From a candidate division LCP-89 bacterium B3_LCP (GTDB lineage: Bacteria > Electryoneota > B3-LCP), in the NCBI GenBank assembly GCA_005223185.1, contig NJBN01000002.1, positions 186,001-250,000 on the forward strand: a DNA stretch of 64,000 bases, given 5' to 3'. The translations under genes and the position numbers were made by a program. Positions 1 to 64,000 of the stretch are shown in pieces. The stretch's first letter is position 1, and each line of letters begins with the position of its first letter. The notes under the pieces were generated by a model. That model saw only the letters and a list, made by a program, of their open reading frames with translations, had not been told where the DNA came from and made no database searches.

Positions 1-2
1 TG

Positions 3-710
3 CAGGAAATCAAGCAAATCCCCGATCTGGGTGTTGGTCTGCACCTCTGTCTGGTGGATCAGCAATCCGTTGCTGATCCAGAGAGAATCTCTTCTCTGGT
101 GGATTCGGGAGGCATGCTGCCGAAGTCTTATGCTTCGTTTATCCTTAGATATTTTACCGGAAGAATCAGGTCGGAACATATTAAAGCGGAGTTAGTAGCA
201 CAGGCAGCGAAAGCGGTAGATCACGGTTTGAAACTAACCCATTTTGACGGTCATCAACATCTGCATCTTCTGCCTGAAATAGCCGCAATAACACTTGAAT
301 TGGGAACGAAATTCGGTGTCCAGCGAGTGAGAATCCCACAGGAGAATATTCTCCCGCAAACGGGACCAACACCCTTGATGCGAAAACTTCAGGGTAAACT
401 GATCAGCAAGCTGGCGGCAAAGCGGCGCAATGAATTTGTCAATGCCGGTTGGCTGACGTCAGATCATTTTTTCGGCTTCAGCCGAGGCGGCTGCATGCAT
501 CTGGAAGATTGGCTAGGGCTTATCCCATCTTTGCCGGCTGGGGTGACGGAAATCATGGTTCATCCTGGTGATGATAACTTGAACTTAAAATCTCACACCG
601 GAACGGACTACCATTGGGCTGAAGAACTTGCAGCTCTGATTAATCCTGAAGTAAAACAACTACTTAGGGATCATAATATTGAACTCATCAATTTTGGCGA
701 TTTATGTTAG
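3..710 (+). CDS. ChbG/HpnK (YdjC)-family carbohydrate deacetylase, 5' end outside window
   Basis: The reading frame is open from base 3, so the start codon lies upstream of the window. The N-terminal part shows the GLHL motif of YdjC-like deacetylases (bases 36-47). The diagnostic HFDGHQHLH metal-binding stretch is at bases 240-266 and a late VHPG motif near base 560. The family removes acetyl groups from N-acetylated sugars or glycolipid head groups using a divalent metal; HpnK members sit in hopanoid lipid clusters. Here it precedes membrane glycosyltransferases and overlaps the next gene by 7 bases, so it probably acts on a surface glycan or glycolipid. The substrate cannot be told from the sequence. 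Confidence 0.85.
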   Translation, partial: QEIKQIPDLGVGLHLCLVDQQSVADPERISSLVDSGGMLPKSYASFILRYFTGRIRSEHIKAELVAQAAKAVDHGLKLTHFDGHQHLHLLPEIAAITLELGTKFGVQRVRIPQENILPQTGPTPLMRKLQGKLISKLAAKRRNEFVNAGWLTSDHFFGFSRGGCMHLEDWLGLIPSLPAGVTEIMVHPGDDNLNLKSHTGTDYHWAEELAALINPEVKQLLRDHNIELINFGDLC

Positions 711-2158
711 ATAAAATCCGTAACTTTTTCATCTTATTAGGCAAACCGAAGACAGTACTCGCTGTTTTCGTATTGGGACTGTTCATCCGCGTGGGGATGA
801 CCCTTGTTTTGGGTGAACGCCTCTTGCCCCTGGCAGATCAGCCCGTCTTCCTCGATATGGCTGAGAATATTGCCAATGGTAAGGGAATTGTCATAAGCCA
901 GGAACTGGTTGGCATCCCCGAAAATATATCCGATTCTTTGCGGGCAGTCCTCATGACCCGCCCCGAACGCCTTCGTGATATGGAAATGAATGCCTTATGG
1001 GGAATTGTAAAACCTGAGACGCCCACCGCATTCTTCGAACCGTTTTACCCGGTTTTTTTGGGAGGCATTCGTTATCTATTCGGACAGACACCAGGAGTAC
1101 ACTTTGGACCTGAAGTAATTCCCTACGGACCTCGCATTATCGTAGCCCGGCTTTTCCAGAGCATCTTCGATGCTTTGGTGATTCTGATACTCTATTATTT
1201 AGGCATCACCCTCTTCACACCGGCAGTGGGAGGAATAGCCGCTCTGATCTACTGTTTTTATCCGTATTCTCTGGCTTTTGTCACAAATCTGGTGACGCAG
1301 AATACGTATCTCTTCCTGCAGGCTCTGATGGTGTTCTTCTTCGTGCGTATATTGGGTAAACAGTCCTGGAGCAACTACGTTCTACTTGGTTTAAGCGTGG
1401 GGTTGACCCTCTTAACGCGCATCTCCTTGATTACCTTTATACCATTGATCGTTGTATGCCTGTATCTGCCTTTACGCAGCCAGTTGCGTTGGGAAAAGTT
1501 AGCTGTCAGTATCCTGATTATGGCACTTGTGGTAATGCCCTGGGTAATTCGCAATCAGAACGTGATGGGCGAGCCGCTGCTGCTGCCCACCAAAGGCGGG
1601 CGGAATTTGTGGGAATACAACAACCAGATCTTCAGCAAAGAGAAGATGGAAGAGAAGGTTTCCGGCGTCGATCTCATCTATCAGAATTTTGCTAAGAGGA
1701 ACTATGCGGACTTGAAGAAGAAGGAGTTGATCGAGTTCCCCCAATTCACGGATGAAAGCGAAATCGAACGTGACGCCATCATGACGGCTCAGGTGAAAGA
1801 ATTCATCACAGCCAACCCCTGGGTTTATGTGCAACTCTGCGGACTGCGACTCTACCAGCTCTTCAGAGTCATCCCCAGGCACTTAGGAGGTCCGTTGGCT
1901 ACTATCGCCGCTCTATTAACCTTCGGATGGATACTGCCCGCCAGTTTTTTGGGATTAGCATTATCCTTTAAGAAGTGGCGGCAACGTTCGGTGATATATG
2001 CTATCATTCTCTACACCGTAGGCACGCATACTTTGACTGCGTCGGGGATACCGCACCGCGTGCCCACCGATCCTTACTTCATATTACTGGCAGCATTCTT
2101 TCTGGTGAGGATATTCAAAGTGGATGAAGAAGAATCTAAGGGAGTAATTACGGTATAA
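704..2158 (+). CDS. GT39-like polytopic membrane glycosyltransferase
   Basis: This 484-residue protein has about ten hydrophobic segments and the layout of ArnT/PMT-type glycosyltransferases. An N-terminal membrane segment is followed by an extracytoplasmic loop with an acidic pair (DQPVFLDMAENIANGKG), a common position for the catalytic Asp. Such enzymes move a sugar from a polyprenyl-phosphate carrier to a lipid or glycan outside the cytoplasmic membrane. The start overlaps the end of the deacetylase gene (ATGTTAG), which indicates translational coupling. No ArnT-specific motif is recognisable, so the acceptor is unknown. A second GT39-like gene occurs at 33311. Confidence 0.75.
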   Translation: MLDKIRNFFILLGKPKTVLAVFVLGLFIRVGMTLVLGERLLPLADQPVFLDMAENIANGKGIVISQELVGIPENISDSLRAVLMTRPERLRDMEMNALWGIVKPETPTAFFEPFYPVFLGGIRYLFGQTPGVHFGPEVIPYGPRIIVARLFQSIFDALVILILYYLGITLFTPAVGGIAALIYCFYPYSLAFVTNLVTQNTYLFLQALMVFFFVRILGKQSWSNYVLLGLSVGLTLLTRISLITFIPLIVVCLYLPLRSQLRWEKLAVSILIMALVVMPWVIRNQNVMGEPLLLPTKGGRNLWEYNNQIFSKEKMEEKVSGVDLIYQNFAKRNYADLKKKELIEFPQFTDESEIERDAIMTAQVKEFITANPWVYVQLCGLRLYQLFRVIPRHLGGPLATIAALLTFGWILPASFLGLALSFKKWRQRSVIYAIILYTVGTHTLTASGIPHRVPTDPYFILLAAFFLVRIFKVDEEESKGVITV

Positions 2159-2172
2159 ATGCCAATTAAATT

Positions 2173-2793
2173 ATGTATCTGCCGCCTAAACATCACGTTC
2201 CCGTTCTGGAAGATCCTATAGCCTATTATTATATACCAATCTTCCGTTCGTTTTTTATCAAGCGCTTGACCATGTGTCTTGATCTTCTGCCCCAGGGCAA
2301 GATACCCATGCTATTAGACGTCGGCTGCGGCACTGGCATAATTTTACCCGAACTTATCCAGCGCACCGGCGGCACTGTATGGGCGATTGACAGTTTCCTG
2401 CAAGATCAATCCCTTAAAGGGATGATGAAAGCTGAGGGGATCCGGACGCCATTAGCCGCTGCTGATCTGCTGCAGCTTCCTTTTGCTGATTATTCTTTCG
2501 ATGCAGTACTGCTGATCAGCGTGCTGGAACACATTGAGAATCTCTCCGGTGCGGCTGAAGAGATATTCCGCGTCTTAAAGCCCGGGGGAACTTGCGTAGC
2601 CGGCTTCCCGACGAAAAACAGCATCACCGATAAACTGTTAGGCGGTTCGACGGGTTTTCACGTTTCCACGCATTTACAGATTTTGGACGCTTTAAAGGAG
2701 CGGAGTTCTTTATTCAGGGAGATTCATTTCCCCGCATTTGTCCCGTTGAATCTGTCCTTATATACGGCCTGCTGCGGGAGAAAACCAGAATGA
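2173..2793 (+). CDS. class I SAM-dependent methyltransferase
   Basis: A 206-residue cytoplasmic protein. Motif I of the Rossmann-fold methyltransferases (LLDVGCGTG) is at residues 47-55, an acidic residue ends the second strand (WAIDSF), and the post-motif III segment reads LKPGG. These are typical of the Methyltransf_11 type. It starts 14 bases after the GT39-like gene and is probably co-transcribed with it. The substrate may be a sugar or lipid intermediate of the glycan pathway, but nothing in the sequence fixes this. The C-terminal quarter is short and lacks a membrane anchor. Confidence 0.85.
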   Translation: MYLPPKHHVPVLEDPIAYYYIPIFRSFFIKRLTMCLDLLPQGKIPMLLDVGCGTGIILPELIQRTGGTVWAIDSFLQDQSLKGMMKAEGIRTPLAAADLLQLPFADYSFDAVLLISVLEHIENLSGAAEEIFRVLKPGGTCVAGFPTKNSITDKLLGGSTGFHVSTHLQILDALKERSSLFREIHFPAFVPLNLSLYTACCGRKPE

Positions 2794-3003
2794 CTTAGTG
2801 GGCAGGAATTGCCTATTGTTGATTATTGCTGATTCAAATAACAAGTTGGTGATCGTATTAAATTTGGGCAAATTAGAGGTATATGTAAATGATTTTTAAG
2901 AGCATGAGAAACAGCTTGAATTTTTGTGAGTTATTTATTCACTCTAAATGGTTGAGATTGTGATAACTTACACAAGAAAACCGCCAATTTTCTTTTAAAT
3001 CTA

Positions 3004-3032
3004 TTGCCATTCGGTAATTTTTTTCTTATATT
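3004..3032 (+). promoter_or_regulatory. sigma-70-type promoter for the radical SAM run
   Basis: TTGCCA (3004-3009), a 17-base spacer and TATATT (3027-3032) lie in the 340-base AT-rich gap 2794-3133, about 100 bases before the first radical SAM start. The rest of this gap shows no gene. The same TATATT -10 recurs in front of other genes in the window, which supports the call. Confidence 0.5.
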
Positions 3033-3133
3033 ATAATCTTGGCATTGTTATAGATTCGAAAACAACCTGAAACGATTACATAATACACCTGAAGCAGAAT
3101 CTATTTGATTCTGCCTTGGAGAGAACTAAGAAC

Positions 3134-4618
3134 ATGCGTATTTTCTTCACACGACCTGACAGCGAAATCGTTGCCGCACCGGCGCCATTGGGAGCCATGT
3201 CTTTAGCAGCTTACATCCGCAAGCACCGCCAGGGCGATGAGATGCGTCTCTATGACGCTCGCGTTCACTATGCGGATAACTCCGAACTGACTTCCATCAT
3301 AAAAGATTACAGCCCGGATCTACTCTGTATTACGGCATTCTCTCTGGAAGCTGAAACCGTCCATGATCTCTGCAAACAGGTGCGAGACGTTCTACCCACT
3401 TGCAAGATATTCTTAGGTGGACCATATCCCACCTCAGACCCTGAAACCGCCTTGGATGACGACAACATCGATATGATTTTCATCGGGGAAGGTGAAGTTA
3501 GTTTCCTGGAAGTATTAAACGCCATGGATAACGGCGGAAATTACGAGGACATAAAGGGAATCTCCTACCGCCAGAACGGCACAACAGTGAACAACGGCTA
3601 CGCGGATATGATCGATGACTTAGATGATATCCCCGTACCTGCCTGGGATCTGGTTGATCTGGATTACGTCTATTCCCGCAAGGGCAAGCGCGCCATGATG
3701 AACAAACTCCAGCGTCATAAGGAAGCTGTTTCGGTGTTCACGACGCGAGGATGCCCTTACCAATGCACGTACTGCCACAATGTCTTTGGCAAGAAACTGC
3801 GGAAACGTTCTGTCGATCACGTTATCGAAGAATTGAAAATTCTGCAGAATAAATACGGCGTGCGTGAAATTGAGTTCTTAGACGACATCTTCAACATGGA
3901 CTTAGAACGTGCTCACCAGATATTCGACAGGATGAAAGAAGAGGGATTACATTTCGAGATTACTTTCCCCAACGGACTGCGATCCGAACGTATGGACGAA
4001 GAGCTGCTGCGCAAGTTTAAAGAAGGCGGCGTTTACTGGATCACTGTGGCGATTGAATCCGGTAGTCCCAGAGTGCAGAAAGCTATCAAGAAGAACGTCA
4101 ATCTGGACAAAGCACAGGAAAACATCGACCTTCTATCCAAAGTTGGGATAAACTGCAATGGCTTCTTCATGATGGGTTTCATCGATGAAACTGAAGAAGA
4201 GATCATGCAGACCATTAAATTTGCCGCCAAGTCCAAACTGATGATCGCCAGCTTCTTCATCTTGACGCCCTTTCCCAATACCGAAATATACCACCAGGCG
4301 CTGGAAGCTGGCAAAGATATGTCGGCGCGGTATAGCGACTATCACGATATTTCAGTCAACCTGTCCAGCCTATCCAATAAGCGTCTATGGCAGTTGAATA
4401 AATTAGCCTATCGCAAGTTCTATTTCAGCCCCAAACGGGTGTTTCTGATATTAAAAGCCAATCCCTTCCGAATAGGCTTATTGGGGGGGATATTGTATCT
4501 ATTCCGCATGGTTTTGACCGGTAGGGAGTTGAAGAAAAAGAAGAATCAGCCTTTAGATCAGATCCCTGAAACCGCGGCGTTAGCGGAATCCCACAGACCG
4601 AAAGGACCTAAGGGCTGA
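3134..4618 (+). CDS. cobalamin-binding-type radical SAM protein, copy 1
   Basis: The N-terminal ~140 residues form a B12-binding-like Rossmann domain with the family's GGPYPTSD and GEGE motifs but no DxHxxG, so any cobalamin would be bound without His ligation. The radical SAM cluster motif is Cys207, Cys211, Cys214 (RGCPYQCTYC). A late FYFSPKR motif is shared with copies 2, 3 and, in part, 5. ATG 3134 is preferred over the longer TTG start at 3116 because GGAGAG (3118-3123) is a ribosome binding site for it and because copies 2 and 3 begin identically in style. Class B radical SAM enzymes methylate or rearrange unactivated carbons. A lipid or sugar substrate is likely from context. Confidence 0.85.
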   Translation: MRIFFTRPDSEIVAAPAPLGAMSLAAYIRKHRQGDEMRLYDARVHYADNSELTSIIKDYSPDLLCITAFSLEAETVHDLCKQVRDVLPTCKIFLGGPYPTSDPETALDDDNIDMIFIGEGEVSFLEVLNAMDNGGNYEDIKGISYRQNGTTVNNGYADMIDDLDDIPVPAWDLVDLDYVYSRKGKRAMMNKLQRHKEAVSVFTTRGCPYQCTYCHNVFGKKLRKRSVDHVIEELKILQNKYGVREIEFLDDIFNMDLERAHQIFDRMKEEGLHFEITFPNGLRSERMDEELLRKFKEGGVYWITVAIESGSPRVQKAIKKNVNLDKAQENIDLLSKVGINCNGFFMMGFIDETEEEIMQTIKFAAKSKLMIASFFILTPFPNTEIYHQALEAGKDMSARYSDYHDISVNLSSLSNKRLWQLNKLAYRKFYFSPKRVFLILKANPFRIGLLGGILYLFRMVLTGRELKKKKNQPLDQIPETAALAESHRPKGPKG

Positions 4619-4639
4619 TAGCGTAATTTCGATACGAAA

Positions 4640-6058
4640 ATGAAGATACTTCTACTGCGTCCAAATTCCGGAATTCCGGTGGCCCCCCCGCCTATCGGAC
4701 TTATGTACCTTGCCGGGTATCTCCGCAAAGTACGTCCGGGAAAGGATGAAATTACCATAATAGATGGACGCAGTGATCTTATGTCTGATGATGAATTAGC
4801 TGACAAAGTGGCGCAGATCAAACCGGACTTGGTGGGGATTACCAGCTTCTCTATGGAGAAAGATACAGCGCACCGCTATGCTGCCGTCGCTAAGAGTAAT
4901 TCCCCTGATTGCACCACTGTGATCGGAGGACCCTACGGTACTTCTGATTCGGTAGAAGCGCTGCAGGATCACAACGTTGATTTCACCGCCATAGGAGAAG
5001 GCGAAGTAACTTTAGCCAAACTCATTGATGAACTTGAGAAGGGTAAATGTCATAAGGGTAAAGAGAGCTTGGACGTCAGCGGACTGGGATTTCGCAGGAA
5101 CGGTGAGACTATTGAAGGTACTCTGCCGGAGATGTTAGATGATCTGGACGATATCCCCTATCCCGCCTGGGATATGATAGACCTTGAACCCTATTTCCGC
5201 TTCGGTAAGATACGCAGGCTTACTAATCCCATCCAGTCGCGCCCGCGTGGCGTTTCCATCTTTTCCACGCGAGGCTGTCCCTATCGCTGTACCTACTGCC
5301 ACAACGTTTTCGGCAAAAGGATGCGCAAGCGATCGGTGGAAAACGTATTGGGTGAGATCCGTTGGCTGGTGGAAGATTTCAAGGTGCAAGAGATCGAATT
5401 TATCGATGATTGCTTCAACCTGGATAAACCACGCGCCAAAGCCATCTGCGACGGCATGATCGAGGCGGGATGGGACCTGCGCTTCTCCTTTCCCAACGGT
5501 CTGCGAGCCGACCAGATGGATTTCGAACTGATAGACAAGATGAAGAAGGCTGGATGTTACAGAATCAACTATGCAGTGGAATCCGGCACGCCCCGCATCC
5601 AGAAGATGATCAAGAAGAACCTGAACTTGAAACGTGCCCGGGAGATTATAGATTATACAGCGCTGAAAGGTATTTCCACCGGCGGTTTCTTCATGCTGGG
5701 GTTCAGAGATGAAACTGAATCCGAAGCCTTAAACACCATCAACTTTGCCGTGCAATCCAAGCTGCACACCGCCAGCTTCTTCATCCTGACGCCGTTTCCC
5801 AACACTGAGATGTACGATGAAGCGATAGAATTGGGTTACGACATGGAAGCGCTTTATTCTGACTACGGCGCCGTATCCGCTAACCTCTCTAAGATGTCCA
5901 CCCAGAGGATAGATGCGCTTCGTAAGAAGGCATTTAAAAGCTTCTATTTCAGTCCGAACAGGATGATATCTATATGGAATACCACGCCCGGCAAGTGGAC
6001 GCTCATGAAGAATTTCTTACGAGCCGCCCGCATGGGTGTAACCGGTAAAGAATTTTAG
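4640..6058 (+). CDS. cobalamin-binding-type radical SAM protein, copy 2
   Basis: A close paralogue of the preceding gene, 21 bases downstream. It has the B12-binding-like N-terminal domain (GGPYGTSD, GEGE), the cluster motif Cys213, Cys217, Cys220 (RGCPYRCTYC) followed by the shared HNVFGKR segment, and a C-terminal FYFSPNR motif. It also shares the IxFxNGLR and AVESGTPR signatures with copies 1 and 3. Copies 1-3 look like products of tandem duplication that have diverged. This suggests successive or parallel reactions on related substrates rather than simple dosage. No membrane segment is evident. Confidence 0.85.
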   Translation: MKILLLRPNSGIPVAPPPIGLMYLAGYLRKVRPGKDEITIIDGRSDLMSDDELADKVAQIKPDLVGITSFSMEKDTAHRYAAVAKSNSPDCTTVIGGPYGTSDSVEALQDHNVDFTAIGEGEVTLAKLIDELEKGKCHKGKESLDVSGLGFRRNGETIEGTLPEMLDDLDDIPYPAWDMIDLEPYFRFGKIRRLTNPIQSRPRGVSIFSTRGCPYRCTYCHNVFGKRMRKRSVENVLGEIRWLVEDFKVQEIEFIDDCFNLDKPRAKAICDGMIEAGWDLRFSFPNGLRADQMDFELIDKMKKAGCYRINYAVESGTPRIQKMIKKNLNLKRAREIIDYTALKGISTGGFFMLGFRDETESEALNTINFAVQSKLHTASFFILTPFPNTEMYDEAIELGYDMEALYSDYGAVSANLSKMSTQRIDALRKKAFKSFYFSPNRMISIWNTTPGKWTLMKNFLRAARMGVTGKEF

Positions 6059-6075
6059 AATCTAACTAATTTAGT

Positions 6076-6122
6076 GGCGTCAAACGCCCTCGTCCGCAAG
6101 GACCCTTAAGTGGTTTGACGCC
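6076..6122. repeat. intergenic structured element with two alternative pairings
   Basis: In the 115-base gap between radical SAM copies 2 and 3, GGCGTCAAAC (6076-6085) pairs perfectly with GTTTGACGCC (6113-6122). Inside is a small GTCC-GCAA-GGAC hairpin (6092-6103). The left arm can alternatively form its own hairpin, GGCGT-CAA-ACGCC (6076-6088). No T-run follows, so it is not a plain intrinsic terminator. Confidence 0.5.
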
Positions 6123-6173
6123 TGAGTCAATTAGTCATTTGCTTGAATAAAAAATGACAACGGAAAACGTTCC

Positions 6174-7577
6174 ATGCACATTCTCCTGATTCGTCCGCAT
6201 TCGGATATACCTGCAGCAGCCCCGCCTCTGGGTCTACTCTATCTGGTGTCTTATCTGCAGGAGCACACCGATCATACCTGCAGCATCTGCGATGCCCGTA
6301 TGCATGAATGGGAAATCGATAAGGTTCAATCGGTCATCCGTGATGAAAAACCCGATCTCGTGGGTATCACTGCGTTTTCGTTGGAATTGCCGCAGGTTCA
6401 TGAACTGGCTAAGGTTTCCAAGTCCGTCTTGCCGGATGTACCGGTAATAACCGGAGGTCCCTACGCCACTTCCGATTACATGAAGGCGTTGGAAGATAAG
6501 AATATAGATATTGCCGTTATCGGTGAAGGTGAAGGGTCGTTCTGCCAGCTTGTGGAAGCAATGGACAAAGGTGAAGACTGGTCGCAGATCAAGGGATTGG
6601 CATATCGCAAAAACGGCGAAATGGTGAAGACCGGAATGCGGGAGTTTCTGGATAATCTTGATGAACTGCCTTACCCTGCCTGGGATTCGGTCAATTTAGA
6701 GGAGTATTTCAATCATAAAAGCACCCATAAACGCAACGCCTTCAATCAACATCAGGCGACCCAGCGAGTACTGTCTATACAAACAACGAGAGGTTGTCCT
6801 TTTCGCTGCAGTTATTGCCACAACCTGTTCGGGAAGAAGCTCCGCAAGCGTTCCGTAGAGAATGTAATTGGCGAGATGCGCTTGATGAAGGACAAATTCG
6901 GCGCTACCGAAATTGAAATCATCGATGATATCTTCAATCTGGACATAGGTCGCGCCAAGCAGATTTTCCGCCGCATCATCGAAGAGAAGTTCGATTTCAA
7001 GATCAGTTTCCCCAACGGTCTGCGTTCTGATAGTATGGATGCCGAACTTTTGGACCTTTTCAAAGAAGGCGGCGTTTTTCGCCTGGTGTTCGCCATCGAA
7101 TCAGGCACACCCCGCATCCAGAAGCTTATCCGCAAGAATCTGAATATAGAAAAAGCCAGGCAAAGTATAGCCTTAGCAGCAGAACGTGGCTTTTCTATGG
7201 GTGGTTTCTTTATGCTGGGGTTCTTGGATGAAACTGAAGAAGAGTGCTGGAACACCATCAACTTCGCCCTGGAGTCAAAACTACAGACAGCCGCTTTCTT
7301 CGTGGTGACTCCATTTCCCAATACCGACATCTGGACTCAAGCTCTGGAGATGGGACACAATCTGGATGCCAACTACGAAAACTATCAGAAAGTATCGGCA
7401 AATATATCCAGAATTCCATCCAAGCGACTGGAAGAATTGAGGAAAATTGCCTTCCGCAGGTTCTACTTGAATCCTAAAAGGCTGATCAGCTTTATGAGAA
7501 CCACACCCTGGAGGGATCGTTTATGGGAAAAAATATGGATATTAATTGCAACGTCGTTCTTTAAATATGAAAAATAA
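6174..7577 (+). CDS. cobalamin-binding-type radical SAM protein, copy 3
   Basis: Third member of the tandem set. The N-terminal B12-binding-like domain carries GGPYATSD and GEGE. The cluster motif is Cys208, Cys212, Cys215 (RGCPFRCSYC) followed by HNLFGKK. The C-terminal FYLNPKR motif matches copies 1 and 2. It begins 115 bases after copy 2, behind the structured element at 6076-6122, so its expression could be uncoupled from the first two. The ATG at 6174 gives the conserved beginning MHILLIRPHSD. Confidence 0.85.
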   Translation: MHILLIRPHSDIPAAAPPLGLLYLVSYLQEHTDHTCSICDARMHEWEIDKVQSVIRDEKPDLVGITAFSLELPQVHELAKVSKSVLPDVPVITGGPYATSDYMKALEDKNIDIAVIGEGEGSFCQLVEAMDKGEDWSQIKGLAYRKNGEMVKTGMREFLDNLDELPYPAWDSVNLEEYFNHKSTHKRNAFNQHQATQRVLSIQTTRGCPFRCSYCHNLFGKKLRKRSVENVIGEMRLMKDKFGATEIEIIDDIFNLDIGRAKQIFRRIIEEKFDFKISFPNGLRSDSMDAELLDLFKEGGVFRLVFAIESGTPRIQKLIRKNLNIEKARQSIALAAERGFSMGGFFMLGFLDETEEECWNTINFALESKLQTAAFFVVTPFPNTDIWTQALEMGHNLDANYENYQKVSANISRIPSKRLEELRKIAFRRFYLNPKRLISFMRTTPWRDRLWEKIWILIATSFFKYEK

Positions 7578-7627
7578 CTAGATTTCATCTGAACGTAGTC
7601 CGCTTATAAGAGTATTCTAAGCATCTC

Positions 7628-9091
7628 ATGGCAAGAATCGCATTATTACAAAATCTTCTAACTGAGAATCTGGGACTAATGCACCTGAGTTCCTATCTCC
7701 AGTCGAAAGGACACGAGAGCCGTATCTTTATTGACGTTCAGGGGACTAACGCCTTCGCAGATGTGGAAACCTATAAACCCCAGATTCTGGGTTTTTCTTG
7801 CACCACCGGAATGCATCACTGGGCACTCGAATTCTCAAGGGCTTATAAGAGTTCTCATCCAGATGCAACTGTCATCTTCGGAGGACCTCATCCTACGTTC
7901 TACCCGCAGATTATCAGCGAACCTCAAGTGGATTACGTCTGTGTGGGTGAAGGAGAAGAGGCCGTAGTCGAATTAGCTAATGCCCTGGATGGTGGAGATG
8001 ATACGACCAACATCGCCAACATCTGGACGATGATTGACGGGGAGGTTATCCAGAATTCCGTCCGCCCTCTGATTATGGATCTCGACTCACTCCCCTTCCC
8101 GGATAGATCCTATTACGAAAGATACCCTGCCACCGCTCGCGAAACTTCCAAGAACTTCATTTCCGGGCGCGGTTGTGCTTATAAATGTAACTTCTGCGCC
8201 AACCATACTCTGATGAAACTCTACCATGGCAAGGGTAAATGGGTGCGTTTCCGCAGCAAGGAAAATGTTATCGAAGAGATCAAACAGGTCAAGAAACGCT
8301 ATCCTATTCGCTTTATCGGCTTTTCCGATGACATTCTAATTGTCAACAGAAAGTGGCTGTATCCTTTCCTGGATCTTTACCGCCAGGAGATCGGCTTGCC
8401 TTTCCTGTCCACCGTTCGAGCGAACTTAGTTGATGAGGAACTGGTACGAGCGCTTAAAGAAGCTGGCTGCATTTCATGCGTTTTCGGCGTTGAATCCGGT
8501 GTGGAAAAAATTCGCCAGGACGTCTTAGCCAAAGGCGTTACGGACGAACATATCTACGAATCGGCGCGGCTATTTAAAAAGTATAAAGTACACTTTGGCA
8601 CTTACAATATGGTTGGTCTTCCCGGAGAATCACTGGAGGACGCATTCCAGACAGTGAAGATCAACGCTAAAATACGACCGGATTTCCCCTGGTGTTCGGT
8701 GCTGCAGCCTTATCCGGGAACGGAAATACGTGAGCGTATAGAGAAAGACTTGGGCAGGAAACTGCCGGTTGACGAAATAGGGGGGAGTTACTTCACCAGT
8801 TCTCTGGTTCAGGACCGGGAAATGCGCCAGAAAGAGAACCTGCAAAAATTCTTTCACCTGGCTGTGCGGTATCCATTTCTGCAGCCGCTTATCAGACAGT
8901 TGATCAAGTTGCCGCCCAACCCTTTGTTTCAGTTGGTATTCCAGAGTTGCTATGCCTTGCAGTTGATGAAGAGATCGAAAATCAACTTTCTTACGCTTTT
9001 ACGTTATGCTATCACCTCCAGGCAGTTGTTTAATAAAAAGAGAGAGTCCAGTGTTTCGCCAGTTCGGGACGAACCTTCTCCAGCATCATAG
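7628..9091 (+). CDS. cobalamin-binding-type radical SAM protein, copy 4 (second subtype)
   Basis: This 487-residue protein has the same domain order as copies 1-3 but belongs to another subtype. The B12-like domain is shorter, with GGPHPTF and GEGEEA, and the cluster motif is at Cys183, Cys187, Cys190 (RGCAYKCNFC). The C-terminal region carries a proline-rich amphipathic segment (FLQPLIRQLIKLPPNPL). Its nearest relative in the window is the gene at 11719, with which it shares TVRANLVDE-like and VLQPYPGTE-like blocks. The hydrophobic C-terminal tail may place it at the membrane, where lipid-linked substrates are found. Confidence 0.83.
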   Translation: MARIALLQNLLTENLGLMHLSSYLQSKGHESRIFIDVQGTNAFADVETYKPQILGFSCTTGMHHWALEFSRAYKSSHPDATVIFGGPHPTFYPQIISEPQVDYVCVGEGEEAVVELANALDGGDDTTNIANIWTMIDGEVIQNSVRPLIMDLDSLPFPDRSYYERYPATARETSKNFISGRGCAYKCNFCANHTLMKLYHGKGKWVRFRSKENVIEEIKQVKKRYPIRFIGFSDDILIVNRKWLYPFLDLYRQEIGLPFLSTVRANLVDEELVRALKEAGCISCVFGVESGVEKIRQDVLAKGVTDEHIYESARLFKKYKVHFGTYNMVGLPGESLEDAFQTVKINAKIRPDFPWCSVLQPYPGTEIRERIEKDLGRKLPVDEIGGSYFTSSLVQDREMRQKENLQKFFHLAVRYPFLQPLIRQLIKLPPNPLFQLVFQSCYALQLMKRSKINFLTLLRYAITSRQLFNKKRESSVSPVRDEPSPAS

Positions 9092-9100
9092 AGATAAGTC

Positions 9101-10516
9101 ATGAAAGTGCACCTGATAAATCCCCCTTCACCCGGCGATTTCGGTTTTACCAGGGAAGGTAGATGCATGCAGAAGGAAGGAGTATGGACTACCACCTGGC
9201 CGCCTATCTCTTTAACTGAATCTGCCGCCGTCCTGCAGCAGAAAGGGCATGACGTGCGCGTCAATGATTGCAGCGTAGAGGGTGTGGACACTGAGAAGCT
9301 AAAGGGTATATTGAAGGAGTTCGCTCCGGATTTGGTGGTGATGAACTCAACCACTCCGTCACTGAACTTCGATATGACCATGCCACCTCTGATCAAAGAG
9401 GTACTGCCCACAGCGAAAATAGCCGCCTTCGGTATTCATGTTGGCGCACTTCCTGAAGAATCCTTCGCCCTGACGGATGCTTTAGATTTCATAGTTCGCG
9501 GTGAACCGGAATTAACCATTGTCGATTTAGCTGATAGACTGGAAAAAGGAACCGATCCTTCAGACGTTCCCGGTCTGTCGTCTCGCTTAAACGGCACTAT
9601 AGTACATGCGGGTGACAGAGAGTTTGTTAAAAACATCGATGAATTTCCTTACCCCGCCTGGGACCTGATTGACCTTGATAATTACACTCTGCCGTTCTCT
9701 GGACGCCAGTTTCTGATGGTTACCACAGCACGTGGATGCCCGTACAAATGTATCTACTGCGTGGCACAGAGTTATTACGGCAAGAAGATCCGCATGCGCA
9801 AGGTGCCCAAAATTGTCGATGAATTGGAGTACCTTGGTGATATGTATGGCGTGAAAGATTTCTTCTTCTGGTCAGAATCGTTCACCATCATTAAAAAGGC
9901 GATCAAGGAACTCTGCCGGGAAATCTTGCGCAGAAACCTGGATATCCGCTGGGTGTGCAACAGCCGGGTGGATAACGTCGATCGGGAATTGTTGGAACTG
10001 ATGAAGCAATCCGGCTGCTGGATGATCTCCTACGGGATCGAATCGGGTGTGCAGGACATACTGGACGGCATAAAAAAGGACGTCACCATCGCAGAAATTG
10101 AAGAATCCATCAAGCTGACCAGGTCTGTTGGATTCCAGATTGCGGGGCATTTCGTTTTAGGATTGCCGGGTGAAACTAAGGAAACGCTGCATAAAACCTA
10201 CAATTTCGCCTGCAGTCTGGATCTGGACTACGCTCAGTTCTATTGTGCCAGTCCCTGGCCCGGTTCTGAGTTCTACAGAATGGCTAAGGCGGAAAACTGG
10301 CTGGCTTCTGATAACTGGGATGATTACGAGCAGGATAAATCGGTAACCAACTATCCCGGTCTTTCCGCTGAAGAGATCACCCGCTTTCGCAACCGGGCGA
10401 CGCGCAGGTTCTACCTTCGCCCTAAAATCATCTGGCGCACCATGACGCGGATGAAATCACCCGAAGAGTTCATGAATTTCCTGCGCATGTTAAAAGCTTT
10501 TTTAACCTGGGTATAA
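9101..10516 (+). CDS. cobalamin-binding-type radical SAM protein, copy 5 (divergent)
   Basis: A 471-residue protein starting 9 bases after copy 4. The N-terminal domain begins MKVHLINPPSPGDFG, the classical opening of B12-binding radical SAM proteins such as BchE- and HpnJ-like enzymes. The cluster motif is Cys213, Cys217, Cys220 (RGCPYKCIYC). It retains the GIESG motif and a partial FYLRPK motif at the C-terminus, linking it loosely to copies 1-3. Its substrate is not evident. The tight spacing indicates it is made together with copy 4 and the GT9 gene. Confidence 0.83.
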   Translation: MKVHLINPPSPGDFGFTREGRCMQKEGVWTTTWPPISLTESAAVLQQKGHDVRVNDCSVEGVDTEKLKGILKEFAPDLVVMNSTTPSLNFDMTMPPLIKEVLPTAKIAAFGIHVGALPEESFALTDALDFIVRGEPELTIVDLADRLEKGTDPSDVPGLSSRLNGTIVHAGDREFVKNIDEFPYPAWDLIDLDNYTLPFSGRQFLMVTTARGCPYKCIYCVAQSYYGKKIRMRKVPKIVDELEYLGDMYGVKDFFFWSESFTIIKKAIKELCREILRRNLDIRWVCNSRVDNVDRELLELMKQSGCWMISYGIESGVQDILDGIKKDVTIAEIEESIKLTRSVGFQIAGHFVLGLPGETKETLHKTYNFACSLDLDYAQFYCASPWPGSEFYRMAKAENWLASDNWDDYEQDKSVTNYPGLSAEEITRFRNRATRRFYLRPKIIWRTMTRMKSPEEFMNFLRMLKAFLTWV

Positions 10517-10532
10517 TCAATAAAGATGATTT

Positions 10533-11726
10533 ATGAATCTAGGCCTCATACGGCATATTGATTCCAAAGTCGGTCAAGTTGTTTGCAACTATCTCTATTA
10601 TTATGATAAGTTCCGTGGCCTCTTTCCACCTCTGAAAGTACCAGAAGGCGTTCATCGTATCTTAATTATCAAGTTCTGGGGTATCGGGAACTTGGTGCAG
10701 GCTTCACCGACTTTGCGAGGTATTCGCGATAAATACCCGGATGCGGATATCGTATTTTTGACTCTGGAACAGAACAAGGGCGTCTATGAAGGATCGGGGT
10801 TATACGATGATGTGATATATCTCAGGTTGACCACCATCTGGGATTTCACCCGTGAACTCTTCAAGATGTTCTTTATGCTGCGAACCTACAATTTTGATCT
10901 GATCATTAATCTTGAGCCGCTGGTCTATTTTGGCGAACTGATAAGTTTCTACGTTGGGGTTGGGCCTCGGGTGGGTTTTGCCGTCCCGAACAGAAAAACG
11001 CTTTTTACCAAACCGATAGAATTCCGTGAAGACGAACATATAGCCAGATCATTCTATCGCACTTTAAGCGTTTTCGGATTACCAGAAAATCCCGCAGAAG
11101 AAGCGCTGCAGCCTGAACCGATTCCCTTAAGCTCTGCAGATGAAAAAAACGCTGCGGAAATTCTACAGTCAGAAGGGATCAGTGATGAGGGATACTTAAT
11201 CGGTATGAACGTCAACGCTTCCGATGTAGCCGTAGAGAGACGATGGCCCCTGGAGAACTTCGCCGCTCTGGTTGACTTAGCCATGACCAAACTTAATGCT
11301 CAAGTCGTTCTTTATGGTTCGCCGGATGAGAGGAAATACGTTGAACGCGCCGTAGCCATGATGAGACGGAACCCTGTAAACCTCGCAGGGAAGACGTCAT
11401 TGCGTCAAGCGATCGCCATTATGAACCGGTTGGACATGTTCCTGACCAACGATTCGGGACCACTGCATCTGGCTTATGCGATGAATGTTCCGACCATCTC
11501 CCTCTGGGGACCGGAAAGCCCTGAAAGGTACGGTCCTTTAGGTGACAAACATGTAAAAGTATTCAAAGACGTCGATTGTAGTCCCTGTATCAACTTTAAA
11601 AACTTAAAACAGACCAATTGCAAAATGGACGCTGTCTGTATCCGTCAAATTACCGTGAAAGAAGTTTTTGAACTTCTGCAGGAAGCGCACGAAAATTGGC
11701 TGAAGAAGAATTATAACCATGGCTAA
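10533..11726 (+). CDS. GT9 family (heptosyltransferase-like) glycosyltransferase
   Basis: A 397-residue GT-B protein of the ADP-heptose:LPS heptosyltransferase type. The N-terminal motif ILIIKFWGIGNLVQASPTL (from about residue 43) corresponds to the family's kxxxiGDvvxxtP signature. The C-terminal nucleotide-sugar site reads NDSGPLHLAYAMNVPTISLWGP (from residue 306). Such enzymes add a sugar to a lipid-linked core at the inner face of the cytoplasmic membrane. Its place between radical SAM genes, and an 8-base overlap with the next one, argue that the radical SAM proteins act in the same glycan or glycolipid pathway. Confidence 0.88.
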   Translation: MNLGLIRHIDSKVGQVVCNYLYYYDKFRGLFPPLKVPEGVHRILIIKFWGIGNLVQASPTLRGIRDKYPDADIVFLTLEQNKGVYEGSGLYDDVIYLRLTTIWDFTRELFKMFFMLRTYNFDLIINLEPLVYFGELISFYVGVGPRVGFAVPNRKTLFTKPIEFREDEHIARSFYRTLSVFGLPENPAEEALQPEPIPLSSADEKNAAEILQSEGISDEGYLIGMNVNASDVAVERRWPLENFAALVDLAMTKLNAQVVLYGSPDERKYVERAVAMMRRNPVNLAGKTSLRQAIAIMNRLDMFLTNDSGPLHLAYAMNVPTISLWGPESPERYGPLGDKHVKVFKDVDCSPCINFKNLKQTNCKMDAVCIRQITVKEVFELLQEAHENWLKKNYNHG

Positions 11727-13131
11727 AGTTCTTTTCCTCCAGACAATCCAGTTTGAATTCACCGGCGTCATGTACATCTCCGCGTACCTGAAGCGCGCCG
11801 GTCACCAGGTGGATCTGCTCCTTGAATCGGAGGAAGGGGATCAGTTTTACCCAAAAATTAAAGAATATAATCCTGATCTGATCGCATTCTCATCCATGAC
11901 CGGTGATCACGTGAGATGCCTGGAAATTGCCAGTGAGGTGAAGAAGTTCTCAGACGTTCCCACCTTGATGGGTGGACCCCATGCCACCTTCTTCCCCGAA
12001 ACTGTCGAACATCCGGCGATGGACGTCATCTGCCGCGGCGAGGGCGAGGAAGCCGCCGCAGAACTGTGCCAGCGCATAGATGCCAGAGAGGATTTCTCCA
12101 ATGTTCGCAACCTCTGGGTGAAGCGCAACGGTCAGGTTTTTGAAAACGAAATAGGTCCCGGCGAAAATGACCTGGATAAATATCCCATCCCAGACCGGGA
12201 CGTTTATTACAAATACCCTTATTTGAGAGATTATCCCACCAAACCCTTCATCACTGGACGGGGATGTCCTTATCTTTGCACCTTCTGCTTCAACAGAGAT
12301 TTCAACCGCATGTACCACGGTAAAGTGAAGATGCTCAGGAGACATTCAGCTGAACGGGCAGTTGAAGAAATGGTGCAGGCGAAGCGGAAGTATCCCTTAA
12401 AGCGCATCTTCATCAACGATGATATCTTCATCCTTGATCCCGATTGGCTGGAAGAATTTGTCCCCCTTTATAAAAGAGAAGTAGGTCTCCCCTTTGCCTG
12501 CAACGTCCGCGCTAATCTGGTTGATGAAAGACGCGTGGTGCTATTAAAGGATGCCGGCTGTTTCATGGTTTCATTCGGGATCGAATCCGGTGATGCTGAA
12601 CTGCGCAAGTCCATTCTGAGGAAGAATATAACCGATGAACAGATATACCGTTCCGCTGAGCTCTTCCACAAGAACGGCATCAAGATGAAGACCTTCAATA
12701 TAATCGGTCTGCCCGATGAAACACTGGAAAAAGCACTCAAAACGGTACGCATTAATGCCGATATAAAGGTAGATTATCCCTGGTGCTCCATCCTGCAGCC
12801 TTACCCTCGCACGGAACTGGCTGAAATTGCCAGATCAAAGGGTTTGATTAAGGAAGATTTCTCATTAGATGATTTGGAAGCATCTTTCTTTTCAGGGTCT
12901 GTGTTGAAACAGCCCAATATCAAGGAACTGCTTCGTATTCAGAAGCTCTTTTACATAGGAGTCAAAATGCCCTGGACGATTCCCCTGATCGCCCGCATGG
13001 CTAAATTGCCGTTGGATAAACTCTACTTTTTACTCTTCGGCTTGACCTATACGTATCGTTTCATGAGAGAAACTGACATCGGTATCTGGAATACCATAAA
13101 ATTCGTTCTACGGCATCGAAAGAATCTTTAA
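11719..13131 (+). CDS. cobalamin-binding-type radical SAM protein, copy 6 (second subtype)
   Basis: Second member of the subtype represented by copy 4. Its B12-like domain has GGPHATF and GEGEEA, and the cluster motif is Cys183, Cys187, Cys190 (RGCPYLCTFC). It shares the VRANLVDE and LQPYPRTE blocks and a hydrophobic C-terminal region with prolines. The start codon lies inside the end of the GT9 gene (8-base overlap), so translation is coupled. Copies 4 and 6 flank copy 5 and the GT9 gene, which suggests insertion of those two genes between members of an older pair or an independent duplication. Confidence 0.84.
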   Translation: MAKVLFLQTIQFEFTGVMYISAYLKRAGHQVDLLLESEEGDQFYPKIKEYNPDLIAFSSMTGDHVRCLEIASEVKKFSDVPTLMGGPHATFFPETVEHPAMDVICRGEGEEAAAELCQRIDAREDFSNVRNLWVKRNGQVFENEIGPGENDLDKYPIPDRDVYYKYPYLRDYPTKPFITGRGCPYLCTFCFNRDFNRMYHGKVKMLRRHSAERAVEEMVQAKRKYPLKRIFINDDIFILDPDWLEEFVPLYKREVGLPFACNVRANLVDERRVVLLKDAGCFMVSFGIESGDAELRKSILRKNITDEQIYRSAELFHKNGIKMKTFNIIGLPDETLEKALKTVRINADIKVDYPWCSILQPYPRTELAEIARSKGLIKEDFSLDDLEASFFSGSVLKQPNIKELLRIQKLFYIGVKMPWTIPLIARMAKLPLDKLYFLLFGLTYTYRFMRETDIGIWNTIKFVLRHRKNL

Positions 13132-13187
13132 TTCTGTATTTAATCATCAACTTCATAACACTGTAAAACGGGTTAGTGGAGGCACAC

Positions 13188-14174
13188 TTGAAATCATTAG
13201 TTACCGGCGGCGCAGGATTCATGGGATCACATCTGGCGGACTATCTTCTGAAGATGGGACACCAGGTAATAGTATTGGACGACCTGTCCGGCGGATTCAC
13301 CGAAAACGTACCCTCAGAAGCCCACTTTACCGAGGGCACTATCCTGGATCGTGATCTGATCGATAGCCTCTGTAAAGAGCATAATTTCGATTACATCTTT
13401 CACTTAGCCGCTTACGCTGCCGAAGGTTTGTCTCATTTTATCAAGCATTTCAACTACCAGAATAATCTGATCGGTTCAGTTAATCTGATTAACGCCGCCG
13501 TTAATTATAAGGTGAAACGATTCATCTTCACCTCATCGATCGCTGTTTACGGTGTTGCCCAGCTCCCCATGACCGAGGAGATGGTTCCATCACCGGAAGA
13601 TTCCTACGGCATCGCCAAGTTTGCCGTCGAGATGGAATTGAGAGCAACGGCGGAGATGTTCGGATTGGATTACGTCATCTTTCGTCCGCATAATGTCTAT
13701 GGTGAACGTCAGAACATAGGTGATAAATACCGCAACGTAGTGGGCATCTTCATGAACCAGATACTGCAGGGGCAGCCGATGACTATTTTCGGTGATGGCG
13801 AACAGTCCCGTGCGTTCTCATATATTGACGATGTGGTTCCCGTGATTGCACGATCTGCGGCAATGGATGAAGCTCGCAACCAGATTTTCAACGTTGGCGC
13901 CGACAAACCCTATTCAGTGAACCAACTGGCTCACCAGGTCGCTGATGCCATGGACGTCGAGCCGAATCTTGGCTATCTGCCTGCTCGCAATGAAGTTGCA
14001 CATGCTTTTAGCGATCATTCCAAGGTTGAGAGGGTTTTTAATTATTCACCGGAGATCGACCTCGAAGAAGGTATCAGGCGCGTGGCTGCCTGGATTAAAC
14101 AGCATGGTGCGCGGCAATCCAAGGAATTTGGCAACATTGAGATAACTGAAAATCTACCTCCATCCTGGACTTAG
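13188..14174 (+). CDS. NAD-dependent epimerase/dehydratase (extended SDR)
   Basis: The N-terminus reads MKSLVTGGAGFMGSHLADYLL, the NAD-binding glycine motif of extended SDR sugar-nucleotide enzymes. The catalytic pair is in SYGIAK (YxxxK). A Ser/Thr-rich FTSSIAVYG block precedes it and RPHNVYGERQ follows, as in UDP-glucose 4-epimerase-like enzymes. I choose the TTG at 13188 because GGAGG (13178-13182) lies 5 bases upstream. A GTG at 13176 would start within that ribosome binding site. It probably makes a nucleotide sugar for the neighbouring glycosyltransferases. The exact reaction (4-epimerase or dehydratase) cannot be decided. Confidence 0.85.
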   Translation: MKSLVTGGAGFMGSHLADYLLKMGHQVIVLDDLSGGFTENVPSEAHFTEGTILDRDLIDSLCKEHNFDYIFHLAAYAAEGLSHFIKHFNYQNNLIGSVNLINAAVNYKVKRFIFTSSIAVYGVAQLPMTEEMVPSPEDSYGIAKFAVEMELRATAEMFGLDYVIFRPHNVYGERQNIGDKYRNVVGIFMNQILQGQPMTIFGDGEQSRAFSYIDDVVPVIARSAAMDEARNQIFNVGADKPYSVNQLAHQVADAMDVEPNLGYLPARNEVAHAFSDHSKVERVFNYSPEIDLEEGIRRVAAWIKQHGARQSKEFGNIEITENLPPSWT

Positions 14175-14183
14175 GGAATAGTA

Positions 14184-15173
14184 TTGAATTCACCACGCTA
14201 TAAACTATCCATCGTCACCGCTAACACCAATGAGAAGCATTTTACGCTTCCCATGCTTGAGTCTGTGTACGAAACTGTCAAGGAGGCACAGCCGTTCGAA
14301 TTCTGGATTGTGGATAACAACTCCGGCGATGGATCGGTGGAAGCGATAAGGGAGAAATTCCCTCAGGTGAACCTCATCTGCAACCAGACCAACGCTGGCT
14401 TCACCGAAGCGAATAACCAGGCGATAAGGGAATGCACCGGAGAATACATCTTCTGCCTGAATCCCGATACCATCTGCTTTGATCGTGCTATCGATCGCAT
14501 GGTGAGATATTTAGACGAACACCCCACTACTGGCATCGTAGGGTCAAAGTTGCTGAATTCCGATCGCACACTGCAGTCATCATGCCGCAATTTCATGACT
14601 ACCAGGCATCTGATTTTGCAGCACATGCTGCCCTGGAACTTAATCTCACCCAAGCTTGCTGGTAAGATATCACTGATGTACTGGGATCATGATGAAACCC
14701 GCGCAGTGGACTGGATTTTAGGCGCCAGCTTGATGATTCGCAGAGAGTGCCTTGACCAGATCGGTCTGAAAGATGAGCGTTACTTCATCTTTCATGAGGA
14801 TAGCGATTGGTGTTTTCAGGCACATAAGGCTGGCTGGAAGGTGGTCTTCGTCCACGATGCGGAGATCATCCATCATGGGTCCGCTACGGTGAGTAAACTC
14901 TGGGGTGGTAATTTAAATATAGAAGTTTACAAAGCTCAGCACCAGTTCATCAGAAAGAACTTAGGCAAAACGGAACTCTTCTGGCACCGTTTCTTGCTGA
15001 CTACTCTGCTGACTATACGGCTTACCAAATTGCGTTTATTAAAGTTGCTTGGGCGAATCTCCGAGGAAGATTTTAAATCAGACGGCGATTTCCTGCGCAA
15101 AGCTATAGAAGTGCAGGTTAAAGCGCCCCAGGTTGACCGTAAGCCGAAGATGAAAATAATCGTTGAGGAGTGA
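14184..15173 (+). CDS. GT2 family glycosyltransferase (rhamnosyltransferase-like)
   Basis: A 329-residue GT-A protein. DNNSGDGS (residues ~44-51) is the first nucleotide-sugar loop, NPDT the DXD-like metal site, and FHEDSDWCFQAHKAGW the acceptor/catalytic ED motif. This is the usual layout of WcaA/RfbF-like glycosyltransferases. The start is TTG 14184 with AGGGA at 14173-14177, which overlaps the stop codon of the epimerase gene. A C-terminal basic and amphipathic part (LLTTLLTIRLTKLRLLKLLG) may contact the membrane. It presumably extends a lipid-linked glycan. Confidence 0.88.
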   Translation: MNSPRYKLSIVTANTNEKHFTLPMLESVYETVKEAQPFEFWIVDNNSGDGSVEAIREKFPQVNLICNQTNAGFTEANNQAIRECTGEYIFCLNPDTICFDRAIDRMVRYLDEHPTTGIVGSKLLNSDRTLQSSCRNFMTTRHLILQHMLPWNLISPKLAGKISLMYWDHDETRAVDWILGASLMIRRECLDQIGLKDERYFIFHEDSDWCFQAHKAGWKVVFVHDAEIIHHGSATVSKLWGGNLNIEVYKAQHQFIRKNLGKTELFWHRFLLTTLLTIRLTKLRLLKLLGRISEEDFKSDGDFLRKAIEVQVKAPQVDRKPKMKIIVEE

Positions 15174-15191
15174 TCTCATTTTTGTTATAAT
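15163..15191 (+). promoter_or_regulatory. sigma-70-type promoter before the GT2/phosphotransferase fusion
   Basis: TTGAGG (15163-15168), 17 bases, then TATAAT (15186-15191). It overlaps the end of the preceding GT2 gene and lies 25 bases before the ATG at 15216. It would give the phosphotransferase and export genes a start independent of the upstream genes. Confidence 0.45.
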
Positions 15192-15215
15192 ATCAGATAT
15201 TATCCATTCAGTAGT

Positions 15216-17642
15216 ATGATTTCCGTAATCATTCCGGCATACAACGCCGAGAAGACCTTACCTTATACCCTGCGAGCTCTGCAGAACCAGACGCTGCCGC
15301 GTGAACTGTACGAAGTCATTGTGGTCGATGATGCTTCCACTGACGGTACCGGCGCAGTAGCTCGTGAATTTGGGGTTCGCTACAGGCGTCAGCACAAGGA
15401 AGGACCTGCTGCAGCTCGAAATCTGGGTGTGCGCATTGCCAGAGGTGATATCGTTCTGTTTACGGACAGTGACTGCATACCACGTGAAGATTGGATAGAA
15501 AAAATGGTCAAGCCCTTTGAAGACACCCGCATAGCCGGCGTAATGGGGCGCTATTTGACCAGGCAGAAAGATTTCGCCGCCAGATTCGTGCAGTTGGAAT
15601 TTGAGGAGCGCTTCAGTATATTGGATAAAGTGGATAACATCGATTTAGTGCCTTCATTTGCGGCGGCTTTCAGGCGGGAAATTTTTGAAGAAGTCGGCGG
15701 GTTTGACGCGCACTATCCACTTGCCAATAACGAAGACGTGGAATTATCGTACAAGATTGCCTCTCGCGGTTACCGTATGGTCTTCTGCAACGACGCCATA
15801 GTATATCACCGCCATCCTTCCAACTGGAAGAAATATCTGAGCATAAAGTTCTCCCGCGCCTTCTGGCGTATTTTAGTGTACAAGAAATTCCCCAGTAAAA
15901 TCGTTAAAGACTCTTATACACCCCAAAGTCTAAAACTACAAATATTAACTTCCTGGCTATTGTTGCTTTCGCCTTTGGCTTTTTTCTATAACTCAATGAC
16001 TGGCGTTGTTGCCGTTATAACAGGAATAGTGTTATTCTTGATAAGCTGCATTCCCTTCATTCAGAGAACCTACAAGTTCGATCCTAAAATCGCCATAGCA
16101 TCGCCTCTGGTCCTGTTTCCCAAAGGTCTCAGTTTCGGTTTGGGTGTCTATTTAGGGTTGATTATCGGCAGTGAAAGGGATACTCTTTTCCCCCTAGCAT
16201 TAGCTGCTTCCGATGCTTTCATGGCTGCTGCAGCGCTGACTTTAGGTTTCTGGGTTCGATCTGAGTTATTCGGTTATACCATGATTTTCAGCAAACCGGT
16301 GGAATATTTCTATCCTTTATTGTTGATCTACCCCTTGCTGGTCTTAATAGTTTTCCGGCAAATGAGGCTATACCAGGTGAAGACCTGCCTTTCTAAATTG
16401 AACCAGTCGATGCAGTTCTTTCGAGCTTACTTCATAGTAGCGGTGTTGCTCATGGCTGGCATGTTTCTGTTTAAGATGAACTATTCCCGCACTTTGTTAG
16501 CTGTCGTTTTTACTACGTCCATCCTGCTAATGGGTACTGCTCGGCTGATTTTGAATCTGATCCATGACCGCTTGCTGGTAAGAGGCGTTAACGCCACCAG
16601 AGTTCTCATCGTGGGATGCGGTGAAACGGCTCAGATGCTGTTAGAAAAAGCACATAGCTTCCCTTTGTTGGGATACCATGTTGTCGGATTTATCGCTGAA
16701 GCTGGTCTTGGTAAACGCTATCTTGGCAAGGAAATTCTGGGCAGTTCCAAAGATATCCTGCGAATTATTGAAGAATTCCAGGTTGATGAAGTTATCTTTG
16801 CCAGACCAAATATGTCGCGAGAAGACGTGCTCAGCCTGATATTCAAACTTGAGAAGGTGGATGTCAGCGTAAAAACCATCAGTGATTTGTATGAGATTGT
16901 AACTTCCAATACGGTAATAGATGGAATCGCTGACATTCCCATGGTTGAAATTCAGAGACCCAGATTCAGGCGTTTGCAGGATACCATCAAAGCCTGGATT
17001 GATTATTCGCTGGGAACAATTTTTATGATTTTTTCGTTACCATTCTGGTTAATTATTGCTATATTGATACGAATTGAAAGCGCAGGGCCCATTCTGGTTC
17101 AAGTCAATCGAATTGGAAAGCGGGGCAAGCCCATTAAAATATTCAGATTTCGGGTTCTTTATAACGTCGATGATGAAGACTTGCACGGATCGGTCAAACC
17201 ATCGGATTCTCGGGTAACTAAGTTCGGTCGATTCTTGAGCCGTACCAGTCTTGATGAGTGGCCACAACTAATTAACGTGCTGACCGGACAGATGTCTCTG
17301 GTGGGGCCCAGACCGGAACGTCCGGATATCGTCAGCGGTTATAAAGAATGGCAGAAACTCCGTCTCGAAGTCAAACCGGGCATCACCGGACTCTGGCAGA
17401 TTATGGGGCGCAGGGATCTTTTCATGCACCAGAATCTCGAATACGATTTCTACTATATCAAGAATCGATCTCTGTTGCTTGATTTATCCATCTTGCTGCG
17501 AACCATTCCCATGATGATTTTAGGTAGAACTGCCAAATATCGTGGTTGGTTCACCAATGCCGAAATCGAACGTCGAGATTTTGACAGACTTAAGATGGAA
17601 CGGGAACCTGATGAAAATATGCCCTCCAGCGCGAGTGCATAA
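15216..17642 (+). CDS. fusion: GT2 glycosyltransferase + polyprenyl-phosphate sugar-1-phosphate transferase
   Basis: An 808-residue protein with two enzymes in one chain. Residues 1-~235 are a GT2 domain (MISVIIPAYNAEKTLP, VVDDASTDGT, an ED motif in NNEDVELSYK). Membrane segments follow (~245-290 and ~325-450). Next is a CoA-binding-like Rossmann domain (VLIVGCGETAQ, ~463-560), then the bacterial sugar transferase domain (RIGKRGKPIKIFRF at ~632, SLVGPRPE at ~695, KPGITGLWQ). The C-terminal part matches WbaP/WcaJ enzymes, which start glycan assembly by transferring a sugar phosphate to undecaprenyl phosphate. The two activities are normally separate genes; fusion would couple priming with a sugar addition. 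I see no stop or frame change at the junction. Confidence 0.87.
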   Translation: MISVIIPAYNAEKTLPYTLRALQNQTLPRELYEVIVVDDASTDGTGAVAREFGVRYRRQHKEGPAAARNLGVRIARGDIVLFTDSDCIPREDWIEKMVKPFEDTRIAGVMGRYLTRQKDFAARFVQLEFEERFSILDKVDNIDLVPSFAAAFRREIFEEVGGFDAHYPLANNEDVELSYKIASRGYRMVFCNDAIVYHRHPSNWKKYLSIKFSRAFWRILVYKKFPSKIVKDSYTPQSLKLQILTSWLLLLSPLAFFYNSMTGVVAVITGIVLFLISCIPFIQRTYKFDPKIAIASPLVLFPKGLSFGLGVYLGLIIGSERDTLFPLALAASDAFMAAAALTLGFWVRSELFGYTMIFSKPVEYFYPLLLIYPLLVLIVFRQMRLYQVKTCLSKLNQSMQFFRAYFIVAVLLMAGMFLFKMNYSRTLLAVVFTTSILLMGTARLILNLIHDRLLVRGVNATRVLIVGCGETAQMLLEKAHSFPLLGYHVVGFIAEAGLGKRYLGKEILGSSKDILRIIEEFQVDEVIFARPNMSREDVLSLIFKLEKVDVSVKTISDLYEIVTSNTVIDGIADIPMVEIQRPRFRRLQDTIKAWIDYSLGTIFMIFSLPFWLIIAILIRIESAGPILVQVNRIGKRGKPIKIFRFRVLYNVDDEDLHGSVKPSDSRVTKFGRFLSRTSLDEWPQLINVLTGQMSLVGPRPERPDIVSGYKEWQKLRLEVKPGITGLWQIMGRRDLFMHQNLEYDFYYIKNRSLLLDLSILLRTIPMMILGRTAKYRGWFTNAEIERRDFDRLKMEREPDENMPSSASA

Positions 17643-17693
17643 ATCACTAAAATCGTTACTGTAGATTTCAAATTAACTAAAATGGGGAAAACC

Positions 17694-18347
17694 ATGAGGA
17701 GCCTTCTTCAAATATTGACTTTTGTTCTGGTAGTCTTGATTATCGCTTCCCCTGCTGCTGCTCAGGATGAAGGAATGTACCGCATTAAATCTGCTGACAA
17801 CCTGTATATTTATGTCCATGAAAATAACGATCTTACGATGCAGATAACGGTTCTACCTGATGGCAATATTTCCTATCCATTGGTAGGTAGTCTCTATGTA
17901 GATGGACTGACCACGGTAGGGCTGCAGGATGCTTTAACTGCTAAGCTGAAGCAATATTTACAGAACCCTGTGGTCGTGGTCACCATCAGCTCCCAAACGT
18001 CTTATAAGGTTTACGTGCTGGGTGAAATCAATAAACCTGGTGTCTATCCCTATGAAAGTAATAACCGTCTAACGGATTATTTGGCTTTGGCAGGCGGAAC
18101 TACCCCACAAGCTAATTTGAAGGAATGTTACGTCTATCCCAAGAATAATTGGGACCAGGGTGAGATATATAACTTGAAAGATCTGTTTGAAGAAGAAGAC
18201 TTTACTATAAATATCACCCTGCAACCTGATGATACCATCCTGATGAAGCGCAAGCCGGACTTCTTCCTGGACGAATGGGCTGAGATCGCCCAGTTGGTGG
18301 GAGTAATAGTGGGATCTGTAACCCTCTACTTTGTTGCAACTAGATAG
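17694..18347 (+). CDS. polysaccharide export protein, Wza-like (SLBB family)
   Basis: A signal peptide (MRSLLQILTFVLVVLIIASPAAAQ) is followed by the poly_export domain (YRIKSADNLYIYVHEN, ITVLPDGNISYPLVGSLYVDGLT) and one SLBB repeat (VYVLGEINKPGVYPY). The C-terminus has a hydrophobic stretch (QLVGVIVGSVTLYFV). There is no lipobox Cys, unlike E. coli Wza. An in-frame ATG at 17682 exists, but GGGGA (17684-17688) lies 5 bases before ATG 17694, which gives the better signal peptide. The role is an outer-membrane or periplasmic channel component for export, partnering the Wzc-like kinase at 31117. Confidence 0.87.
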   Translation: MRSLLQILTFVLVVLIIASPAAAQDEGMYRIKSADNLYIYVHENNDLTMQITVLPDGNISYPLVGSLYVDGLTTVGLQDALTAKLKQYLQNPVVVVTISSQTSYKVYVLGEINKPGVYPYESNNRLTDYLALAGGTTPQANLKECYVYPKNNWDQGEIYNLKDLFEEEDFTINITLQPDDTILMKRKPDFFLDEWAEIAQLVGVIVGSVTLYFVATR

Positions 18348-18364
18348 TAATCCCGGAGTAATAT

Positions 18365-20380
18365 ATGCCAGTGTATTATAAAACAGTGCGCTGGGTGAGC
18401 GTCTTCTTTGTGCTCATTTCAGTGCTTTTTACCTCATGCCAGACGGAACAACCATACGTCCCCAAAGATCAGAAGTTGATAATCTTAGGATTTGATGGAG
18501 TTGATCCCGGATGGATGATGAAATGGATGAATGAAGGAAAACTCCCCAATCTGCAGAAATTAAAACAAACCGGCTATTACCATGAATTGGGCTCAACCAT
18601 TCCGCCCCAATCCCCGGTTGCCTGGTCTTCGTTTGCGACCGGAACAAATCCCGGCGGTCATGGAATATTTGATTTTTTGAAGAGACATACCGACAGCTAT
18701 CTGCCGGACATTGCCACTACGGATTTGCAACCGCCGGAACTCACCCTGGGATTGTTTCAATCAGAATCAGCGCATGGAATACCTACCCGAGGCGGTGTGT
18801 CATTCTGGAAAGTAGCCGCAGATTCAGGCGTGCGCGCCACATTATTAACTATTCCATACTCCTTCCCCCCGGAAGACGTATCACCAGGCAGGATGTTATC
18901 CGGCTTAGGCACTCCTGACATACGCGGCACCAACTCGACTTTTACCTATATGGCTACTGACTTGACGCCTGACGAGTTAGCTGAACCGGTTGCCGGTGGC
19001 AGATTAGTTAAGATAAATGAGATAAACGGTCAGATAGCTGCATACATCGATGCCCTGATCAATCCTAAGACAAAAGAACGCACTCAGATTCCCATCAACT
19101 TCGGCGTGAGGGATGACGGAACCGTGGAACTTCGTTTAGATGACGAAACTACCCTCATTAAAGCTGGATCATGGAGTGAATGGATGCCGTTCCACGTGAA
19201 GATCACTCCCTTTATGACCGTCACCGGAATCTGCCGGTTTTTCCTGTTCAGCACTAAACCGGAATTTCGCATTTACGTAACCCCGTTGTGTCTTGATCCA
19301 GCCAACCCCTACATGCCTTTTGCCTTTCCCACAGAATTTTCCCGGGAACTCTTCGAAAAGGTCGGTTATTTCAAAACAGTTGGATGGCTGTACGATACTT
19401 CAGCGCTGAACGGAGAATATCTCTCTGACTCTCAGTGGATTGAAGACATGAAATTCCTTACGGCAGAACGGGATAGGATCTTCTATTCGGAACTCGATAG
19501 AAGGGACTGGGATCTCTTCATCGGCGTTTTTACCGATACCGACCGGGCTGCTCACATGTTTTATAGATACTTGGATACCCAGCATCCCCTGTATGATCCT
19601 GTTGAAGCAACGCAATACGGCGATGCTCTGGAATGGACTTACCGCCACATGGACCGCTTTGTTGGTGAAGTTATAGACAAATACGTGGATGAAAAAACCA
19701 CCTTGATCGTCATGTCCGACCACGGTTTCCACAGCTACCGTCGTAGCTTCAACACCAATACCTGGCTGGCGCAAAATGGCTATCTTTTCTTCAAAGGGAT
19801 GGAAGATTTGCTTTCCGGGCAGGATATCCCGGAAGAATTGTATCCTGAAGGAGATTTCTTCCCTGAAGTCGTATGGAGCAAGACTAAGGCTTATTCACTG
19901 GGAACTGGGCAGATCTACTTTAATTTGCGAGGTAGAGAGAGCCGTGGTATTGTGCGCCCCGGCGAAGAATACACCGATCTTTTAGATGAAATAAGCGAAA
20001 AGCTGATGAAATTAAGAGATCCTTCTAATGGGGAACTCGTCTTTAAGAATATATACAAGGGTAAAGAAGTATATAACGGTCCCTTTGTGGAAATCGCACC
20101 TGATCTGCAGTTAGGTTTTGCTGAAGGTTACCGAACCTCAAAGGAGACCATGCTGGGAGGCATCACTCCGGAACTGATCACCAGCAACTTAGGTAAATGG
20201 TCCGGCGATCATTCCGCTTCGGCGGTGGAAGAGACTTCCGGAGTCCTCTTCTGCAATCGTCAGATTACCAAAGAGAACCCCGAGATCATAGATTTCGCAC
20301 CCACGGTTATGGACTTCTTCGGTATACATAAATTGCCAGAAATGGAAGGCGCATCTTTCTTCGGAACAAATGCTCGTTAA
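18365..20380 (+). CDS. lipoprotein alkaline-phosphatase-superfamily phosphodiesterase/phosphomutase-like
   Basis: A 671-residue protein with a lipoprotein signal (VLISVLFTSC) and GGAG 6 bases before the ATG. The catalytic domain has the metal-binding LGFDGVDPG, the nucleophile Ser83 in PPQSPVAW (equivalent to Thr in TFPAW-type relatives), MSDHGF, and a late GDHS. This is the type I phosphodiesterase/nucleotide pyrophosphatase fold (predicted AlkP phosphohydrolase/phosphomutase). As a lipid-anchored exported enzyme it could hydrolyse or transfer phospho-groups on the exported glycan or on glycolipids. It is the only one of the five family members here that is a lipoprotein. Confidence 0.8.
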   Translation: MPVYYKTVRWVSVFFVLISVLFTSCQTEQPYVPKDQKLIILGFDGVDPGWMMKWMNEGKLPNLQKLKQTGYYHELGSTIPPQSPVAWSSFATGTNPGGHGIFDFLKRHTDSYLPDIATTDLQPPELTLGLFQSESAHGIPTRGGVSFWKVAADSGVRATLLTIPYSFPPEDVSPGRMLSGLGTPDIRGTNSTFTYMATDLTPDELAEPVAGGRLVKINEINGQIAAYIDALINPKTKERTQIPINFGVRDDGTVELRLDDETTLIKAGSWSEWMPFHVKITPFMTVTGICRFFLFSTKPEFRIYVTPLCLDPANPYMPFAFPTEFSRELFEKVGYFKTVGWLYDTSALNGEYLSDSQWIEDMKFLTAERDRIFYSELDRRDWDLFIGVFTDTDRAAHMFYRYLDTQHPLYDPVEATQYGDALEWTYRHMDRFVGEVIDKYVDEKTTLIVMSDHGFHSYRRSFNTNTWLAQNGYLFFKGMEDLLSGQDIPEELYPEGDFFPEVVWSKTKAYSLGTGQIYFNLRGRESRGIVRPGEEYTDLLDEISEKLMKLRDPSNGELVFKNIYKGKEVYNGPFVEIAPDLQLGFAEGYRTSKETMLGGITPELITSNLGKWSGDHSASAVEETSGVLFCNRQITKENPEIIDFAPTVMDFFGIHKLPEMEGASFFGTNAR

Positions 20381-20415
20381 ATACAATCTAACAACTGAAT
20401 ACTAACTACATCACC

Positions 20416-22095
20416 ATGTCAGATAAATCTACCAAACAATCGGAAAAAATGGTGCTGCTGGGCTTGGACGGTGCCACCTTCAGATTGTTGAGACCCTGGG
20501 CAGAAGAAGGTATTCTCCCCAATTTCGCCAAACTGTTCGAAGATTCAACCTGGGGCGAATTGGCTTCAACGGTTCCTCCCACGACCCCACCCGCCTGGGC
20601 TGCCTGCATGACTGGCAAAAATCCCGGCAAACACGGGATCTTTGACTTCAGAGAATCACCGCTGAAATTCCCTGATAGGCCTTTAATCAATCTGAGTTCC
20701 ATTCAAGGGCGCAAACTGTGGCATCTCTTCGCCGCAGATGGCCGCAAGTCAGCCATAGTAAACGTTCCCATCACCTATCCGCCTCAATCGCTGGATGGTT
20801 TGATGGTATCCGGTATGATGACGCCTTCCAATGATTCGGATTATACCTACCCCGATGAACTGAAATCCGAAATAATGGGTGCGGTGGATGATTATGTGGT
20901 CAACATAGATATCCCCAAGTATGATGTGGAAATCGAAGCTGATGCGCTGCGCTTTTTGGATGATGTCGAACATTCCTTCTCCAAGCGCAAGGAGTTGTTC
21001 TATTATCTGCTGGAGAAGAAAACCTGGCACTTTTTCTTCATCGTCTTCGTCAATCTGGATCGAATTCAGCATCTCTTCTGGAAATACCTTGATCCGGAAT
21101 GTTCGCTTTACGAATCAAAGATGGCTAAGAAGCTGCGCCCGCGCATCATTAAAAGCTACCGGATGGTCGATGAAATGATCGGTGAAGTGCGCCAGAAAAT
21201 CGGCGATACTCCCATGCTCATCATGTCCGATCACGGTTTCGGTGCTACCCATCAATGGTTCAATGTCAACACCTGGTTGGCGCAGAAAGGTTACCTGAAG
21301 GTCAAGGAAGAAGTGCTGCGCAAGAAGAGGCTGTTCTCCTTCTTCATGAACCTGAACGATTCACCCGTAATTAAAGCTTTAGTTCCTAAAGCGATCCAAT
21401 CCAAACTGAGAGGAAAAATACGCGCGGGTCGTTCCACCTTCAAGAGCGACATCGAAGGCGCTCTGGATTATGACAATACCAGAGCTTTCTTCGCTTCCAT
21501 CCCCGCGCAGGGTATATTCATCAACGTCAAGCGGGACGGCGCCGGAATTGTCGAGCTTGGCGAAGAGTACGACAAACTGCGAGATGAAATTAAGGAAAAT
21601 CTGTTGCAGATAAAGGACCCCGAAACCGGCAAGAAGATAGTGGATAAGGTTTATTTCCGTGAAGAGCTGTACCACGGCGACCAGATGCAGTATGCGCCTG
21701 ACATTATCTTCGTGGCTCGCGACTACGGCTGCTTGGGGCGGCAGTTGTTCGGATTGGGATCGGTGCTGCAGCCCAGCGATAAAGTCCCCAACGGCTTCCA
21801 CCGTATGGAAGGGATTTTTCTGGCTGTAGGCCCGCAGTTCAAATCGGGTCATGAGATAAAAGGCGCTCAGATGACCAATATCGCCCCGACCGTCCTGCAT
21901 CTGACCGGTCAGGCTGTTCCTGACGATATGGACGGTGAACCGCTGTTAGATGCCTTCCAGCCCGAATTCGTCAAAGCCAATCCCGTCAAGCAGATTAAAG
22001 CCGAAGATCTCCCCGAAATGGAAAGATCCGACTTCTCCGAAGAGGAGAGTGAAGAAATCGCCAAGCGCCTCCGCAGTTTAGGATATCTGGAGTAA
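20416..22095 (+). CDS. alkaline-phosphatase-superfamily phosphodiesterase-like protein
   Basis: A 559-residue protein without signal peptide. LGLDGATF carries the first metal ligand, Thr57 in PPTTPPAW is the predicted nucleophile, MSDHGF holds Asp/His ligands, and NGFHRMEG near the end supplies a late His. It ends in RLRSLGYLE, a tail also seen in the proteins at 24125, 26115 and 28028. Relatives act on phosphodiesters or phosphosugars. Being apparently cytoplasmic, it differs in location from the lipoprotein just upstream. Its substrate is unknown. Confidence 0.8.
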   Translation: MSDKSTKQSEKMVLLGLDGATFRLLRPWAEEGILPNFAKLFEDSTWGELASTVPPTTPPAWAACMTGKNPGKHGIFDFRESPLKFPDRPLINLSSIQGRKLWHLFAADGRKSAIVNVPITYPPQSLDGLMVSGMMTPSNDSDYTYPDELKSEIMGAVDDYVVNIDIPKYDVEIEADALRFLDDVEHSFSKRKELFYYLLEKKTWHFFFIVFVNLDRIQHLFWKYLDPECSLYESKMAKKLRPRIIKSYRMVDEMIGEVRQKIGDTPMLIMSDHGFGATHQWFNVNTWLAQKGYLKVKEEVLRKKRLFSFFMNLNDSPVIKALVPKAIQSKLRGKIRAGRSTFKSDIEGALDYDNTRAFFASIPAQGIFINVKRDGAGIVELGEEYDKLRDEIKENLLQIKDPETGKKIVDKVYFREELYHGDQMQYAPDIIFVARDYGCLGRQLFGLGSVLQPSDKVPNGFHRMEGIFLAVGPQFKSGHEIKGAQMTNIAPTVLHLTGQAVPDDMDGEPLLDAFQPEFVKANPVKQIKAEDLPEMERSDFSEEESEEIAKRLRSLGYLE

Positions 22096-22119
22096 AACAA
22101 AATCTCAATATGTCATTCT

Positions 22120-22230
22120 GTCCGAAGGACTCCTATGGAGAGCACCAATTCATTGGTGCGAAGAATCTCATAGGCCATACGATCACTTCAGTGATCTTGA
22201 CTGGTCTAAGCCCCAGAATTTATTCTGGGG
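22120..22230. repeat. intergenic hairpin array with constant TTYA centre (array A)
   Basis: The 177-base gap 22096-22272 contains a run of palindromes. GCACCAA-TTCA-TTGGTGC is at 22142-22159, GATCAC-TTCA-GTGATC at 22181-22196, and CCCCAGAA-TTTA-TTCTGGGG at 22211-22230, preceded by a small GTCC-GAA-GGAC (22120-22130). Stems are unrelated in sequence, but the centre is always TTCA or TTTA. The same design recurs at 57346-57553 and 58829-58952. Confidence 0.75.
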
Positions 22231-22272
22231 TACTGCCTATGGAATAATACAAAAACCTGAAACATAGATAAC

Positions 22273-23280
22273 ATGAAAAAAATCGTCATCAATCTGATCA
22301 AAATCCTCGTAACCGTCACCATCATCTATCTCATCTTCAAGAAATTCCAGATAGGGTTTGATGATATCCTGGCTTCTTTTACACACCAGCCCGGTTGGTT
22401 TGCCATGTCTTTCCTCATGCAGGTGGGAGCGATCCTGTTCTCCATCATGCGCTGGAACGTGCTTCTTAAAGGGCAAGACTTAAATGTGCCTTTCCCGCAT
22501 AAAATCAAAACTTTCTTGGTTGGTAGATTCTTGGGAACGTTCACCCCCACAGGCGTGGGCCTGGAAGCCTACAAAGCCTATGATATTGCCAGATATACTG
22601 GTAAAACCGAAGCTTCCGTTTCCGTAGTGTTAATCGAGAAGATGATAGGAACTTTCTTTTCCCTTAGCATCTTGGTTCTGATCACTCTGCCGTTCTTCGT
22701 AGGCTCAATAAATGTGAAATTCCTGTATGTCTTCGGAGCGTTCTTTGCCGTTTTGCTGCTTCTGGCTCTGGTTCTGTTATTCAGCCCCGGTCTCTTGCGA
22801 ACATTCCTGAAATTAAACTTCCCCTTAAAGGGCAAGATCGAAAAACCGTTGAACAAGATGGTGGATGCCTTCACCATCTACAGCGAGAGAAAGGGAAGCC
22901 TGCTGCAGGCAATTCTGCTGGGGCTGGTAGTTTATCTGTTCTGGTTCTTGACCTACTTCACCAATTCTCTTGCCTTAGGAGCTGGATTAGCATTATCCGA
23001 CGTGTTGAAGGTCGGTCCCATGACCCAGATCGCCACCATGATCCCCCTTTCGATCGCCGGTATAGGACTGCGCGAAGGTGCCTTTATGGGACTGTTGGAC
23101 AGTCTTGGTCTAGTGGGGGGTGCTTCTTCCACAGCACGCAGTGCCATGATGCTGTCAGCTACTATGGTCTATTTCGTGTCCATCTCGGTGAACATTTTCG
23201 GAGCCATCATTTTCCTGACCAGGAAGACCGATTATAAAAAGCAGATGGAAGAGATGAAAAAACAGCGTGCGGGTGATTAA
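22273..23280 (+). CDS. flippase-like membrane protein (lysylphosphatidylglycerol synthase TM family, UPF0104)
   Basis: A 335-residue polytopic protein with about eight hydrophobic segments. It carries the family block GRFLGTFTPTGVGLEAYKAY and a later IPLSIAGIGLREG motif, both characteristic of the LPG_synthase_TM/AglD-type domain. Family members are the integral part of MprF and are proposed to move lipids or lipid-linked sugars across the membrane. No catalytic aminoacyl domain is attached. Among glycosyltransferases and exported phosphodiesterases it is a candidate flippase for the locus, because no Wzx is present in the window. Confidence 0.82.
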   Translation: MKKIVINLIKILVTVTIIYLIFKKFQIGFDDILASFTHQPGWFAMSFLMQVGAILFSIMRWNVLLKGQDLNVPFPHKIKTFLVGRFLGTFTPTGVGLEAYKAYDIARYTGKTEASVSVVLIEKMIGTFFSLSILVLITLPFFVGSINVKFLYVFGAFFAVLLLLALVLLFSPGLLRTFLKLNFPLKGKIEKPLNKMVDAFTIYSERKGSLLQAILLGLVVYLFWFLTYFTNSLALGAGLALSDVLKVGPMTQIATMIPLSIAGIGLREGAFMGLLDSLGLVGGASSTARSAMMLSATMVYFVSISVNIFGAIIFLTRKTDYKKQMEEMKKQRAGD

Positions 23281-23324
23281 TAAACCAGCCAGACTCGCGC
23301 CAATGTAAGGATGACATTGTTTCG

Positions 23325-24128
23325 ATGGAATGGCTTAAATCAGATCTTCACCTGCACAGCGGTGAAGATAAATTCGATATTATACCATATTCCGTTTTCG
23401 ATCTGATTGACCGTTGCAGTCAGTTGAATTTCAAGGTCATAGCGCTGACCAACCACCGCATTATGACCTATAATGAAGCCTGGCGCGATTACGCAGCCGA
23501 AAGGGAGATTCTCTTAATTCCCGGCGTGGAAGCCAACATCCTGGGTAGTCATGTAGTGATCTTAAACGCTGACGCTGATGCAAATGGTTTGAATAACTTT
23601 GAAAACCTTAAGAGTTACAAGCAAAGTCACGACGTTTTCGTTTTCGCACCGCACCCATTTTATTCCTCAGGTATATGCCTGCGGAATAAGCTGATTGACA
23701 ATGTGGAACTGTTTGACGGCATCGAACATCACCATTACTATACAAAATCCTATAACCCGAATCGGAAAGCGCGCACATTCGCTGAAGAACACAACCTGCC
23801 TTTCATAGCCAATTCTGACTGCCATCACCTGGATCATTTGGGCAGGACATATTCCTATTTGCTAGCCGACCCTACTGTTGATTCAGTTCTAACAGCACTT
23901 CGTCAAGGTGATGTAAAGATCGTTACAGAGCCGCTGAGTACACGGGAAGCAATTAATTTGATGATCTATCTGCGCGTAGGGCAGAGCAAGCGGATGGTTC
24001 GCCAATTGCTGAGAAACATAGGCTTACTGCCTGATCCTTATGAAGAACAGGCTGAATTACAGATACATCAGAAAGACAAACCGGCTTCAATTAGCCGCCC
24101 GAGCAACACCATTACAGGAAGATCATGA
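23325..24128 (+). CDS. PHP-domain metal-dependent phosphoesterase
   Basis: A 267-residue protein. The N-terminal SDLHLHSGED is the first PHP motif (metal-binding His-x-His), ALTNHR the second, and IPGVEANI the third. FAPHPFYS and the late ANSDCHHLDHLG provide the remaining His/Asp ligands. PHP proteins hydrolyse phosphate esters such as histidinol phosphate, nucleotides or phosphosugars. The stop overlaps the next start (ATGA, 24125-24128), so it is coupled to the membrane-anchored AlkP-superfamily protein. This hints at action on a product or substrate of that enzyme. Confidence 0.82.
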   Translation: MEWLKSDLHLHSGEDKFDIIPYSVFDLIDRCSQLNFKVIALTNHRIMTYNEAWRDYAAEREILLIPGVEANILGSHVVILNADADANGLNNFENLKSYKQSHDVFVFAPHPFYSSGICLRNKLIDNVELFDGIEHHHYYTKSYNPNRKARTFAEEHNLPFIANSDCHHLDHLGRTYSYLLADPTVDSVLTALRQGDVKIVTEPLSTREAINLMIYLRVGQSKRMVRQLLRNIGLLPDPYEEQAELQIHQKDKPASISRPSNTITGRS

Positions 24129-26044
24129 ATGATGATCAACTGCAAAGTCCGTTAGGAACGTTCACCTTCAGTTTTTTCGCTGGGTCCATCGGAGGAATTG
24201 TCGCGGGATTCTTCGAAATCCTGCTGATATCCGATTTCGGTGCATCACTGGCGAACTTTTCAGGACTGCTGTTCGCTGTGCTGGCTTACGGCATCTTAGG
24301 CGGAGTCATCGGTATGGGCAAAAACATCGTCGCACAGGTGATGCCTTTCCACAGGGAAAGGAGGAAAAGCCGCAGGTATTTGGGAGCCTTTATCACCGCC
24401 GCATCGACGAGTGCCGTCCTCTTTTTGATTCTGTTCTTCAGAGCCTTCCGCGACTTCCACGCCGAAAGAGTGCGCTATTTCGAGCCCACCGGATTGTTAA
24501 CGATTGTGGTACTGTTGGTTGGCATTTTCCTGCTGATGTTGATCATGAGGCTTATTTTCGCAGGACCTCTTAGGAGCTTGCTTAACTTAGTTTTAAAACC
24601 TGCAGGATATACCGTTTTGATCCTCTGCCTTCTGGCTGCAGGTTTCATTCTGGATTTTACCTTAGCGCAGGATACAGAGAAAGTGTCTTCCCAATATTCT
24701 CCGGTCAACCAGGCTGAGCTTAATGATAAACCTAACGTTATACTGATAATGGTCGATACCCTGCGCCGTGATCGTGTGGGCTGTTACGGCGACAGTAATA
24801 CCGTCTCCACGCCCAATATCGATGCGCTGGCATCGGACGGCGTAATTTATGACCAGCATTACGCGCAGGCAACTCACACTAAGCCTTCGACCGCTTCACT
24901 GCTGACTTCTAGGTATCCTACGGGGCATGGCGCGGTGCATAAGAATCAGGCTTTGCCGGGTGGAGTGACCACCCTTGCAGAAGTCTGCCATGACGCTGGC
25001 TATTACTGTGGCGGAATCGTTACCAACATAAATCTGGCGCCCATATACAACTTTCAGCAGGGTTTTCATGAATATACCTACCTGCCCCCGAAATTCTTCT
25101 TCGGTGCCAACGAAGCTGCTTCCAGGCTGGTGGTTTACGGCGTTCTGCGTCTGGTTCGCATGAAATTAGTGAAAAGCAAATACGTCTATCATTTCTATCG
25201 TAGCGGAGAAACCGTTAACGGCTATTTCGATGATTTCCTGACCCGTAATGGGGATCAGAAATTCTTTCTCTTCCTGCATTACATGGACCCTCACGACCCC
25301 TATTTCGAACATCCCTATTCCGGTTTCGGGTACGCCCGCGCCGCCATGCCTAATCCGGATCCGAAATTCGCTGAACCGTTTAAAGATTTTTATAGGCAGG
25401 ACGTCGAATATCTGGATCAGTGGATCGGTACGCTGCAGGAAAAACTTAAATCGTTGGATCTCTATGATAACTGCATGATAGTCTTCACCAGCGATCATGG
25501 CGAAGAGTTTTATGAACACGGCGGCTGGTGGCACGGGACCACTCTGCATGAAGAGCAGATACGCGTTCCCTTGATAATCAAAAAAGCCGGAACCGTCATA
25601 GGTGATAGCCTTCACACCGGGCTGACTCACAGCGTTGACGTTGCCCCTACGATTCTGACAACAATTGGTTTGGGTGTCCCTCCTGAAATGCGCGGGCGTG
25701 ATCTTTTCGCGGTGGATGTGCCTGAAAATTTCATCCCGGAAGTCTTTGCTGAAGCCGATCACGAAGGCAATGTGGTGCAGATGTTCAGAAGCGGTTCCTG
25801 GAAATACCTGCAGACCAATCCTGATAATCCTCGCAAGCGTCCGCCGCAGCAACTATTCTATCTTAACGATGATCCCGGCGAACTGAACAATCTGGTTGAC
25901 GTTGAACACTCCAAAACCAGCGAAATGCAGCTTCTGCTGAAAGCCAAATACCAGGAAGTACTCGCAGGAATGGTAGGAAGCGCAGAAACCGAAATGGATC
26001 AAGCCACCCAGGAACGCTTGCGCGCACTCGGATACACGCAGTGA
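24125..26044 (+). CDS. membrane-anchored sulfatase-fold phosphotransferase-like protein, copy 1
   Basis: A 639-residue protein with four or five N-terminal membrane segments (to about residue 180), then a sulfatase-fold (PF00884-type) domain. This begins PNVILIMVDTLRRD, with TSDHGEEFYEHGGWWHGT as metal-binding block. At the position where true sulfatases have the formylglycine Cys or Ser of C/S-x-P-S-R, this protein has Thr252 (THTKPST). Thr is the nucleophile in lipoteichoic acid synthases and phosphoethanolamine transferases. The topology and Thr therefore suggest transfer or removal of phospho-groups outside the membrane, not sulfate hydrolysis. Ends in RLRALGYTQ. Confidence 0.8.
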   Translation: MNDDQLQSPLGTFTFSFFAGSIGGIVAGFFEILLISDFGASLANFSGLLFAVLAYGILGGVIGMGKNIVAQVMPFHRERRKSRRYLGAFITAASTSAVLFLILFFRAFRDFHAERVRYFEPTGLLTIVVLLVGIFLLMLIMRLIFAGPLRSLLNLVLKPAGYTVLILCLLAAGFILDFTLAQDTEKVSSQYSPVNQAELNDKPNVILIMVDTLRRDRVGCYGDSNTVSTPNIDALASDGVIYDQHYAQATHTKPSTASLLTSRYPTGHGAVHKNQALPGGVTTLAEVCHDAGYYCGGIVTNINLAPIYNFQQGFHEYTYLPPKFFFGANEAASRLVVYGVLRLVRMKLVKSKYVYHFYRSGETVNGYFDDFLTRNGDQKFFLFLHYMDPHDPYFEHPYSGFGYARAAMPNPDPKFAEPFKDFYRQDVEYLDQWIGTLQEKLKSLDLYDNCMIVFTSDHGEEFYEHGGWWHGTTLHEEQIRVPLIIKKAGTVIGDSLHTGLTHSVDVAPTILTTIGLGVPPEMRGRDLFAVDVPENFIPEVFAEADHEGNVVQMFRSGSWKYLQTNPDNPRKRPPQQLFYLNDDPGELNNLVDVEHSKTSEMQLLLKAKYQEVLAGMVGSAETEMDQATQERLRALGYTQ

Positions 26045-26114
26045 TTAATCTGTGAAATCAGTGGTTCCGACAAAAAAACGTCAGTTTACCAAATAACTAA
26101 TCCCTTGCCAACAA

Positions 26115-28031
26115 ATGTCAAACGAAAAACCACTAAACCAGTTCACATCCTTAAAAGCCAGCCTGCAGGGTGGAATAATCGGCGGTGTAGCCGCCGGGTT
26201 GTTCGAAGTGTTATTAGTCTCACGCTGGGGAGGGAACCCTGCTAATTTATCCGCCCTTTTATTTGCTTCAATAGCCTACGGACTTCTGGGAATGATAGCA
26301 GGAATCGGTATGTGGATCTTTCTGCAAGTCGTTCCTCTCTATCGGAAAACTCGTGATAATTTCGTTCAGATGGGCGCTATCTACCTGAGCGGCTCTCTTT
26401 CTGCAATTCTATTCGTCATCATCCATTTCCTCACCTTCCGGGATTTTCACAGAGAACTGGTTCGGCATACCGATCCTTTAGGTATCGCTACCATGATCAT
26501 GCTCTTAGCCGGAGCACTAGTACTCTATCAACTGGTCAAAATCATCCTGACCGGTTTATTGGGAAGCTTCACAACGTGGCTGTTGAAACCGAAAAATACT
26601 ATTCTGATCATCTCTTTAGTTATTGTTGCAGGGATTATATTAAATATATCGTTGGCAAAAGATGCTGAGAGCACTTTCAGCCCCTTTGATGATTCTGGGC
26701 AGAGTAACTTAAAGCAAAAGCCATGCGCAATCCTGATCGTTTTAGATACGCTCAGACCAGATTACGTCAGTTGTTACGGCAGTGTCAAAGCTTCCACACC
26801 CAACTTGGATAAAATCGCTGGAAACGGCATTATATATGAACAGGTGTACGCTCAGGCTACTCACACCAAGCCTTCAACTGCCACTATCCTGACTTCGCGC
26901 TATCCTTCAGAACATCGCGCCATTCACAAATCGGAATCGCTGCCGGAAAGCGTGACTACCTTAGCTGAAGTCTTTAACCAATCCGGCTACTATTGTGGCG
27001 GTATAGTCGCCAATATCAACCTGGCGCCGGTGTTTAATTACCAGCAGGGCTTCCACGAATACAGCTACCTCCCACCGGACTTCTTCTTCGGAGCTAATGA
27101 AGCTTCTGCGAGACTGGTAATTTATGGCGTACTTCGCCTGATGCGTCTTAGATTTGTGAAGTCCGTTTACCCCTATAATTTCTATTCCAACGCTGAAAGA
27201 GTTTACGGCTATTTCGATGATTTTATGAACCGCCACAAGGGTGAAAATTTCTTCCTGTTTCTGCATTTCATGGACCCGCACGACCCCTACTTTGAACATC
27301 CCTATTCAGGCAGCGGTTACGCTCGTGCCCAGATGGAAAATCCACCCCCGGAATTAGCCACTTCCTTCATGGAATACTACCGTCAGGACATAGAATATTT
27401 GGATGAACAGATCGGACTGGTGATTGACAGATTGAAAGAATCCAATCTCTACGATAACAGCATCATAGTGATAACCAGCGACCACGGCGAGGAATTCTAT
27501 GAGCATGGTGGCTGGTGGCACGCCAACACTCTGCACGAAGAACAGGTACGCGTCCCCATGATAATCAAATATCCGGGCAATGAATATGCAGGGTCGGTAG
27601 TCAATTTTTTAACTCGCAGTATAGATATACCCCCGACGATCTTGAAGTCTTGCGACGTCCCGGTTCCAGCGGAAATGCGCGGAGAGGATCTCTTTAACGT
27701 TGATCCCGAAAACTCCGGTATCATCGATGCTTTCGCTGAATGCGATCATGGTGGTAACTCAATCCGCATGCTGCGAGTGGGTCCCTGGAAATACATAAAA
27801 ACGGATCCTGAAAGCAGGCGTAAACGCCCACCTGAACAGTTGTTTAATCTGGATTCAGATCCGTTTGAACTTAATAATCTATTCGATTCCGAACCCGAAA
27901 AAGCCACTGAAATGAAATTCCTTCTGCAGGCAAAATATCAGCAGATTCTGGCTTCGCGTGAGAGCGGTTCTGCAGTGGAACTCGATCCTGCCACACAGGA
28001 ACGGTTACGTGCTCTGGGTTACACACAATGA
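26115..28031 (+). CDS. membrane-anchored sulfatase-fold phosphotransferase-like protein, copy 2
   Basis: A close tandem paralogue of the previous gene, collinear over its whole length. It has N-terminal membrane segments, CAILIVLDTLRPD, Thr251 in THTKPSTA at the nucleophile position, TSDHGEEFYEHGGWWHAN, and the same final RLRALGYTQ. The most similar stretches are in the catalytic domain, while the membrane part has diverged more. The last bases overlap the following phosphodiesterase-like gene (ATGA at 28028). Two copies suggest two positions or two donors in the modification of the surface molecule. Confidence 0.8.
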   Translation: MSNEKPLNQFTSLKASLQGGIIGGVAAGLFEVLLVSRWGGNPANLSALLFASIAYGLLGMIAGIGMWIFLQVVPLYRKTRDNFVQMGAIYLSGSLSAILFVIIHFLTFRDFHRELVRHTDPLGIATMIMLLAGALVLYQLVKIILTGLLGSFTTWLLKPKNTILIISLVIVAGIILNISLAKDAESTFSPFDDSGQSNLKQKPCAILIVLDTLRPDYVSCYGSVKASTPNLDKIAGNGIIYEQVYAQATHTKPSTATILTSRYPSEHRAIHKSESLPESVTTLAEVFNQSGYYCGGIVANINLAPVFNYQQGFHEYSYLPPDFFFGANEASARLVIYGVLRLMRLRFVKSVYPYNFYSNAERVYGYFDDFMNRHKGENFFLFLHFMDPHDPYFEHPYSGSGYARAQMENPPPELATSFMEYYRQDIEYLDEQIGLVIDRLKESNLYDNSIIVITSDHGEEFYEHGGWWHANTLHEEQVRVPMIIKYPGNEYAGSVVNFLTRSIDIPPTILKSCDVPVPAEMRGEDLFNVDPENSGIIDAFAECDHGGNSIRMLRVGPWKYIKTDPESRRKRPPEQLFNLDSDPFELNNLFDSEPEKATEMKFLLQAKYQQILASRESGSAVELDPATQERLRALGYTQ

Positions 28032-29692
28032 CCTCTTCACGAATGAAATTGTTGATACTGGGTTTAGATGGCTTCGATCCGGATCTTTTCGCCATCTGGA
28101 AGGATCATCTGCCAAACCTGGCGCGGCTGGCTGATAATGGTTTCTTCGCCCGCATCAATTCCACCACGCCCCCCATGACTTTCCCTGCCTGGTCAACCTT
28201 TTTGACCGGTGTCAACCCCGGAATTCACGGAATATTCGATTTCACGGAACGTAAGGAAGACCGCCTGAGCGTCCGTTTTATCAACGCTACCCACCGGCGT
28301 GTGCCCAGTTTCCTGCGAGTTGCTTCCGAAGCTGGATTCTGTGTGGGATCGGTCGGTATTCCCACCACCTACCCTCCCGAACCGTTAAATGGATTTCAGA
28401 TATCCGGCTTTGATTCACCACTCCCTTCCAAAGCGGATGCTTCCTATGTGTATCCTCAGGAACTTGCTGCTAAGATAAACCGCAAAGCAGGCGGGTATCA
28501 TTTCGGGAATTTCAACGAAAGCCGCATCGGTCCCGGGTGGCACCGAACAGTATTAAAAAAGCTGGTGCAGGGACTTGATCGCAAGAAGAAATTAGTGGAA
28601 TTACTATTGCGGGAATTTTCTCTGGACTGCTTAGTCCTGCATGTAGGAGAGACCGATACGGTCGGTCACCATTTCTGGTCCTTCAACGATCCGGAATCCC
28701 CGCGCTACGTTCACACCGATGATAAAACGCTTTCCAATGCCATCTTCACGATATATCAAAAGGCAGACGAACTCTGTGGGGATGTAATCGCCGCCTGTAA
28801 TCCTGAAGCCGTGTTGGTCGTCAGCGATCACGGGATGGGGGGGACTTCAGACAGAATGCTCTACCTGAATAAGTTTTTGGCGCAGCACAACCTGCTGGAG
28901 TTCTCTGCTGAGGACAGCCGTTCACATCAGATGAACCACCTCAAAAAGTTGGGGATGAAGTGGATTCCCTATCATTTGCAGCGGCACGTCTTCCGGATTG
29001 CCAATGGAAAGATTGCTTCGAGAATAGAATCCACCCAGCGCTTCAGCGGTATTGATTGGTCAAAGACATACGCCTACAGTGAAGAACTCAATTACTTTCC
29101 TTCCATTTGCCTGAATCTACAAGGGCGGGAAAAATACGGAATCGTTCCACCGGCAGAATTCGATCAGACGATTAAGCGGGTCAAGGAGATCCTACTGAAT
29201 TGGGAAGATCCTGAAACAGGAGGAAAAGTCGTTGCCGATGTGTTGCGCAATGAAAACGTTTACCAGGGTAAAGAAACCATCAATGCACCGGATCTCTTGC
29301 TTACATTAAATCAACCGGATGGTTATAATTACGCTTTGGGAAGGAGCACTACTAAAGAATGCACATCTCCCTGGCGCAAATTAAGTCCTGATGAATATAT
29401 AGGCTATAAGGGCGGAACCATGAACGGTTCCCATCGCCAGAAAGGAGTCCTTCTGCTTAATGCAGGCGGCGCTGATATCCCTTTACGCGAAGATATTTCT
29501 CTGCAAGACGTTGCACCGACAGCACTGGCGTTGTTAGGTCTTAAAGTCCCTGAATGGATGGAAGGAGTGAACTTATTTAGCGAGACATCACCTGCAAGCG
29601 GTGAGATCCCCAAAAGCGAATCAACAAAACATTATTCACCCGAACAGGAACAGGATTTGCAGGATAAATTGCGTCAACTGGGCTATCTGTAA
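28028..29692 (+). CDS. alkaline-phosphatase-superfamily phosphodiesterase-like protein, third copy
   Basis: A 554-residue protein with the type I phosphodiesterase layout. LGLDGFDPD is the first metal motif, Thr51 in PPMTFPAW the predicted nucleophile, VSDHGMGG the second metal motif, and NGSHRQKG a late His. It lacks a signal peptide and ends in LRQLGYL, matching the tails of 20416, 24125 and 26115. It is translationally coupled to the upstream sulfatase-fold gene by a 4-base overlap. This makes joint action in one pathway likely, though the substrate is not evident. Confidence 0.8.
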   Translation: MTSSRMKLLILGLDGFDPDLFAIWKDHLPNLARLADNGFFARINSTTPPMTFPAWSTFLTGVNPGIHGIFDFTERKEDRLSVRFINATHRRVPSFLRVASEAGFCVGSVGIPTTYPPEPLNGFQISGFDSPLPSKADASYVYPQELAAKINRKAGGYHFGNFNESRIGPGWHRTVLKKLVQGLDRKKKLVELLLREFSLDCLVLHVGETDTVGHHFWSFNDPESPRYVHTDDKTLSNAIFTIYQKADELCGDVIAACNPEAVLVVSDHGMGGTSDRMLYLNKFLAQHNLLEFSAEDSRSHQMNHLKKLGMKWIPYHLQRHVFRIANGKIASRIESTQRFSGIDWSKTYAYSEELNYFPSICLNLQGREKYGIVPPAEFDQTIKRVKEILLNWEDPETGGKVVADVLRNENVYQGKETINAPDLLLTLNQPDGYNYALGRSTTKECTSPWRKLSPDEYIGYKGGTMNGSHRQKGVLLLNAGGADIPLREDISLQDVAPTALALLGLKVPEWMEGVNLFSETSPASGEIPKSESTKHYSPEQEQDLQDKLRQLGYL

Positions 29693-29699
29693 TAAGACC

Positions 29700-30938
29700 T
29701 TGATCGATCCCTTAAAAATAGCCATGGTGGCAGCGTGCCCCTTTCCGACCTCGCAGGGTTCGCAGGTGTTGATCCGAGAACTGTCGCAAGCGTTGGTCAA
29801 GCGTGGGCACGATGTGCATGTTGTAACTTACCACTTCGGTGAAGATCAGGAATGTCCTGATTTGAAGATCCACCGTATTCCGAAACTTATCCGTTACAAT
29901 AAGTTCCGCTCAGGTCCGGCGTTGCGGAAACCGATCTTAGATCTGCTGTTAGCCTGGAAACTGAATCAGGTTGTCAGAGATGAAAAAATTCAGATCATCC
30001 ATTGCCATAACTATGAAGCGCCCGTTTCAGCGCTTCCCGTTCGTCTCTTTCGCAAGATACCAGTTGTGTACCACAGTCACAACACAATGTCGGATGAATT
30101 CTACACCTATTTTCGGCTGAAATTCCCGCAGAAGCTGGCAAAATATGCCGCCTATCTGATGGATCGTTTCATCCCACGATCGTCTGACTTTGCTATTGCT
30201 ATCAACCGCAGAGTAGCCAAATTCTTAATGGATATGGGAATGCCGCCATCCAGGGTCAAGTTCATTCCGCCTGGCATTGATTATGGTCTTCCTGTCGATG
30301 CACCCGATCCTGACCTGCGCGAAAAATATGGAATGGGATCTGGCCCACTAATTGTCTATGCCGGTAATCTAGACGGTTACCAGCGCCTGGATCTTCTTCT
30401 GGAAGCTCTTTCTGAAGTATTTAGGGAAAACCAGCATGCCAGATTAATCGTAATGAGTAGTTCCGATCCCGGACCCTTTCTACGCGACGCTAATAAAAAT
30501 GGAATTAGTGAAAAAATCGTCATCCTTAAGGATCCTGCATTTGCATTGATAAGGGAGGTCATGGCGCTGGCAACCCTGGCGGTGAACCCTCGTATATCCT
30601 GGTCAGGTTATCCCATAAAACTGCTAAACTATATGGCTGCGGGTTTGCCTGTGGTAGCTTTTGAAGGGGCTGCTCCGGCGATTGAAGACGGCATTAACGG
30701 AGCACTTGCACCACCGCTCGATACGCGTGCCTTCGCATATAAGATTAACAATCTATTACGACAATCCCACCTGGCAGCCAAACTCGGTGAAGAAGCAATG
30801 AGAACTGCCGTTTACGACCACGACTGGAACGAAATAGTTGAGGATATTGAAGATATCTACGCCAAACTCTTAGGTCTTGGGATCGTATCCCCTTCATCAA
30901 AGAGTTTTAGCGATAAGAGATTAATGACTGCAGGTTGA
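29700..30938 (+). CDS. GT4 family glycosyltransferase
   Basis: A GT-B glycosyltransferase. The N-terminal domain (LKIAMVAACPFPTSQGSQVLIRELSQAL) is the acceptor side. The C-terminal domain has VYAGNLDGYQRLDLLLEA and the E-x7-E-like nucleotide-sugar motif around KLLNYMAAGLPVVAFEGAAPAIEDG. The frame stays open upstream into the preceding gene, but the family normally begins just before KIAMV. I therefore choose TTG 29700, 7 bases after the upstream stop. ATG 29724 would cut the first strand. It probably adds a sugar to the lipid-linked intermediate. Confidence 0.85.
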   Translation: MIDPLKIAMVAACPFPTSQGSQVLIRELSQALVKRGHDVHVVTYHFGEDQECPDLKIHRIPKLIRYNKFRSGPALRKPILDLLLAWKLNQVVRDEKIQIIHCHNYEAPVSALPVRLFRKIPVVYHSHNTMSDEFYTYFRLKFPQKLAKYAAYLMDRFIPRSSDFAIAINRRVAKFLMDMGMPPSRVKFIPPGIDYGLPVDAPDPDLREKYGMGSGPLIVYAGNLDGYQRLDLLLEALSEVFRENQHARLIVMSSSDPGPFLRDANKNGISEKIVILKDPAFALIREVMALATLAVNPRISWSGYPIKLLNYMAAGLPVVAFEGAAPAIEDGINGALAPPLDTRAFAYKINNLLRQSHLAAKLGEEAMRTAVYDHDWNEIVEDIEDIYAKLLGLGIVSPSSKSFSDKRLMTAG

Positions 30939-31032
30939 TTTAGCAACATTCTCAAGGAATTCATTTAAGTGTGCTTATTTAAAACCCTCTTATATGGGAA
31001 TTGAAGAAACTTCTGAAAATTATATAATTATC

Positions 31033-31061
31033 TTGACTTTTGCTTTTTTTAATAGTAACTT
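31033..31061 (+). promoter_or_regulatory. sigma-70-type promoter for the Wzc-like gene
   Basis: TTGACT (31033-31038), 17 bases, TAACTT (31056-31061), in the AT-rich 178-base gap before the start at 31117. The -35 is strong and the -10 weak. Confidence 0.4.
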
Positions 31062-31116
31062 ATTTGATAAGATGGATTAAAATGACAGGGATCCGTTTTG
31101 TTCGAGGGATACTAAG

Positions 31117-33258
31117 ATGGAAATCAAGCACGTTTGGGACATCCTCGTACGTAGGAAATGGTTGATTATTCAAGGATTCGTGGTGATCTTTGGTATCATC
31201 ATGATTGCCACATTCTTGAAACCGAAAACCTACCTCGCAGAATGTAAACTGGTTATGGAAGGCGAAGGTACGCAAGAAGCTCTACTACGAAGTATGGGGC
31301 TCGAATCAGTTAGCGAAATGCTATTCTCAGCCAACCTCAATCAGACCTCATCTATGATTGAGGTCGAAACAGCTAAGATGATGAGCAAGCCCATTCTCGA
31401 TAGAGTTTCACAAAAACTGGACTTACGAGAACCTGATGGCAGCTATACGCCTGGTCCAAGCTTGGTTCTGATTTCGGGAACGTTTCAATGGTATGCGTTG
31501 CGCGGCTTAAAGGTGAAACCTTCAAAAAAATCGCCGATTTTGAAGATTCAAGGGTATTCACCCAATCCCCAGGAAGCGCTCGATATGTCCAATACCTTAT
31601 CAGAAGTCTATCTGGCAGAAGACGTCGCTCGCAAACATCGCGAAACGGCTGATGCAGCCAGGTTCGCTGATGAACAGTCAAAAATTGCCAAGCGAGATTG
31701 GAATGAAGCGAAACGTAAACTGCGCGAATTCCAGGAATCCGAACATGTCGTGGACGTCTCCGCTGAAGTCACCACTCTGATCGGACAGATAGCCGAACTG
31801 CGCGCCCAGCAGAATATGATGAACCTGTCTTTAGAGGAAATCTACGCAATGGAGTCCTCCTTTGGAGGGCAGACTTCCTTAATTGGTGGTAGTACCATTT
31901 CCAATCAGAATCAGATAGCCTACCTGAAGTCGGAACTCGCGAAATTGGAAGCGGAACTTCAGGGCTCCTTGAGTAAATATACCGAGAGTCATCCGACTAT
32001 CATTGCTATGAGGGAACAGACCATTGATCTGCAGAAGAAATTACTGCAAGAAAAAGATGTCTATCAACAATCGGAAGAAGCGAGATTCGGTGAGCTGCAA
32101 TCACAGATAGGTGATTATCAGAACATTCTTCGTGAATTCCCCTCGAAGCTCTACACACTGGCTCAATTGCAATTGGCTGCGAACACCTCTGAACAGCTAT
32201 ATACGATGCTGCTCGATATGAAATATCGCTTGAATATCACCAAAGCGATGCAAATTTCCAACATAAACATAATTGAACCGGCCTGGAAAGCGAAAGTCGA
32301 TTCGCCTAACATAGAAGACAACATGATTATTGGCGCTGTCCTGGGATTGATATTTGGGCTCGGCTTGGCTATTCTCATCGAATACTTAGACGATTCTGTG
32401 AAAGACGCCGATGCCATTCAGGTGCAGCTTGGTTTGCCGTTATTGGGAAATATTCCTTTAATGAACCGCAAAGAATATCCACTGATCGTCGGAAATGGAG
32501 AAGCACCCGAAAGGAAATCCCTCTATTTCCTGCGAGAAGCCTACAATATACTTTCCCATAATATTAAGTTGGGTAGTTTGGATGAAAAGGTCAAGAGCAT
32601 AATGGTGACGAGTTCTATCCCTGAAGAAGGCAAGAGCTACATCTCCACAAACTTAGCCATCAATTTTGCTCAGCAGGGTAAAAACGTTCTGCTGGTGGAT
32701 AGCGATTATCCGCGCCCCTCTATATATAAGATCTTCGGGCTCGAAAATGAGATAGGTCTGACCGAAGTCATCTTAGGTGAGGCTTCTCTGGAAGAAGTGC
32801 TGAAACCCTCAGGCATCGATCACCTCTGGGTTATGACCACCGGTCCAAAGCCTCCCAGCACCACGCAATTGTTTGAATCGAACCAGATGAAGGAATTCAT
32901 CAGGGAAGCTGAGAAGCTGTTTGACATTGTTCTCTTCGATACGCCGCCGGTGTTTTCACTTAACGATCCTGTAGTCTTGGGAGCGCTTACGGATCGCACT
33001 ATCGCCGTTGCTGCTGCTGGTGAAATATCCCGGCAGATGTTAAAACAAGCCATTGAAACACTCCAGCGCGGTAACAGCCGTCTTTTGGGTGTTGTACTCA
33101 ACAAAGTTCAGATGGAAGGTACGCATTACTACTACTACTACCATTCCTACAATAAACTCGATGAGGGCGGTTTTAGAAAATTGGCAGCCAAACCGCTGGC
33201 TCTGCTGGGTATAAAGAAAAAGTCGAGTCGTCGGCGTTATCGCCACAAGCCAGTTTAG
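31117..33258 (+). CDS. Wzc-like polysaccharide co-polymerase with tyrosine autokinase domain
   Basis: A 713-residue inner-membrane protein. A membrane segment at ~15-35 is followed by the Wzz-type chain-length domain with coiled-coil (~160-370), a second membrane segment at ~400-420, and a cytoplasmic BY-kinase domain. Walker A is SSIPEEGKS (~498-506; usually PGEGKS, so one Gly is replaced by Glu). Walker A' is VLLVDSDYPRP (~525) and Walker B is VLFDTPP (~603). A tyrosine cluster HYYYYYHSY at ~671 fits the autophosphorylated tail. It would control chain length and export with the Wza-like protein at 17694. An intrinsic terminator follows directly. Confidence 0.87.
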   Translation: MEIKHVWDILVRRKWLIIQGFVVIFGIIMIATFLKPKTYLAECKLVMEGEGTQEALLRSMGLESVSEMLFSANLNQTSSMIEVETAKMMSKPILDRVSQKLDLREPDGSYTPGPSLVLISGTFQWYALRGLKVKPSKKSPILKIQGYSPNPQEALDMSNTLSEVYLAEDVARKHRETADAARFADEQSKIAKRDWNEAKRKLREFQESEHVVDVSAEVTTLIGQIAELRAQQNMMNLSLEEIYAMESSFGGQTSLIGGSTISNQNQIAYLKSELAKLEAELQGSLSKYTESHPTIIAMREQTIDLQKKLLQEKDVYQQSEEARFGELQSQIGDYQNILREFPSKLYTLAQLQLAANTSEQLYTMLLDMKYRLNITKAMQISNINIIEPAWKAKVDSPNIEDNMIIGAVLGLIFGLGLAILIEYLDDSVKDADAIQVQLGLPLLGNIPLMNRKEYPLIVGNGEAPERKSLYFLREAYNILSHNIKLGSLDEKVKSIMVTSSIPEEGKSYISTNLAINFAQQGKNVLLVDSDYPRPSIYKIFGLENEIGLTEVILGEASLEEVLKPSGIDHLWVMTTGPKPPSTTQLFESNQMKEFIREAEKLFDIVLFDTPPVFSLNDPVVLGALTDRTIAVAAAGEISRQMLKQAIETLQRGNSRLLGVVLNKVQMEGTHYYYYYHSYNKLDEGGFRKLAAKPLALLGIKKKSSRRRYRHKPV

Positions 33259-33274
33259 CTATCCGTGGAATTTG

Positions 33275-33303
33275 AACGGGGGGTGTAAAACCCCCCGTTT
33301 TTT
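33275..33303 (+). terminator. intrinsic terminator after the Wzc-like gene
   Basis: AACGGGGGG (33275-33283) pairs perfectly with CCCCCCGTT (33291-33299) around a 7-base loop and runs into six T (33298-33303). It lies 16 bases after the Wzc-like stop codon and only 7 bases before the next start codon. Confidence 0.85.
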
Positions 33304-33310
33304 GCGTCTA

Positions 33311-35311
33311 ATGAAAAAGTCCCTCCTGCCACTTATCCTCCTCATTGCTACTGTAATAAGAATCGCCTGTTTTATCAGCTTCCAGGACACACCGGTAATA
33401 CAAGTCCCCATCATCGATTCCGAATATTACCATCAGACAGCTTCTGATATTATATCAGGCGATAGCGGGGATGGGGACGTCTTCTTTATGGCGCCTCTTT
33501 ATCCTTTTATACTGAGCCTGTTTTACCGTATATTGGGCGTAAATCCCCAGGTAGCTGTGATATTCCAGATAATTGCCGGTGTAATCCTGGTATATCTGGT
33601 TTACCTGATTGGCATCAGACTTTTCAACCGGAAGGTGGCTTTGTTAGCAGCCTTGGTAGCCACGCTCTATAAACCGTTTATCTACTATGAAGAGGTACTG
33701 CTCACAGCTACACTGATCCTGATCTTAAATGCTTTCGTTATCCTGTTGCTTCTATCGGACAGAAGGAGAGCCCTATCGGATCTATCTGCTGGAATACTCA
33801 TAGGATTGTCAGCTTTAGCACGCCCGAATATTCTGCTTTTCTTAGCGCTGCTGGTGGTTTATTTTCTGCTTAAACTGAATCGCTCCCAGGTCAAACGTGC
33901 AGTGTTCGTACTGCTTGGGACTGTTGTTATTCTCTTACCGGTTGCTTTCCGCAATTACCAGATTAGCGGACACTGGGTGATCACCACTGCCGGCGCCGGA
34001 ATGAATTTCTTCGCAGGTAATAATTCGCAAGCGGAAGGAATTTACTGGGAAGCGCCCTTTATCAGGTCCGCTGAACCCGAATTCGAAAACCGCGATTACC
34101 AACTTGAAGCCTCCCGCTTAGCAGGACGTGATCTGGACATAGTTGAAACCTCTCGTTTCTGGTTGAGACAGGGATTAACTTTCATATATTCAGAACCTCT
34201 GATATATCTGAAATTGCTGCTTAGGAAATTCTTTCTCTTCTTCCACCGGACAGAAATTCCCAATAATCTTAGTATCTATGCCGGGCAGCATTTCTCTTCA
34301 TTACTGAGGATCATTCCATTTACGTTCGGTATTATTGCTCCACTGGGCATGGCTTTCTGGTTCATCAGTTTTCGTCGAATTAAAATAAAAGTTGTTCATA
34401 TATATGGTTTAACTTATCTGATTGCAACTTTAGCATTCTTCGCCGCTTCAGAATATCGACTCCCCCTGCTGTTGGTATTGATCCCCTTATCATGTGCTGG
34501 CTTTTTTCAGATCATTGATTACATTAAAGATGCCCAGTGGAAAAACGCTTCTGCTTTGATTCTATTTGTGGTATTATTCGCCTTGGTGATAAACATGCCC
34601 ACCCGCTTCACTGCTCATCTCACTTCCCCACGTATGGATTTCTTCAACTTAGGAAGCGTTCTACTAAAAACTAATCAGTATGAAGAGGCTGCTTCCATGC
34701 TGCAGGTGGCTCTGATTACTGATCCTGATTTTGCTGAAGCTCATAACGCTTTGGGGGATTGCTATCATGCTCTGGCGCTTCGTCAACAAGCCATCGAAGA
34801 ATTTCAGCGGGCAGGCTTGAATCCCCAACTGGAAATGCAGCTCCTCGATGCGGAGAACCTCCTATCTGAAGCCGAAATATTGGCAATGCAGAACAGATTT
34901 GGGGAATCACTTTTAATCTATGAAGAAGCCGTTTCCATCCATCCTGAGCCACCTGCATTTGCCTATTTCAATATGGCTTACGTCAACCTGCAATTGGGTG
35001 ATACCTCCCGCGCGTTAGATGAATTGACGTTAGCATCCCTCGCTGACCCTGATGAACCCCGCGTTCCCTACATGTATGGTCTCATATATGAAAATAGGAA
35101 TGACTGGGATGAAGCCTTACAACACTTCCTGCATGCCATGGAACTGAATCCTCGGTTCCATTATGCCCGTGCTCATGCTGCCTTAGCCAGCCTGGAACTG
35201 GGTGATCTTGATAGCGCCGCCCGCCTCATTGAACCTCTTGCCGGAAAGAACACCTCTGATCCGGAACTGACTGGCTTAGTTGAGCACATATCTTACCGAG
35301 TCGGTTATTAG
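33311..35311 (+). CDS. GT39-like membrane glycosyltransferase with C-terminal TPR domain
   Basis: About 666 residues from ATG 33311. A longer TTG start at 33272 would run through the terminator hairpin and is rejected. The N-terminal ~430 residues are polytopic, with an extracytoplasmic acidic motif (PIIDSEYYHQTASDI) and FFMAPLYPF as in PMT_2/GT39 proteins. Residues from ~443 onward form at least four TPR repeats (FNLGSVLLKTNQYEEAASML, AHNALGDCYHAL, AYFNMAYVNLQLGD, YARAHAALASLELGD). The TPR part may organise other proteins of the glycan machinery. No ribosome binding site is visible between the terminator and the ATG. Confidence 0.8.
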   Translation: MKKSLLPLILLIATVIRIACFISFQDTPVIQVPIIDSEYYHQTASDIISGDSGDGDVFFMAPLYPFILSLFYRILGVNPQVAVIFQIIAGVILVYLVYLIGIRLFNRKVALLAALVATLYKPFIYYEEVLLTATLILILNAFVILLLLSDRRRALSDLSAGILIGLSALARPNILLFLALLVVYFLLKLNRSQVKRAVFVLLGTVVILLPVAFRNYQISGHWVITTAGAGMNFFAGNNSQAEGIYWEAPFIRSAEPEFENRDYQLEASRLAGRDLDIVETSRFWLRQGLTFIYSEPLIYLKLLLRKFFLFFHRTEIPNNLSIYAGQHFSSLLRIIPFTFGIIAPLGMAFWFISFRRIKIKVVHIYGLTYLIATLAFFAASEYRLPLLLVLIPLSCAGFFQIIDYIKDAQWKNASALILFVVLFALVINMPTRFTAHLTSPRMDFFNLGSVLLKTNQYEEAASMLQVALITDPDFAEAHNALGDCYHALALRQQAIEEFQRAGLNPQLEMQLLDAENLLSEAEILAMQNRFGESLLIYEEAVSIHPEPPAFAYFNMAYVNLQLGDTSRALDELTLASLADPDEPRVPYMYGLIYENRNDWDEALQHFLHAMELNPRFHYARAHAALASLELGDLDSAARLIEPLAGKNTSDPELTGLVEHISYRVGY

Positions 35312-35335
35312 GGGTCTGAAACCTGCACAAAAAAG

Positions 35336-35364
35336 TTGACATTTAGCCATCTGGTATTTAGGTT
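35336..35364 (+). promoter_or_regulatory. possible sigma-70-type promoter for the sigma-54 activator
   Basis: TTGACA (35336-35341), 17 bases, TAGGTT (35359-35364), 48 bases before ATG 35412. The -35 is perfect and the -10 poor. Confidence 0.35.
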
Positions 35365-35411
35365 TATTTAATCGGATATTATAGAGTTTGATTGAATGTT
35401 TTGTTTCCATA

Positions 35412-36404
35412 ATGGCTTCTGACGTAATTGACACTGCTAACCAGCGCATGCGGGAATTGTACCGGATCAGTACAGAACGCATCGCGCGTGCAGCATCTTC
35501 GGTGCTAATCTTCGGTGAAAGCGGTACCGGTAAAGAACGCATGGCGGGATTGCTGCATGCCCACAGTCAACGGTCACGCAATCCCTTCATAAAGGTTAAC
35601 TGCGCGGCGCTGCCGGAAGGGATACTGGAAAGCGAACTGTTTGGTCACGAAAAGGGAGCTTTTACAGGCGCCATAGCACGCCGACAGGGCTGCTTTGAAC
35701 GCGCTCACACAGGTACTATCTTCCTGGATGAAGTAGCTGATTTGTCTCCGCTGGTCCAGGCGAAACTCTTAAGGGTCATTCAAGAACGAGAATTCGAACG
35801 AGTTGGTGGGTCTGCTACCATCAAAGTTGACGTTCGCATTATCGCCGCAACCAATAAGTTCCTCGAAGATGAGGTTAGAGGGGGAAAATTTCGCGAAGAT
35901 CTTTATTTCAGACTAAACGTCATTTCTATAGAGATCCCTCCACTGCGGGAACGAAAAGAAGATATTCCACTGCTGGCGGAAAAATTTTTAGAAAAGTTCT
36001 GCATAGAAAATCAGCGGAAACGTCAATACTTGACCTCTGATACTGAAGACTACCTACAGTGTTACCATTGGCCAGGAAATATTCGGGAGCTTGAAAATCT
36101 AATTGAACGCCTGACCGTTCTGGTTCCTGCAGATACCATAACCATCGAAGACCTGCCACGGGAAATTACCAATCCGGAACAATCCTCCCCAAATATTGGT
36201 ATTAATCATCCACCTACGCTTAAAGCTGCCAGAGAACAATTGGAACGGGGTATGATCGAACAGACGCTGGCGCGCTGCCGAGGAAACGTTACCGCTTCTT
36301 CCGCCATTTTGGGCATCGCCCGAAAGAACCTTCAGCATAAAATCCGTCAATACGGTATCGAACCAGCCCAATACCGCGGTCAGCGCGCCGATACCGAAGC
36401 TTGA
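35412..36404 (+). CDS. stand-alone sigma-54 enhancer-binding activator (AAA+ and Fis-type HTH, no receiver)
   Basis: About 330 residues from ATG 35412; a TTG at 35388 would add eight. The AAA+ domain begins almost at once with Walker A GESGTGKE (~35-42). The sigma-54 contact loop GAFTGA is intact (~83-88), followed by FLDEVADLS (Walker B) and FREDLYFRLNVI. The C-terminus has a Fis-type helix-turn-helix (RGNVTASSAILGIARKNLQHKI, ~290-311). There is no receiver, GAF or PAS domain, so control must come from a partner protein or from expression level, as with PspF. It stands directly upstream of the small-gene locus with a candidate -24/-12 promoter and is the likely activator. Confidence 0.9.
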   Translation: MASDVIDTANQRMRELYRISTERIARAASSVLIFGESGTGKERMAGLLHAHSQRSRNPFIKVNCAALPEGILESELFGHEKGAFTGAIARRQGCFERAHTGTIFLDEVADLSPLVQAKLLRVIQEREFERVGGSATIKVDVRIIAATNKFLEDEVRGGKFREDLYFRLNVISIEIPPLRERKEDIPLLAEKFLEKFCIENQRKRQYLTSDTEDYLQCYHWPGNIRELENLIERLTVLVPADTITIEDLPREITNPEQSSPNIGINHPPTLKAAREQLERGMIEQTLARCRGNVTASSAILGIARKNLQHKIRQYGIEPAQYRGQRADTEA

Positions 36405-36530
36405 TGATAGCCTATTCAACTCACCTTTAAGCTCCTTCTATATAAGTATTTACTGCCACCCAACAGGGACAACTTTTCCTGCAAGTGTAACCTTTTTGTT
36501 CCACTTTAGCATCCGATAGAAGTGATTTTG

Positions 36531-36559
36531 TTGACCCTGAAAATTATCGTATGTACAAT
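36531..36559 (+). promoter_or_regulatory. sigma-70-type promoter upstream of the FlgM-like gene
   Basis: TTGACC (36531-36536), 17 bases, TACAAT (36554-36559). The expected start of transcription is near 36566, just before the AAAGGAG at 36573-36579. The rest of the gap 36405-36530 shows no gene. Confidence 0.5.
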
Positions 36560-36584
36560 AATATCAATATATAAAGGAGCAATA

Positions 36585-36632
36585 ATGAACGTTCTGGGCA
36601 CTTTGGCAGAGTCTTTGCAAAGAATAAAGTAA
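36585..36632 (+). CDS. possible 15-codon leader peptide
   Basis: ATG 36585 has an excellent ribosome binding site, AAAGGAG at 36573-36579 with 5-base spacing, behind a good sigma-70 promoter. It reads MNVLGTLAESLQRIK and stops at 36630-36632, 15 bases before the FlgM-like start. Its body overlaps the candidate sigma-54 promoter, so both may not be functional. It could be a leader peptide or an accident. Confidence 0.3.
   Translation: MNVLGTLAESLQRIK
36604..36619 (+). promoter_or_regulatory. candidate sigma-54 (-24/-12) promoter
   Basis: TGGCAG-AGTCT-TTGCA (36604-36619): GG at 36605-36606 and GC at 36617-36618, the exact 12-base offset of the sigma-54 consensus TGGCAC-N5-TTGCA. Transcription would start near 36630, just before the FlgM-like gene at 36648. 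A sigma-54 activator gene lies immediately upstream, which strengthens the call. Confidence 0.5.
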
Positions 36633-36647
36633 AACAGGTCAAGAATC

Positions 36648-36911
36648 ATGTCCAAAATCAACCCATTACAGAGAGTTCCAGGACTACCAGATCAGGGATC
36701 TAACGACAAGAACCGCATCCATAGATCTGATAAGTCCTATAAAATGTTTGAACTGGATAAAGTGGAAATATCCAGAGAAGCCCGCGAAGTACAGCGCACG
36801 GAAAACGCTGGTGCGATCAATACCGGACACACGGAATTGACCAACGAAGCGCGTAAAATGGGTAACCAGTGGTATCTCGTCGGTTACCACATGCAATCTG
36901 TGAATAAATAA
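36648..36911 (+). CDS. small FlgM-like protein (candidate anti-sigma factor)
   Basis: An 87-residue hydrophilic protein. The block LDKVEISREAREVQR (residues 36-50) resembles the D-x-V-x-[IL]-S-x-x-A-x-x-[LV]-Q segment of FlgM, the anti-sigma-28 factor, and FlgM is of similar length. The rest is low in hydrophobic residues, as expected for an intrinsically disordered FlgM-type protein. It sits behind overlapping sigma-70 and sigma-54 promoter candidates, is followed by a strong terminator hairpin, and faces a minus-strand sigma-28 promoter. Similarity is by motif only. An anti-sigma function is an inference. Confidence 0.5.
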   Translation: MSKINPLQRVPGLPDQGSNDKNRIHRSDKSYKMFELDKVEISREAREVQRTENAGAINTGHTELTNEARKMGNQWYLVGYHMQSVNK

Positions 36912-36913
36912 AA

Positions 36914-36947
36914 AAACGGAAGCTGGATGTATCACCAGCTTCCGTTT
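36914..36947. terminator. strong hairpin terminator after the FlgM-like gene (possibly bidirectional)
   Basis: AAACGGAAGCTGG (36914-36926) pairs perfectly over 13 bases with CCAGCTTCCGTTT (36935-36947), with an 8-base loop. A-run on the left and TTTAAATT on the right would let it work in both directions. It separates the plus-strand FlgM-like gene from the converging minus-strand RNA that ends at about 36961. Confidence 0.75.
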
Positions 36948-36960
36948 AAATTGAACTTAT

Positions 36961-37095
36961 AAAAAAGGCCAACAGGTTTTGGTCCTGTGCCATGTTGCCA
37001 GCATGGTTTCCCGACTCCCCGGTGATTGATTTGCTTTTCAGGTCCTTTTGAACGAACCTTTTGTTGGTCGTCAGTGCGGGACCGTGGTTGGCCTC
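36961..37095 (-). ncRNA. candidate sigma-28-dependent small RNA (~135 nt)
   Basis: On the minus strand a sigma-28 promoter (37103-37129) is followed about 8 bases later by AGGCCAAC (37094-37087). The segment ends with GTTGGCCT (36973-36966) and then five further T (36965-36961). The two ends are perfectly complementary over 8 bases, so 5' and 3' ends close one structure and the 3' arm plus T-run forms a terminator. Inside are CCATG/CATGG (36990-37006), ACAGG/CCTGT (36972-36988) and GGTCC/GGACC pairings. Three GGA motifs, one in an ACAGGA context, recall CsrA-binding sites. No convincing protein frame starts after the promoter. The length is inferred from the promoter and T-run only. Confidence 0.6.
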
Positions 37096-37102
37096 AGCTA
37101 TT

Positions 37103-37129
37103 TCATCGGCAAAAAAAAGAAAAACTTTA
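37103..37129 (-). promoter_or_regulatory. sigma-28 (FliA-type) promoter, minus strand
   Basis: Read on the minus strand: TAAAGTTT (37129-37122), an 11-base spacer, GCCGATGA (37110-37103). The enterobacterial consensus is TAAAGTTT-N11-GCCGATAA, so 15 of 16 positions and the spacing agree. It points away from the gene at 37133 and into the candidate small RNA. Confidence 0.7.
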
Positions 37130-37132
37130 ATC

Positions 37133-38416
37133 ATGTCGCTAACAATTTCCTGGTTGAACAATTATCCCGAAATCAATTCCCTGCTATACGGGCACAGTGC
37201 TGTCGGTCGTACCTTAGGATCATCGCCTTCAAACACAGCAGAATTCACTGAAGTAGCGGAAAACCAGAAATTTAACGCGCACTCATTTCGCGGCATTCCC
37301 GCCCTGTTTTCCAGTCCCTTTGAGTTGAAAAGCTCCGGTGATTTCAGAGGCGTTCGAGAGAATCTTTTAGTTAACGACGTAATTTTGAGTAAATCGCCTT
37401 ACACAACACCTGAAGAGAAGCATGTCAATAGCCCTATTTCTGATGAAGTCGAAGCTTTTGATACAGCCGCGAGGATCAATCCGGAAGATGATATTCTTCT
37501 TAAGCAACACCAGGAGTTGTATAAGTTCCTATCAGAAAATACGGACGTGCGGGAAGCTTTTCTAAAAGGCGATCACCAGGAAGTGAAGAATGTGCTTGCC
37601 CACGCTGCCAAGACGGAGTTGGGCTGGAGTCCAGAAATTAGTGAATCTTTTCTTCAAGAGCATCCTGAAGTTTCACTGTTAATTGCGGCAAATTTGGGCG
37701 GAATTGCTGATAATCTGAGCGATCCTGATATAGCAGAATCACTTGTCGGCGATGTCCGGGGCAGATACGAAGATGAGATATTTTCGGAGTTAGCAGCCAA
37801 AACATCCGTTATGATGAAGAATTCGCCCAAACTGGACGAAGCTTTCTTCGCAGAGCACCCCAAAGCTGCTCTTTACCTGCTTGAAAATCCGGAAGAGCGC
37901 AAACGCATCGATGGTGAATTGGAAGAACAACTGGAATTCATAAGACACGCATCCAAGTATGAAGATCAGGTCGATCCTGTCACCAGAGCTAAAGCATTAG
38001 CCGGTGATAATGCCACTTTGGATGAAAGCTTCTGGCAGGATAATCCCGGGCTGGCTATGATGCTCCACGCTCAGAATGCCACCGGCAATTCGGACTCACT
38101 TCAGGATGCTGCCTTGAGCTACCCCGATAGTTTCCATACCGGCGGATCGCCCGCCGAATTAATCAGCAGGGATCAGGCTCAGAATGCTTCAGACGAATTG
38201 CACGATCATCAGACTCTGAATTTCGAATATTTTCATAACAATCCCGATTTAACTCGCCTGATAATTGAGAATCCGGAAATAGCAGAAAAATTAGCTGACG
38301 ATTCACGCGTCCAGGAACTGATCGGTACTGACAGTTCCGCCGCAAATGATGTGCTGCGTTCTTACGTTTCGGGAATGCCCTGGCAGGATAAGTCTTACTG
38401 GCATTGGCAGGCTTAA
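37133..38416 (+). CDS. unknown protein with four tandem ~64-residue repeats
   Basis: About 427 residues from ATG 37133. Longer TTG starts would run through the antisense RNA region. There is no signal peptide or membrane segment, and the protein is acidic. It contains a repeat about every 62-67 residues, with cores ESFLQEHPEV (~171), EAFFAEHPKA (~236), ESFWQDNPGL (~298) and EYFHNNPDL (~365). Each core is followed by a Leu/Ile-rich helix-like stretch, often ending in NPE. I recognise no family. It lies at the head of a run of closely spaced genes to 39616, all without known function. No clear ribosome binding site or promoter was found on the plus strand. Confidence 0.7.
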   Translation: MSLTISWLNNYPEINSLLYGHSAVGRTLGSSPSNTAEFTEVAENQKFNAHSFRGIPALFSSPFELKSSGDFRGVRENLLVNDVILSKSPYTTPEEKHVNSPISDEVEAFDTAARINPEDDILLKQHQELYKFLSENTDVREAFLKGDHQEVKNVLAHAAKTELGWSPEISESFLQEHPEVSLLIAANLGGIADNLSDPDIAESLVGDVRGRYEDEIFSELAAKTSVMMKNSPKLDEAFFAEHPKAALYLLENPEERKRIDGELEEQLEFIRHASKYEDQVDPVTRAKALAGDNATLDESFWQDNPGLAMMLHAQNATGNSDSLQDAALSYPDSFHTGGSPAELISRDQAQNASDELHDHQTLNFEYFHNNPDLTRLIIENPEIAEKLADDSRVQELIGTDSSAANDVLRSYVSGMPWQDKSYWHWQA

Positions 38417-38417
38417 C

Positions 38418-38822
38418 ATGAAAAACCCACTGATACAACTTCCACCGGACAGAGTGACGATTTCCGATCAGGGACGTGTGGCATCTAAGAAATGGAAAGT
38501 TGGTGACAAACCGTTCATCCAGATTTTGGAAGAAACAGAGCGCAATCCGTCATCTTCCCAGATAGAACGAAATGCAGAGCAGGTTGATCCCATCCGAAGA
38601 ATCGGGGATGAATCGGAATCTTCTAACTATGGAATGTCACGTAAAGTTACCAGATTGAGTCAGGAAAGCCGTAACATGATTCTGGACATCGGCAGTCGTC
38701 TGGAACTGGATAGTTTCCCGGAAACGAACAACATGATCATACGCAGCATTACCAGAGTGAACTTGAACAACGGAAACAGCGCTTGTGAAACTCACTGGGA
38801 AGTAATCCCTGAAGATATATAG
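38418..38822 (+). CDS. small protein of unknown function with DRVTIS motif
   Basis: A 134-residue protein starting at ATG 38418, one base after the stop of the repeat protein. A longer upstream frame (from 38346) lies inside that gene and is rejected. It is hydrophilic, with DRVTISDQGR at residues 11-20, echoing the DKVEIS of the FlgM-like protein and the DRIQIS of the last gene in the run. A Ser-rich middle is followed by a C-terminal half with alternating hydrophobic residues (NNMIIRSITRVNLNNG), perhaps a beta-rich domain. No catalytic motif is visible. Confidence 0.6.
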   Translation: MKNPLIQLPPDRVTISDQGRVASKKWKVGDKPFIQILEETERNPSSSQIERNAEQVDPIRRIGDESESSNYGMSRKVTRLSQESRNMILDIGSRLELDSFPETNNMIIRSITRVNLNNGNSACETHWEVIPEDI

Positions 38823-38851
38823 AATCACGGTGTAAACCCTAAGGTCATACG

Positions 38852-39040
38852 ATGAAAGTGCGTTCAACAGATCCAATTTATATACAGAAGCAGTTCATAA
38901 AACCTCAACCCCTGATGGATGCGGCGCCACTGTTCGATCCTTTGAAGGATGAACTTCGCAAGATTCGTCAGTCGCAGAAAGATGATCCCTTACTGAAATC
39001 GCTTTTGAACGGTACGGAAAAGATAAACGAATTAGCCTAA
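38852..39040 (+). CDS. small protein of unknown function, 62 aa
   Basis: ATG 38852 is preceded by AAGGT 6 bases upstream. The protein is hydrophilic, with a proline-rich first half and a charged helix-like second half (LFDPLKDELRKIRQSQ). No signal peptide, membrane segment or known motif is visible. Spacing to its neighbours (29 bases before, 11 bases after) supports membership in the same transcript. Confidence 0.5.
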   Translation: MKVRSTDPIYIQKQFIKPQPLMDAAPLFDPLKDELRKIRQSQKDDPLLKSLLNGTEKINELA

Positions 39041-39051
39041 AAGATATTAAG

Positions 39052-39216
39052 ATGAATGAAAGCATCGAAGCGGTAGCAAACAGCCGCATGTTAGCCGAAT
39101 ACCATACCAATCAATCCTATGATTTGGAACGTCAGCAGGAATTGGAAGAATTGGACTATCAAAATGAACGCCCTCCTGAAGAGGGAAAAGGGACGTATAT
39201 AGACGTTTACGTATGA
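39052..39216 (+). CDS. small protein of unknown function, 54 aa
   Basis: ATG 39052 follows the previous gene by 11 bases and opens a frame of 54 codons ending TGA at 39214-39216. The N-terminal half is helix-like and Glu-rich (LERQQELEELDYQNE). The last residues read GTYIDVYV, a conserved-looking hydrophobic end. It is below common length cutoffs but fits the gene spacing and has good codon use. No function is evident. Confidence 0.5.
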   Translation: MNESIEAVANSRMLAEYHTNQSYDLERQQELEELDYQNERPPEEGKGTYIDVYV

Positions 39217-39253
39217 AACTAATCGCCATAATAATAGTAGAATGGGGGAAATC

Positions 39254-39616
39254 ATGATTGACCAGACAAAAATCACAGCATTTTTAGCAGAAAAAATTGG
39301 TCAGCAATTGGCCAATGCACAAAATGCTACACAGCGTAACGAGATTTTAAAAGACGCTATGGATTCTGATATGGTGGACCACCTGCAACAGGTGGCTGAC
39401 GGTGACAGAATTCACGACAAGCTGCAGAGTGTCGTGAATAATCCGGAAATCCGGGATCGCATACAGATTTCCGAAAGAGCTGAAACGCTCTACAGGTTGC
39501 GTGAAGCCCAATTAGAACAAGCACCTGCAAGAGTACATGAGCACCTTCGAACTGACGGTTCAGGAGAACCCTTCGAGGGCAAGGGCTCATTAGGTAATAT
39601 GGATTCAGATACCTAA
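39254..39616 (+). CDS. small protein of unknown function with DRIQIS motif, 120 aa
   Basis: ATG 39254 has GGGGGA (39244-39249) as ribosome binding site; the in-frame ATG at 39242 would overlap that site. The N-terminal ~60 residues look like an amphipathic helical domain (MIDQTKITAFLAEKIGQQLANAQ..). Residues 68-80 (DRIQISERAETLY) repeat the D-[RK]-[VI]-x-I-S-x-x-A motif seen in the FlgM-like protein at 36648 and, in shorter form, at 38418. This is the last gene of the run. The HemW-like gene begins 6 bases later. Confidence 0.55.
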   Translation: MIDQTKITAFLAEKIGQQLANAQNATQRNEILKDAMDSDMVDHLQQVADGDRIHDKLQSVVNNPEIRDRIQISERAETLYRLREAQLEQAPARVHEHLRTDGSGEPFEGKGSLGNMDSDT

Positions 39617-39622
39617 TAAAAT

Positions 39623-40762
39623 TTGCCAAAACCCTTTAGTATCTACATCCACTATCCTTTCTGCCAGAAGCGCTGTCATTACTGCTCCTTCTATTCGATA
39701 GAGAGCGCTTCTACAGAAACGATTAAGGCATATCCGCGCCAAATCCTGCAGGAGTTCGCCTTGCGAAACCAGGACTGGCGCGGTCTCGCACTGAAATCCG
39801 TTTACCTTGGGGGCGGGACGCCGTCCCTCATGGAACCATCGGGTGTAGAAGAGATTCTCCATACTCTGCACCAGGAATACCCACCTGCTGAATCACTTGA
39901 AATCACCATCGAAGCCAATCCCGGCACTGTCGATGTTGTTAAACTTCAAGAGTTCGCTGACGCCGGAGTTAATCGTTTGAGCTTAGGTATTCAAGCTCTA
40001 AATGATCGAAGACTTCAGTTCCTGGGTAGAATCCACGATCAGGAACAGGCGATGGAATCGCTTCAAGCTGCACGTAACATTCCCGGCATGAAACTTTCTG
40101 TTGACCTGATAGCGGGCACTCCCTTTGAATCCATTGAAAGTTGGGATGTTGAACTCGATCAACTGCTGCAATATGAACCCGACGGGATTTCCTTCTACAA
40201 CTTGACAGTGGATGAAGGTACTCATTTAGCTAACCTTGCAGGGAGCGGTGAGCGCGTGAGTTTGACTACCGATGAAACTGTCGATCTGCTGATTCACGTC
40301 ACCAAACGTTTGCATGATGCTGGCTACATTCATTACGAAGTTTCCAACTGGGCGAAACCTGGTAGCGAATGCCGCCACAATCAGCATTATTGGCAGCGAG
40401 GTGCGTATTTAGGTCTGGGACCTTCTGCGCATAGTTTCGACGGCAGTACGCGTATGTGGAATCTACCCGACATAAATCGGTATTGTGAGATGCTTGATGC
40501 GGGCAATCTACCTCCTTCAGATTCCGAAACTCTGAGTGGGGAAGAGGTGCGTGCTGAATGGGTTTACCTTAAACTCAGGCAGTCACGAGGGTTGGATTAC
40601 GCAGAATACGAGGAACTCTTCGGTGAAGCGCCCCACTACTGGAAGGTTATGTTTGAGAAGATCACTGAGAGAGGATTAGGCGAATTTGACGGACGATCCT
40701 TCCGCCCCAACGATCGGGGGTTGCTTCTAGCGGATGAAATTTCCGCCAGAATTTTGGGTTAA
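39623..40762 (+). CDS. hemW: HemW-like radical SAM protein (coproporphyrinogen III oxidase-like)
   Basis: A 379-residue protein with TTG start. The N-terminus SIYIHYPFCQKRCHYCSF carries the cluster cysteines Cys14, Cys18 and Cys21. YLGGGTPSLM, EANPGT, RLSLGIQA and the late WLGLGPSAHSF-type block (YLGLGPSAHSF) are typical of the HemN/HemW group. HemW proteins bind heme and act as heme chaperones rather than as the anaerobic oxidase; length and opening motif favour HemW. It lies 6 bases after the small-gene run but is a housekeeping type, so its link to that run may be only positional. Confidence 0.85.
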   Translation: MPKPFSIYIHYPFCQKRCHYCSFYSIESASTETIKAYPRQILQEFALRNQDWRGLALKSVYLGGGTPSLMEPSGVEEILHTLHQEYPPAESLEITIEANPGTVDVVKLQEFADAGVNRLSLGIQALNDRRLQFLGRIHDQEQAMESLQAARNIPGMKLSVDLIAGTPFESIESWDVELDQLLQYEPDGISFYNLTVDEGTHLANLAGSGERVSLTTDETVDLLIHVTKRLHDAGYIHYEVSNWAKPGSECRHNQHYWQRGAYLGLGPSAHSFDGSTRMWNLPDINRYCEMLDAGNLPPSDSETLSGEEVRAEWVYLKLRQSRGLDYAEYEELFGEAPHYWKVMFEKITERGLGEFDGRSFRPNDRGLLLADEISARILG

Positions 40763-40838
40763 TAGTAACCCGAGCTTAAAGATAACCTGAATCCATTAAG
40801 TAGACAGGCTTGATCTGCTAACTATCTATCGAGCTGTA

Positions 40839-40860
40839 GGGTGGGGGGCTTCCCCCACCC
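40839..40860. repeat. G/C hairpin after the HemW-like gene
   Basis: GGGTGGGGG (40839-40847) and CCCCCACCC (40852-40860) pair perfectly over 9 bases with a 4-base loop. No T-run follows, so it is a REP-type hairpin or a weak terminator. Confidence 0.5.
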
Positions 40861-40897
40861 GTGTTGGGTGCTTTGAAGCTATGTTGTGGATTCATAT

Positions 40898-41036
40898 TAA
40901 AAAAGGAGGGGCTGTCCCATAAGTCATTCTGAACGTAGTGAAGAATCTATAGAATCTCTGTAGGCTTGAAAATAACAAGAGAACCTTCACTTCGCTCAAG
41001 ATGACATATTATTTTTTGGGGCAGCCCCTTTTTTCT
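40898..41036. repeat. nested inverted-repeat element (MITE- or REP-like), ~139 bp
   Basis: The outer arms, an A-run with AGGGGCTG near 40899-40914 and CAGCCCCTTTTTT near 41022-41034, are inverted copies. Inside, the arms TCATTCTGAACGTAGTGAAG (40923-40942) and CTTCACTTCGCTCAAGATGA (40985-41004) are imperfect inverted copies of a sequence type common between genes of many bacteria. The right T-run could also terminate plus-strand transcripts. No gene lies within. Confidence 0.55.
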
Positions 41037-41051
41037 TGATAGTCGAAGCTT

Positions 41052-41813
41052 CTATTTCAGCATGATCATCTGCCTTGCTGACCGATAATCGTCAACTACC
41101 AGTTCATAATAATAGACTCCAGCCGCAGCATCTGAACCTGAATAGGTCTTGCCGTCCCATTCGATACTGTACTCCCCTGGATTCTGTTGCTGGTTGACCA
41201 AGGTGGCGATTCGTTGACCCAGGCTGTTATAAATATTGATCTTTACATTACCGGCTTGCTGCACAGAATAGGCAATTGAGGTTGCTGGATTGAAAGGATT
41301 CGGATAATTCTGTTGTAATGAATTATCGTTCGGCACAGGATCTACTAGGGATTCCAATCCAGAAGCCGGGAAGAAATTCCAATTCGAAAAACACCAATCG
41401 CCTGAGAGATCATTGACGTACTCTTCCAATAAAATGTTATTCTGCCATATCTGGATAGTCAAGACTCCGAGCGATCCTTTCATACACGCTAACTTCAGTT
41501 CGTAATCGACAGTCACGTCAAAATTGACCTGAACACTACTGGGACCAAACGGAACTCGACTATAAGATAACTCACCACCGTTAGCGAAAAAGTCAGTGTT
41601 CAAAGTGAAGTTATGAATCGGTAGTAAGGTCGAAACCAGTTCGACAGAGCTGCCATCGATAATATCTTCCGCACCGATCTCCATCATGATAACCTTGAAC
41701 CAATCCGTCCCTGCTGATATCACCTTGACGTTATAGATTTCTTGTGCAGAGACTGGTAAGACCAATAGTGATAACACTATAAATCCACATACTAATTTCT
41801 GCATGGTTTGCAT
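41052..41813 (-). CDS. exported protein with type IX secretion sorting domain
   Basis: A signal peptide (MQTMQKLVCGFIVLSLLVLPVSAQ) is followed by a ~150-residue beta-rich domain I do not recognise. The C-terminal sorting domain begins QNYPNPFNPATSIAYSVQQ and includes LGQRIATLV and GVYYYELV. In FCB bacteria such domains direct export through the outer membrane by the type IX system. The ribosome binding site is AGAGGAA 7 bases from the ATG. It follows the minus-strand CHAT/FecR run but is separated from it by 365 bases. Function of the mature protein is unknown. Confidence 0.8.
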   Translation of the reverse strand: MQTMQKLVCGFIVLSLLVLPVSAQEIYNVKVISAGTDWFKVIMMEIGAEDIIDGSSVELVSTLLPIHNFTLNTDFFANGGELSYSRVPFGPSSVQVNFDVTVDYELKLACMKGSLGVLTIQIWQNNILLEEYVNDLSGDWCFSNWNFFPASGLESLVDPVPNDNSLQQNYPNPFNPATSIAYSVQQAGNVKINIYNSLGQRIATLVNQQQNPGEYSIEWDGKTYSGSDAAAGVYYYELVVDDYRSARQMIMLK

Positions 41814-42178
41814 GATAATTCCTCTTGTTTATATAGTTTACTCAGTTTTAAAGTAATCAACATGCCAGATCTGTATTGAGTAAACTTTTTATCTTATTCA
41901 GAGACGGAAATCTCCATTGATTGAAATGAACCTTGAAAAGTAGTGAATCATAATTATGTCGCTTCTCGAAGACTTCAGTAATGACAAATCTTACGATGTA
42001 GCTTGAGATGTTTCACACCTGATAACCGCCAACCAAACCCAGATCCAAAAGAAAAGTAGGGTAGATTAAGCTCTTCAGAGCGCAGTCAAATATTTAACCT
42101 TCTGATCCAGTGTTTACCCCCTTTTCAAGGGGGAACGAAGGAAATCTATGGAGGAATAAGGGGGGATCTATTTCCCCT
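41814..42178. other. 365-base gap with perfect inverted repeat in a promoter region
   Basis: AGTTTACTCA (41835-41844) and TGAGTAAACT (41877-41886) are perfect 10-base inverted repeats 22-73 bases upstream of the minus-strand gene ending at 41813. TTGATT (41860-41855) lies between them as a weak -35. They could be an operator or a leader hairpin. A small CCCCCTT-TTC-AAGGGGG hairpin (42117-42133) lies after the stop codon of the next gene. I see no gene here. Confidence 0.45.
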
Positions 42179-43381
42179 TCACCACTTCAACGCATTCTTT
42201 ATATCGCGGATGAACAGCAGCGCATCCGCTCCACCTACGTGATCATTGGGATGGAAATAGCCCGTTATCTTGTCCAGATCCATTATGTCGCGTTCCACTG
42301 ATAACATAGCCGCGCCATAGTAAGGGTGATCGGTGCGCATGTCGCGTATGTGCGACTCCTTCTCACCGATGTACTTGGAGAAAATTGCTTCATCCTGAGT
42401 AACCATGTAGATCAGCCGCTGTACTGTACCTGCAAATTCAATGCGTGTAACTGCTTCATCAGGATAAAACTTGTGATCCTGCATAACGTCGAACAGCCCC
42501 ACTTCCACGAAATCCCGGATCATGGATTGTGCCCAGTGACTTTCAATATCCAGAATTTCTGTCCCTTCCTGCCCCTCTTCACCTACCCCGAACTTTAGTG
42601 GATCTTCAGCAGCCTGGAAGGATAAATCCGGTGTAGATTTAGCAGATTTACGCCGTTTGATGCGTTCCACAACGTTCAGCTCTTCGATGAACAGTACTGC
42701 CAGGTCAGCCCGGTTGATCTCATCCACCAGAGCGATGATCTTCCCGTACTTGGTGCCCGGCTGAGCTTCCACGATCTTATGCACCAACTGCATCGCCAGA
42801 CCGGCTTTTTCAGAGTACATCCCGTCTATTTCCAGTGCATTGCGCAGCATGTCTTCAGACTGCCTGAAATCGTAGGCTTCCTTATACGCTATCCCCATGT
42901 AGTAATAAGCTTCATCACTTTCGGGGTTGATTTTTAACGCTTTCTTCAGCCCTTTCTCACAATCCTTGATCCAGTCATCACCCTTTTTCTTAATCGAATG
43001 GTAGCGTATATGCGCAATCCAGACGATGACGTCTTTATTATCTAAGTCTTTTGCTTGGTCCAAGTGCTCATCACCCTGCTTAACCAGTTCTTTCCGTTCC
43101 TTCGACTTTGGATCATGGATATCCATAGCACGAGTAATGGAAACCAGTGCTAAACCGGCATGTGCGGGAGCATGTTTTTTATCCAAATATAGAGCATCTT
43201 CGAACTGTGCTTGAGCAGCATCCATATTGCCCTGTTCGAACTTGCGCATACCCTGGTTATAGTGAGATTCCGGTGTGTCCAGCAAACCTTCGGCAGCTCG
43301 CTGCTTGGGACCGCAGCCGGTGAATATCAACCCCGCCATTACCAGAACTAAAAGGTTGATGGTTGCTATTTTTCTATACAT
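42179..43381 (-). CDS. lipoprotein with TPR repeats and C-terminal SLH-like domains
   Basis: A 400-residue protein. Its lipobox is GLIFTGC, and GGAGGAA lies 5 bases before the ATG. Residues ~37-200 carry TPR repeats (SHYNQGMRKFEQGNMDAAQAQFEDAL, AYYYMGIAYKEAYDFRQSEDML). The C-terminal ~125 residues contain two S-layer-homology-like modules (DIESHWAQSMIRDFVEVGLF..FYPDEAVTRIEFA and HPYYGAAMLSVERDIM..YFHPNDHVGGADA). SLH modules usually hold proteins to cell-wall polymers or to outer-membrane partners. It probably belongs to the CHAT/FecR/LPP20 run as an envelope scaffold protein. Confidence 0.8.
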   Translation of the reverse strand: MYRKIATINLLVLVMAGLIFTGCGPKQRAAEGLLDTPESHYNQGMRKFEQGNMDAAQAQFEDALYLDKKHAPAHAGLALVSITRAMDIHDPKSKERKELVKQGDEHLDQAKDLDNKDVIVWIAHIRYHSIKKKGDDWIKDCEKGLKKALKINPESDEAYYYMGIAYKEAYDFRQSEDMLRNALEIDGMYSEKAGLAMQLVHKIVEAQPGTKYGKIIALVDEINRADLAVLFIEELNVVERIKRRKSAKSTPDLSFQAAEDPLKFGVGEEGQEGTEILDIESHWAQSMIRDFVEVGLFDVMQDHKFYPDEAVTRIEFAGTVQRLIYMVTQDEAIFSKYIGEKESHIRDMRTDHPYYGAAMLSVERDIMDLDKITGYFHPNDHVGGADALLFIRDIKNALKW

Positions 43382-43433
43382 AAATTCCTCCGAATTCCTG
43401 CAGTTGAGTGGATGGTCGAAAAAGGAGTCCAGC

Positions 43434-44240
43434 CTAATCGAGAATTATCAATACCCGGCACTTCTGCAGGAAGTTTAAGTTCTCTTCCATGCTGTGCAAG
43501 GTTTGTGCGTCCTCGTTGGAAATAACGATGTCCGACATGTTGGTGCCCGTAACCCGTAACGCTTCTGCAATCAGCGGCTTGTCCGTGACCCGGTCGTTGT
43601 TCGTTGCAGCTTTAATATCCTTTTCATATCCCACCATGCCATATTTTATCGCCCATTCCCGGCTGACGAAACTCGATCCATAGACTTCCTGTCCATCTTC
43701 GTTGAGTATTTTAGGAGCTATAGCCGGTCTTGCACCTAATCCGGTGGCGTCAACTATCAAACCGGTGTACGCAACTCCGATGACAGCCGAAGACAGAGGA
43801 TGCCCTCTACCCATACCTTCCGGTAAAATCGCTTCCAGGAAGGGACCATCAAGGCTCATTTCAATGGTAACCTCAATGGAACCATCATCGTAGTAACGCG
43901 GTTCGCCAACCATGCGATAGTTCTTGGCAATTCCCACTACACGGCTTTTAACCACGTCGCTGGAGAGCATCTGGTTCTCAACGGTCGTTTCCGATGTCAG
44001 AGCGACTCCGTTGATGATTTCGATCAGGTTACGCCACGCATCCATCTTGGCGGCTCGTTTGACGCCCGCGCGTCCACCCATACCGCCGGATACACCGATG
44101 CCGGTAGCCGTTATGGTTCTCTGAGTGAAGTCAACCGACCCGTTCATGCCAATCTGTTGCACGACCCCTTGTGATAACACCGATTCCGCATTGACAAAAG
44201 CCAGTACGCAGACAGCTGAAATCACCATCTTCCAACGCAT
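43434..44240 (-). CDS. exported LPP20-like protein
   Basis: A 268-residue protein with a signal peptide (MRWKMVISAVCVLAFVNAESVLSQ) and a textbook ribosome binding site (AAGGAGG, 5 bases before ATG). Residues ~45-140 resemble the LPP20 domain: an Ala-rich helix (RAAKMDAWRNLIEIINGVALTSETTVEN), then KSRVVGIAKNYRMVGEPRYYDDGSIEVTIEMSL. The domain also occurs in outer-membrane lipoproteins and FlgT-like proteins. There is no lipobox Cys here, so the mature protein is periplasmic or secreted. Its role is not known. The neighbours are an SLH lipoprotein and a FecR protein. Confidence 0.7.
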   Translation of the reverse strand: MRWKMVISAVCVLAFVNAESVLSQGVVQQIGMNGSVDFTQRTITATGIGVSGGMGGRAGVKRAAKMDAWRNLIEIINGVALTSETTVENQMLSSDVVKSRVVGIAKNYRMVGEPRYYDDGSIEVTIEMSLDGPFLEAILPEGMGRGHPLSSAVIGVAYTGLIVDATGLGARPAIAPKILNEDGQEVYGSSFVSREWAIKYGMVGYEKDIKAATNNDRVTDKPLIAEALRVTGTNMSDIVISNEDAQTLHSMEENLNFLQKCRVLIILD

Positions 44241-44386
44241 AAGTACCTCCTTATGCTACTTACTGCCTTGTCACTCCGGCCACTATAAGGGCCCTTACGG
44301 GCTTGTCCGGAATCTGACAAGAACAATGAAGTATTTTTATATCCTTACAAGCACTTTTATTGTCTATAATTGGACTTTATTATTCT

Positions 44387-45229
44387 CTACCTTTTACGCT
44401 CCTTGTCCCTCTGTAAGTTCCACTGAACCCAGGAGTTTTTCTCATCGGGATCATCAGCGCTGAAACTGCCGGATGCTAAGAGCTGCCCATCTTTACCGAT
44501 GTGGATTTCTTGCATGTTCTTCACGATGTAATACCACACTTCAAACGTCACCTGCCGGGGTCCTTCTATCTGCTTCGGTCCCTGAATCTGGCGGGGTTGC
44601 ATCTCAGGCAGTTCCTGAGGAGTCTGATCTAACTGTTCGGATTTGTTCGTGATCCTGACCTCACCCTCATACACCTTCAACACCGTGCTGGAATCTTCCC
44701 TGACGCTTATCCTGAACTTGGTACCGGTGATGGCAGCGCCCGTCACCGGAGTTGATATGTTAAATTTAGCATCCTCTTCGACCTCTTCGACAAGAGCCCA
44801 GATGTCCCCTTTCTCCACATTTATTTGAGTTTCATCTAAGCTCTCTTTCGTCTCTTCATATAGTTTGATAATGTCTATCGTAGTCAGCGGCGCCATCCTG
44901 ATTATGTTCAGTTCCTTCAGAGCCAGTTCTGCACGCGATTCACGAAGCGTTCGCACCTTGTCGCCGCCTTCGATTTCGCTGCCCTCTTCCGCCTTAATCC
45001 ACCTTTCCGATTGCTTGGGAAGACGTTTGGCTCGCCCCTCCAGATAGGTAACTTCACCGCTGTTCTTAGTCAGTTCCATCATGTAATTGATATCCCGCAG
45101 GATATCCTCAGGATCTTCTGAGGTTTTAGGAACTTCATCCGCACTTAGAGACGAAACTGCCAACAGTCCTGAAAGTAGCAGAATTACGGCAAAGCCAATT
45201 AGCGTGTATTTATTAAGCACTTTATACAT
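44387..45229 (-). CDS. exported FecR-domain protein
   Basis: A 280-residue protein with an N-terminal signal/anchor (YTLIGFAVILLLSGLLAVSSLSA). Residues ~60-190 match the FecR domain: SGEVTYLEGRAKR, WIKAEEGSEIEGGDKVRT, the ELALKELNIIRMAPLTTI block and the ISTPVTGAAITGTKFRISV block. FecR domains here are not coupled to an anti-sigma region, so it is probably a periplasmic or surface ligand/scaffold protein. FecR and CHAT proteins are found as neighbours in other bacteria, notably cyanobacteria. The C-terminal part is Gln/Pro-rich, then a WYYIVKNMQEIHIG strand. Confidence 0.8.
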   Translation of the reverse strand: MYKVLNKYTLIGFAVILLLSGLLAVSSLSADEVPKTSEDPEDILRDINYMMELTKNSGEVTYLEGRAKRLPKQSERWIKAEEGSEIEGGDKVRTLRESRAELALKELNIIRMAPLTTIDIIKLYEETKESLDETQINVEKGDIWALVEEVEEDAKFNISTPVTGAAITGTKFRISVREDSSTVLKVYEGEVRITNKSEQLDQTPQELPEMQPRQIQGPKQIEGPRQVTFEVWYYIVKNMQEIHIGKDGQLLASGSFSADDPDEKNSWVQWNLQRDKERKR

Positions 45230-45331
45230 GTGTAAAAAGCCTCTTTACTTGTTATCTACCCCCTTATACCAGCGTATCCGGATTTTTCTCCCGAAAGTTT
45301 CCCTTAGAATTAATGACGACCTAATCCCGTA

Positions 45332-45370
45332 GTCGAGGTCGCTTGCGCCAATGGTGCCCCTGACCCCGAC
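45332..45370. repeat. hairpin in the gap after the CHAT gene
   Basis: In the 156-base gap 45230-45385, GTCG-A-GGTC (45332-45340) pairs with GACC-C-CGAC (45362-45370), enclosing a smaller GCGCCA/TGGTGC pairing. It lies 3' of the CHAT gene on the minus strand. There is no T-run, so it is a weak terminator or a repeat. Confidence 0.35.
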
Positions 45371-45385
45371 ATGTCGCCTTACAAC

Positions 45386-48300
45386 CTAATTTCCCAGAAC
45401 CCGCGACGACAGATTCCCTGACGCTTCACCTGCCAGAACGAATGCTGCCCAGAAAGCTGGATGAGAATTGATTCGTTCCCGAACGTGTTGTTGCGCATGC
45501 TGCAAGGCGGTTGCAGGCGTCAACCCCGCTGCGAGATTTCTGTAAAAACGCTTCACTAACACCGCCGTAGCTAAATCGTCAACTTCCCATAACGTTGAAA
45601 TAACCCTGGGAGTTCCGGCGTAAATGAACGCCCGGTTGAGTCCTATTATCTCATCACCGCCTGCTATCGCACTCAAACCGCTTTCACATGCTGATAACAT
45701 GACCAACCAACAGTTTTCCAGGTTAAGACTGAATATTTCGTGCATCTCCAATCGTCCATCTTGGGTGCTGTCCGGAGCCAAAAACAGCGTGGAGAACAGC
45801 GGATTATTCTCATTAAATATACCGTGGCAGGCTAAGTGCAGCGTGCCCGAACTATCACTTTGTTCTATCAATGATACTTCCCTGGCTCCCGCACCGGAAA
45901 AAATGCGCACTGCTGGAAAAGCAAAGCTAATTGACGCCACCTCCTTTTCTGCGAAGAAGAGGCTTTCATGCGAGAGTTCCGAGGACGGATTCCCGAACGC
46001 TGAGATGGGATATTCCCCCCAGCTTTCCCTTCGATTTGCACTTTTCCGGCATATAGAAAAAACGCTGGCTGAAGGGGCTGTGCTGATGCTGAAGTTGTCC
46101 AGCAGGTATTCCCCGGCGTCATTTTGCAGAACATTGAAGGGAAGGTAGTGCAGCGCACCCATCGGCACAATTATTATATGGCTGTGGTTTTGCAAATGCC
46201 CTTCTAACGGTTTGATAAGCTTCTGGTATAGTTTTTGACTTTCATCTGTTACCGATAGTCTTCGATCCAGCTTATACCGCAGATCCGAAATCAACAGCCT
46301 TAGAGAATCTTCACCCACAACAACCTTTCTAACCTGCAATTTCTCAGAGGTCGCCAGGAAAATCACCATTTCTCCATCTAAGAAATAATATTCAATCAGC
46401 GCTTCATCATCTTCCAATATTTGCCTGATATTCTTCACCTTTTCCGGTTGAGCATCAAATAAATCACGCTGCCGGAAGTTCTCAGTTTCCAACTCGTCAG
46501 ATAAATGGACATATACTCCTTCCAGCGAATCGATTGCAGCACTGGATCGCCACAGAATTTCAGATTCTTCCGCTGTCCTTTTATCGCCTTTTGCTTGAAG
46601 TGTATCTCTTCTTTTCTTTAATACGCTGATGTTCTGTAACAATTCCGAAAGTTCGGCAGAATACTGACTTTGCTTGGCGATTTTTCGATCCAGCCCTCCT
46701 CGTTGCAGGAGATCCAGGAAGGACCTGGAACGGGATCTTTCTGCTATTTCAAACGCTGCTTCAACGTTATCTTCATCAAGATAAAGTTCAACCGCCAACT
46801 GATACAGCTTGTTCTTGTCCTCCATGAAGCCACTTTTCAAATTTTCAGATGCAATGCTGGCCCGCATAGCTTCCACTCGAGCTATGGCTGGATTAAGAAT
46901 TTCTATCGCATCTGCTGTTTTTTTGTCAGCTATTTCCAGCTCCGCCAGAGCAAGTTCAATTCTCCAGGTTATTTCATTAAACCCTCTGTCCATCGATATT
47001 TCGTACGCTTCTGACAGATGCTTTCTGGCTTCATTCAATCGTTTTATGTTCGTCCCTATTATTCCCATCCCCAGCATGGAACGGACTTTCACCCGATCAT
47101 CAGATATCTGTTCTCCTAAGCTGAAAGCTTGATTTAAAGCAATCATAGCAGAATCTGGTATTTCTAATTGCAGGTATGCATTGGCTAAATCGAGATATGC
47201 ATACGCCTGCCCTCTCAGGGTACCCAACCTTAGATCTATCTTCAGCGCCTGTTGGAAGCGACTTTTTGCTCTATGGGCATTTCCGGAAGCTAACTCAATT
47301 AACCCTATATTCTTCTCAATCTGGGAACGGCTCTTTTCGTCCTTAGCTTCGATGGCGCCTTGCAGAGCATTCTTGGCTTTTTCCACGGCGCGTTCGTGAT
47401 CTCCTAAGTTGAGATAGATGAGCGCTTCGGTGTTCTGAGTTAGATAACGATACTGCGTCAAGCCCAATTCCCTGAACTGATCGCGAGCGTTTTTCAGGTG
47501 GCTTAAAGCATCCTGATAATCACCCATCTTCCAATATAGACCGGCGATATACTGGTACGTCAACGCTGAAGCGGGCGAGATCTTCTCACCGGCAATATTT
47601 AGCGCTTTGAATTGCGCCACCAAAGCCTTTTCGTAATCTGCCAGACCCTCATATGCCAACCCTAAGTGCTGGTAATATTCGATCGGCAGCGATTCGCGCC
47701 AATCTAACCAGTCAAGTTCCGCAATATGCTCTTCGATACTTTTGAGCGTATTAACAGCATTACTGAACCTATCCTGAGCCAGATAAAGCCTGCTCTGGTA
47801 GATGCCGGAAATAACAAACTGATCGATCTCTTCCCACTCCCAGAATATTGATGAAGCATCCGTTATCGCCGATTCAGCGCTGCTATAGTCGTCCGTCAAC
47901 TCGTACAAGTTAGCTAATATCTGCTCATCGTATGCCGCCTGAAGATCGTCACCTCTCTGCAAGGCGAGCCTCTGCGCATTCCGGCGAGTTTGGATCGCTT
48001 CTTGTAACTGATTATCATATCTTAGATAAACGGAGAGATTACGCAAGCCTTTTTCAAATCCCTGGGTGTTGTCCTGTCTCTGTGCTATTTCGTTAAGGGT
48101 AGTCTGTGAGTTCGCAGCTTCTGCCCAATTTTGTGAAATTCGAGCGGCTCTAATCTTTAGCTTATGGAGGTTAGCGATGCTAACTGAATCATTTAGTTGT
48201 ATTGCCATGTTCAGAGCGCTGTCGTAATAACGTAGCGCCCACTCACCGTCGCCTTTCTCTAAATTGTGGTTGCCTTTCAAGATGGTGGCATTGAAATGCT

Positions 48301-51300
48301 TCTTCGCGTATTCCTGCCTTGCCGACAGATCCATTCCCCCCAAACCATAGTATCTGAATTTGGCACGCGCTTCTGCTAAAGCTCCATTCACCTGTAGATT
48401 TCGCATTGCAGTATCAAATGCAGATCCAGGCGATTTAGTTTCGATCTCTTCTGTGAAGACCTCCATAAATCCTGAAATATAATTACCATCGGCAATATCA
48501 GGTATAAATATCACATTGGAAAATCCCGCAAAAAATCCGATCTTCGCCAATAGTCCTTCTTCCGGGAATGAACCGATTATTATCAATATATCACCCTCCG
48601 CGTATATGCTGAAGAGATCGCGGACGCACCAGGAATATTCTCCTGGACTAATTATTCTCCGATCCAGAGGATGCCCTCGGAAATCAGCCTCAGGTTTGAT
48701 TAAAACCAGGCGGGCTTTTTCTATCTCATCCAGGACGCTTCCAGCTTTGCTGTAATCCGCTTTCATCAGCCCCTTTAGATCAAGGTCAACTGCCAGTGAA
48801 AGATTAGCCCCCCGGCTCAAACTGGTGCTCTTCTGCAGTAGCGATAGGCTCTGCAGATCAGGTAAATAGTAGATGGTGGGTGTGTCAATAGCGGCTTGTA
48901 AGTAATCAGTAATGGTATCACCGGTGTCTGATGACGCAATCATAAATAAACGTTCAGTCGAATCTAATATTCTCTCGATGCTGTCAGGCAGAATGTGAGT
49001 GCGAATGCTATCAGTAATCAGATTGTTGAAATCCTGAAAGACCACCAGCGAATCCCGGTTGAGCAGCAGGTAATACTGGTCATTGGCAATTTGAATCAAC
49101 TGTACTGCCAGATCTCCCTGTTGCAATGTCTTCTTTAAGCTGTCAAGCGGAATCGTTACCGGATAAAAGAGCGATGCAAATTCCGGATCATCCCGGATTA
49201 CGTCTTCAATTGTCTGTGAATATTCGATTTCTAATGATCTTAATTCCTCAATTAAGCGATAAAGCCCTGCTGTATCCGGTTCTGCACTGCTCCTCAAATC
49301 AGCTAACTCGGTTCTCTTGCGTACCATTTCCCGGCGTAGATAAGGTATAGTACCCCCTCCATGTCCCCAGATGAATTTTCGCCGTTCGAATTGTACCGGA
49401 ACCGTACGACTGGAAGTAGCTTCAAGGAGTGATAAATTGGGGAGTATCTGGGCATACTTTGAACATCCATCGAGATCGTCACTCGCAAATGCGTTAATGA
49501 AGCTCAGTTCATACATGATTTTAGCTTCACATTTCCTCCTGCTTATGCCCCCAAAATCCTCCGTATCTTCGGGAAGATCAGCCCAGGTATCTGCTGCCAC
49601 CTCAAACCACTCTTCTGCTGAACGATTCAGCACCCTGCGCAGTGTGGTATCAGCACCTGAAGAACCGCGCTGCTCGGATAGTATGGCAATTCTACCCAAC
49701 CGCCACTGAACGCGCCATACCAGATCATCACGCCCTGTTTTTTTCGCCGTAGTCAATGCTCTATGCAATTCGGAGGCACTCGTCTCTAAATCGTCAAGTG
49801 AGAAGAAGTAGTCACTCAGCAGACACCGTAGTCTCACTTGCAGATGCGGAAATCCACGCTTCTCGCACTCCCCAATACCTGACCGCATGGCCCAGAGTGC
49901 TTCTCCCTGCAAATCCAACTGCTGTATGGTTTCCTCAGGTGATGACGGCTGAAGTTTCGCTGCTGCCTGCAAGCACATAAGACTGTACAGCTCATTGATT
50001 CTGATCCTCTGATAACCAAAGCCCAGCGGGTCCATGGAAAAACGGTTGATCTCCTGTCTATATAAAGACATCAGATCGTTTGTAACTCTTACATCCCTCT
50101 TACCCAGAAGCAGCAATCGATTTAATAGAGACCAATCCAACTCTGTCTCAGGTTCTTCCTCTGAATCCGGGAATTGTTGGAATTCCCTTTTAATACTTCT
50201 CCTGATTTTAGAAGGATTTTCCGGCTCGTTACATTTCAAAAGCCCTCTCTGGATTCTTCCCCACAAATTCTCATCAAATCCTATTCCCTCTTCGACGAAC
50301 CATTCCACTTCCTCCAGATATGTATTCACATTGATACTTTCATCTCCCAGAGTACTCAAGCTTATACAGGCGCTGTTTATCAAGGACGTCAATTCTCCGC
50401 TTCTGTATCCATTCTTTTCAGCGAGCCTGTATGCACGCTGGAAACAACGGCGAGCGCTGATACTCTTTCCTTCTGACCAGAAATAGACGCCCAGTTCATT
50501 CCACCCAATGGCTTCCGCTTCAGCATCTTGGCGGCGGATGGCGATTGCCAGTCGCCGGTTAACTTCCCTCTTTGCGGCACGAACGTCCTTCCTGTTATCG
50601 CTGACGTCCTGGAGAATGGAATGGTTGAGCAATACCTCATCTATTTGCCCCATCCCCGCAGCAGACATCGCCGATCCTGTTCCCAAATAACCGAAGTTCC
50701 ATACCGGTACCGGTATGCCCATAATTTCGATTATCAACGGGTTTTCAATCACCGGCAGAGGAATCTCTTCATCGGGTGGCATGGTGGAAAGCGCTTGTTT
50801 GGATAGCCGGTGGGCTTCCGTATCGTCTCCTAACTTCAATGAGTTGTAAGCCATATTTTCCCACCATCTCGTGGGTGATGACGGTAAGTTTTCCTTCTCC
50901 TTTAAGAGCAGCGCCTCACGGTAGTAATAATTCGATTCCTCTTCATCTTCCAACACCTGATACAGCTCAGCTAACCTCAAGGTTACACGCAGCTCGGAAT
51001 CGTGTTTGCCTAAGTCGTGATAGACCTTCAGTGAATGTTGGTAATATTGTGTTGCACTCTTATTTCCACCGCTTATAGCACCGGCTTTACCCATCCTTTC
51101 GTAAGTTATTCCTTTCTGAAATAGTGAAGTAAATGTGGTATCATACTGCATCCGCCTTTCATAAGCTTCCAAAGCACGAGGATAGCCGAACTCACCTAAA
51201 TGAAAATAATTGTTACCCAAGTTAAGCAATAATTTTGCCTCCAGAGCAGAGTCTGTGGCTTCGTCATTTACTGCTAATCCCAGTTGTAATGTTTCAATAG

Positions 51301-53809
51301 CCTTTTCATAACCCTGCAGAGGACCCGGATTCCCCTGAAACGTAATCGCCCTGAAAAAACGAGTTAAACTCTGTCCGACGTTAGATAAGAACCGTCCGGT
51401 GTTCACAGGTTTTGCAGATTTTAATCTGCTCCTGGTTTCCAGCATTTCATAGTTATATGCCAGCGTCAAATAACCATATCCGATCTCCGGTTCGATAGTT
51501 AACGCTTTTTCGATTAAATCGTTGGATTTATGTAAATAATTATCATTCTTCTCACCCTGATATGAATGGCATAATCCCGAAGCGTAAAGCAGCGCTGGAT
51601 CGTTCGGTCTTAGTTTCAGTTCGGCTGAGTACTCTTCTAAGATGTCTCCCAACGAACCCAGATTCGTAGCCGCCTCTATCCTGCCGCGATGTAGTTTAAC
51701 GTTGTCCTGATCCAGTAAAATCGCTTTTTCGTAATTGACCAGAGCTAATTCCCAATCTCCGGTGGAACTTAAAATATCCGCTCTTTCAGCAAGCATATTA
51801 ACGCGCAGAAAACGTGCTTTTCTTCCGTAGAAGCCCTCTTTTAGTTCGCCGAATTTCTCTTCAACTTCCTGCAGGTGGGCTTGTGCAATCAAAAATTGCT
51901 GGCGATCGTTTTCCAATTCGGCGCTTATCAGGAGACTTTTAGCGAACAGTTCCTCAATATATGGAGTCGGATTTCGAGCTGCGTATCCACGCAGGCGGGC
52001 GTACTCGGAAAGGGCTAAATCGATCTCTCCACTTTCACGTAAAATCTCTGCTATCTCGTACTGTGATGCAGCCCCCAGAGACGGTATATCCGGATACTTA
52101 TTGATCAATTGCTGCAACCCCGCGATGGGATCATCGCCGGATACCTGCAATTTTATTAATTCTAAAATAGCTTTATTCGTCGGTTCAGTACGGAGAGAAT
52201 AGAGTGTAATTACTTCTAAATAGGTCTGCAAAGCCACCGGATCACTGCCCATTTTTGCATAAATGGCAGCAATGCGAAGCAGCGCTTCCGCCGGATGATC
52301 TTCTGCTTCAGGATATTCTGTGGTTACATGACGGTATGATGCCAGCGCCTTCTCGATATTGTCCAGGTATTCGTGGATAGCTCCGATCAAGTAATGCACT
52401 CGTGCCGAAGATACCCTCACCTTCCGATATCTGGATGCTATTTGTCCAAGATTGATAATGAGAGAAAAGGGATTTTCACAGGATCGAATCTTATCATCTG
52501 AGAACCTGACCTTGTGAACATAGAGCTGATAATCTATCTCCGCTTCAACTATAACCGCTCGCTGTTCGGAATAAACCCTGGGAATCCTCTTCAAGAAGGT
52601 CTGCGATTTTTGCGATTCCTCGAATATCTGCAACAGCTTGGCTGATTGGATCATGGATAGTGCACCTGATCGCCTCGCATCGGGGAAATCGGTTCTCACC
52701 TTTTGGAAAGCTAATAACTTCAGCAACTTCTCTCGTTCAGTTAGAGACCTCCCCTCGACTTTTGCTTCCCTCCCGATGGATTTGGCAAAGTCCAATGCCA
52801 TTTCCGCAGTTGAACTACGAGGAATCGGTCCAGCCGCATTACTGCGCCATATATCCGCATTTCCACGGCGATTGCTCACGTGATAAATAAAATCTTCTTC
52901 AGCCCAGCAAGGGTAATTCTCGCTGGCATCACCTATGGAGACCGGGCGGGCATGATATTCACCGCTTACCAAATCAAAACGATAGAGCGACTGCCCATCC
53001 TGCGCTGTGAGCAGACCATCTTCATCCCGATCTTGATTGACCAGAGCTGCGCAGAAACTTTTACCGTTCGGAGCCCACCTGGGCAGAGTCGCTGGAAATG
53101 ATGAAGCGTATGCGGTTGTTATGGTCGGCGCTGGATCTTTTAGCTTTTCTATCTGGATTATGCAGATTTCGTTTATGCCTTTTTCTGAATCGACCCTGAG
53201 GCATAATATCCTGTTATTAGTAGGGTTAAAACAGGGTTGAACGTATCCCGAAGCTGTCAATATCATATCCCCACGCTTCCCGATCCTGCGCATGATCAAT
53301 TTGCCTTGATCACTAACACCATCCTGATAAACGATGTACTTGGCGTCCTCTGAATAACTGGGAAAACTCTGCCATCCCGGTTTCTCCACGATGCGTCTGA
53401 TACTGTATGATCGGGGCTTGCCAGAACGAATGGAGAATTTCAGCGTGTATATGTCTCCGGCGGGATCGTCGCGCATGGAAACAAAGCAGATCCGGTTTCC
53501 CTTCGGCGACCATACAGGTGAAAAATCGTCAGCGGGATGACTGGTTAACTGGATGGGAACGCCTCCTTCAAGAGGGCGTATCCACAGATCATAGTTACCT
53601 GAACTATTGGATACGTAGAGCAGCCATCGTCCATCTGGAGAGATTGCTGGATCTATTTCGGAGCTTAAAGCTGCGGTGAGTGGGTGAGGAAGCTGAAGTT
53701 TGAGTTCCGTTGAATCGGCAGGCGCCGCCCGAATGGTTTCAGCAGGACAGGCAGGTTGAATGACGGCTGATAAAAGAAGTATTAAAAAGGATATTCTCTT
53801 TAGCATCAT
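45386..53809 (-). CDS. giant exported CHAT protease with beta-propeller, TPR arrays and a second degenerate CHAT-like domain
   Basis: A 2807-residue protein. A signal peptide (MMLKRISFLILLLSAVIQPACPA) is followed by TolB/PD40-type propeller repeats (~50-330; SPDGRWLLYVSNSSGNYDLW) and a long TPR region (~440-1450). Residues ~1560-1805 are laid out like a CHAT domain but lack both catalytic residues. A second TPR array (~1830-2330) follows, then a complete CHAT domain (~2480-2800). In the latter, His2662 (HLACHG) and Cys2708 (LSACESG) form the expected caspase-like dyad, and the family blocks IVPMGALHYLPF and VISTLWEVDD are present. CHAT proteases cleave partner proteins after a TPR-sensed trigger. 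The signal peptide places this one outside the cytoplasm. It starts 12 bases after the DUF1318-like gene. Confidence 0.88.
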   Translation of the reverse strand: MMLKRISFLILLLSAVIQPACPAETIRAAPADSTELKLQLPHPLTAALSSEIDPAISPDGRWLLYVSNSSGNYDLWIRPLEGGVPIQLTSHPADDFSPVWSPKGNRICFVSMRDDPAGDIYTLKFSIRSGKPRSYSIRRIVEKPGWQSFPSYSEDAKYIVYQDGVSDQGKLIMRRIGKRGDMILTASGYVQPCFNPTNNRILCLRVDSEKGINEICIIQIEKLKDPAPTITTAYASSFPATLPRWAPNGKSFCAALVNQDRDEDGLLTAQDGQSLYRFDLVSGEYHARPVSIGDASENYPCWAEEDFIYHVSNRRGNADIWRSNAAGPIPRSSTAEMALDFAKSIGREAKVEGRSLTEREKLLKLLAFQKVRTDFPDARRSGALSMIQSAKLLQIFEESQKSQTFLKRIPRVYSEQRAVIVEAEIDYQLYVHKVRFSDDKIRSCENPFSLIINLGQIASRYRKVRVSSARVHYLIGAIHEYLDNIEKALASYRHVTTEYPEAEDHPAEALLRIAAIYAKMGSDPVALQTYLEVITLYSLRTEPTNKAILELIKLQVSGDDPIAGLQQLINKYPDIPSLGAASQYEIAEILRESGEIDLALSEYARLRGYAARNPTPYIEELFAKSLLISAELENDRQQFLIAQAHLQEVEEKFGELKEGFYGRKARFLRVNMLAERADILSSTGDWELALVNYEKAILLDQDNVKLHRGRIEAATNLGSLGDILEEYSAELKLRPNDPALLYASGLCHSYQGEKNDNYLHKSNDLIEKALTIEPEIGYGYLTLAYNYEMLETRSRLKSAKPVNTGRFLSNVGQSLTRFFRAITFQGNPGPLQGYEKAIETLQLGLAVNDEATDSALEAKLLLNLGNNYFHLGEFGYPRALEAYERRMQYDTTFTSLFQKGITYERMGKAGAISGGNKSATQYYQHSLKVYHDLGKHDSELRVTLRLAELYQVLEDEEESNYYYREALLLKEKENLPSSPTRWWENMAYNSLKLGDDTEAHRLSKQALSTMPPDEEIPLPVIENPLIIEIMGIPVPVWNFGYLGTGSAMSAAGMGQIDEVLLNHSILQDVSDNRKDVRAAKREVNRRLAIAIRRQDAEAEAIGWNELGVYFWSEGKSISARRCFQRAYRLAEKNGYRSGELTSLINSACISLSTLGDESINVNTYLEEVEWFVEEGIGFDENLWGRIQRGLLKCNEPENPSKIRRSIKREFQQFPDSEEEPETELDWSLLNRLLLLGKRDVRVTNDLMSLYRQEINRFSMDPLGFGYQRIRINELYSLMCLQAAAKLQPSSPEETIQQLDLQGEALWAMRSGIGECEKRGFPHLQVRLRCLLSDYFFSLDDLETSASELHRALTTAKKTGRDDLVWRVQWRLGRIAILSEQRGSSGADTTLRRVLNRSAEEWFEVAADTWADLPEDTEDFGGISRRKCEAKIMYELSFINAFASDDLDGCSKYAQILPNLSLLEATSSRTVPVQFERRKFIWGHGGGTIPYLRREMVRKRTELADLRSSAEPDTAGLYRLIEELRSLEIEYSQTIEDVIRDDPEFASLFYPVTIPLDSLKKTLQQGDLAVQLIQIANDQYYLLLNRDSLVVFQDFNNLITDSIRTHILPDSIERILDSTERLFMIASSDTGDTITDYLQAAIDTPTIYYLPDLQSLSLLQKSTSLSRGANLSLAVDLDLKGLMKADYSKAGSVLDEIEKARLVLIKPEADFRGHPLDRRIISPGEYSWCVRDLFSIYAEGDILIIIGSFPEEGLLAKIGFFAGFSNVIFIPDIADGNYISGFMEVFTEEIETKSPGSAFDTAMRNLQVNGALAEARAKFRYYGLGGMDLSARQEYAKKHFNATILKGNHNLEKGDGEWALRYYDSALNMAIQLNDSVSIANLHKLKIRAARISQNWAEAANSQTTLNEIAQRQDNTQGFEKGLRNLSVYLRYDNQLQEAIQTRRNAQRLALQRGDDLQAAYDEQILANLYELTDDYSSAESAITDASSIFWEWEEIDQFVISGIYQSRLYLAQDRFSNAVNTLKSIEEHIAELDWLDWRESLPIEYYQHLGLAYEGLADYEKALVAQFKALNIAGEKISPASALTYQYIAGLYWKMGDYQDALSHLKNARDQFRELGLTQYRYLTQNTEALIYLNLGDHERAVEKAKNALQGAIEAKDEKSRSQIEKNIGLIELASGNAHRAKSRFQQALKIDLRLGTLRGQAYAYLDLANAYLQLEIPDSAMIALNQAFSLGEQISDDRVKVRSMLGMGIIGTNIKRLNEARKHLSEAYEISMDRGFNEITWRIELALAELEIADKKTADAIEILNPAIARVEAMRASIASENLKSGFMEDKNKLYQLAVELYLDEDNVEAAFEIAERSRSRSFLDLLQRGGLDRKIAKQSQYSAELSELLQNISVLKKRRDTLQAKGDKRTAEESEILWRSSAAIDSLEGVYVHLSDELETENFRQRDLFDAQPEKVKNIRQILEDDEALIEYYFLDGEMVIFLATSEKLQVRKVVVGEDSLRLLISDLRYKLDRRLSVTDESQKLYQKLIKPLEGHLQNHSHIIIVPMGALHYLPFNVLQNDAGEYLLDNFSISTAPSASVFSICRKSANRRESWGEYPISAFGNPSSELSHESLFFAEKEVASISFAFPAVRIFSGAGAREVSLIEQSDSSGTLHLACHGIFNENNPLFSTLFLAPDSTQDGRLEMHEIFSLNLENCWLVMLSACESGLSAIAGGDEIIGLNRAFIYAGTPRVISTLWEVDDLATAVLVKRFYRNLAAGLTPATALQHAQQHVRERINSHPAFWAAFVLAGEASGNLSSRVLGN

Positions 53810-53821
53810 TTATTATGCAGG

Positions 53822-54373
53822 TCATTTCTTTATCCAACGCTCGTCTTCAAGCTGTAACCAGGTACCGGGCGGCGAAGCATCCCAGTTCATCTGAGCGAAT
53901 ACGCGGGCTACGGCTTCGTGATCTAATGGATTTACCGCAGAATTCAGTTCAACTATACGACTCATGATGGTTTCCCTATCCTGATTTTCTTCCTGGAAAA
54001 CCCGGTCTGCCAAGGCTTGATAATCGCCGTCTTCGCCATAATGCGGCAAGGGTCGCAGAGATAACAATCCCGCCCTGTTTTCACCGAATAAGCCGTCGCG
54101 TTTGAAATCTTCCACGTCATCAGCATTGAATTTTCTATTGGCAAAAGCTTCCAATACTATGCGCTTGCTGGGAGGAATCTGGACTTCCTGCTGAGATGGC
54201 GATCGCACCGATGAAATCATCCAGGCATCCTCTTCGATGGTGCGGTAAGACCCTAAAATCTGTTTCTCCAGGGCAGTGCGTTCACTGGTGAAGGTAACCT
54301 CAGGAGTCTTGATAGTACAGCTTGAGCCAAAGCACACTATCAAACAGAATTGTACGTAAACAAGATATTTCAT
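53822..54373 (-). CDS. DUF1318/YdbL-like lipoprotein
   Basis: A 183-residue protein with lipobox CFGSSC after a short signal. The first mature part (TPEVTFTSERTALEKQILGSY) and the later block LFGENRAGLLSLRP resemble the DUF1318 (YdbL) family, whose typical motif includes GENxxGxL. A C-terminal segment (ARVFAQMNWDASPPGTW) may be a small separate region. It lies 12 bases before the CHAT gene and 8 bases after folD, so all three are probably on one transcript. Function of the family is unknown; a periplasmic partner of the CHAT protein is possible. Confidence 0.65.
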   Translation of the reverse strand: MKYLVYVQFCLIVCFGSSCTIKTPEVTFTSERTALEKQILGSYRTIEEDAWMISSVRSPSQQEVQIPPSKRIVLEAFANRKFNADDVEDFKRDGLFGENRAGLLSLRPLPHYGEDGDYQALADRVFQEENQDRETIMSRIVELNSAVNPLDHEAVARVFAQMNWDASPPGTWLQLEDERWIKK

Positions 54374-54381
54374 GGCTACAT

Positions 54382-55266
54382 TTATGCTTTTCTTTGTGCA
54401 GCTCTAAGTGTATTTTTCAGCAGCATTGCGATGGTCATCGGTCCCACGCCGCCCGGTACCGGCGTGATCGCTTCGGCGACTTCTCGGGCTGAATCGAAAT
54501 GTACGTCACCCACTAAGCGGTATCCCTTTTCATTGACCTCTTTGGGAACTTCTACCCGGTTTACACCAACGTCTATCACCACGCATCCGGGCTTGATCAT
54601 ATCCCCATGAATCATCTCCGGACTGCCGATGGCTGCGACGACGATATCCGCCTGCTTCAGGAAATACGTCAAATCCCCACTGCGGGAATGACACAGCGTT
54701 ACAGTGGCATTTCCGCCGGGGGCTTTGCGCGATAAGAGCGTTGCTAACGGTCTGCCCACGATGGAACTACGTCCGACTATTACAACGTGCCTGCCTGCTG
54801 GATCGTATCCACTCCGCATTAACAGTTCAATAACACCGGCAGGTGTACAGGGTGCAAAAGCTTCCCTGCCCGATGGAAGGCGACCGACATTGTAGGGGTT
54901 AAAACAATCCACGTCTTTGTTGGGATCCACCGCCTCTATAACTTCAGTTTCATCCAGATGATCCGGCAGTGGAAGCTGCACCAGGAATCCCGATATGTCG
55001 GGATCAAGGTTAAATTGAGTCACCCATTTCATTAGTTCAGCTTGCGTAGTATCCGGAGGGAGTTTCTGCGTTACCGAATGAAAACCGACAGCCTCACAGG
55101 CTTTGCCCTTCATGCGGACATAGGTTCTCGACGCTGGATCATCACCCACCAGTATGAAACCCAATCCGGGCACGATGCCTTTTCCTTTGAGTTTCTTGGT
55201 TTCCTCGGCAATTTCCCCTTTGATTTGCCCGGAAATCGCCTTACCATCTATGATTTTGGCTGACAT
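54382..55266 (-). CDS. folD: bifunctional methylenetetrahydrofolate dehydrogenase/cyclohydrolase FolD
   Basis: A 294-residue cytoplasmic enzyme of one-carbon metabolism. Typical blocks are all present: YVRMKGKACEAVGF (Tyr-x3-Lys catalytic pair), GFLVQLPLPDHL, KDVDCFNPYNVGRL, PCTPAGVIELL, VVIVGRSSIVGRPLATLL (NAD(P) site) and VPGGVGPMTIAMLLKNT. Cys in KDVDCF replaces the more common Gly. GGAGA lies 7 bases before the ATG. Length is normal for the family. It is the first gene of the minus-strand run, so the downstream envelope genes may be transcribed partly from the folD promoter. Confidence 0.95.
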   Translation of the reverse strand: MSAKIIDGKAISGQIKGEIAEETKKLKGKGIVPGLGFILVGDDPASRTYVRMKGKACEAVGFHSVTQKLPPDTTQAELMKWVTQFNLDPDISGFLVQLPLPDHLDETEVIEAVDPNKDVDCFNPYNVGRLPSGREAFAPCTPAGVIELLMRSGYDPAGRHVVIVGRSSIVGRPLATLLSRKAPGGNATVTLCHSRSGDLTYFLKQADIVVAAIGSPEMIHGDMIKPGCVVIDVGVNRVEVPKEVNEKGYRLVGDVHFDSAREVAEAITPVPGGVGPMTIAMLLKNTLRAAQRKA

Positions 55267-55383
55267 GAATTCTCCTATCTAAGTAATGATCCTGTTGGCA
55301 TTAAAGTTCCGTCCCTTCGTTACAGCTTCCCGTCATTTTTCTCGCACTCGCAAGTCAAACTGCTCAGGTTTCTTCTGCAGTTT

Positions 55384-56097
55384 CTAGTTTGTCTTTGGTA
55401 ACTTTAAAAACATATTCCGCCCGAGTTCAATTTCATCAATATGTCCAGCTACTTTATTATCGTCTGTTTTAAAGTGCATATGCATATTAGTAGTATGATG
55501 AGTAAATATTGCTTTGTGCTTATTTGAGTAAAACCCTAATATTGTTGCATTAACATTAATTAGCTTTCCATTTAGACCAGATTCAATATGTTTGCGATGA
55601 GTATGGTTCACATCCTCAGGATTCCAATTAATCACATGCCAGGTAATTGATTTTGCATTACCAGTAATCAAAAAAGGAAATGGTTCTTCAATGTTTACAC
55701 CACTCTGCAGTGCTATTTTTTCAATATAATTTTCTAACTGTTTATGAGAAATAATCTCATTAGATATTTTTGATTCCTCCCACTCTTTAATTTGTGTGTA
55801 CACAAGCAGTGAAGCCTTTTTCTCGAAGGAGGTATCAAATGAAAGCTTTCCATGTGATACGAATGAATTATAGGGCACACCATCAAATATTTGAATCTCG
55901 CCCTTTAAATTTTCGAGTGCACCTAAAGCATATAACCCATCTTTGTTTTGCAGTTCTGAAAGGGAATATTTAGCAGAGATATCCCCTTTATGCATGAAGT
56001 TTTTTAACGCACCTGCATGTTCAACCTTATAGTCCTCAGCATAAGTGGTGCCACAGAGAAAAGCCAAGCTTAGAATTAGACCGGATATTATTTTCAT
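55384..56097 (-). CDS. exported acetolactate-decarboxylase-like protein
   Basis: A 237-residue protein with a signal peptide (MKIISGLILSLAFLCGTTYA). The layout follows alpha-acetolactate decarboxylase. YSLSELQNKDGLYALGALENLKGEIQIFDGVPY matches the N-terminal GxGTFxxLDGExxxxDG region. HVINWNPEDV and the C-terminal HHTTNMHMHF..VAGHIDEIEL match the zinc-ligand His-x-His and following GHV/I-D-x-E region. Known enzymes make acetoin from acetolactate; some are secreted. The gene is visibly richer in A and T than its neighbours, suggesting recent transfer. A 12-codon frame with a good ribosome binding site (56094-56132) overlaps its start (TGA/ATG) and may couple translation. Confidence 0.7.
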   Translation of the reverse strand: MKIISGLILSLAFLCGTTYAEDYKVEHAGALKNFMHKGDISAKYSLSELQNKDGLYALGALENLKGEIQIFDGVPYNSFVSHGKLSFDTSFEKKASLLVYTQIKEWEESKISNEIISHKQLENYIEKIALQSGVNIEEPFPFLITGNAKSITWHVINWNPEDVNHTHRKHIESGLNGKLINVNATILGFYSNKHKAIFTHHTTNMHMHFKTDDNKVAGHIDEIELGRNMFLKLPKTN

Positions 56098-56167
56098 TTG
56101 ATACTTTCTTTAATTATGACTATTGCTTTCATGCGCGTTCCTCCAGATCTTCTTTAACGTCCACTAC

Positions 56168-56716
56168 CTATATCCCCACCCCCACATGAAACCCATAGAA
56201 GTCTCCACCATTGCCGTTTGAATCGGATATCTGTTTGTAGTAGCCGATCCCGATGTTGAACAGAAAGGATAGACTACTTCGTATCTCTGCTCCTGCATAA
56301 GTGCGATCAGAGACCGCGGAAATCGGATTTCCCCAGGTGCGCAGGAGTACAACGCGGGCTTCGCTGAAAACACCAAAATCCGGCATTGACGGGGGGGAAA
56401 ATATGCTTTGATAGCCAATCCCGAAGCGTCCACCGGAAATACCAGGGCTGAGCGTGATGCTGAGATTGTTCAGCCAGGTTTTATTATCACGGTCTCTTTC
56501 GAACATGTGCACATACCGCGATGTTATAGACCAACGGTCAGGAGTTCCCCATTCGATAGAAGTGATGGGTAAAATGACGTCCTGATCGCTCAGGCGCAGC
56601 ATTCCACGCGAATTTTGAGATTTCTTTTGCTTCCCTTCCTGGCTCCAGACCGGTTGGGCCAATAGAAATAAAAGCAAAACGGCATACGCCACCTTGAGTA
56701 TATATCGAAATTTCAT
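56168..56716 (-). CDS. small exported outer-membrane-like protein
   Basis: About 182 residues from ATG 56716. AGAGGGA lies 3 bases upstream, whereas the longer start at 56746 lies before it. The signal peptide is MKFRYILKVAYAVLLLFLLAQPVWSQ. The mature part shows alternating polar/hydrophobic strands with aromatic residues (WSITSRYVHMFERD, RFGIGYQSIF, FLFNIGIGYYKQI, FYGFHVGVGI), as in a small beta-barrel. There is no known family motif, and location in the outer membrane is an inference. It has its own good promoter at 56768-56796. Confidence 0.6.
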   Translation of the reverse strand: MKFRYILKVAYAVLLLFLLAQPVWSQEGKQKKSQNSRGMLRLSDQDVILPITSIEWGTPDRWSITSRYVHMFERDRDNKTWLNNLSITLSPGISGGRFGIGYQSIFSPPSMPDFGVFSEARVVLLRTWGNPISAVSDRTYAGAEIRSSLSFLFNIGIGYYKQISDSNGNGGDFYGFHVGVGI

Positions 56717-56767
56717 GTTCCCTCTTTTACAAAAAATAGAATTCAAATTAGAGTCACCTACTTATTA

Positions 56768-56796
56768 AATATAGAACAACTCCTTGAATATTTCAA
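56768..56796 (-). promoter_or_regulatory. sigma-70-type promoter for the outer-membrane-like protein
   Basis: On the minus strand TTGAAA (56796-56791), 17 bases, TATATT (56773-56768), about 52 bases before ATG 56716. Confidence 0.55.
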
Positions 56797-56855
56797 TTAT
56801 AATATGCTCGTTCTTTCTTTACCGATGGTGGAAGACTTATTGGCAAGATGAACTC

Positions 56856-56884
56856 TTGACATTAAGTAAATAGGTGCTTATATT
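56856..56884 (+). promoter_or_regulatory. sigma-70-type promoter for the small membrane protein
   Basis: TTGACA (56856-56861), 17 bases, TATATT (56879-56884), followed by a ~105-base leader to ATG 56998. The -35 is perfect. Confidence 0.6.
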
Positions 56885-56997
56885 CCTGAAGGTATCTTTG
56901 CACGCATTGACTGGTTCAAGTTTAAAACGCTTGCCTTACAAGTTCGAGACAATGATTTGATTCCGTTTGCAGGCATAAACAAAAGGAAGGTTCAATC

Positions 56998-57324
56998 ATG
57001 TCGAAAATTCTGAAAATTTTAACCACGATCTTCGGGCTGCTTTATGTTCTGTTTTTGATCAGTGGATCATACGGACATTCAGGGTCCGAACCCCTTGTAA
57101 TCTACATTATGTTCGCAGTCTTTCTGATAGGTTACGTGACGATGTGGAAGAATGAACTTTACTGTGGATTGATATTCGTGCTCTGGTGGATTGGAATGTG
57201 GTACCTGGGAGTTTTTGTCGCAGAACAAGATAAGGGGGCTGCTGTGGTTATGGGTTTTCCCCTGTTCATCATAGCGATTCTGTTCATTATTTCGGGAATT
57301 AAAAAGAAGAAAGCAACACAATAA
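56998..57324 (+). CDS. small four-helix membrane protein of unknown function
   Basis: A 108-residue protein with four hydrophobic segments (ILTTIFGLLYVLFLISG, LVIYIMFAVFLIGYVTMW, YCGLIFVLWWIGMWYLGVF, VVMGFPLFIIAILFIISG) and a Lys-rich end. AAGGAAGG is a ribosome binding site ahead of the ATG. No family motif is recognised. It has its own promoter and stands alone between minus-strand genes, followed by hairpin array B. I cannot assign a function. Confidence 0.65.
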   Translation: MSKILKILTTIFGLLYVLFLISGSYGHSGSEPLVIYIMFAVFLIGYVTMWKNELYCGLIFVLWWIGMWYLGVFVAEQDKGAAVVMGFPLFIIAILFIISGIKKKKATQ

Positions 57325-57345
57325 TCAGTGCAATGGTTTTAAAGC

Positions 57346-57553
57346 GTCCCACTTCAGTGGGACAGCATTAATATAGTCCGGGAATTCATTCCCGGATAAT
57401 TGGGTGATATGGGCTTACCCCCGCTAACATCCGAATGAATTCGGATGCCCAAATTTTGAGTAAAGTCGCTGAAGCGACTGTTGAGGTTATAGGATATGAC
57501 CATTGGTTTTAACCAATTTACGTAAAAATTGGGCATAGGATTTTAATCCTATG
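57346..57553. repeat. intergenic hairpin array with constant TTYA centre (array B, six hairpins)
   Basis: Six palindromes in 208 bases: GTCCCAC-TTCA-GTGGGAC (57346-57363), CCGGGAA-TTCA-TTCCCGG (57378-57395), CATCCGAA-TGAA-TTCGGATG (57428-57447), GTCGC-TGAA-GCGAC (57465-57478), ATTGGT-TTTA-ACCAAT (57502-57517) and CATAGGAT-TTTA-ATCCTATG (57534-57553). Stems are unrelated, but each centre is TTCA/TTTA or its complement TGAA. The gap 57325-57608 holds no gene. Confidence 0.8.
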
Positions 57554-57608
57554 GTGTTAAGGCAATCAATTAATGTCCATTATTGTGGGGCACCTGTTCA
57601 GCGTTCCG

Positions 57609-58721
57609 TCATTTCCCGCGCGCCCGCTCATCAAACCATTCAGGTTTCTCACGTGGTTTGTAGCGACCGTATATTAGCGGATGCAGCCACAGCAGGATTA
57701 CTCTGGCAAAGTGCGATTGGGTAGCTAACCTTGCTGCTGTTATGTGCATCCAGTTATCCGGTTGCGACCAGGGGCAGGATGCAATGCAGATCCCGCAATC
57801 AGTTCCCACCTTTGACCAGTAACGGTAGCATTTCAATTCGTCGATCTGCCATTTATCAGCGCCTCGGCTCCGGATTTTCCCACCTGTCGGAATTGAACCC
57901 GAAGGGCATGCTTCAGCACACAGCTTGCACATAGTGCAGAAATCGTGAACACCTATGTCCACAGGCGTATCGCATATCAGCGGTAGATCGGTAGTTACCG
58001 TTGCCAGCCTGAGGCAGTTTCCGTACTCCCTGGTGAGTAAAAAACCACAGCGACCCAACTCACCTAAACCTGCCTCAACTGCCAGCGGGACCGGCAAAAC
58101 CTGGTAGTTGCGGAAATGGTGCGCGCGTGCCCGGTAACCCAGCATCCTCATATAAGCCGCCAAGATCACCGCTACATGTGCTGAAAAAGCATAAACCCTT
58201 AATGTTTCACTCATCTCTGGTATTCCCGGCGCAGTACGGATCATTTCAATATTCTGACGAAAACCCAGGCTTATGGCAAACTGATGCTTGAGTACTATCG
58301 GTGACCCCCACTCCTCTTCGGGATTATTCATCCTCCCCCGGTGGCTGTAGATGTAGGCGGGATTCAGACGGCTGATCCCCACCAGATCCGCACCCAGGTT
58401 TTTTGCCAGAGCTTTTATCTTCCTGACCGCCCGTTCAGGTGATATATCGACAGTCCGGGATGCGGGTGATCCATCGACCATCTCCGGTCTTCCTAGATTT
58501 CTTGCTAGCCAATCTGGTGCATACAGCAGGGCTTTATCAGCGTCACTCGCGTAGAGCCCCAATTTCAACCGTGCCCGGATATCATCATCCGCTTCCTTCC
58601 ATTCGGGATGACGCTGGTAGAAATCGGAGTATTCTTCCGTCCCCGCCTTTAAATCATGCCGGCTGAAAACGCAATCACGCTCATCGAATCTTTCTGGCTT
58701 TCCCACGATAGTCACAAACAT
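57609..58721 (-). CDS. reductive-dehalogenase-like iron-sulfur protein, no Tat signal
   Basis: A 370-residue protein. Two ferredoxin-type cluster motifs are at the C-terminal side: CTMCKLCAEACPSGSIP and CGICIASCPWSQP, spaced as in reductive dehalogenases (RdhA) and epoxyqueuosine reductase. Upstream, ADLVGISRLNP and the VEAGLGELGRCGFLLT block fit the cobamide-binding RdhA core. It lacks the Tat signal and is shorter than respiratory RdhA, so it is probably a cytoplasmic enzyme. Dehalogenation is not proven. Start ATG 58721 follows AAGGG too closely; GTG 58715 with better spacing is an alternative. A palindrome overlaps its -35 box. Confidence 0.75.
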   Translation of the reverse strand: MFVTIVGKPERFDERDCVFSRHDLKAGTEEYSDFYQRHPEWKEADDDIRARLKLGLYASDADKALLYAPDWLARNLGRPEMVDGSPASRTVDISPERAVRKIKALAKNLGADLVGISRLNPAYIYSHRGRMNNPEEEWGSPIVLKHQFAISLGFRQNIEMIRTAPGIPEMSETLRVYAFSAHVAVILAAYMRMLGYRARAHHFRNYQVLPVPLAVEAGLGELGRCGFLLTREYGNCLRLATVTTDLPLICDTPVDIGVHDFCTMCKLCAEACPSGSIPTGGKIRSRGADKWQIDELKCYRYWSKVGTDCGICIASCPWSQPDNWMHITAARLATQSHFARVILLWLHPLIYGRYKPREKPEWFDERARGK

Positions 58722-58748
58722 CCCTTCACGAAGATGATATAATTGCTA

Positions 58749-58777
58749 AAAATACCACAAAAAAAAGAATATGTCAA
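58749..58777 (-). promoter_or_regulatory. sigma-70-type promoter for the RdhA-like gene
   Basis: Minus strand TTGACA (58777-58772), 17 bases, TATTTT (58754-58749), 28 bases before ATG 58721. The -35 lies in the palindrome at 58764-58791. Confidence 0.6.
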
Positions 58778-58791
58778 GCGACATATTCTTT
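58764..58791. promoter_or_regulatory. perfect 12-bp palindrome over the -35 box (candidate operator)
   Basis: AAAGAATATGTC (58764-58775) and GACATATTCTTT (58780-58791) are perfect inverted repeats around AAGC. The position over the -35 element suits a repressor site. A terminator-like hairpin is the alternative. Confidence 0.5.
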
Positions 58792-58828
58792 CTGTTAGCT
58801 GGAGATTTCTGGAGTTCCTTATGTCTCT

Positions 58829-58952
58829 GCACCGGACTAAAGTTCCGGTGCTCATTTCTAAATCCAATTGAATAAATTCAATGAACGACTATCTACTCAG
58901 TCTCTTTAGAGACTTGAATCCACATAGTGAGCACCCGACTTTTAATCGGGTG
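58829..58952. repeat. intergenic hairpin array with constant TTYA centre (array C, four hairpins)
   Basis: Four palindromes: GCACCGGA..TCCGGTGC around TAAA (58829-58851), ATTGAA-TAAA-TTCAAT (58867-58882), AGTCTC-TTTA-GAGACT (58899-58914) and CACCCGA..TCGGGTG around TTTA (58932-58952). The design is the same as at 22120 and 57346, with different stems. The gap 58792-58971 holds no gene. Confidence 0.75.
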
Positions 58953-58971
58953 AGATAGAATATCCTATCCG

Positions 58972-60990
58972 TCACTTCATCAAAATCATCTTCCCGGTAT
59001 GCACTCTGTTTTCCATCATCAGGCGGTAGATGTAAACACCGGACGGAAGCCCCGAACCATCGAATTCAATTTCGTGATAACCACTTTGCAGTCTTCCTGC
59101 AAACAGATGAGTTTTTTCTACCTGCTTAACCGGCCTACCGTGAACGTCGAATACCATCAGTTCTACGCTGCCCGCAGTTTCTAAATAGAAACCGATGGTC
59201 GCTACCGGATTAAACGGGTTGGGCAATACCTGAACGACTTCCGATAACTCTGATGATGCCGATGAGTCACCGGTTATTATGTCCCCTATATTACTACTCT
59301 GGATCGTTGATCCCAACTTATCGAACGGGATTGTGTCTCTACTGCAGATAGACCCTGGATATGAACCCAAACAGGCGATCATTTGATAACTGCCTGCAGG
59401 CGCGTTGGCGGGGACGCGCTGTGACCGATCACGATCCACAGAGCTATTCCCCGCCAATGTCAGGCTTACCGGGCCCAAAACCGGTCCGTACTGAGTATTA
59501 TCGGGTAGAATGATGTAAACCCAGAGGTCAGATTCATGTTCGACGTCATCCGAATTTTCCACCATTATGTTGTAATTAAAAGTAGCTCCAGAGGCAGGAA
59601 TTATAATCGGCGGATTCTCCGGAGTAAGGACAATATCCAGGAAAATACCAGCCAATGCCGCTCCTGCATCTATGCGTAAGAGACCCTCAAATCCGGGATT
59701 CAATGAATCAATTTCCACCGATGTTGCTAGAATGTGATCGACAATTTCTTCATTAGTCAGCGTCAGGTCCGCCGCCCATATAAAACTGGCGAGCCCTGAA
59801 GCCAGCGCCGCCGATCCAGAAGTACCGCTCCACATATCGTAGTTGTCAGAGGGGAACGTACTCAGAATGTCTATTCCCGGTGCGAACACGTCCACCCAGT
59901 ACCCGTAGTTTGCGAACGGTGCAAGGTGATCATCTGCATCCGTGGAACTTACCGCCAGCACGTTATCACACGCTGCTGGATAGATTGGTATCATACCACC
60001 ATCACCCCCGGCAGCAGCTACCACTACCACGCCTTCACTCCAGGCATAATCTAATACAACCTGAAGATAGTAGGGCAGGGTCGGTGATCCCCAGGACAGA
60101 TTAATGACGTCCGCTCCGTTTTCCACGCAGTATGTTATCCCCTCGATGCCGGTGACGATATAGAAATCCTCACCAACCTTCGCCGTCATGATTTTGGCTT
60201 TGCAGCCCAAACTGGCAATCCCAACGTAATTGTCTGTAACAGCGGATACGCCACCCGAAACGAACGTTCCATGCCCTGATGACAACGGTGATTCCTGCAC
60301 GATGTTATCGTTATCGTAGAAATTCCATCCCCAAAAATCATCGACGAAGCCGTTGCCTTCATCGTCTATGTTATTCCATTCTGATGGATCCACGATACCG
60401 TTGCCATTCAGATCCTCTCCAGGATTTATCCAGAGGTTGCCTCGCAGGTCTTCATGCGTGGTATCGATCCCCATATCAACCACGCCGATGATGATCTCTT
60501 CGCTTCCTAAGCTGTAATCGAAGGCGGTTTCCGCGTTTATATGCGTCAGCGCCCACTGAGCGTAATAAAGGGAATCATTGGGCGTGTGCAGAGGGTGGAA
60601 GACGTAATACGGTTCAGCGTGAGTAACCGCACTGGCAACTGAATAAGCCGCGGTAATGCCGGATAAACTCACTTCCGGAGAAAATTCCAGTAGGTAGAAT
60701 CGGGATAAAGCGGGATAATGGGAATTCTCGCGGTTTCTCACATTGGGGAAAAGCTTGCTCATGGAATACACGCCATAACTTCTAGCCAGGTTGTCAAGCT
60801 CAGCTATACCGGTCAGCGCCAAATCTGATTCGTTACTGATTTCCAGCGGTACTAAAGCCGCATCCACTTCGATTACTAAACGACCTTGCCATTCGTTGTT
60901 CGCGGTGAGGAGTGGGGGAGATGCTATACTTACCACTCCGATGAGAATGCATAGAACGAAAACAGCGCCAAAATGATAAAAATACCTCAT
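58972..60990 (-). CDS. subtilisin-like serine protease (S8) with type IX sorting domain
   Basis: A 672-residue protein with a signal peptide and GGAGG 8 bases before the ATG. The catalytic triad is Asp172 (GVVDMGID), His240 (SGHGTFVSG) and Ser391 (SGTSGSAALASG). Between Asp and His there is a DLNGNGIVDPSEWNNIDDEGNG loop, rich in Asp/Asn and probably calcium-binding. After the protease domain come a beta-domain (~450-560) and the sorting domain (VLPNPFNPVATIGFYLETAGSV..SGVYIYRLMMENR). It should be exported through the outer membrane and either released or surface-bound. Confidence 0.92.
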   Translation of the reverse strand: MRYFYHFGAVFVLCILIGVVSIASPPLLTANNEWQGRLVIEVDAALVPLEISNESDLALTGIAELDNLARSYGVYSMSKLFPNVRNRENSHYPALSRFYLLEFSPEVSLSGITAAYSVASAVTHAEPYYVFHPLHTPNDSLYYAQWALTHINAETAFDYSLGSEEIIIGVVDMGIDTTHEDLRGNLWINPGEDLNGNGIVDPSEWNNIDDEGNGFVDDFWGWNFYDNDNIVQESPLSSGHGTFVSGGVSAVTDNYVGIASLGCKAKIMTAKVGEDFYIVTGIEGITYCVENGADVINLSWGSPTLPYYLQVVLDYAWSEGVVVVAAAGGDGGMIPIYPAACDNVLAVSSTDADDHLAPFANYGYWVDVFAPGIDILSTFPSDNYDMWSGTSGSAALASGLASFIWAADLTLTNEEIVDHILATSVEIDSLNPGFEGLLRIDAGAALAGIFLDIVLTPENPPIIIPASGATFNYNIMVENSDDVEHESDLWVYIILPDNTQYGPVLGPVSLTLAGNSSVDRDRSQRVPANAPAGSYQMIACLGSYPGSICSRDTIPFDKLGSTIQSSNIGDIITGDSSASSELSEVVQVLPNPFNPVATIGFYLETAGSVELMVFDVHGRPVKQVEKTHLFAGRLQSGYHEIEFDGSGLPSGVYIYRLMMENRVHTGKMILMK

Positions 60991-61109
60991 GGTCTTACCT
61001 CCATATTATTAGAATCGTTTCGTCCACCCTTTACAATAACCCAGGTGGTATCGAGTAGCGACGGATGTGTTATCTATTGCGAGCGTCTGGAAATGTATTG
61101 CTTCTATAT

Positions 61110-61137
61110 AATATACAAGAAAAAATGACAATGTCAA
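61110..61137 (-). promoter_or_regulatory. sigma-70-type promoter for the subtilase gene
   Basis: Minus strand TTGACA (61137-61132), 16 bases, TATATT (61115-61110), with a ~115-base leader to the ATG at 60990. Confidence 0.55.
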
Positions 61138-61313
61138 GGGGTGCAGAAGATTGCGCATTTCACGTCCAGTCCGAGTGACAGAAATGGCGAGTAATTCGGG
61201 TTGATTTTCAGGAGATGGTGATTCTTCGTGCTGGGCTGGCGTCAAATGTGACGGACATATTGTGGCGGACAGATTTGGACGACGTTTTTGTCGGGGTGGG
61301 GGAAGATACAACC

Positions 61314-61409
61314 GGGACATCCCCTTGAGGGCCCCTACGGGGAAGCTGTCCCGGCCACCCGTTCAGGGGGGCAGCAGTTCGAAGAGTGGCAGGGACAGCT
61401 TGATGTCCC
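61314..61409. repeat. long imperfect hairpin element in the 653-base gap 60991-61643
   Basis: GGGACATC (61314-61321) pairs with GATGTCCC (61402-61409), and AAGCTGTCCC (61343-61352) pairs with GGGACAGCTT (61392-61401), leaving a side hairpin CCCC-TAC-GGGG. Further on in the gap are GGGTT..AACCC around GCGCTACGCTT (about 61540-61560) and AGAC-TAAA-GTCT (61569-61580). Apart from these, the subtilase promoter and the REP hairpin, I see no gene in the gap. Confidence 0.5.
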
Positions 61410-61605
61410 TGCTTTGGTAAAAATGTCACTCTGAATATAATGTTGTGTATAATGGGCTATATGTATAATATAATAAACAATTGGTGGAAAGTCAAGAGGA
61501 GAGTGGGGGAGTTGGGGGTGAGGGGGTATATAGCCTGTTGGGTTGCGCTACGCTTAACCCAACCTACGAGACTAAAGTCTTTCCGGGATAATACTCTAAC
61601 TATCC

Positions 61606-61633
61606 TGTCATTCCCGCGTCCGCGGGAATGACA
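61606..61633. repeat. REP-type palindrome
   Basis: TGTCATTCCCGCG (61606-61618) and CGCGGGAATGACA (61621-61633) are perfect 13-base inverted repeats with a 2-base loop, just 3' of the VCBS-repeat gene. It is a widespread kind of repetitive extragenic palindrome and may protect or end the transcript. Confidence 0.7.
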
Positions 61634-61643
61634 CACTCGCCCC

Positions 61644-63868
61644 TTACTTCAACACTACAACTCTATCTGTAGCTTCGAATTCCCTCGCATCCAACCGAAT
61701 GATATACACCCCTGAGGAATACTCCGCAGCATTCCACAGGTAATTATGGGTGCCGGGTGGCTGGATGCCGGAAGTGAGGGTGGTGACCTTAGCGCCTAAG
61801 ATGTTGTAAACGGCGAGAGTGGCTTCTTGCGGGGAAGGCAGGGTAAAGCTGATCCAGGTAACCGGATTTGCGGGATTGGGACCGATGGAGAAATCTAATT
61901 TTGGGAAAAGAATGTCCGGTCTCTTGGGTCCCACCTCATTCTGACCGGTGACGTTGCGGAAGAAGAGAGCACCGCCATTGGTATTGCCGCCGAAGAAGTC
62001 TCCATCACCGTCCGCATCGATATCCACTATGTCGAAGCCCCATATACCTGTTGTTACCGAATAGTTCAATCCAGTGATACCGTACGGAGTTTCAAGTGTC
62101 ATAACGGCGCTATCCGGTGTTCCGGTATTACGGTAAAAAGCGACATTCTCATCTCCATTGAAGAAGAGATCTAAATCACCATCTTCGTCTATGTCCCAAA
62201 AGCGGCTCCAGCGTTGGATTTGTACTGGATCGATCCCCTGCCAGTTATCGCTTCGCCAGACGAAGTTCGGGTTATAGATGGTTCCGGTGTTTTCAAAATG
62301 GAAGTAGCTTCCCCCCTGGTCGCAGAGAAATAGATCAAAATCTTCATCAGCATCGATGTCGGCTAAAGTGGGATATATAATCACGTGGTAAGTTCCAGGA
62401 ACGAGATTGTCAGAATAGAGGATGAAGTCCGCCTCTTCAGGCGTCCCCCTGTTTATGAATAAGTGCAATCCGGGTGATGGTCCACCTAGAACTCCTTCAC
62501 CGGAAAACAGGTCATAATCCCCGTCAGCATCTATATCACAGAAGAAGGGGGAAATGCCATAAACGACTATGTTCTGGTAGTTGGAAGTCTCACGGATCAG
62601 GCTTGGTGTTTCGTTGGTACCGACATTGCGGTAAAACTGGAGTTCATCACCACAAGCTGTGAACATGTCTTCATCGCCGTCGGCGTCTATGTCTATCCAA
62701 TCCATATGAGTTAAATGCCCTTCATCGATGCTGAGGTAATTTGTCGTCACCAACTGAAAGTCAGCCTGTTGCGGTGTGCCTATGTTTTCATAGAAGAACA
62801 CATCACCCGGAGTCTGTGCTGCCCAGTCCGGCTCTCTGCCCACGAACAGATCGTAATCACAATCCCCGTCAATATCGGCGAATTCGGGGGAAGAGTAGTA
62901 TCCTACGTCTATACCAGCGAAATTGTCAGTTACGTAGGTAAAATCATAATTGGCAGAATCACCGTCGTTACGGTAGTACCAGATTATTCCGTTATATTTC
63001 TCCCCGATAAAAAGATCATAATCGCCATCTGCATCAATGTCCACTAAATCTGTAACCGTGTAAATACTCTCGTCTATACCCAGGTAATCGGTCGTTACGA
63101 ATTCAAAGGAATACTGCTGTGCGTTACCAACATTTTCGTAGAAATACACATCTCCGGGGCCATTAATAGGATAATCAGGATCTCTGCCGACAAAAAGGTC
63201 ATAATCACCATCTCCATCCACGTCGGCAAATTCAGGTGAAGCGTAATCACCAACATCTATACTGTCGAAATAATCGGTCATATAGGTAAAATCACAACTG
63301 TCAGGTGTACCGGTGTTCTCGTAGTACCAGATGTTGCCGTTTTTATTACCTATAAAGAGATCATAATCACCGTCGCTGTTAATGTCAACAAGACAAGGAG
63401 AAGCGTTTTGTCCCACATCAATTCCGCCGAATTGTTCTGTTTCCAAAAATAGGTTATACACTTGACTTGTACCAACGTTTTCATAGTACCATATCGTTCC
63501 ATAATAGTTGCCGATGAAAAGATCAAAATCATCATCAGAATCCAGATCAATAAATGACAATTTACTGTACCCTGGAACGTCGATTAGATCCAGTGAATCA
63601 GTGACGAACTGGAATTCTGGTTCTTGAGGTGTTCCTATATTCTCCCAGTGATGAACCAATCCCCAGAAGTTTCCAATAAATAAATCATAATCTCCATCGA
63701 AATCTATATCAGTGAATTCTGGGTAGGATTCATATTCCCCCCCCCCCAAGGTGAGAACATTTGCCATCCGTCGATCTCAACAGGAATAGTGTCATACTCT
63801 TGCTGAAAATCCAGTGTTTGAGCGAAGAGAAGGGTGGGGAGAAGGAGAAGTAGTAGGATTGTTCTCAT
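61644..63868 (-). CDS. VCBS/FG-GAP-repeat exported protein with type IX sorting domain, frame broken at a G11 tract
   Basis: The long frame (707 residues from ATG 63767) has about a dozen repeats of the form DIDxDGDYDLFIGxxxGxxxYYENxGT, the calcium-binding VCBS/FG-GAP propeller type. It closes with a sorting domain (GPNPANPVTWISFTL..SGVYIIRLDAREF). It has no signal peptide. One is encoded just upstream in another frame, from ATG 63868 (MRTILLLLLLPTLLFAQ), running to the G11 tract at 63737-63747. Twelve or nine G would join the two parts in frame. A promoter at 63898-63926 supports the upstream ATG. This is either phase variation or a homopolymer length error. Confidence 0.8.
63737..63747 (-). 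repeat. homopolymer tract, 11 G on the coding strand
   Basis: Eleven C on the plus strand (G on the coding strand) lie at about codon 41-45 of the VCBS-repeat gene, exactly where the signal-peptide frame and the repeat frame diverge. Slippage by one base switches the joined frame on or off. Confidence 0.75.
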
Positions 63869-63897
63869 GAAAAGCTCACAATTGATAGCCTGTTTAA

Positions 63898-63926
63898 AAT
63901 ATAGTGAAGATTTAAGGGAAAGTCAA
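63898..63926 (-). promoter_or_regulatory. sigma-70-type promoter for the VCBS-repeat gene
   Basis: Minus strand TTGACT (63926-63921), 17 bases, TATATT (63903-63898), 30 bases before ATG 63868. Bases 63927-64000 show no feature. Confidence 0.6.
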
Positions 63927-64000
63927 GGGGTTTGTTTTTTTAGGGGGGAGTTCGTCGGTTGACGGATTCGATTCATGGTATGGTAATGAAGGTTTTTTCG

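Follow-up and report, generated by a model that had tools for sequence, protein, structure and literature searches.

Between a FlgM-like gene and an orphan gene, the minus strand of this contig almost certainly encodes a structured small RNA that has a sigma-28-type promoter and belongs to a conserved family. The host is an uncultured, flagellated member of candidate division LCP-89, in the FCB group (according to the named records). The structured RNA family was previously uncatalogued and is absent from Rfam, and as far as we have seen, it seems to be confined to one family of LCP-89. The promoter, structure, strand, conservation, and independence from neighboring genes were all established by comparing sequences. 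The RNA probably regulates the building of the flagellum, in bacteria that are without the usual RNA-helper proteins. In the window (the entire 64,000-nt stretch of DNA that we analyzed), the locus is arranged as follows:

36648 to 36911, plus strand: FlgM-like gene (87 amino acids), convergent with the RNA; orthologs only in G001 and G003; not needed for the RNA
36961 to 37095, minus strand: small RNA of about 135 nt, with covariance model matches in five genera
36961 to 36966, minus strand: T-run, the putative intrinsic terminator, read directly from the sequence; a T-rich tail is also present in G002, G003, and G005
37103 to 37129, minus strand: sigma-28 (FliA)-type promoter, with the -35 box TAAAGTTT at 37129-37122, an 11-nt spacer, and the -10 box GCCGATGA at 37110-37103
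37133 to 38416, plus strand: orphan gene (427 amino acids), divergent from the RNA; orthologs only in G001 and G003; not needed for the RNA

A preliminary description of this DNA had proposed a minus-strand FliA promoter with a spacer of 11 bases and 15 of 16 consensus letters, and this promoter was confirmed (TAAAGTTT-TTCTTTTTTTT-GCCGATGA, from 37129 to 37103). It is the best sigma-28 site among roughly 128,000 positions (both strands of the 64-kb window) and the only one with 15 matches; the runner-up has 13 of 16. The other elements described at the time are also present: an arm, GAGGCCAAC (37095-37087), starts seven bases past the -10 box, and its complement about 120 bases on, GTTGGCCTT (36973-36965), is the closing arm of the element and continues into TTTTTT (36966-36961). 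The boundaries of the small RNA were set from the promoter and the T-run, and the predicted start is at about 37095-37098. The FlgM-like gene ends at 36911 and is followed by a hairpin (approximately 36915-36950), so the two transcripts would converge, as had been proposed. The name "FlgM-like" fared less well: there is a weak match to the FlgM profile of Pfam (E = 0.07 over 18 residues), but no match in NCBIfam. The FlgM-like protein and two small proteins (38418-38822 and 39254-39616) share a V-x-I-S type motif that resembles the N-terminal half of FlgM, and the proteins of this region (36648-39616) might be a family of flagellar proteins that are exported or have a regulatory role. The 427-amino-acid orphan was found in just three genera, and its AlphaFold model (all helical, pLDDT of 57) was not good enough to search for similar folds.

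A strict sigma-28 pattern matches just 1-4 sites per genome; the sites in G000, G001, and G004 include promoters that belong to flagellin genes or to a MerR-flagellin operon. Therefore, sigma-28 appears to control the late flagellar genes in these bacteria, and the small RNA has their type of promoter. In two genera, a gene for a MerR-type regulator lies between the sigma-28 promoter and flagellin (L073, 1241-1800; L074, 830-1350), which suggests that this regulator provides feedback at a late stage. Sigma-54 is also in use for some genes, namely, the FlgM-like gene (36604-36619) and a FlgF-like gene. The sigma-54 promoter ahead of the FlgM-like gene, TGGCAGAGTCTTTGCA, has no clear counterpart elsewhere in the window and is kept in G001 and G003; a gene for an NtrC-type sigma-54 activator (35412-36404) is just upstream of it.

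A DNA similarity search of 61 genomes found no homolog of the RNA besides its own locus. By protein synteny, orthologs of the FlgM-like and 427-amino-acid proteins are adjacent in G001 and G003, two members of the same family, and in both, a minus-strand promoter and a closing stem lie between the two genes. The closing stem of G001 carries a compensatory change from GC to AU. We aligned these three copies by hand, according to their structure, to build a covariance model (R1); short loops were padded with Ns, some extra loop bases of G003 were trimmed, and the promoter was outside the model. When compared to 39 genomes of the phylum, R1 recovered the three copies it was built from and two new loci, in G005 (E = 3.4e-13) and G002 (E = 2.7e-8). 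Both of these have a sigma-28 promoter, a GGCCAAC/GTTGGCC stem, and a T-run, and both are at the syntenic site, between a TPR/PMT gene and hemW. A second model, built from the five copies, was compared to 386 genomes and found the same five loci and one chance-level match. Matches in G019 (E = 0.99) and G036 (E = 0.32) each appeared with one model but not the other, so we took them to be chance. Overall, the RNA was found in five of the six genomes of the family, representing five genera, and in none of the 380 other genomes.

The promoter is kept along with the RNA. The spacer is 11 nt in G001, G003, and G002 (whose promoter is TAAAGTTC-N11-GCCGATGA) and 12 nt in G005 (TAAAGTTT-N12-TCCGATAT). 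The distance from the start of the -10 box to GCCAAC recurs in the five genera at 18-19 nt (18 nt in the window, G001, and G003). The promoter and stems persist in five of the six family members; the sixth, G004, is flagellated and has the syntenic locus and the flagellins intact but is missing the RNA (L071, 735-925). G004 seems to have lost the RNA, or never had it; therefore, the RNA is not essential.

The consensus structure has five stems: P1 closes the RNA; P2 is inside it; P3 bears P4 and a long unpaired stretch; and P5 follows. In the window, the elements are as follows:

37087 to 37095, minus strand: 5' arm of the terminal stem P1, GAGGCCAAC; 97.8% of cells are paired, with one compensatory change (GC to AU)
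36965 to 36973, minus strand: 3' arm of P1, GTTGGCCTT, which pairs with 37087-37095
37079 to 37083, minus strand: 5' arm of P2, GGTCC; four of five pairs are changed on both sides
36981 to 36985, minus strand: 3' arm of P2, GGACC; four of five pairs are changed on both sides
37066 to 37074, minus strand: 5' strand of P3, CTGAC-GA-CC; 88.6% of cells are paired; weaker in G001
37011 to 37019, minus strand: 3' strand of P3, which pairs with 37066-37074
37040 to 37059, minus strand: P4 hairpin, AGGTTC/GGACCT; six of eight model pairs are changed on both sides; missing in G002
37022 to 37034, minus strand: conserved unpaired 13-nt loop, GCAAATCAATCAC; the family consensus is GCGAnUCAACCrC, kept in all five copies
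36990 to 37006, minus strand: P5 hairpin, CCATG/CATGG; three of six pairs are changed on both sides; missing in G002

When folded alone, the window copy is mildly more stable than shuffled sequences (z = -1.6 and -2.0 in two runs). Therefore, one sequence could not settle the question: the single-sequence fold is weak evidence, and the real evidence is comparative. Across the five copies, 92.5% of cells are paired, as compared with 24-50% if the partners are slid, 15 pairs have both sides changed, and none of 500 shuffles reaches the covariation score, although these figures come from just five sequences and lean toward the structure, as the alignment was fitted to the model. As a check that involves no fitting, G005 and G002, neither of which went into R1, were each folded alone, and their minimum-free-energy folds reproduce the consensus architecture. 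The G002 copy is just 91 nt: it lacks P4 and P5 and retains P1, P2, P3, and the loop (CGCGAATCAACCAC). This short copy thus retains the loop, which is the most constrained unpaired element of the family and therefore the likeliest working part of the RNA.

The preliminary description had also suggested comparing the RNA to Rfam and looking for covarying stems at homologous loci. Covarying stems are present at those loci, and no known family matched: in the window, there was no match at the gathering threshold (including 6S RNA and the c-di-GMP riboswitches), and at relaxed thresholds (E up to 5), the RNA at the five homologous loci had no match either. More broadly, the claim of a discrete minus-strand RNA of about 135 nt, of the sigma-28 type and in an FCB bacterium, is well supported by the comparison across five genera.

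We considered how such an RNA might act. Searches for CsrA (PF02599) and Hfq (PF17209) recovered both proteins in control genomes but neither in any of the six family genomes. These metagenome-assembled genomes are 93-96% complete; therefore, the joint absence from six of them is convincing. The reading as an Hfq-type small RNA was rejected on this ground. CsrA binding, which the preliminary description had proposed on the basis of three GGA motifs, was dropped as well: besides the missing CsrA gene, there are four GGA motifs in the window copy and 1-4 per copy, which is near expectation, and they are mostly in or beside stems, at positions that are not conserved. A CsrA sponge was rejected on the same grounds, as GGA is not conserved in loops. 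This leaves three modes: the RNA might bind a protein, bind a ligand, or act by base pairing without Hfq. Among bacterial small RNAs, base pairing is the most common way of acting.

With moderate confidence, we propose a free-standing, sigma-28-dependent, structured small RNA that acts in trans, independently of Hfq and CsrA, by base pairing of its loop with one or more mRNAs. From the sequence comparisons, we infer that it is transcribed, when it is made, that it acts in trans, and that it does so by base pairing. Activation of sigma-28 would cause the RNA to be made alongside flagellin. P1 and P2 would clamp the ends of the RNA, with P1 also serving as the terminator stem, and P3 would present the unpaired 13-nt loop (GCGAnUCAACCrC), while P4 and P5 would be dispensable. 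The loop would then be the seed for base pairing in trans with at least one mRNA late in flagellar assembly, and neither Hfq nor CsrA would take part. If the RNA does act in trans, base pairing would be its probable mode.

The search for targets covered about 0.85 Mb from five genomes, which is a minor part of each genome. Within this sample, duplex energies against approximately 400 gene starts (44 ortholog groups) did not identify a consistent base-pairing target: the best mean rank was 0.197 (FlgK), which is about the chance level for 44 groups. Exact complements of 8-10 nt were specific to each genome, and no complementarity to the sigma-54 leaders of these stretches was found. The fold is also more elaborate than a seed would require, and the RNA might instead bind a protein or a ligand.

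First, the RNA might be a protein-binding decoy whose loop mimics codons 4-7 of flagellin mRNA (within MSTRINHN, CGAATCAAYCAC) and titrates a factor that acts at flagellin starts. The loop does have the same sense as these codons (CGAATCAATCAC; flagellin starts in L073, L074, and L076) and matches the best flagellin start at 11 of 13 positions in G000 and 10 of 13 in G001. With a profile of the loop, these two starts score 15.1, whereas no unrelated site on either strand of the 64-kb window scores above 14.8. However, the likeness was noticed post hoc, RINH is a common peptide (the MerR gene in the same operon of G001 also has the word), the loop and the flagellin start do not covary between genomes, and CsrA, the known factor of this type, is absent. 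We consider a decoy unlikely. For the more specific idea that the loop copies the flagellin mRNA start to titrate an RNA-binding factor other than CsrA, thereby linking flagellin translation to the activity of sigma-28 in bacteria that have neither Hfq nor CsrA, we see a slim chance.

Second, the RNA might bind or store a ligand, like the merRNA of attack-phase Bdellovibrio with its c-di-GMP riboswitch. The compact multibranched fold with a conserved unpaired core would suit such a role, and Bdellovibrio has abundant structured RNAs and some small RNAs with FliA promoters (PMC3627812). However, the lack of Rfam matches at gathering or relaxed thresholds means that it does not belong to any known riboswitch class, and for an aptamer, the core is only modestly conserved, so this reading seems rather unlikely.

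Third, the RNA could act in cis, as an antisense to the leader of the divergent operon or to a transcript that reads through from the FlgM-like gene into the 427-amino-acid gene. In the window and in G001 and G003, only a few bases separate the end of the promoter from the start codon of the 427-amino-acid gene, so that any read-through mRNA would be complementary to the RNA. As the main function, though, action on that operon was not borne out. The comparison bears on INDEPENDENCE from neighbours: G002 and G005 keep the RNA, its promoter, and its terminator without the FlgM-like or 427-amino-acid genes, so the RNA does not always occur together with the gene it would oppose. Furthermore, selection seems to act on the structure and the loop rather than on complementarity, which would be automatic. 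We consider cis-antisense action to be improbable. Conversely, because the RNA is kept where those two genes are missing, it is highly likely to be a regulator that acts in trans.

Fourth, the conserved structure could be the plus-strand leader of the divergent operon, as the plus strand also beats shuffles in folding. However, cells with G-U outnumber those with A-C by 14 to 3, which favors the minus strand; the promoter has the same orientation in all copies, as does the T-run in four of the five; and the downstream gene varies among genomes. A leader is thus very improbable. Finally, the mild significance of the window copy's single-sequence fold might hint at chance promoter-like and stem-like sequence, or the region might encode a small protein, but with the promoter, its spacing, and covarying stems in five genera and no reading frame common to the five copies (they differ in length and contain stops), the probability of either is negligible; a conserved protein frame had been named at the outset as evidence against an RNA.

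With a sigma-28 promoter directly upstream of a noncoding element and no conserved reading frame, the RNA can be provisionally assigned from its sequence features to the functional class of sigma-28-dependent small RNAs, with an unusual structure and host background. Such RNAs are known from few bacteria (E. coli, Campylobacter, and Bdellovibrio). In Campylobacter, CjNC1 and CjNC4 depend on sigma-28 and act independently of Hfq in an E. coli reporter system (PMC4626219), and CJnc170 (FlmR) depends on sigma-28/FliA (PMC11187230). These share with the LCP-89 RNA the sigma-28/FliA type and the flagellar order from sigma-54 to sigma-28, but no relation to it in sequence was found (no Rfam match here), and the LCP-89 RNA has a covarying, multibranched fold of about 135 nt. 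UhpU, MotR, FliX, and FlgO of E. coli are similar in being transcribed by sigma-28 and in presumably tuning flagellar output; however, they are derived from UTRs, bind Hfq, and work with it (PMC10578931), whereas the LCP-89 RNA is free-standing and no Hfq gene was found. Among the Bdellovibrio RNAs (PMC3627812), merRNA is likewise structured and free-standing and three attack-phase small RNAs have a FliA promoter, but the LCP-89 RNA does not contain a c-di-GMP riboswitch or any other Rfam match. Sponges of the CsrB/RsmY type are also structured and contain GGA; in contrast, CsrA was not detected in the LCP-89 family, and GGA is neither clearly enriched nor conserved in loops.

The conservation of a structured, sigma-28-type RNA in uncultured FCB bacteria in which neither Hfq nor CsrA was detected suggests that RNA-based control of the late flagellar stage evolved independently here, and that such control can work by another mechanism. 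The working part of the RNA is open to direct testing, thanks to the 13-nt loop and to G002, where a minimal form of 91 nt occurs naturally. Elsewhere in the window, the minus strand contains a very large open reading frame (2,807 amino acids, 45386-53809).
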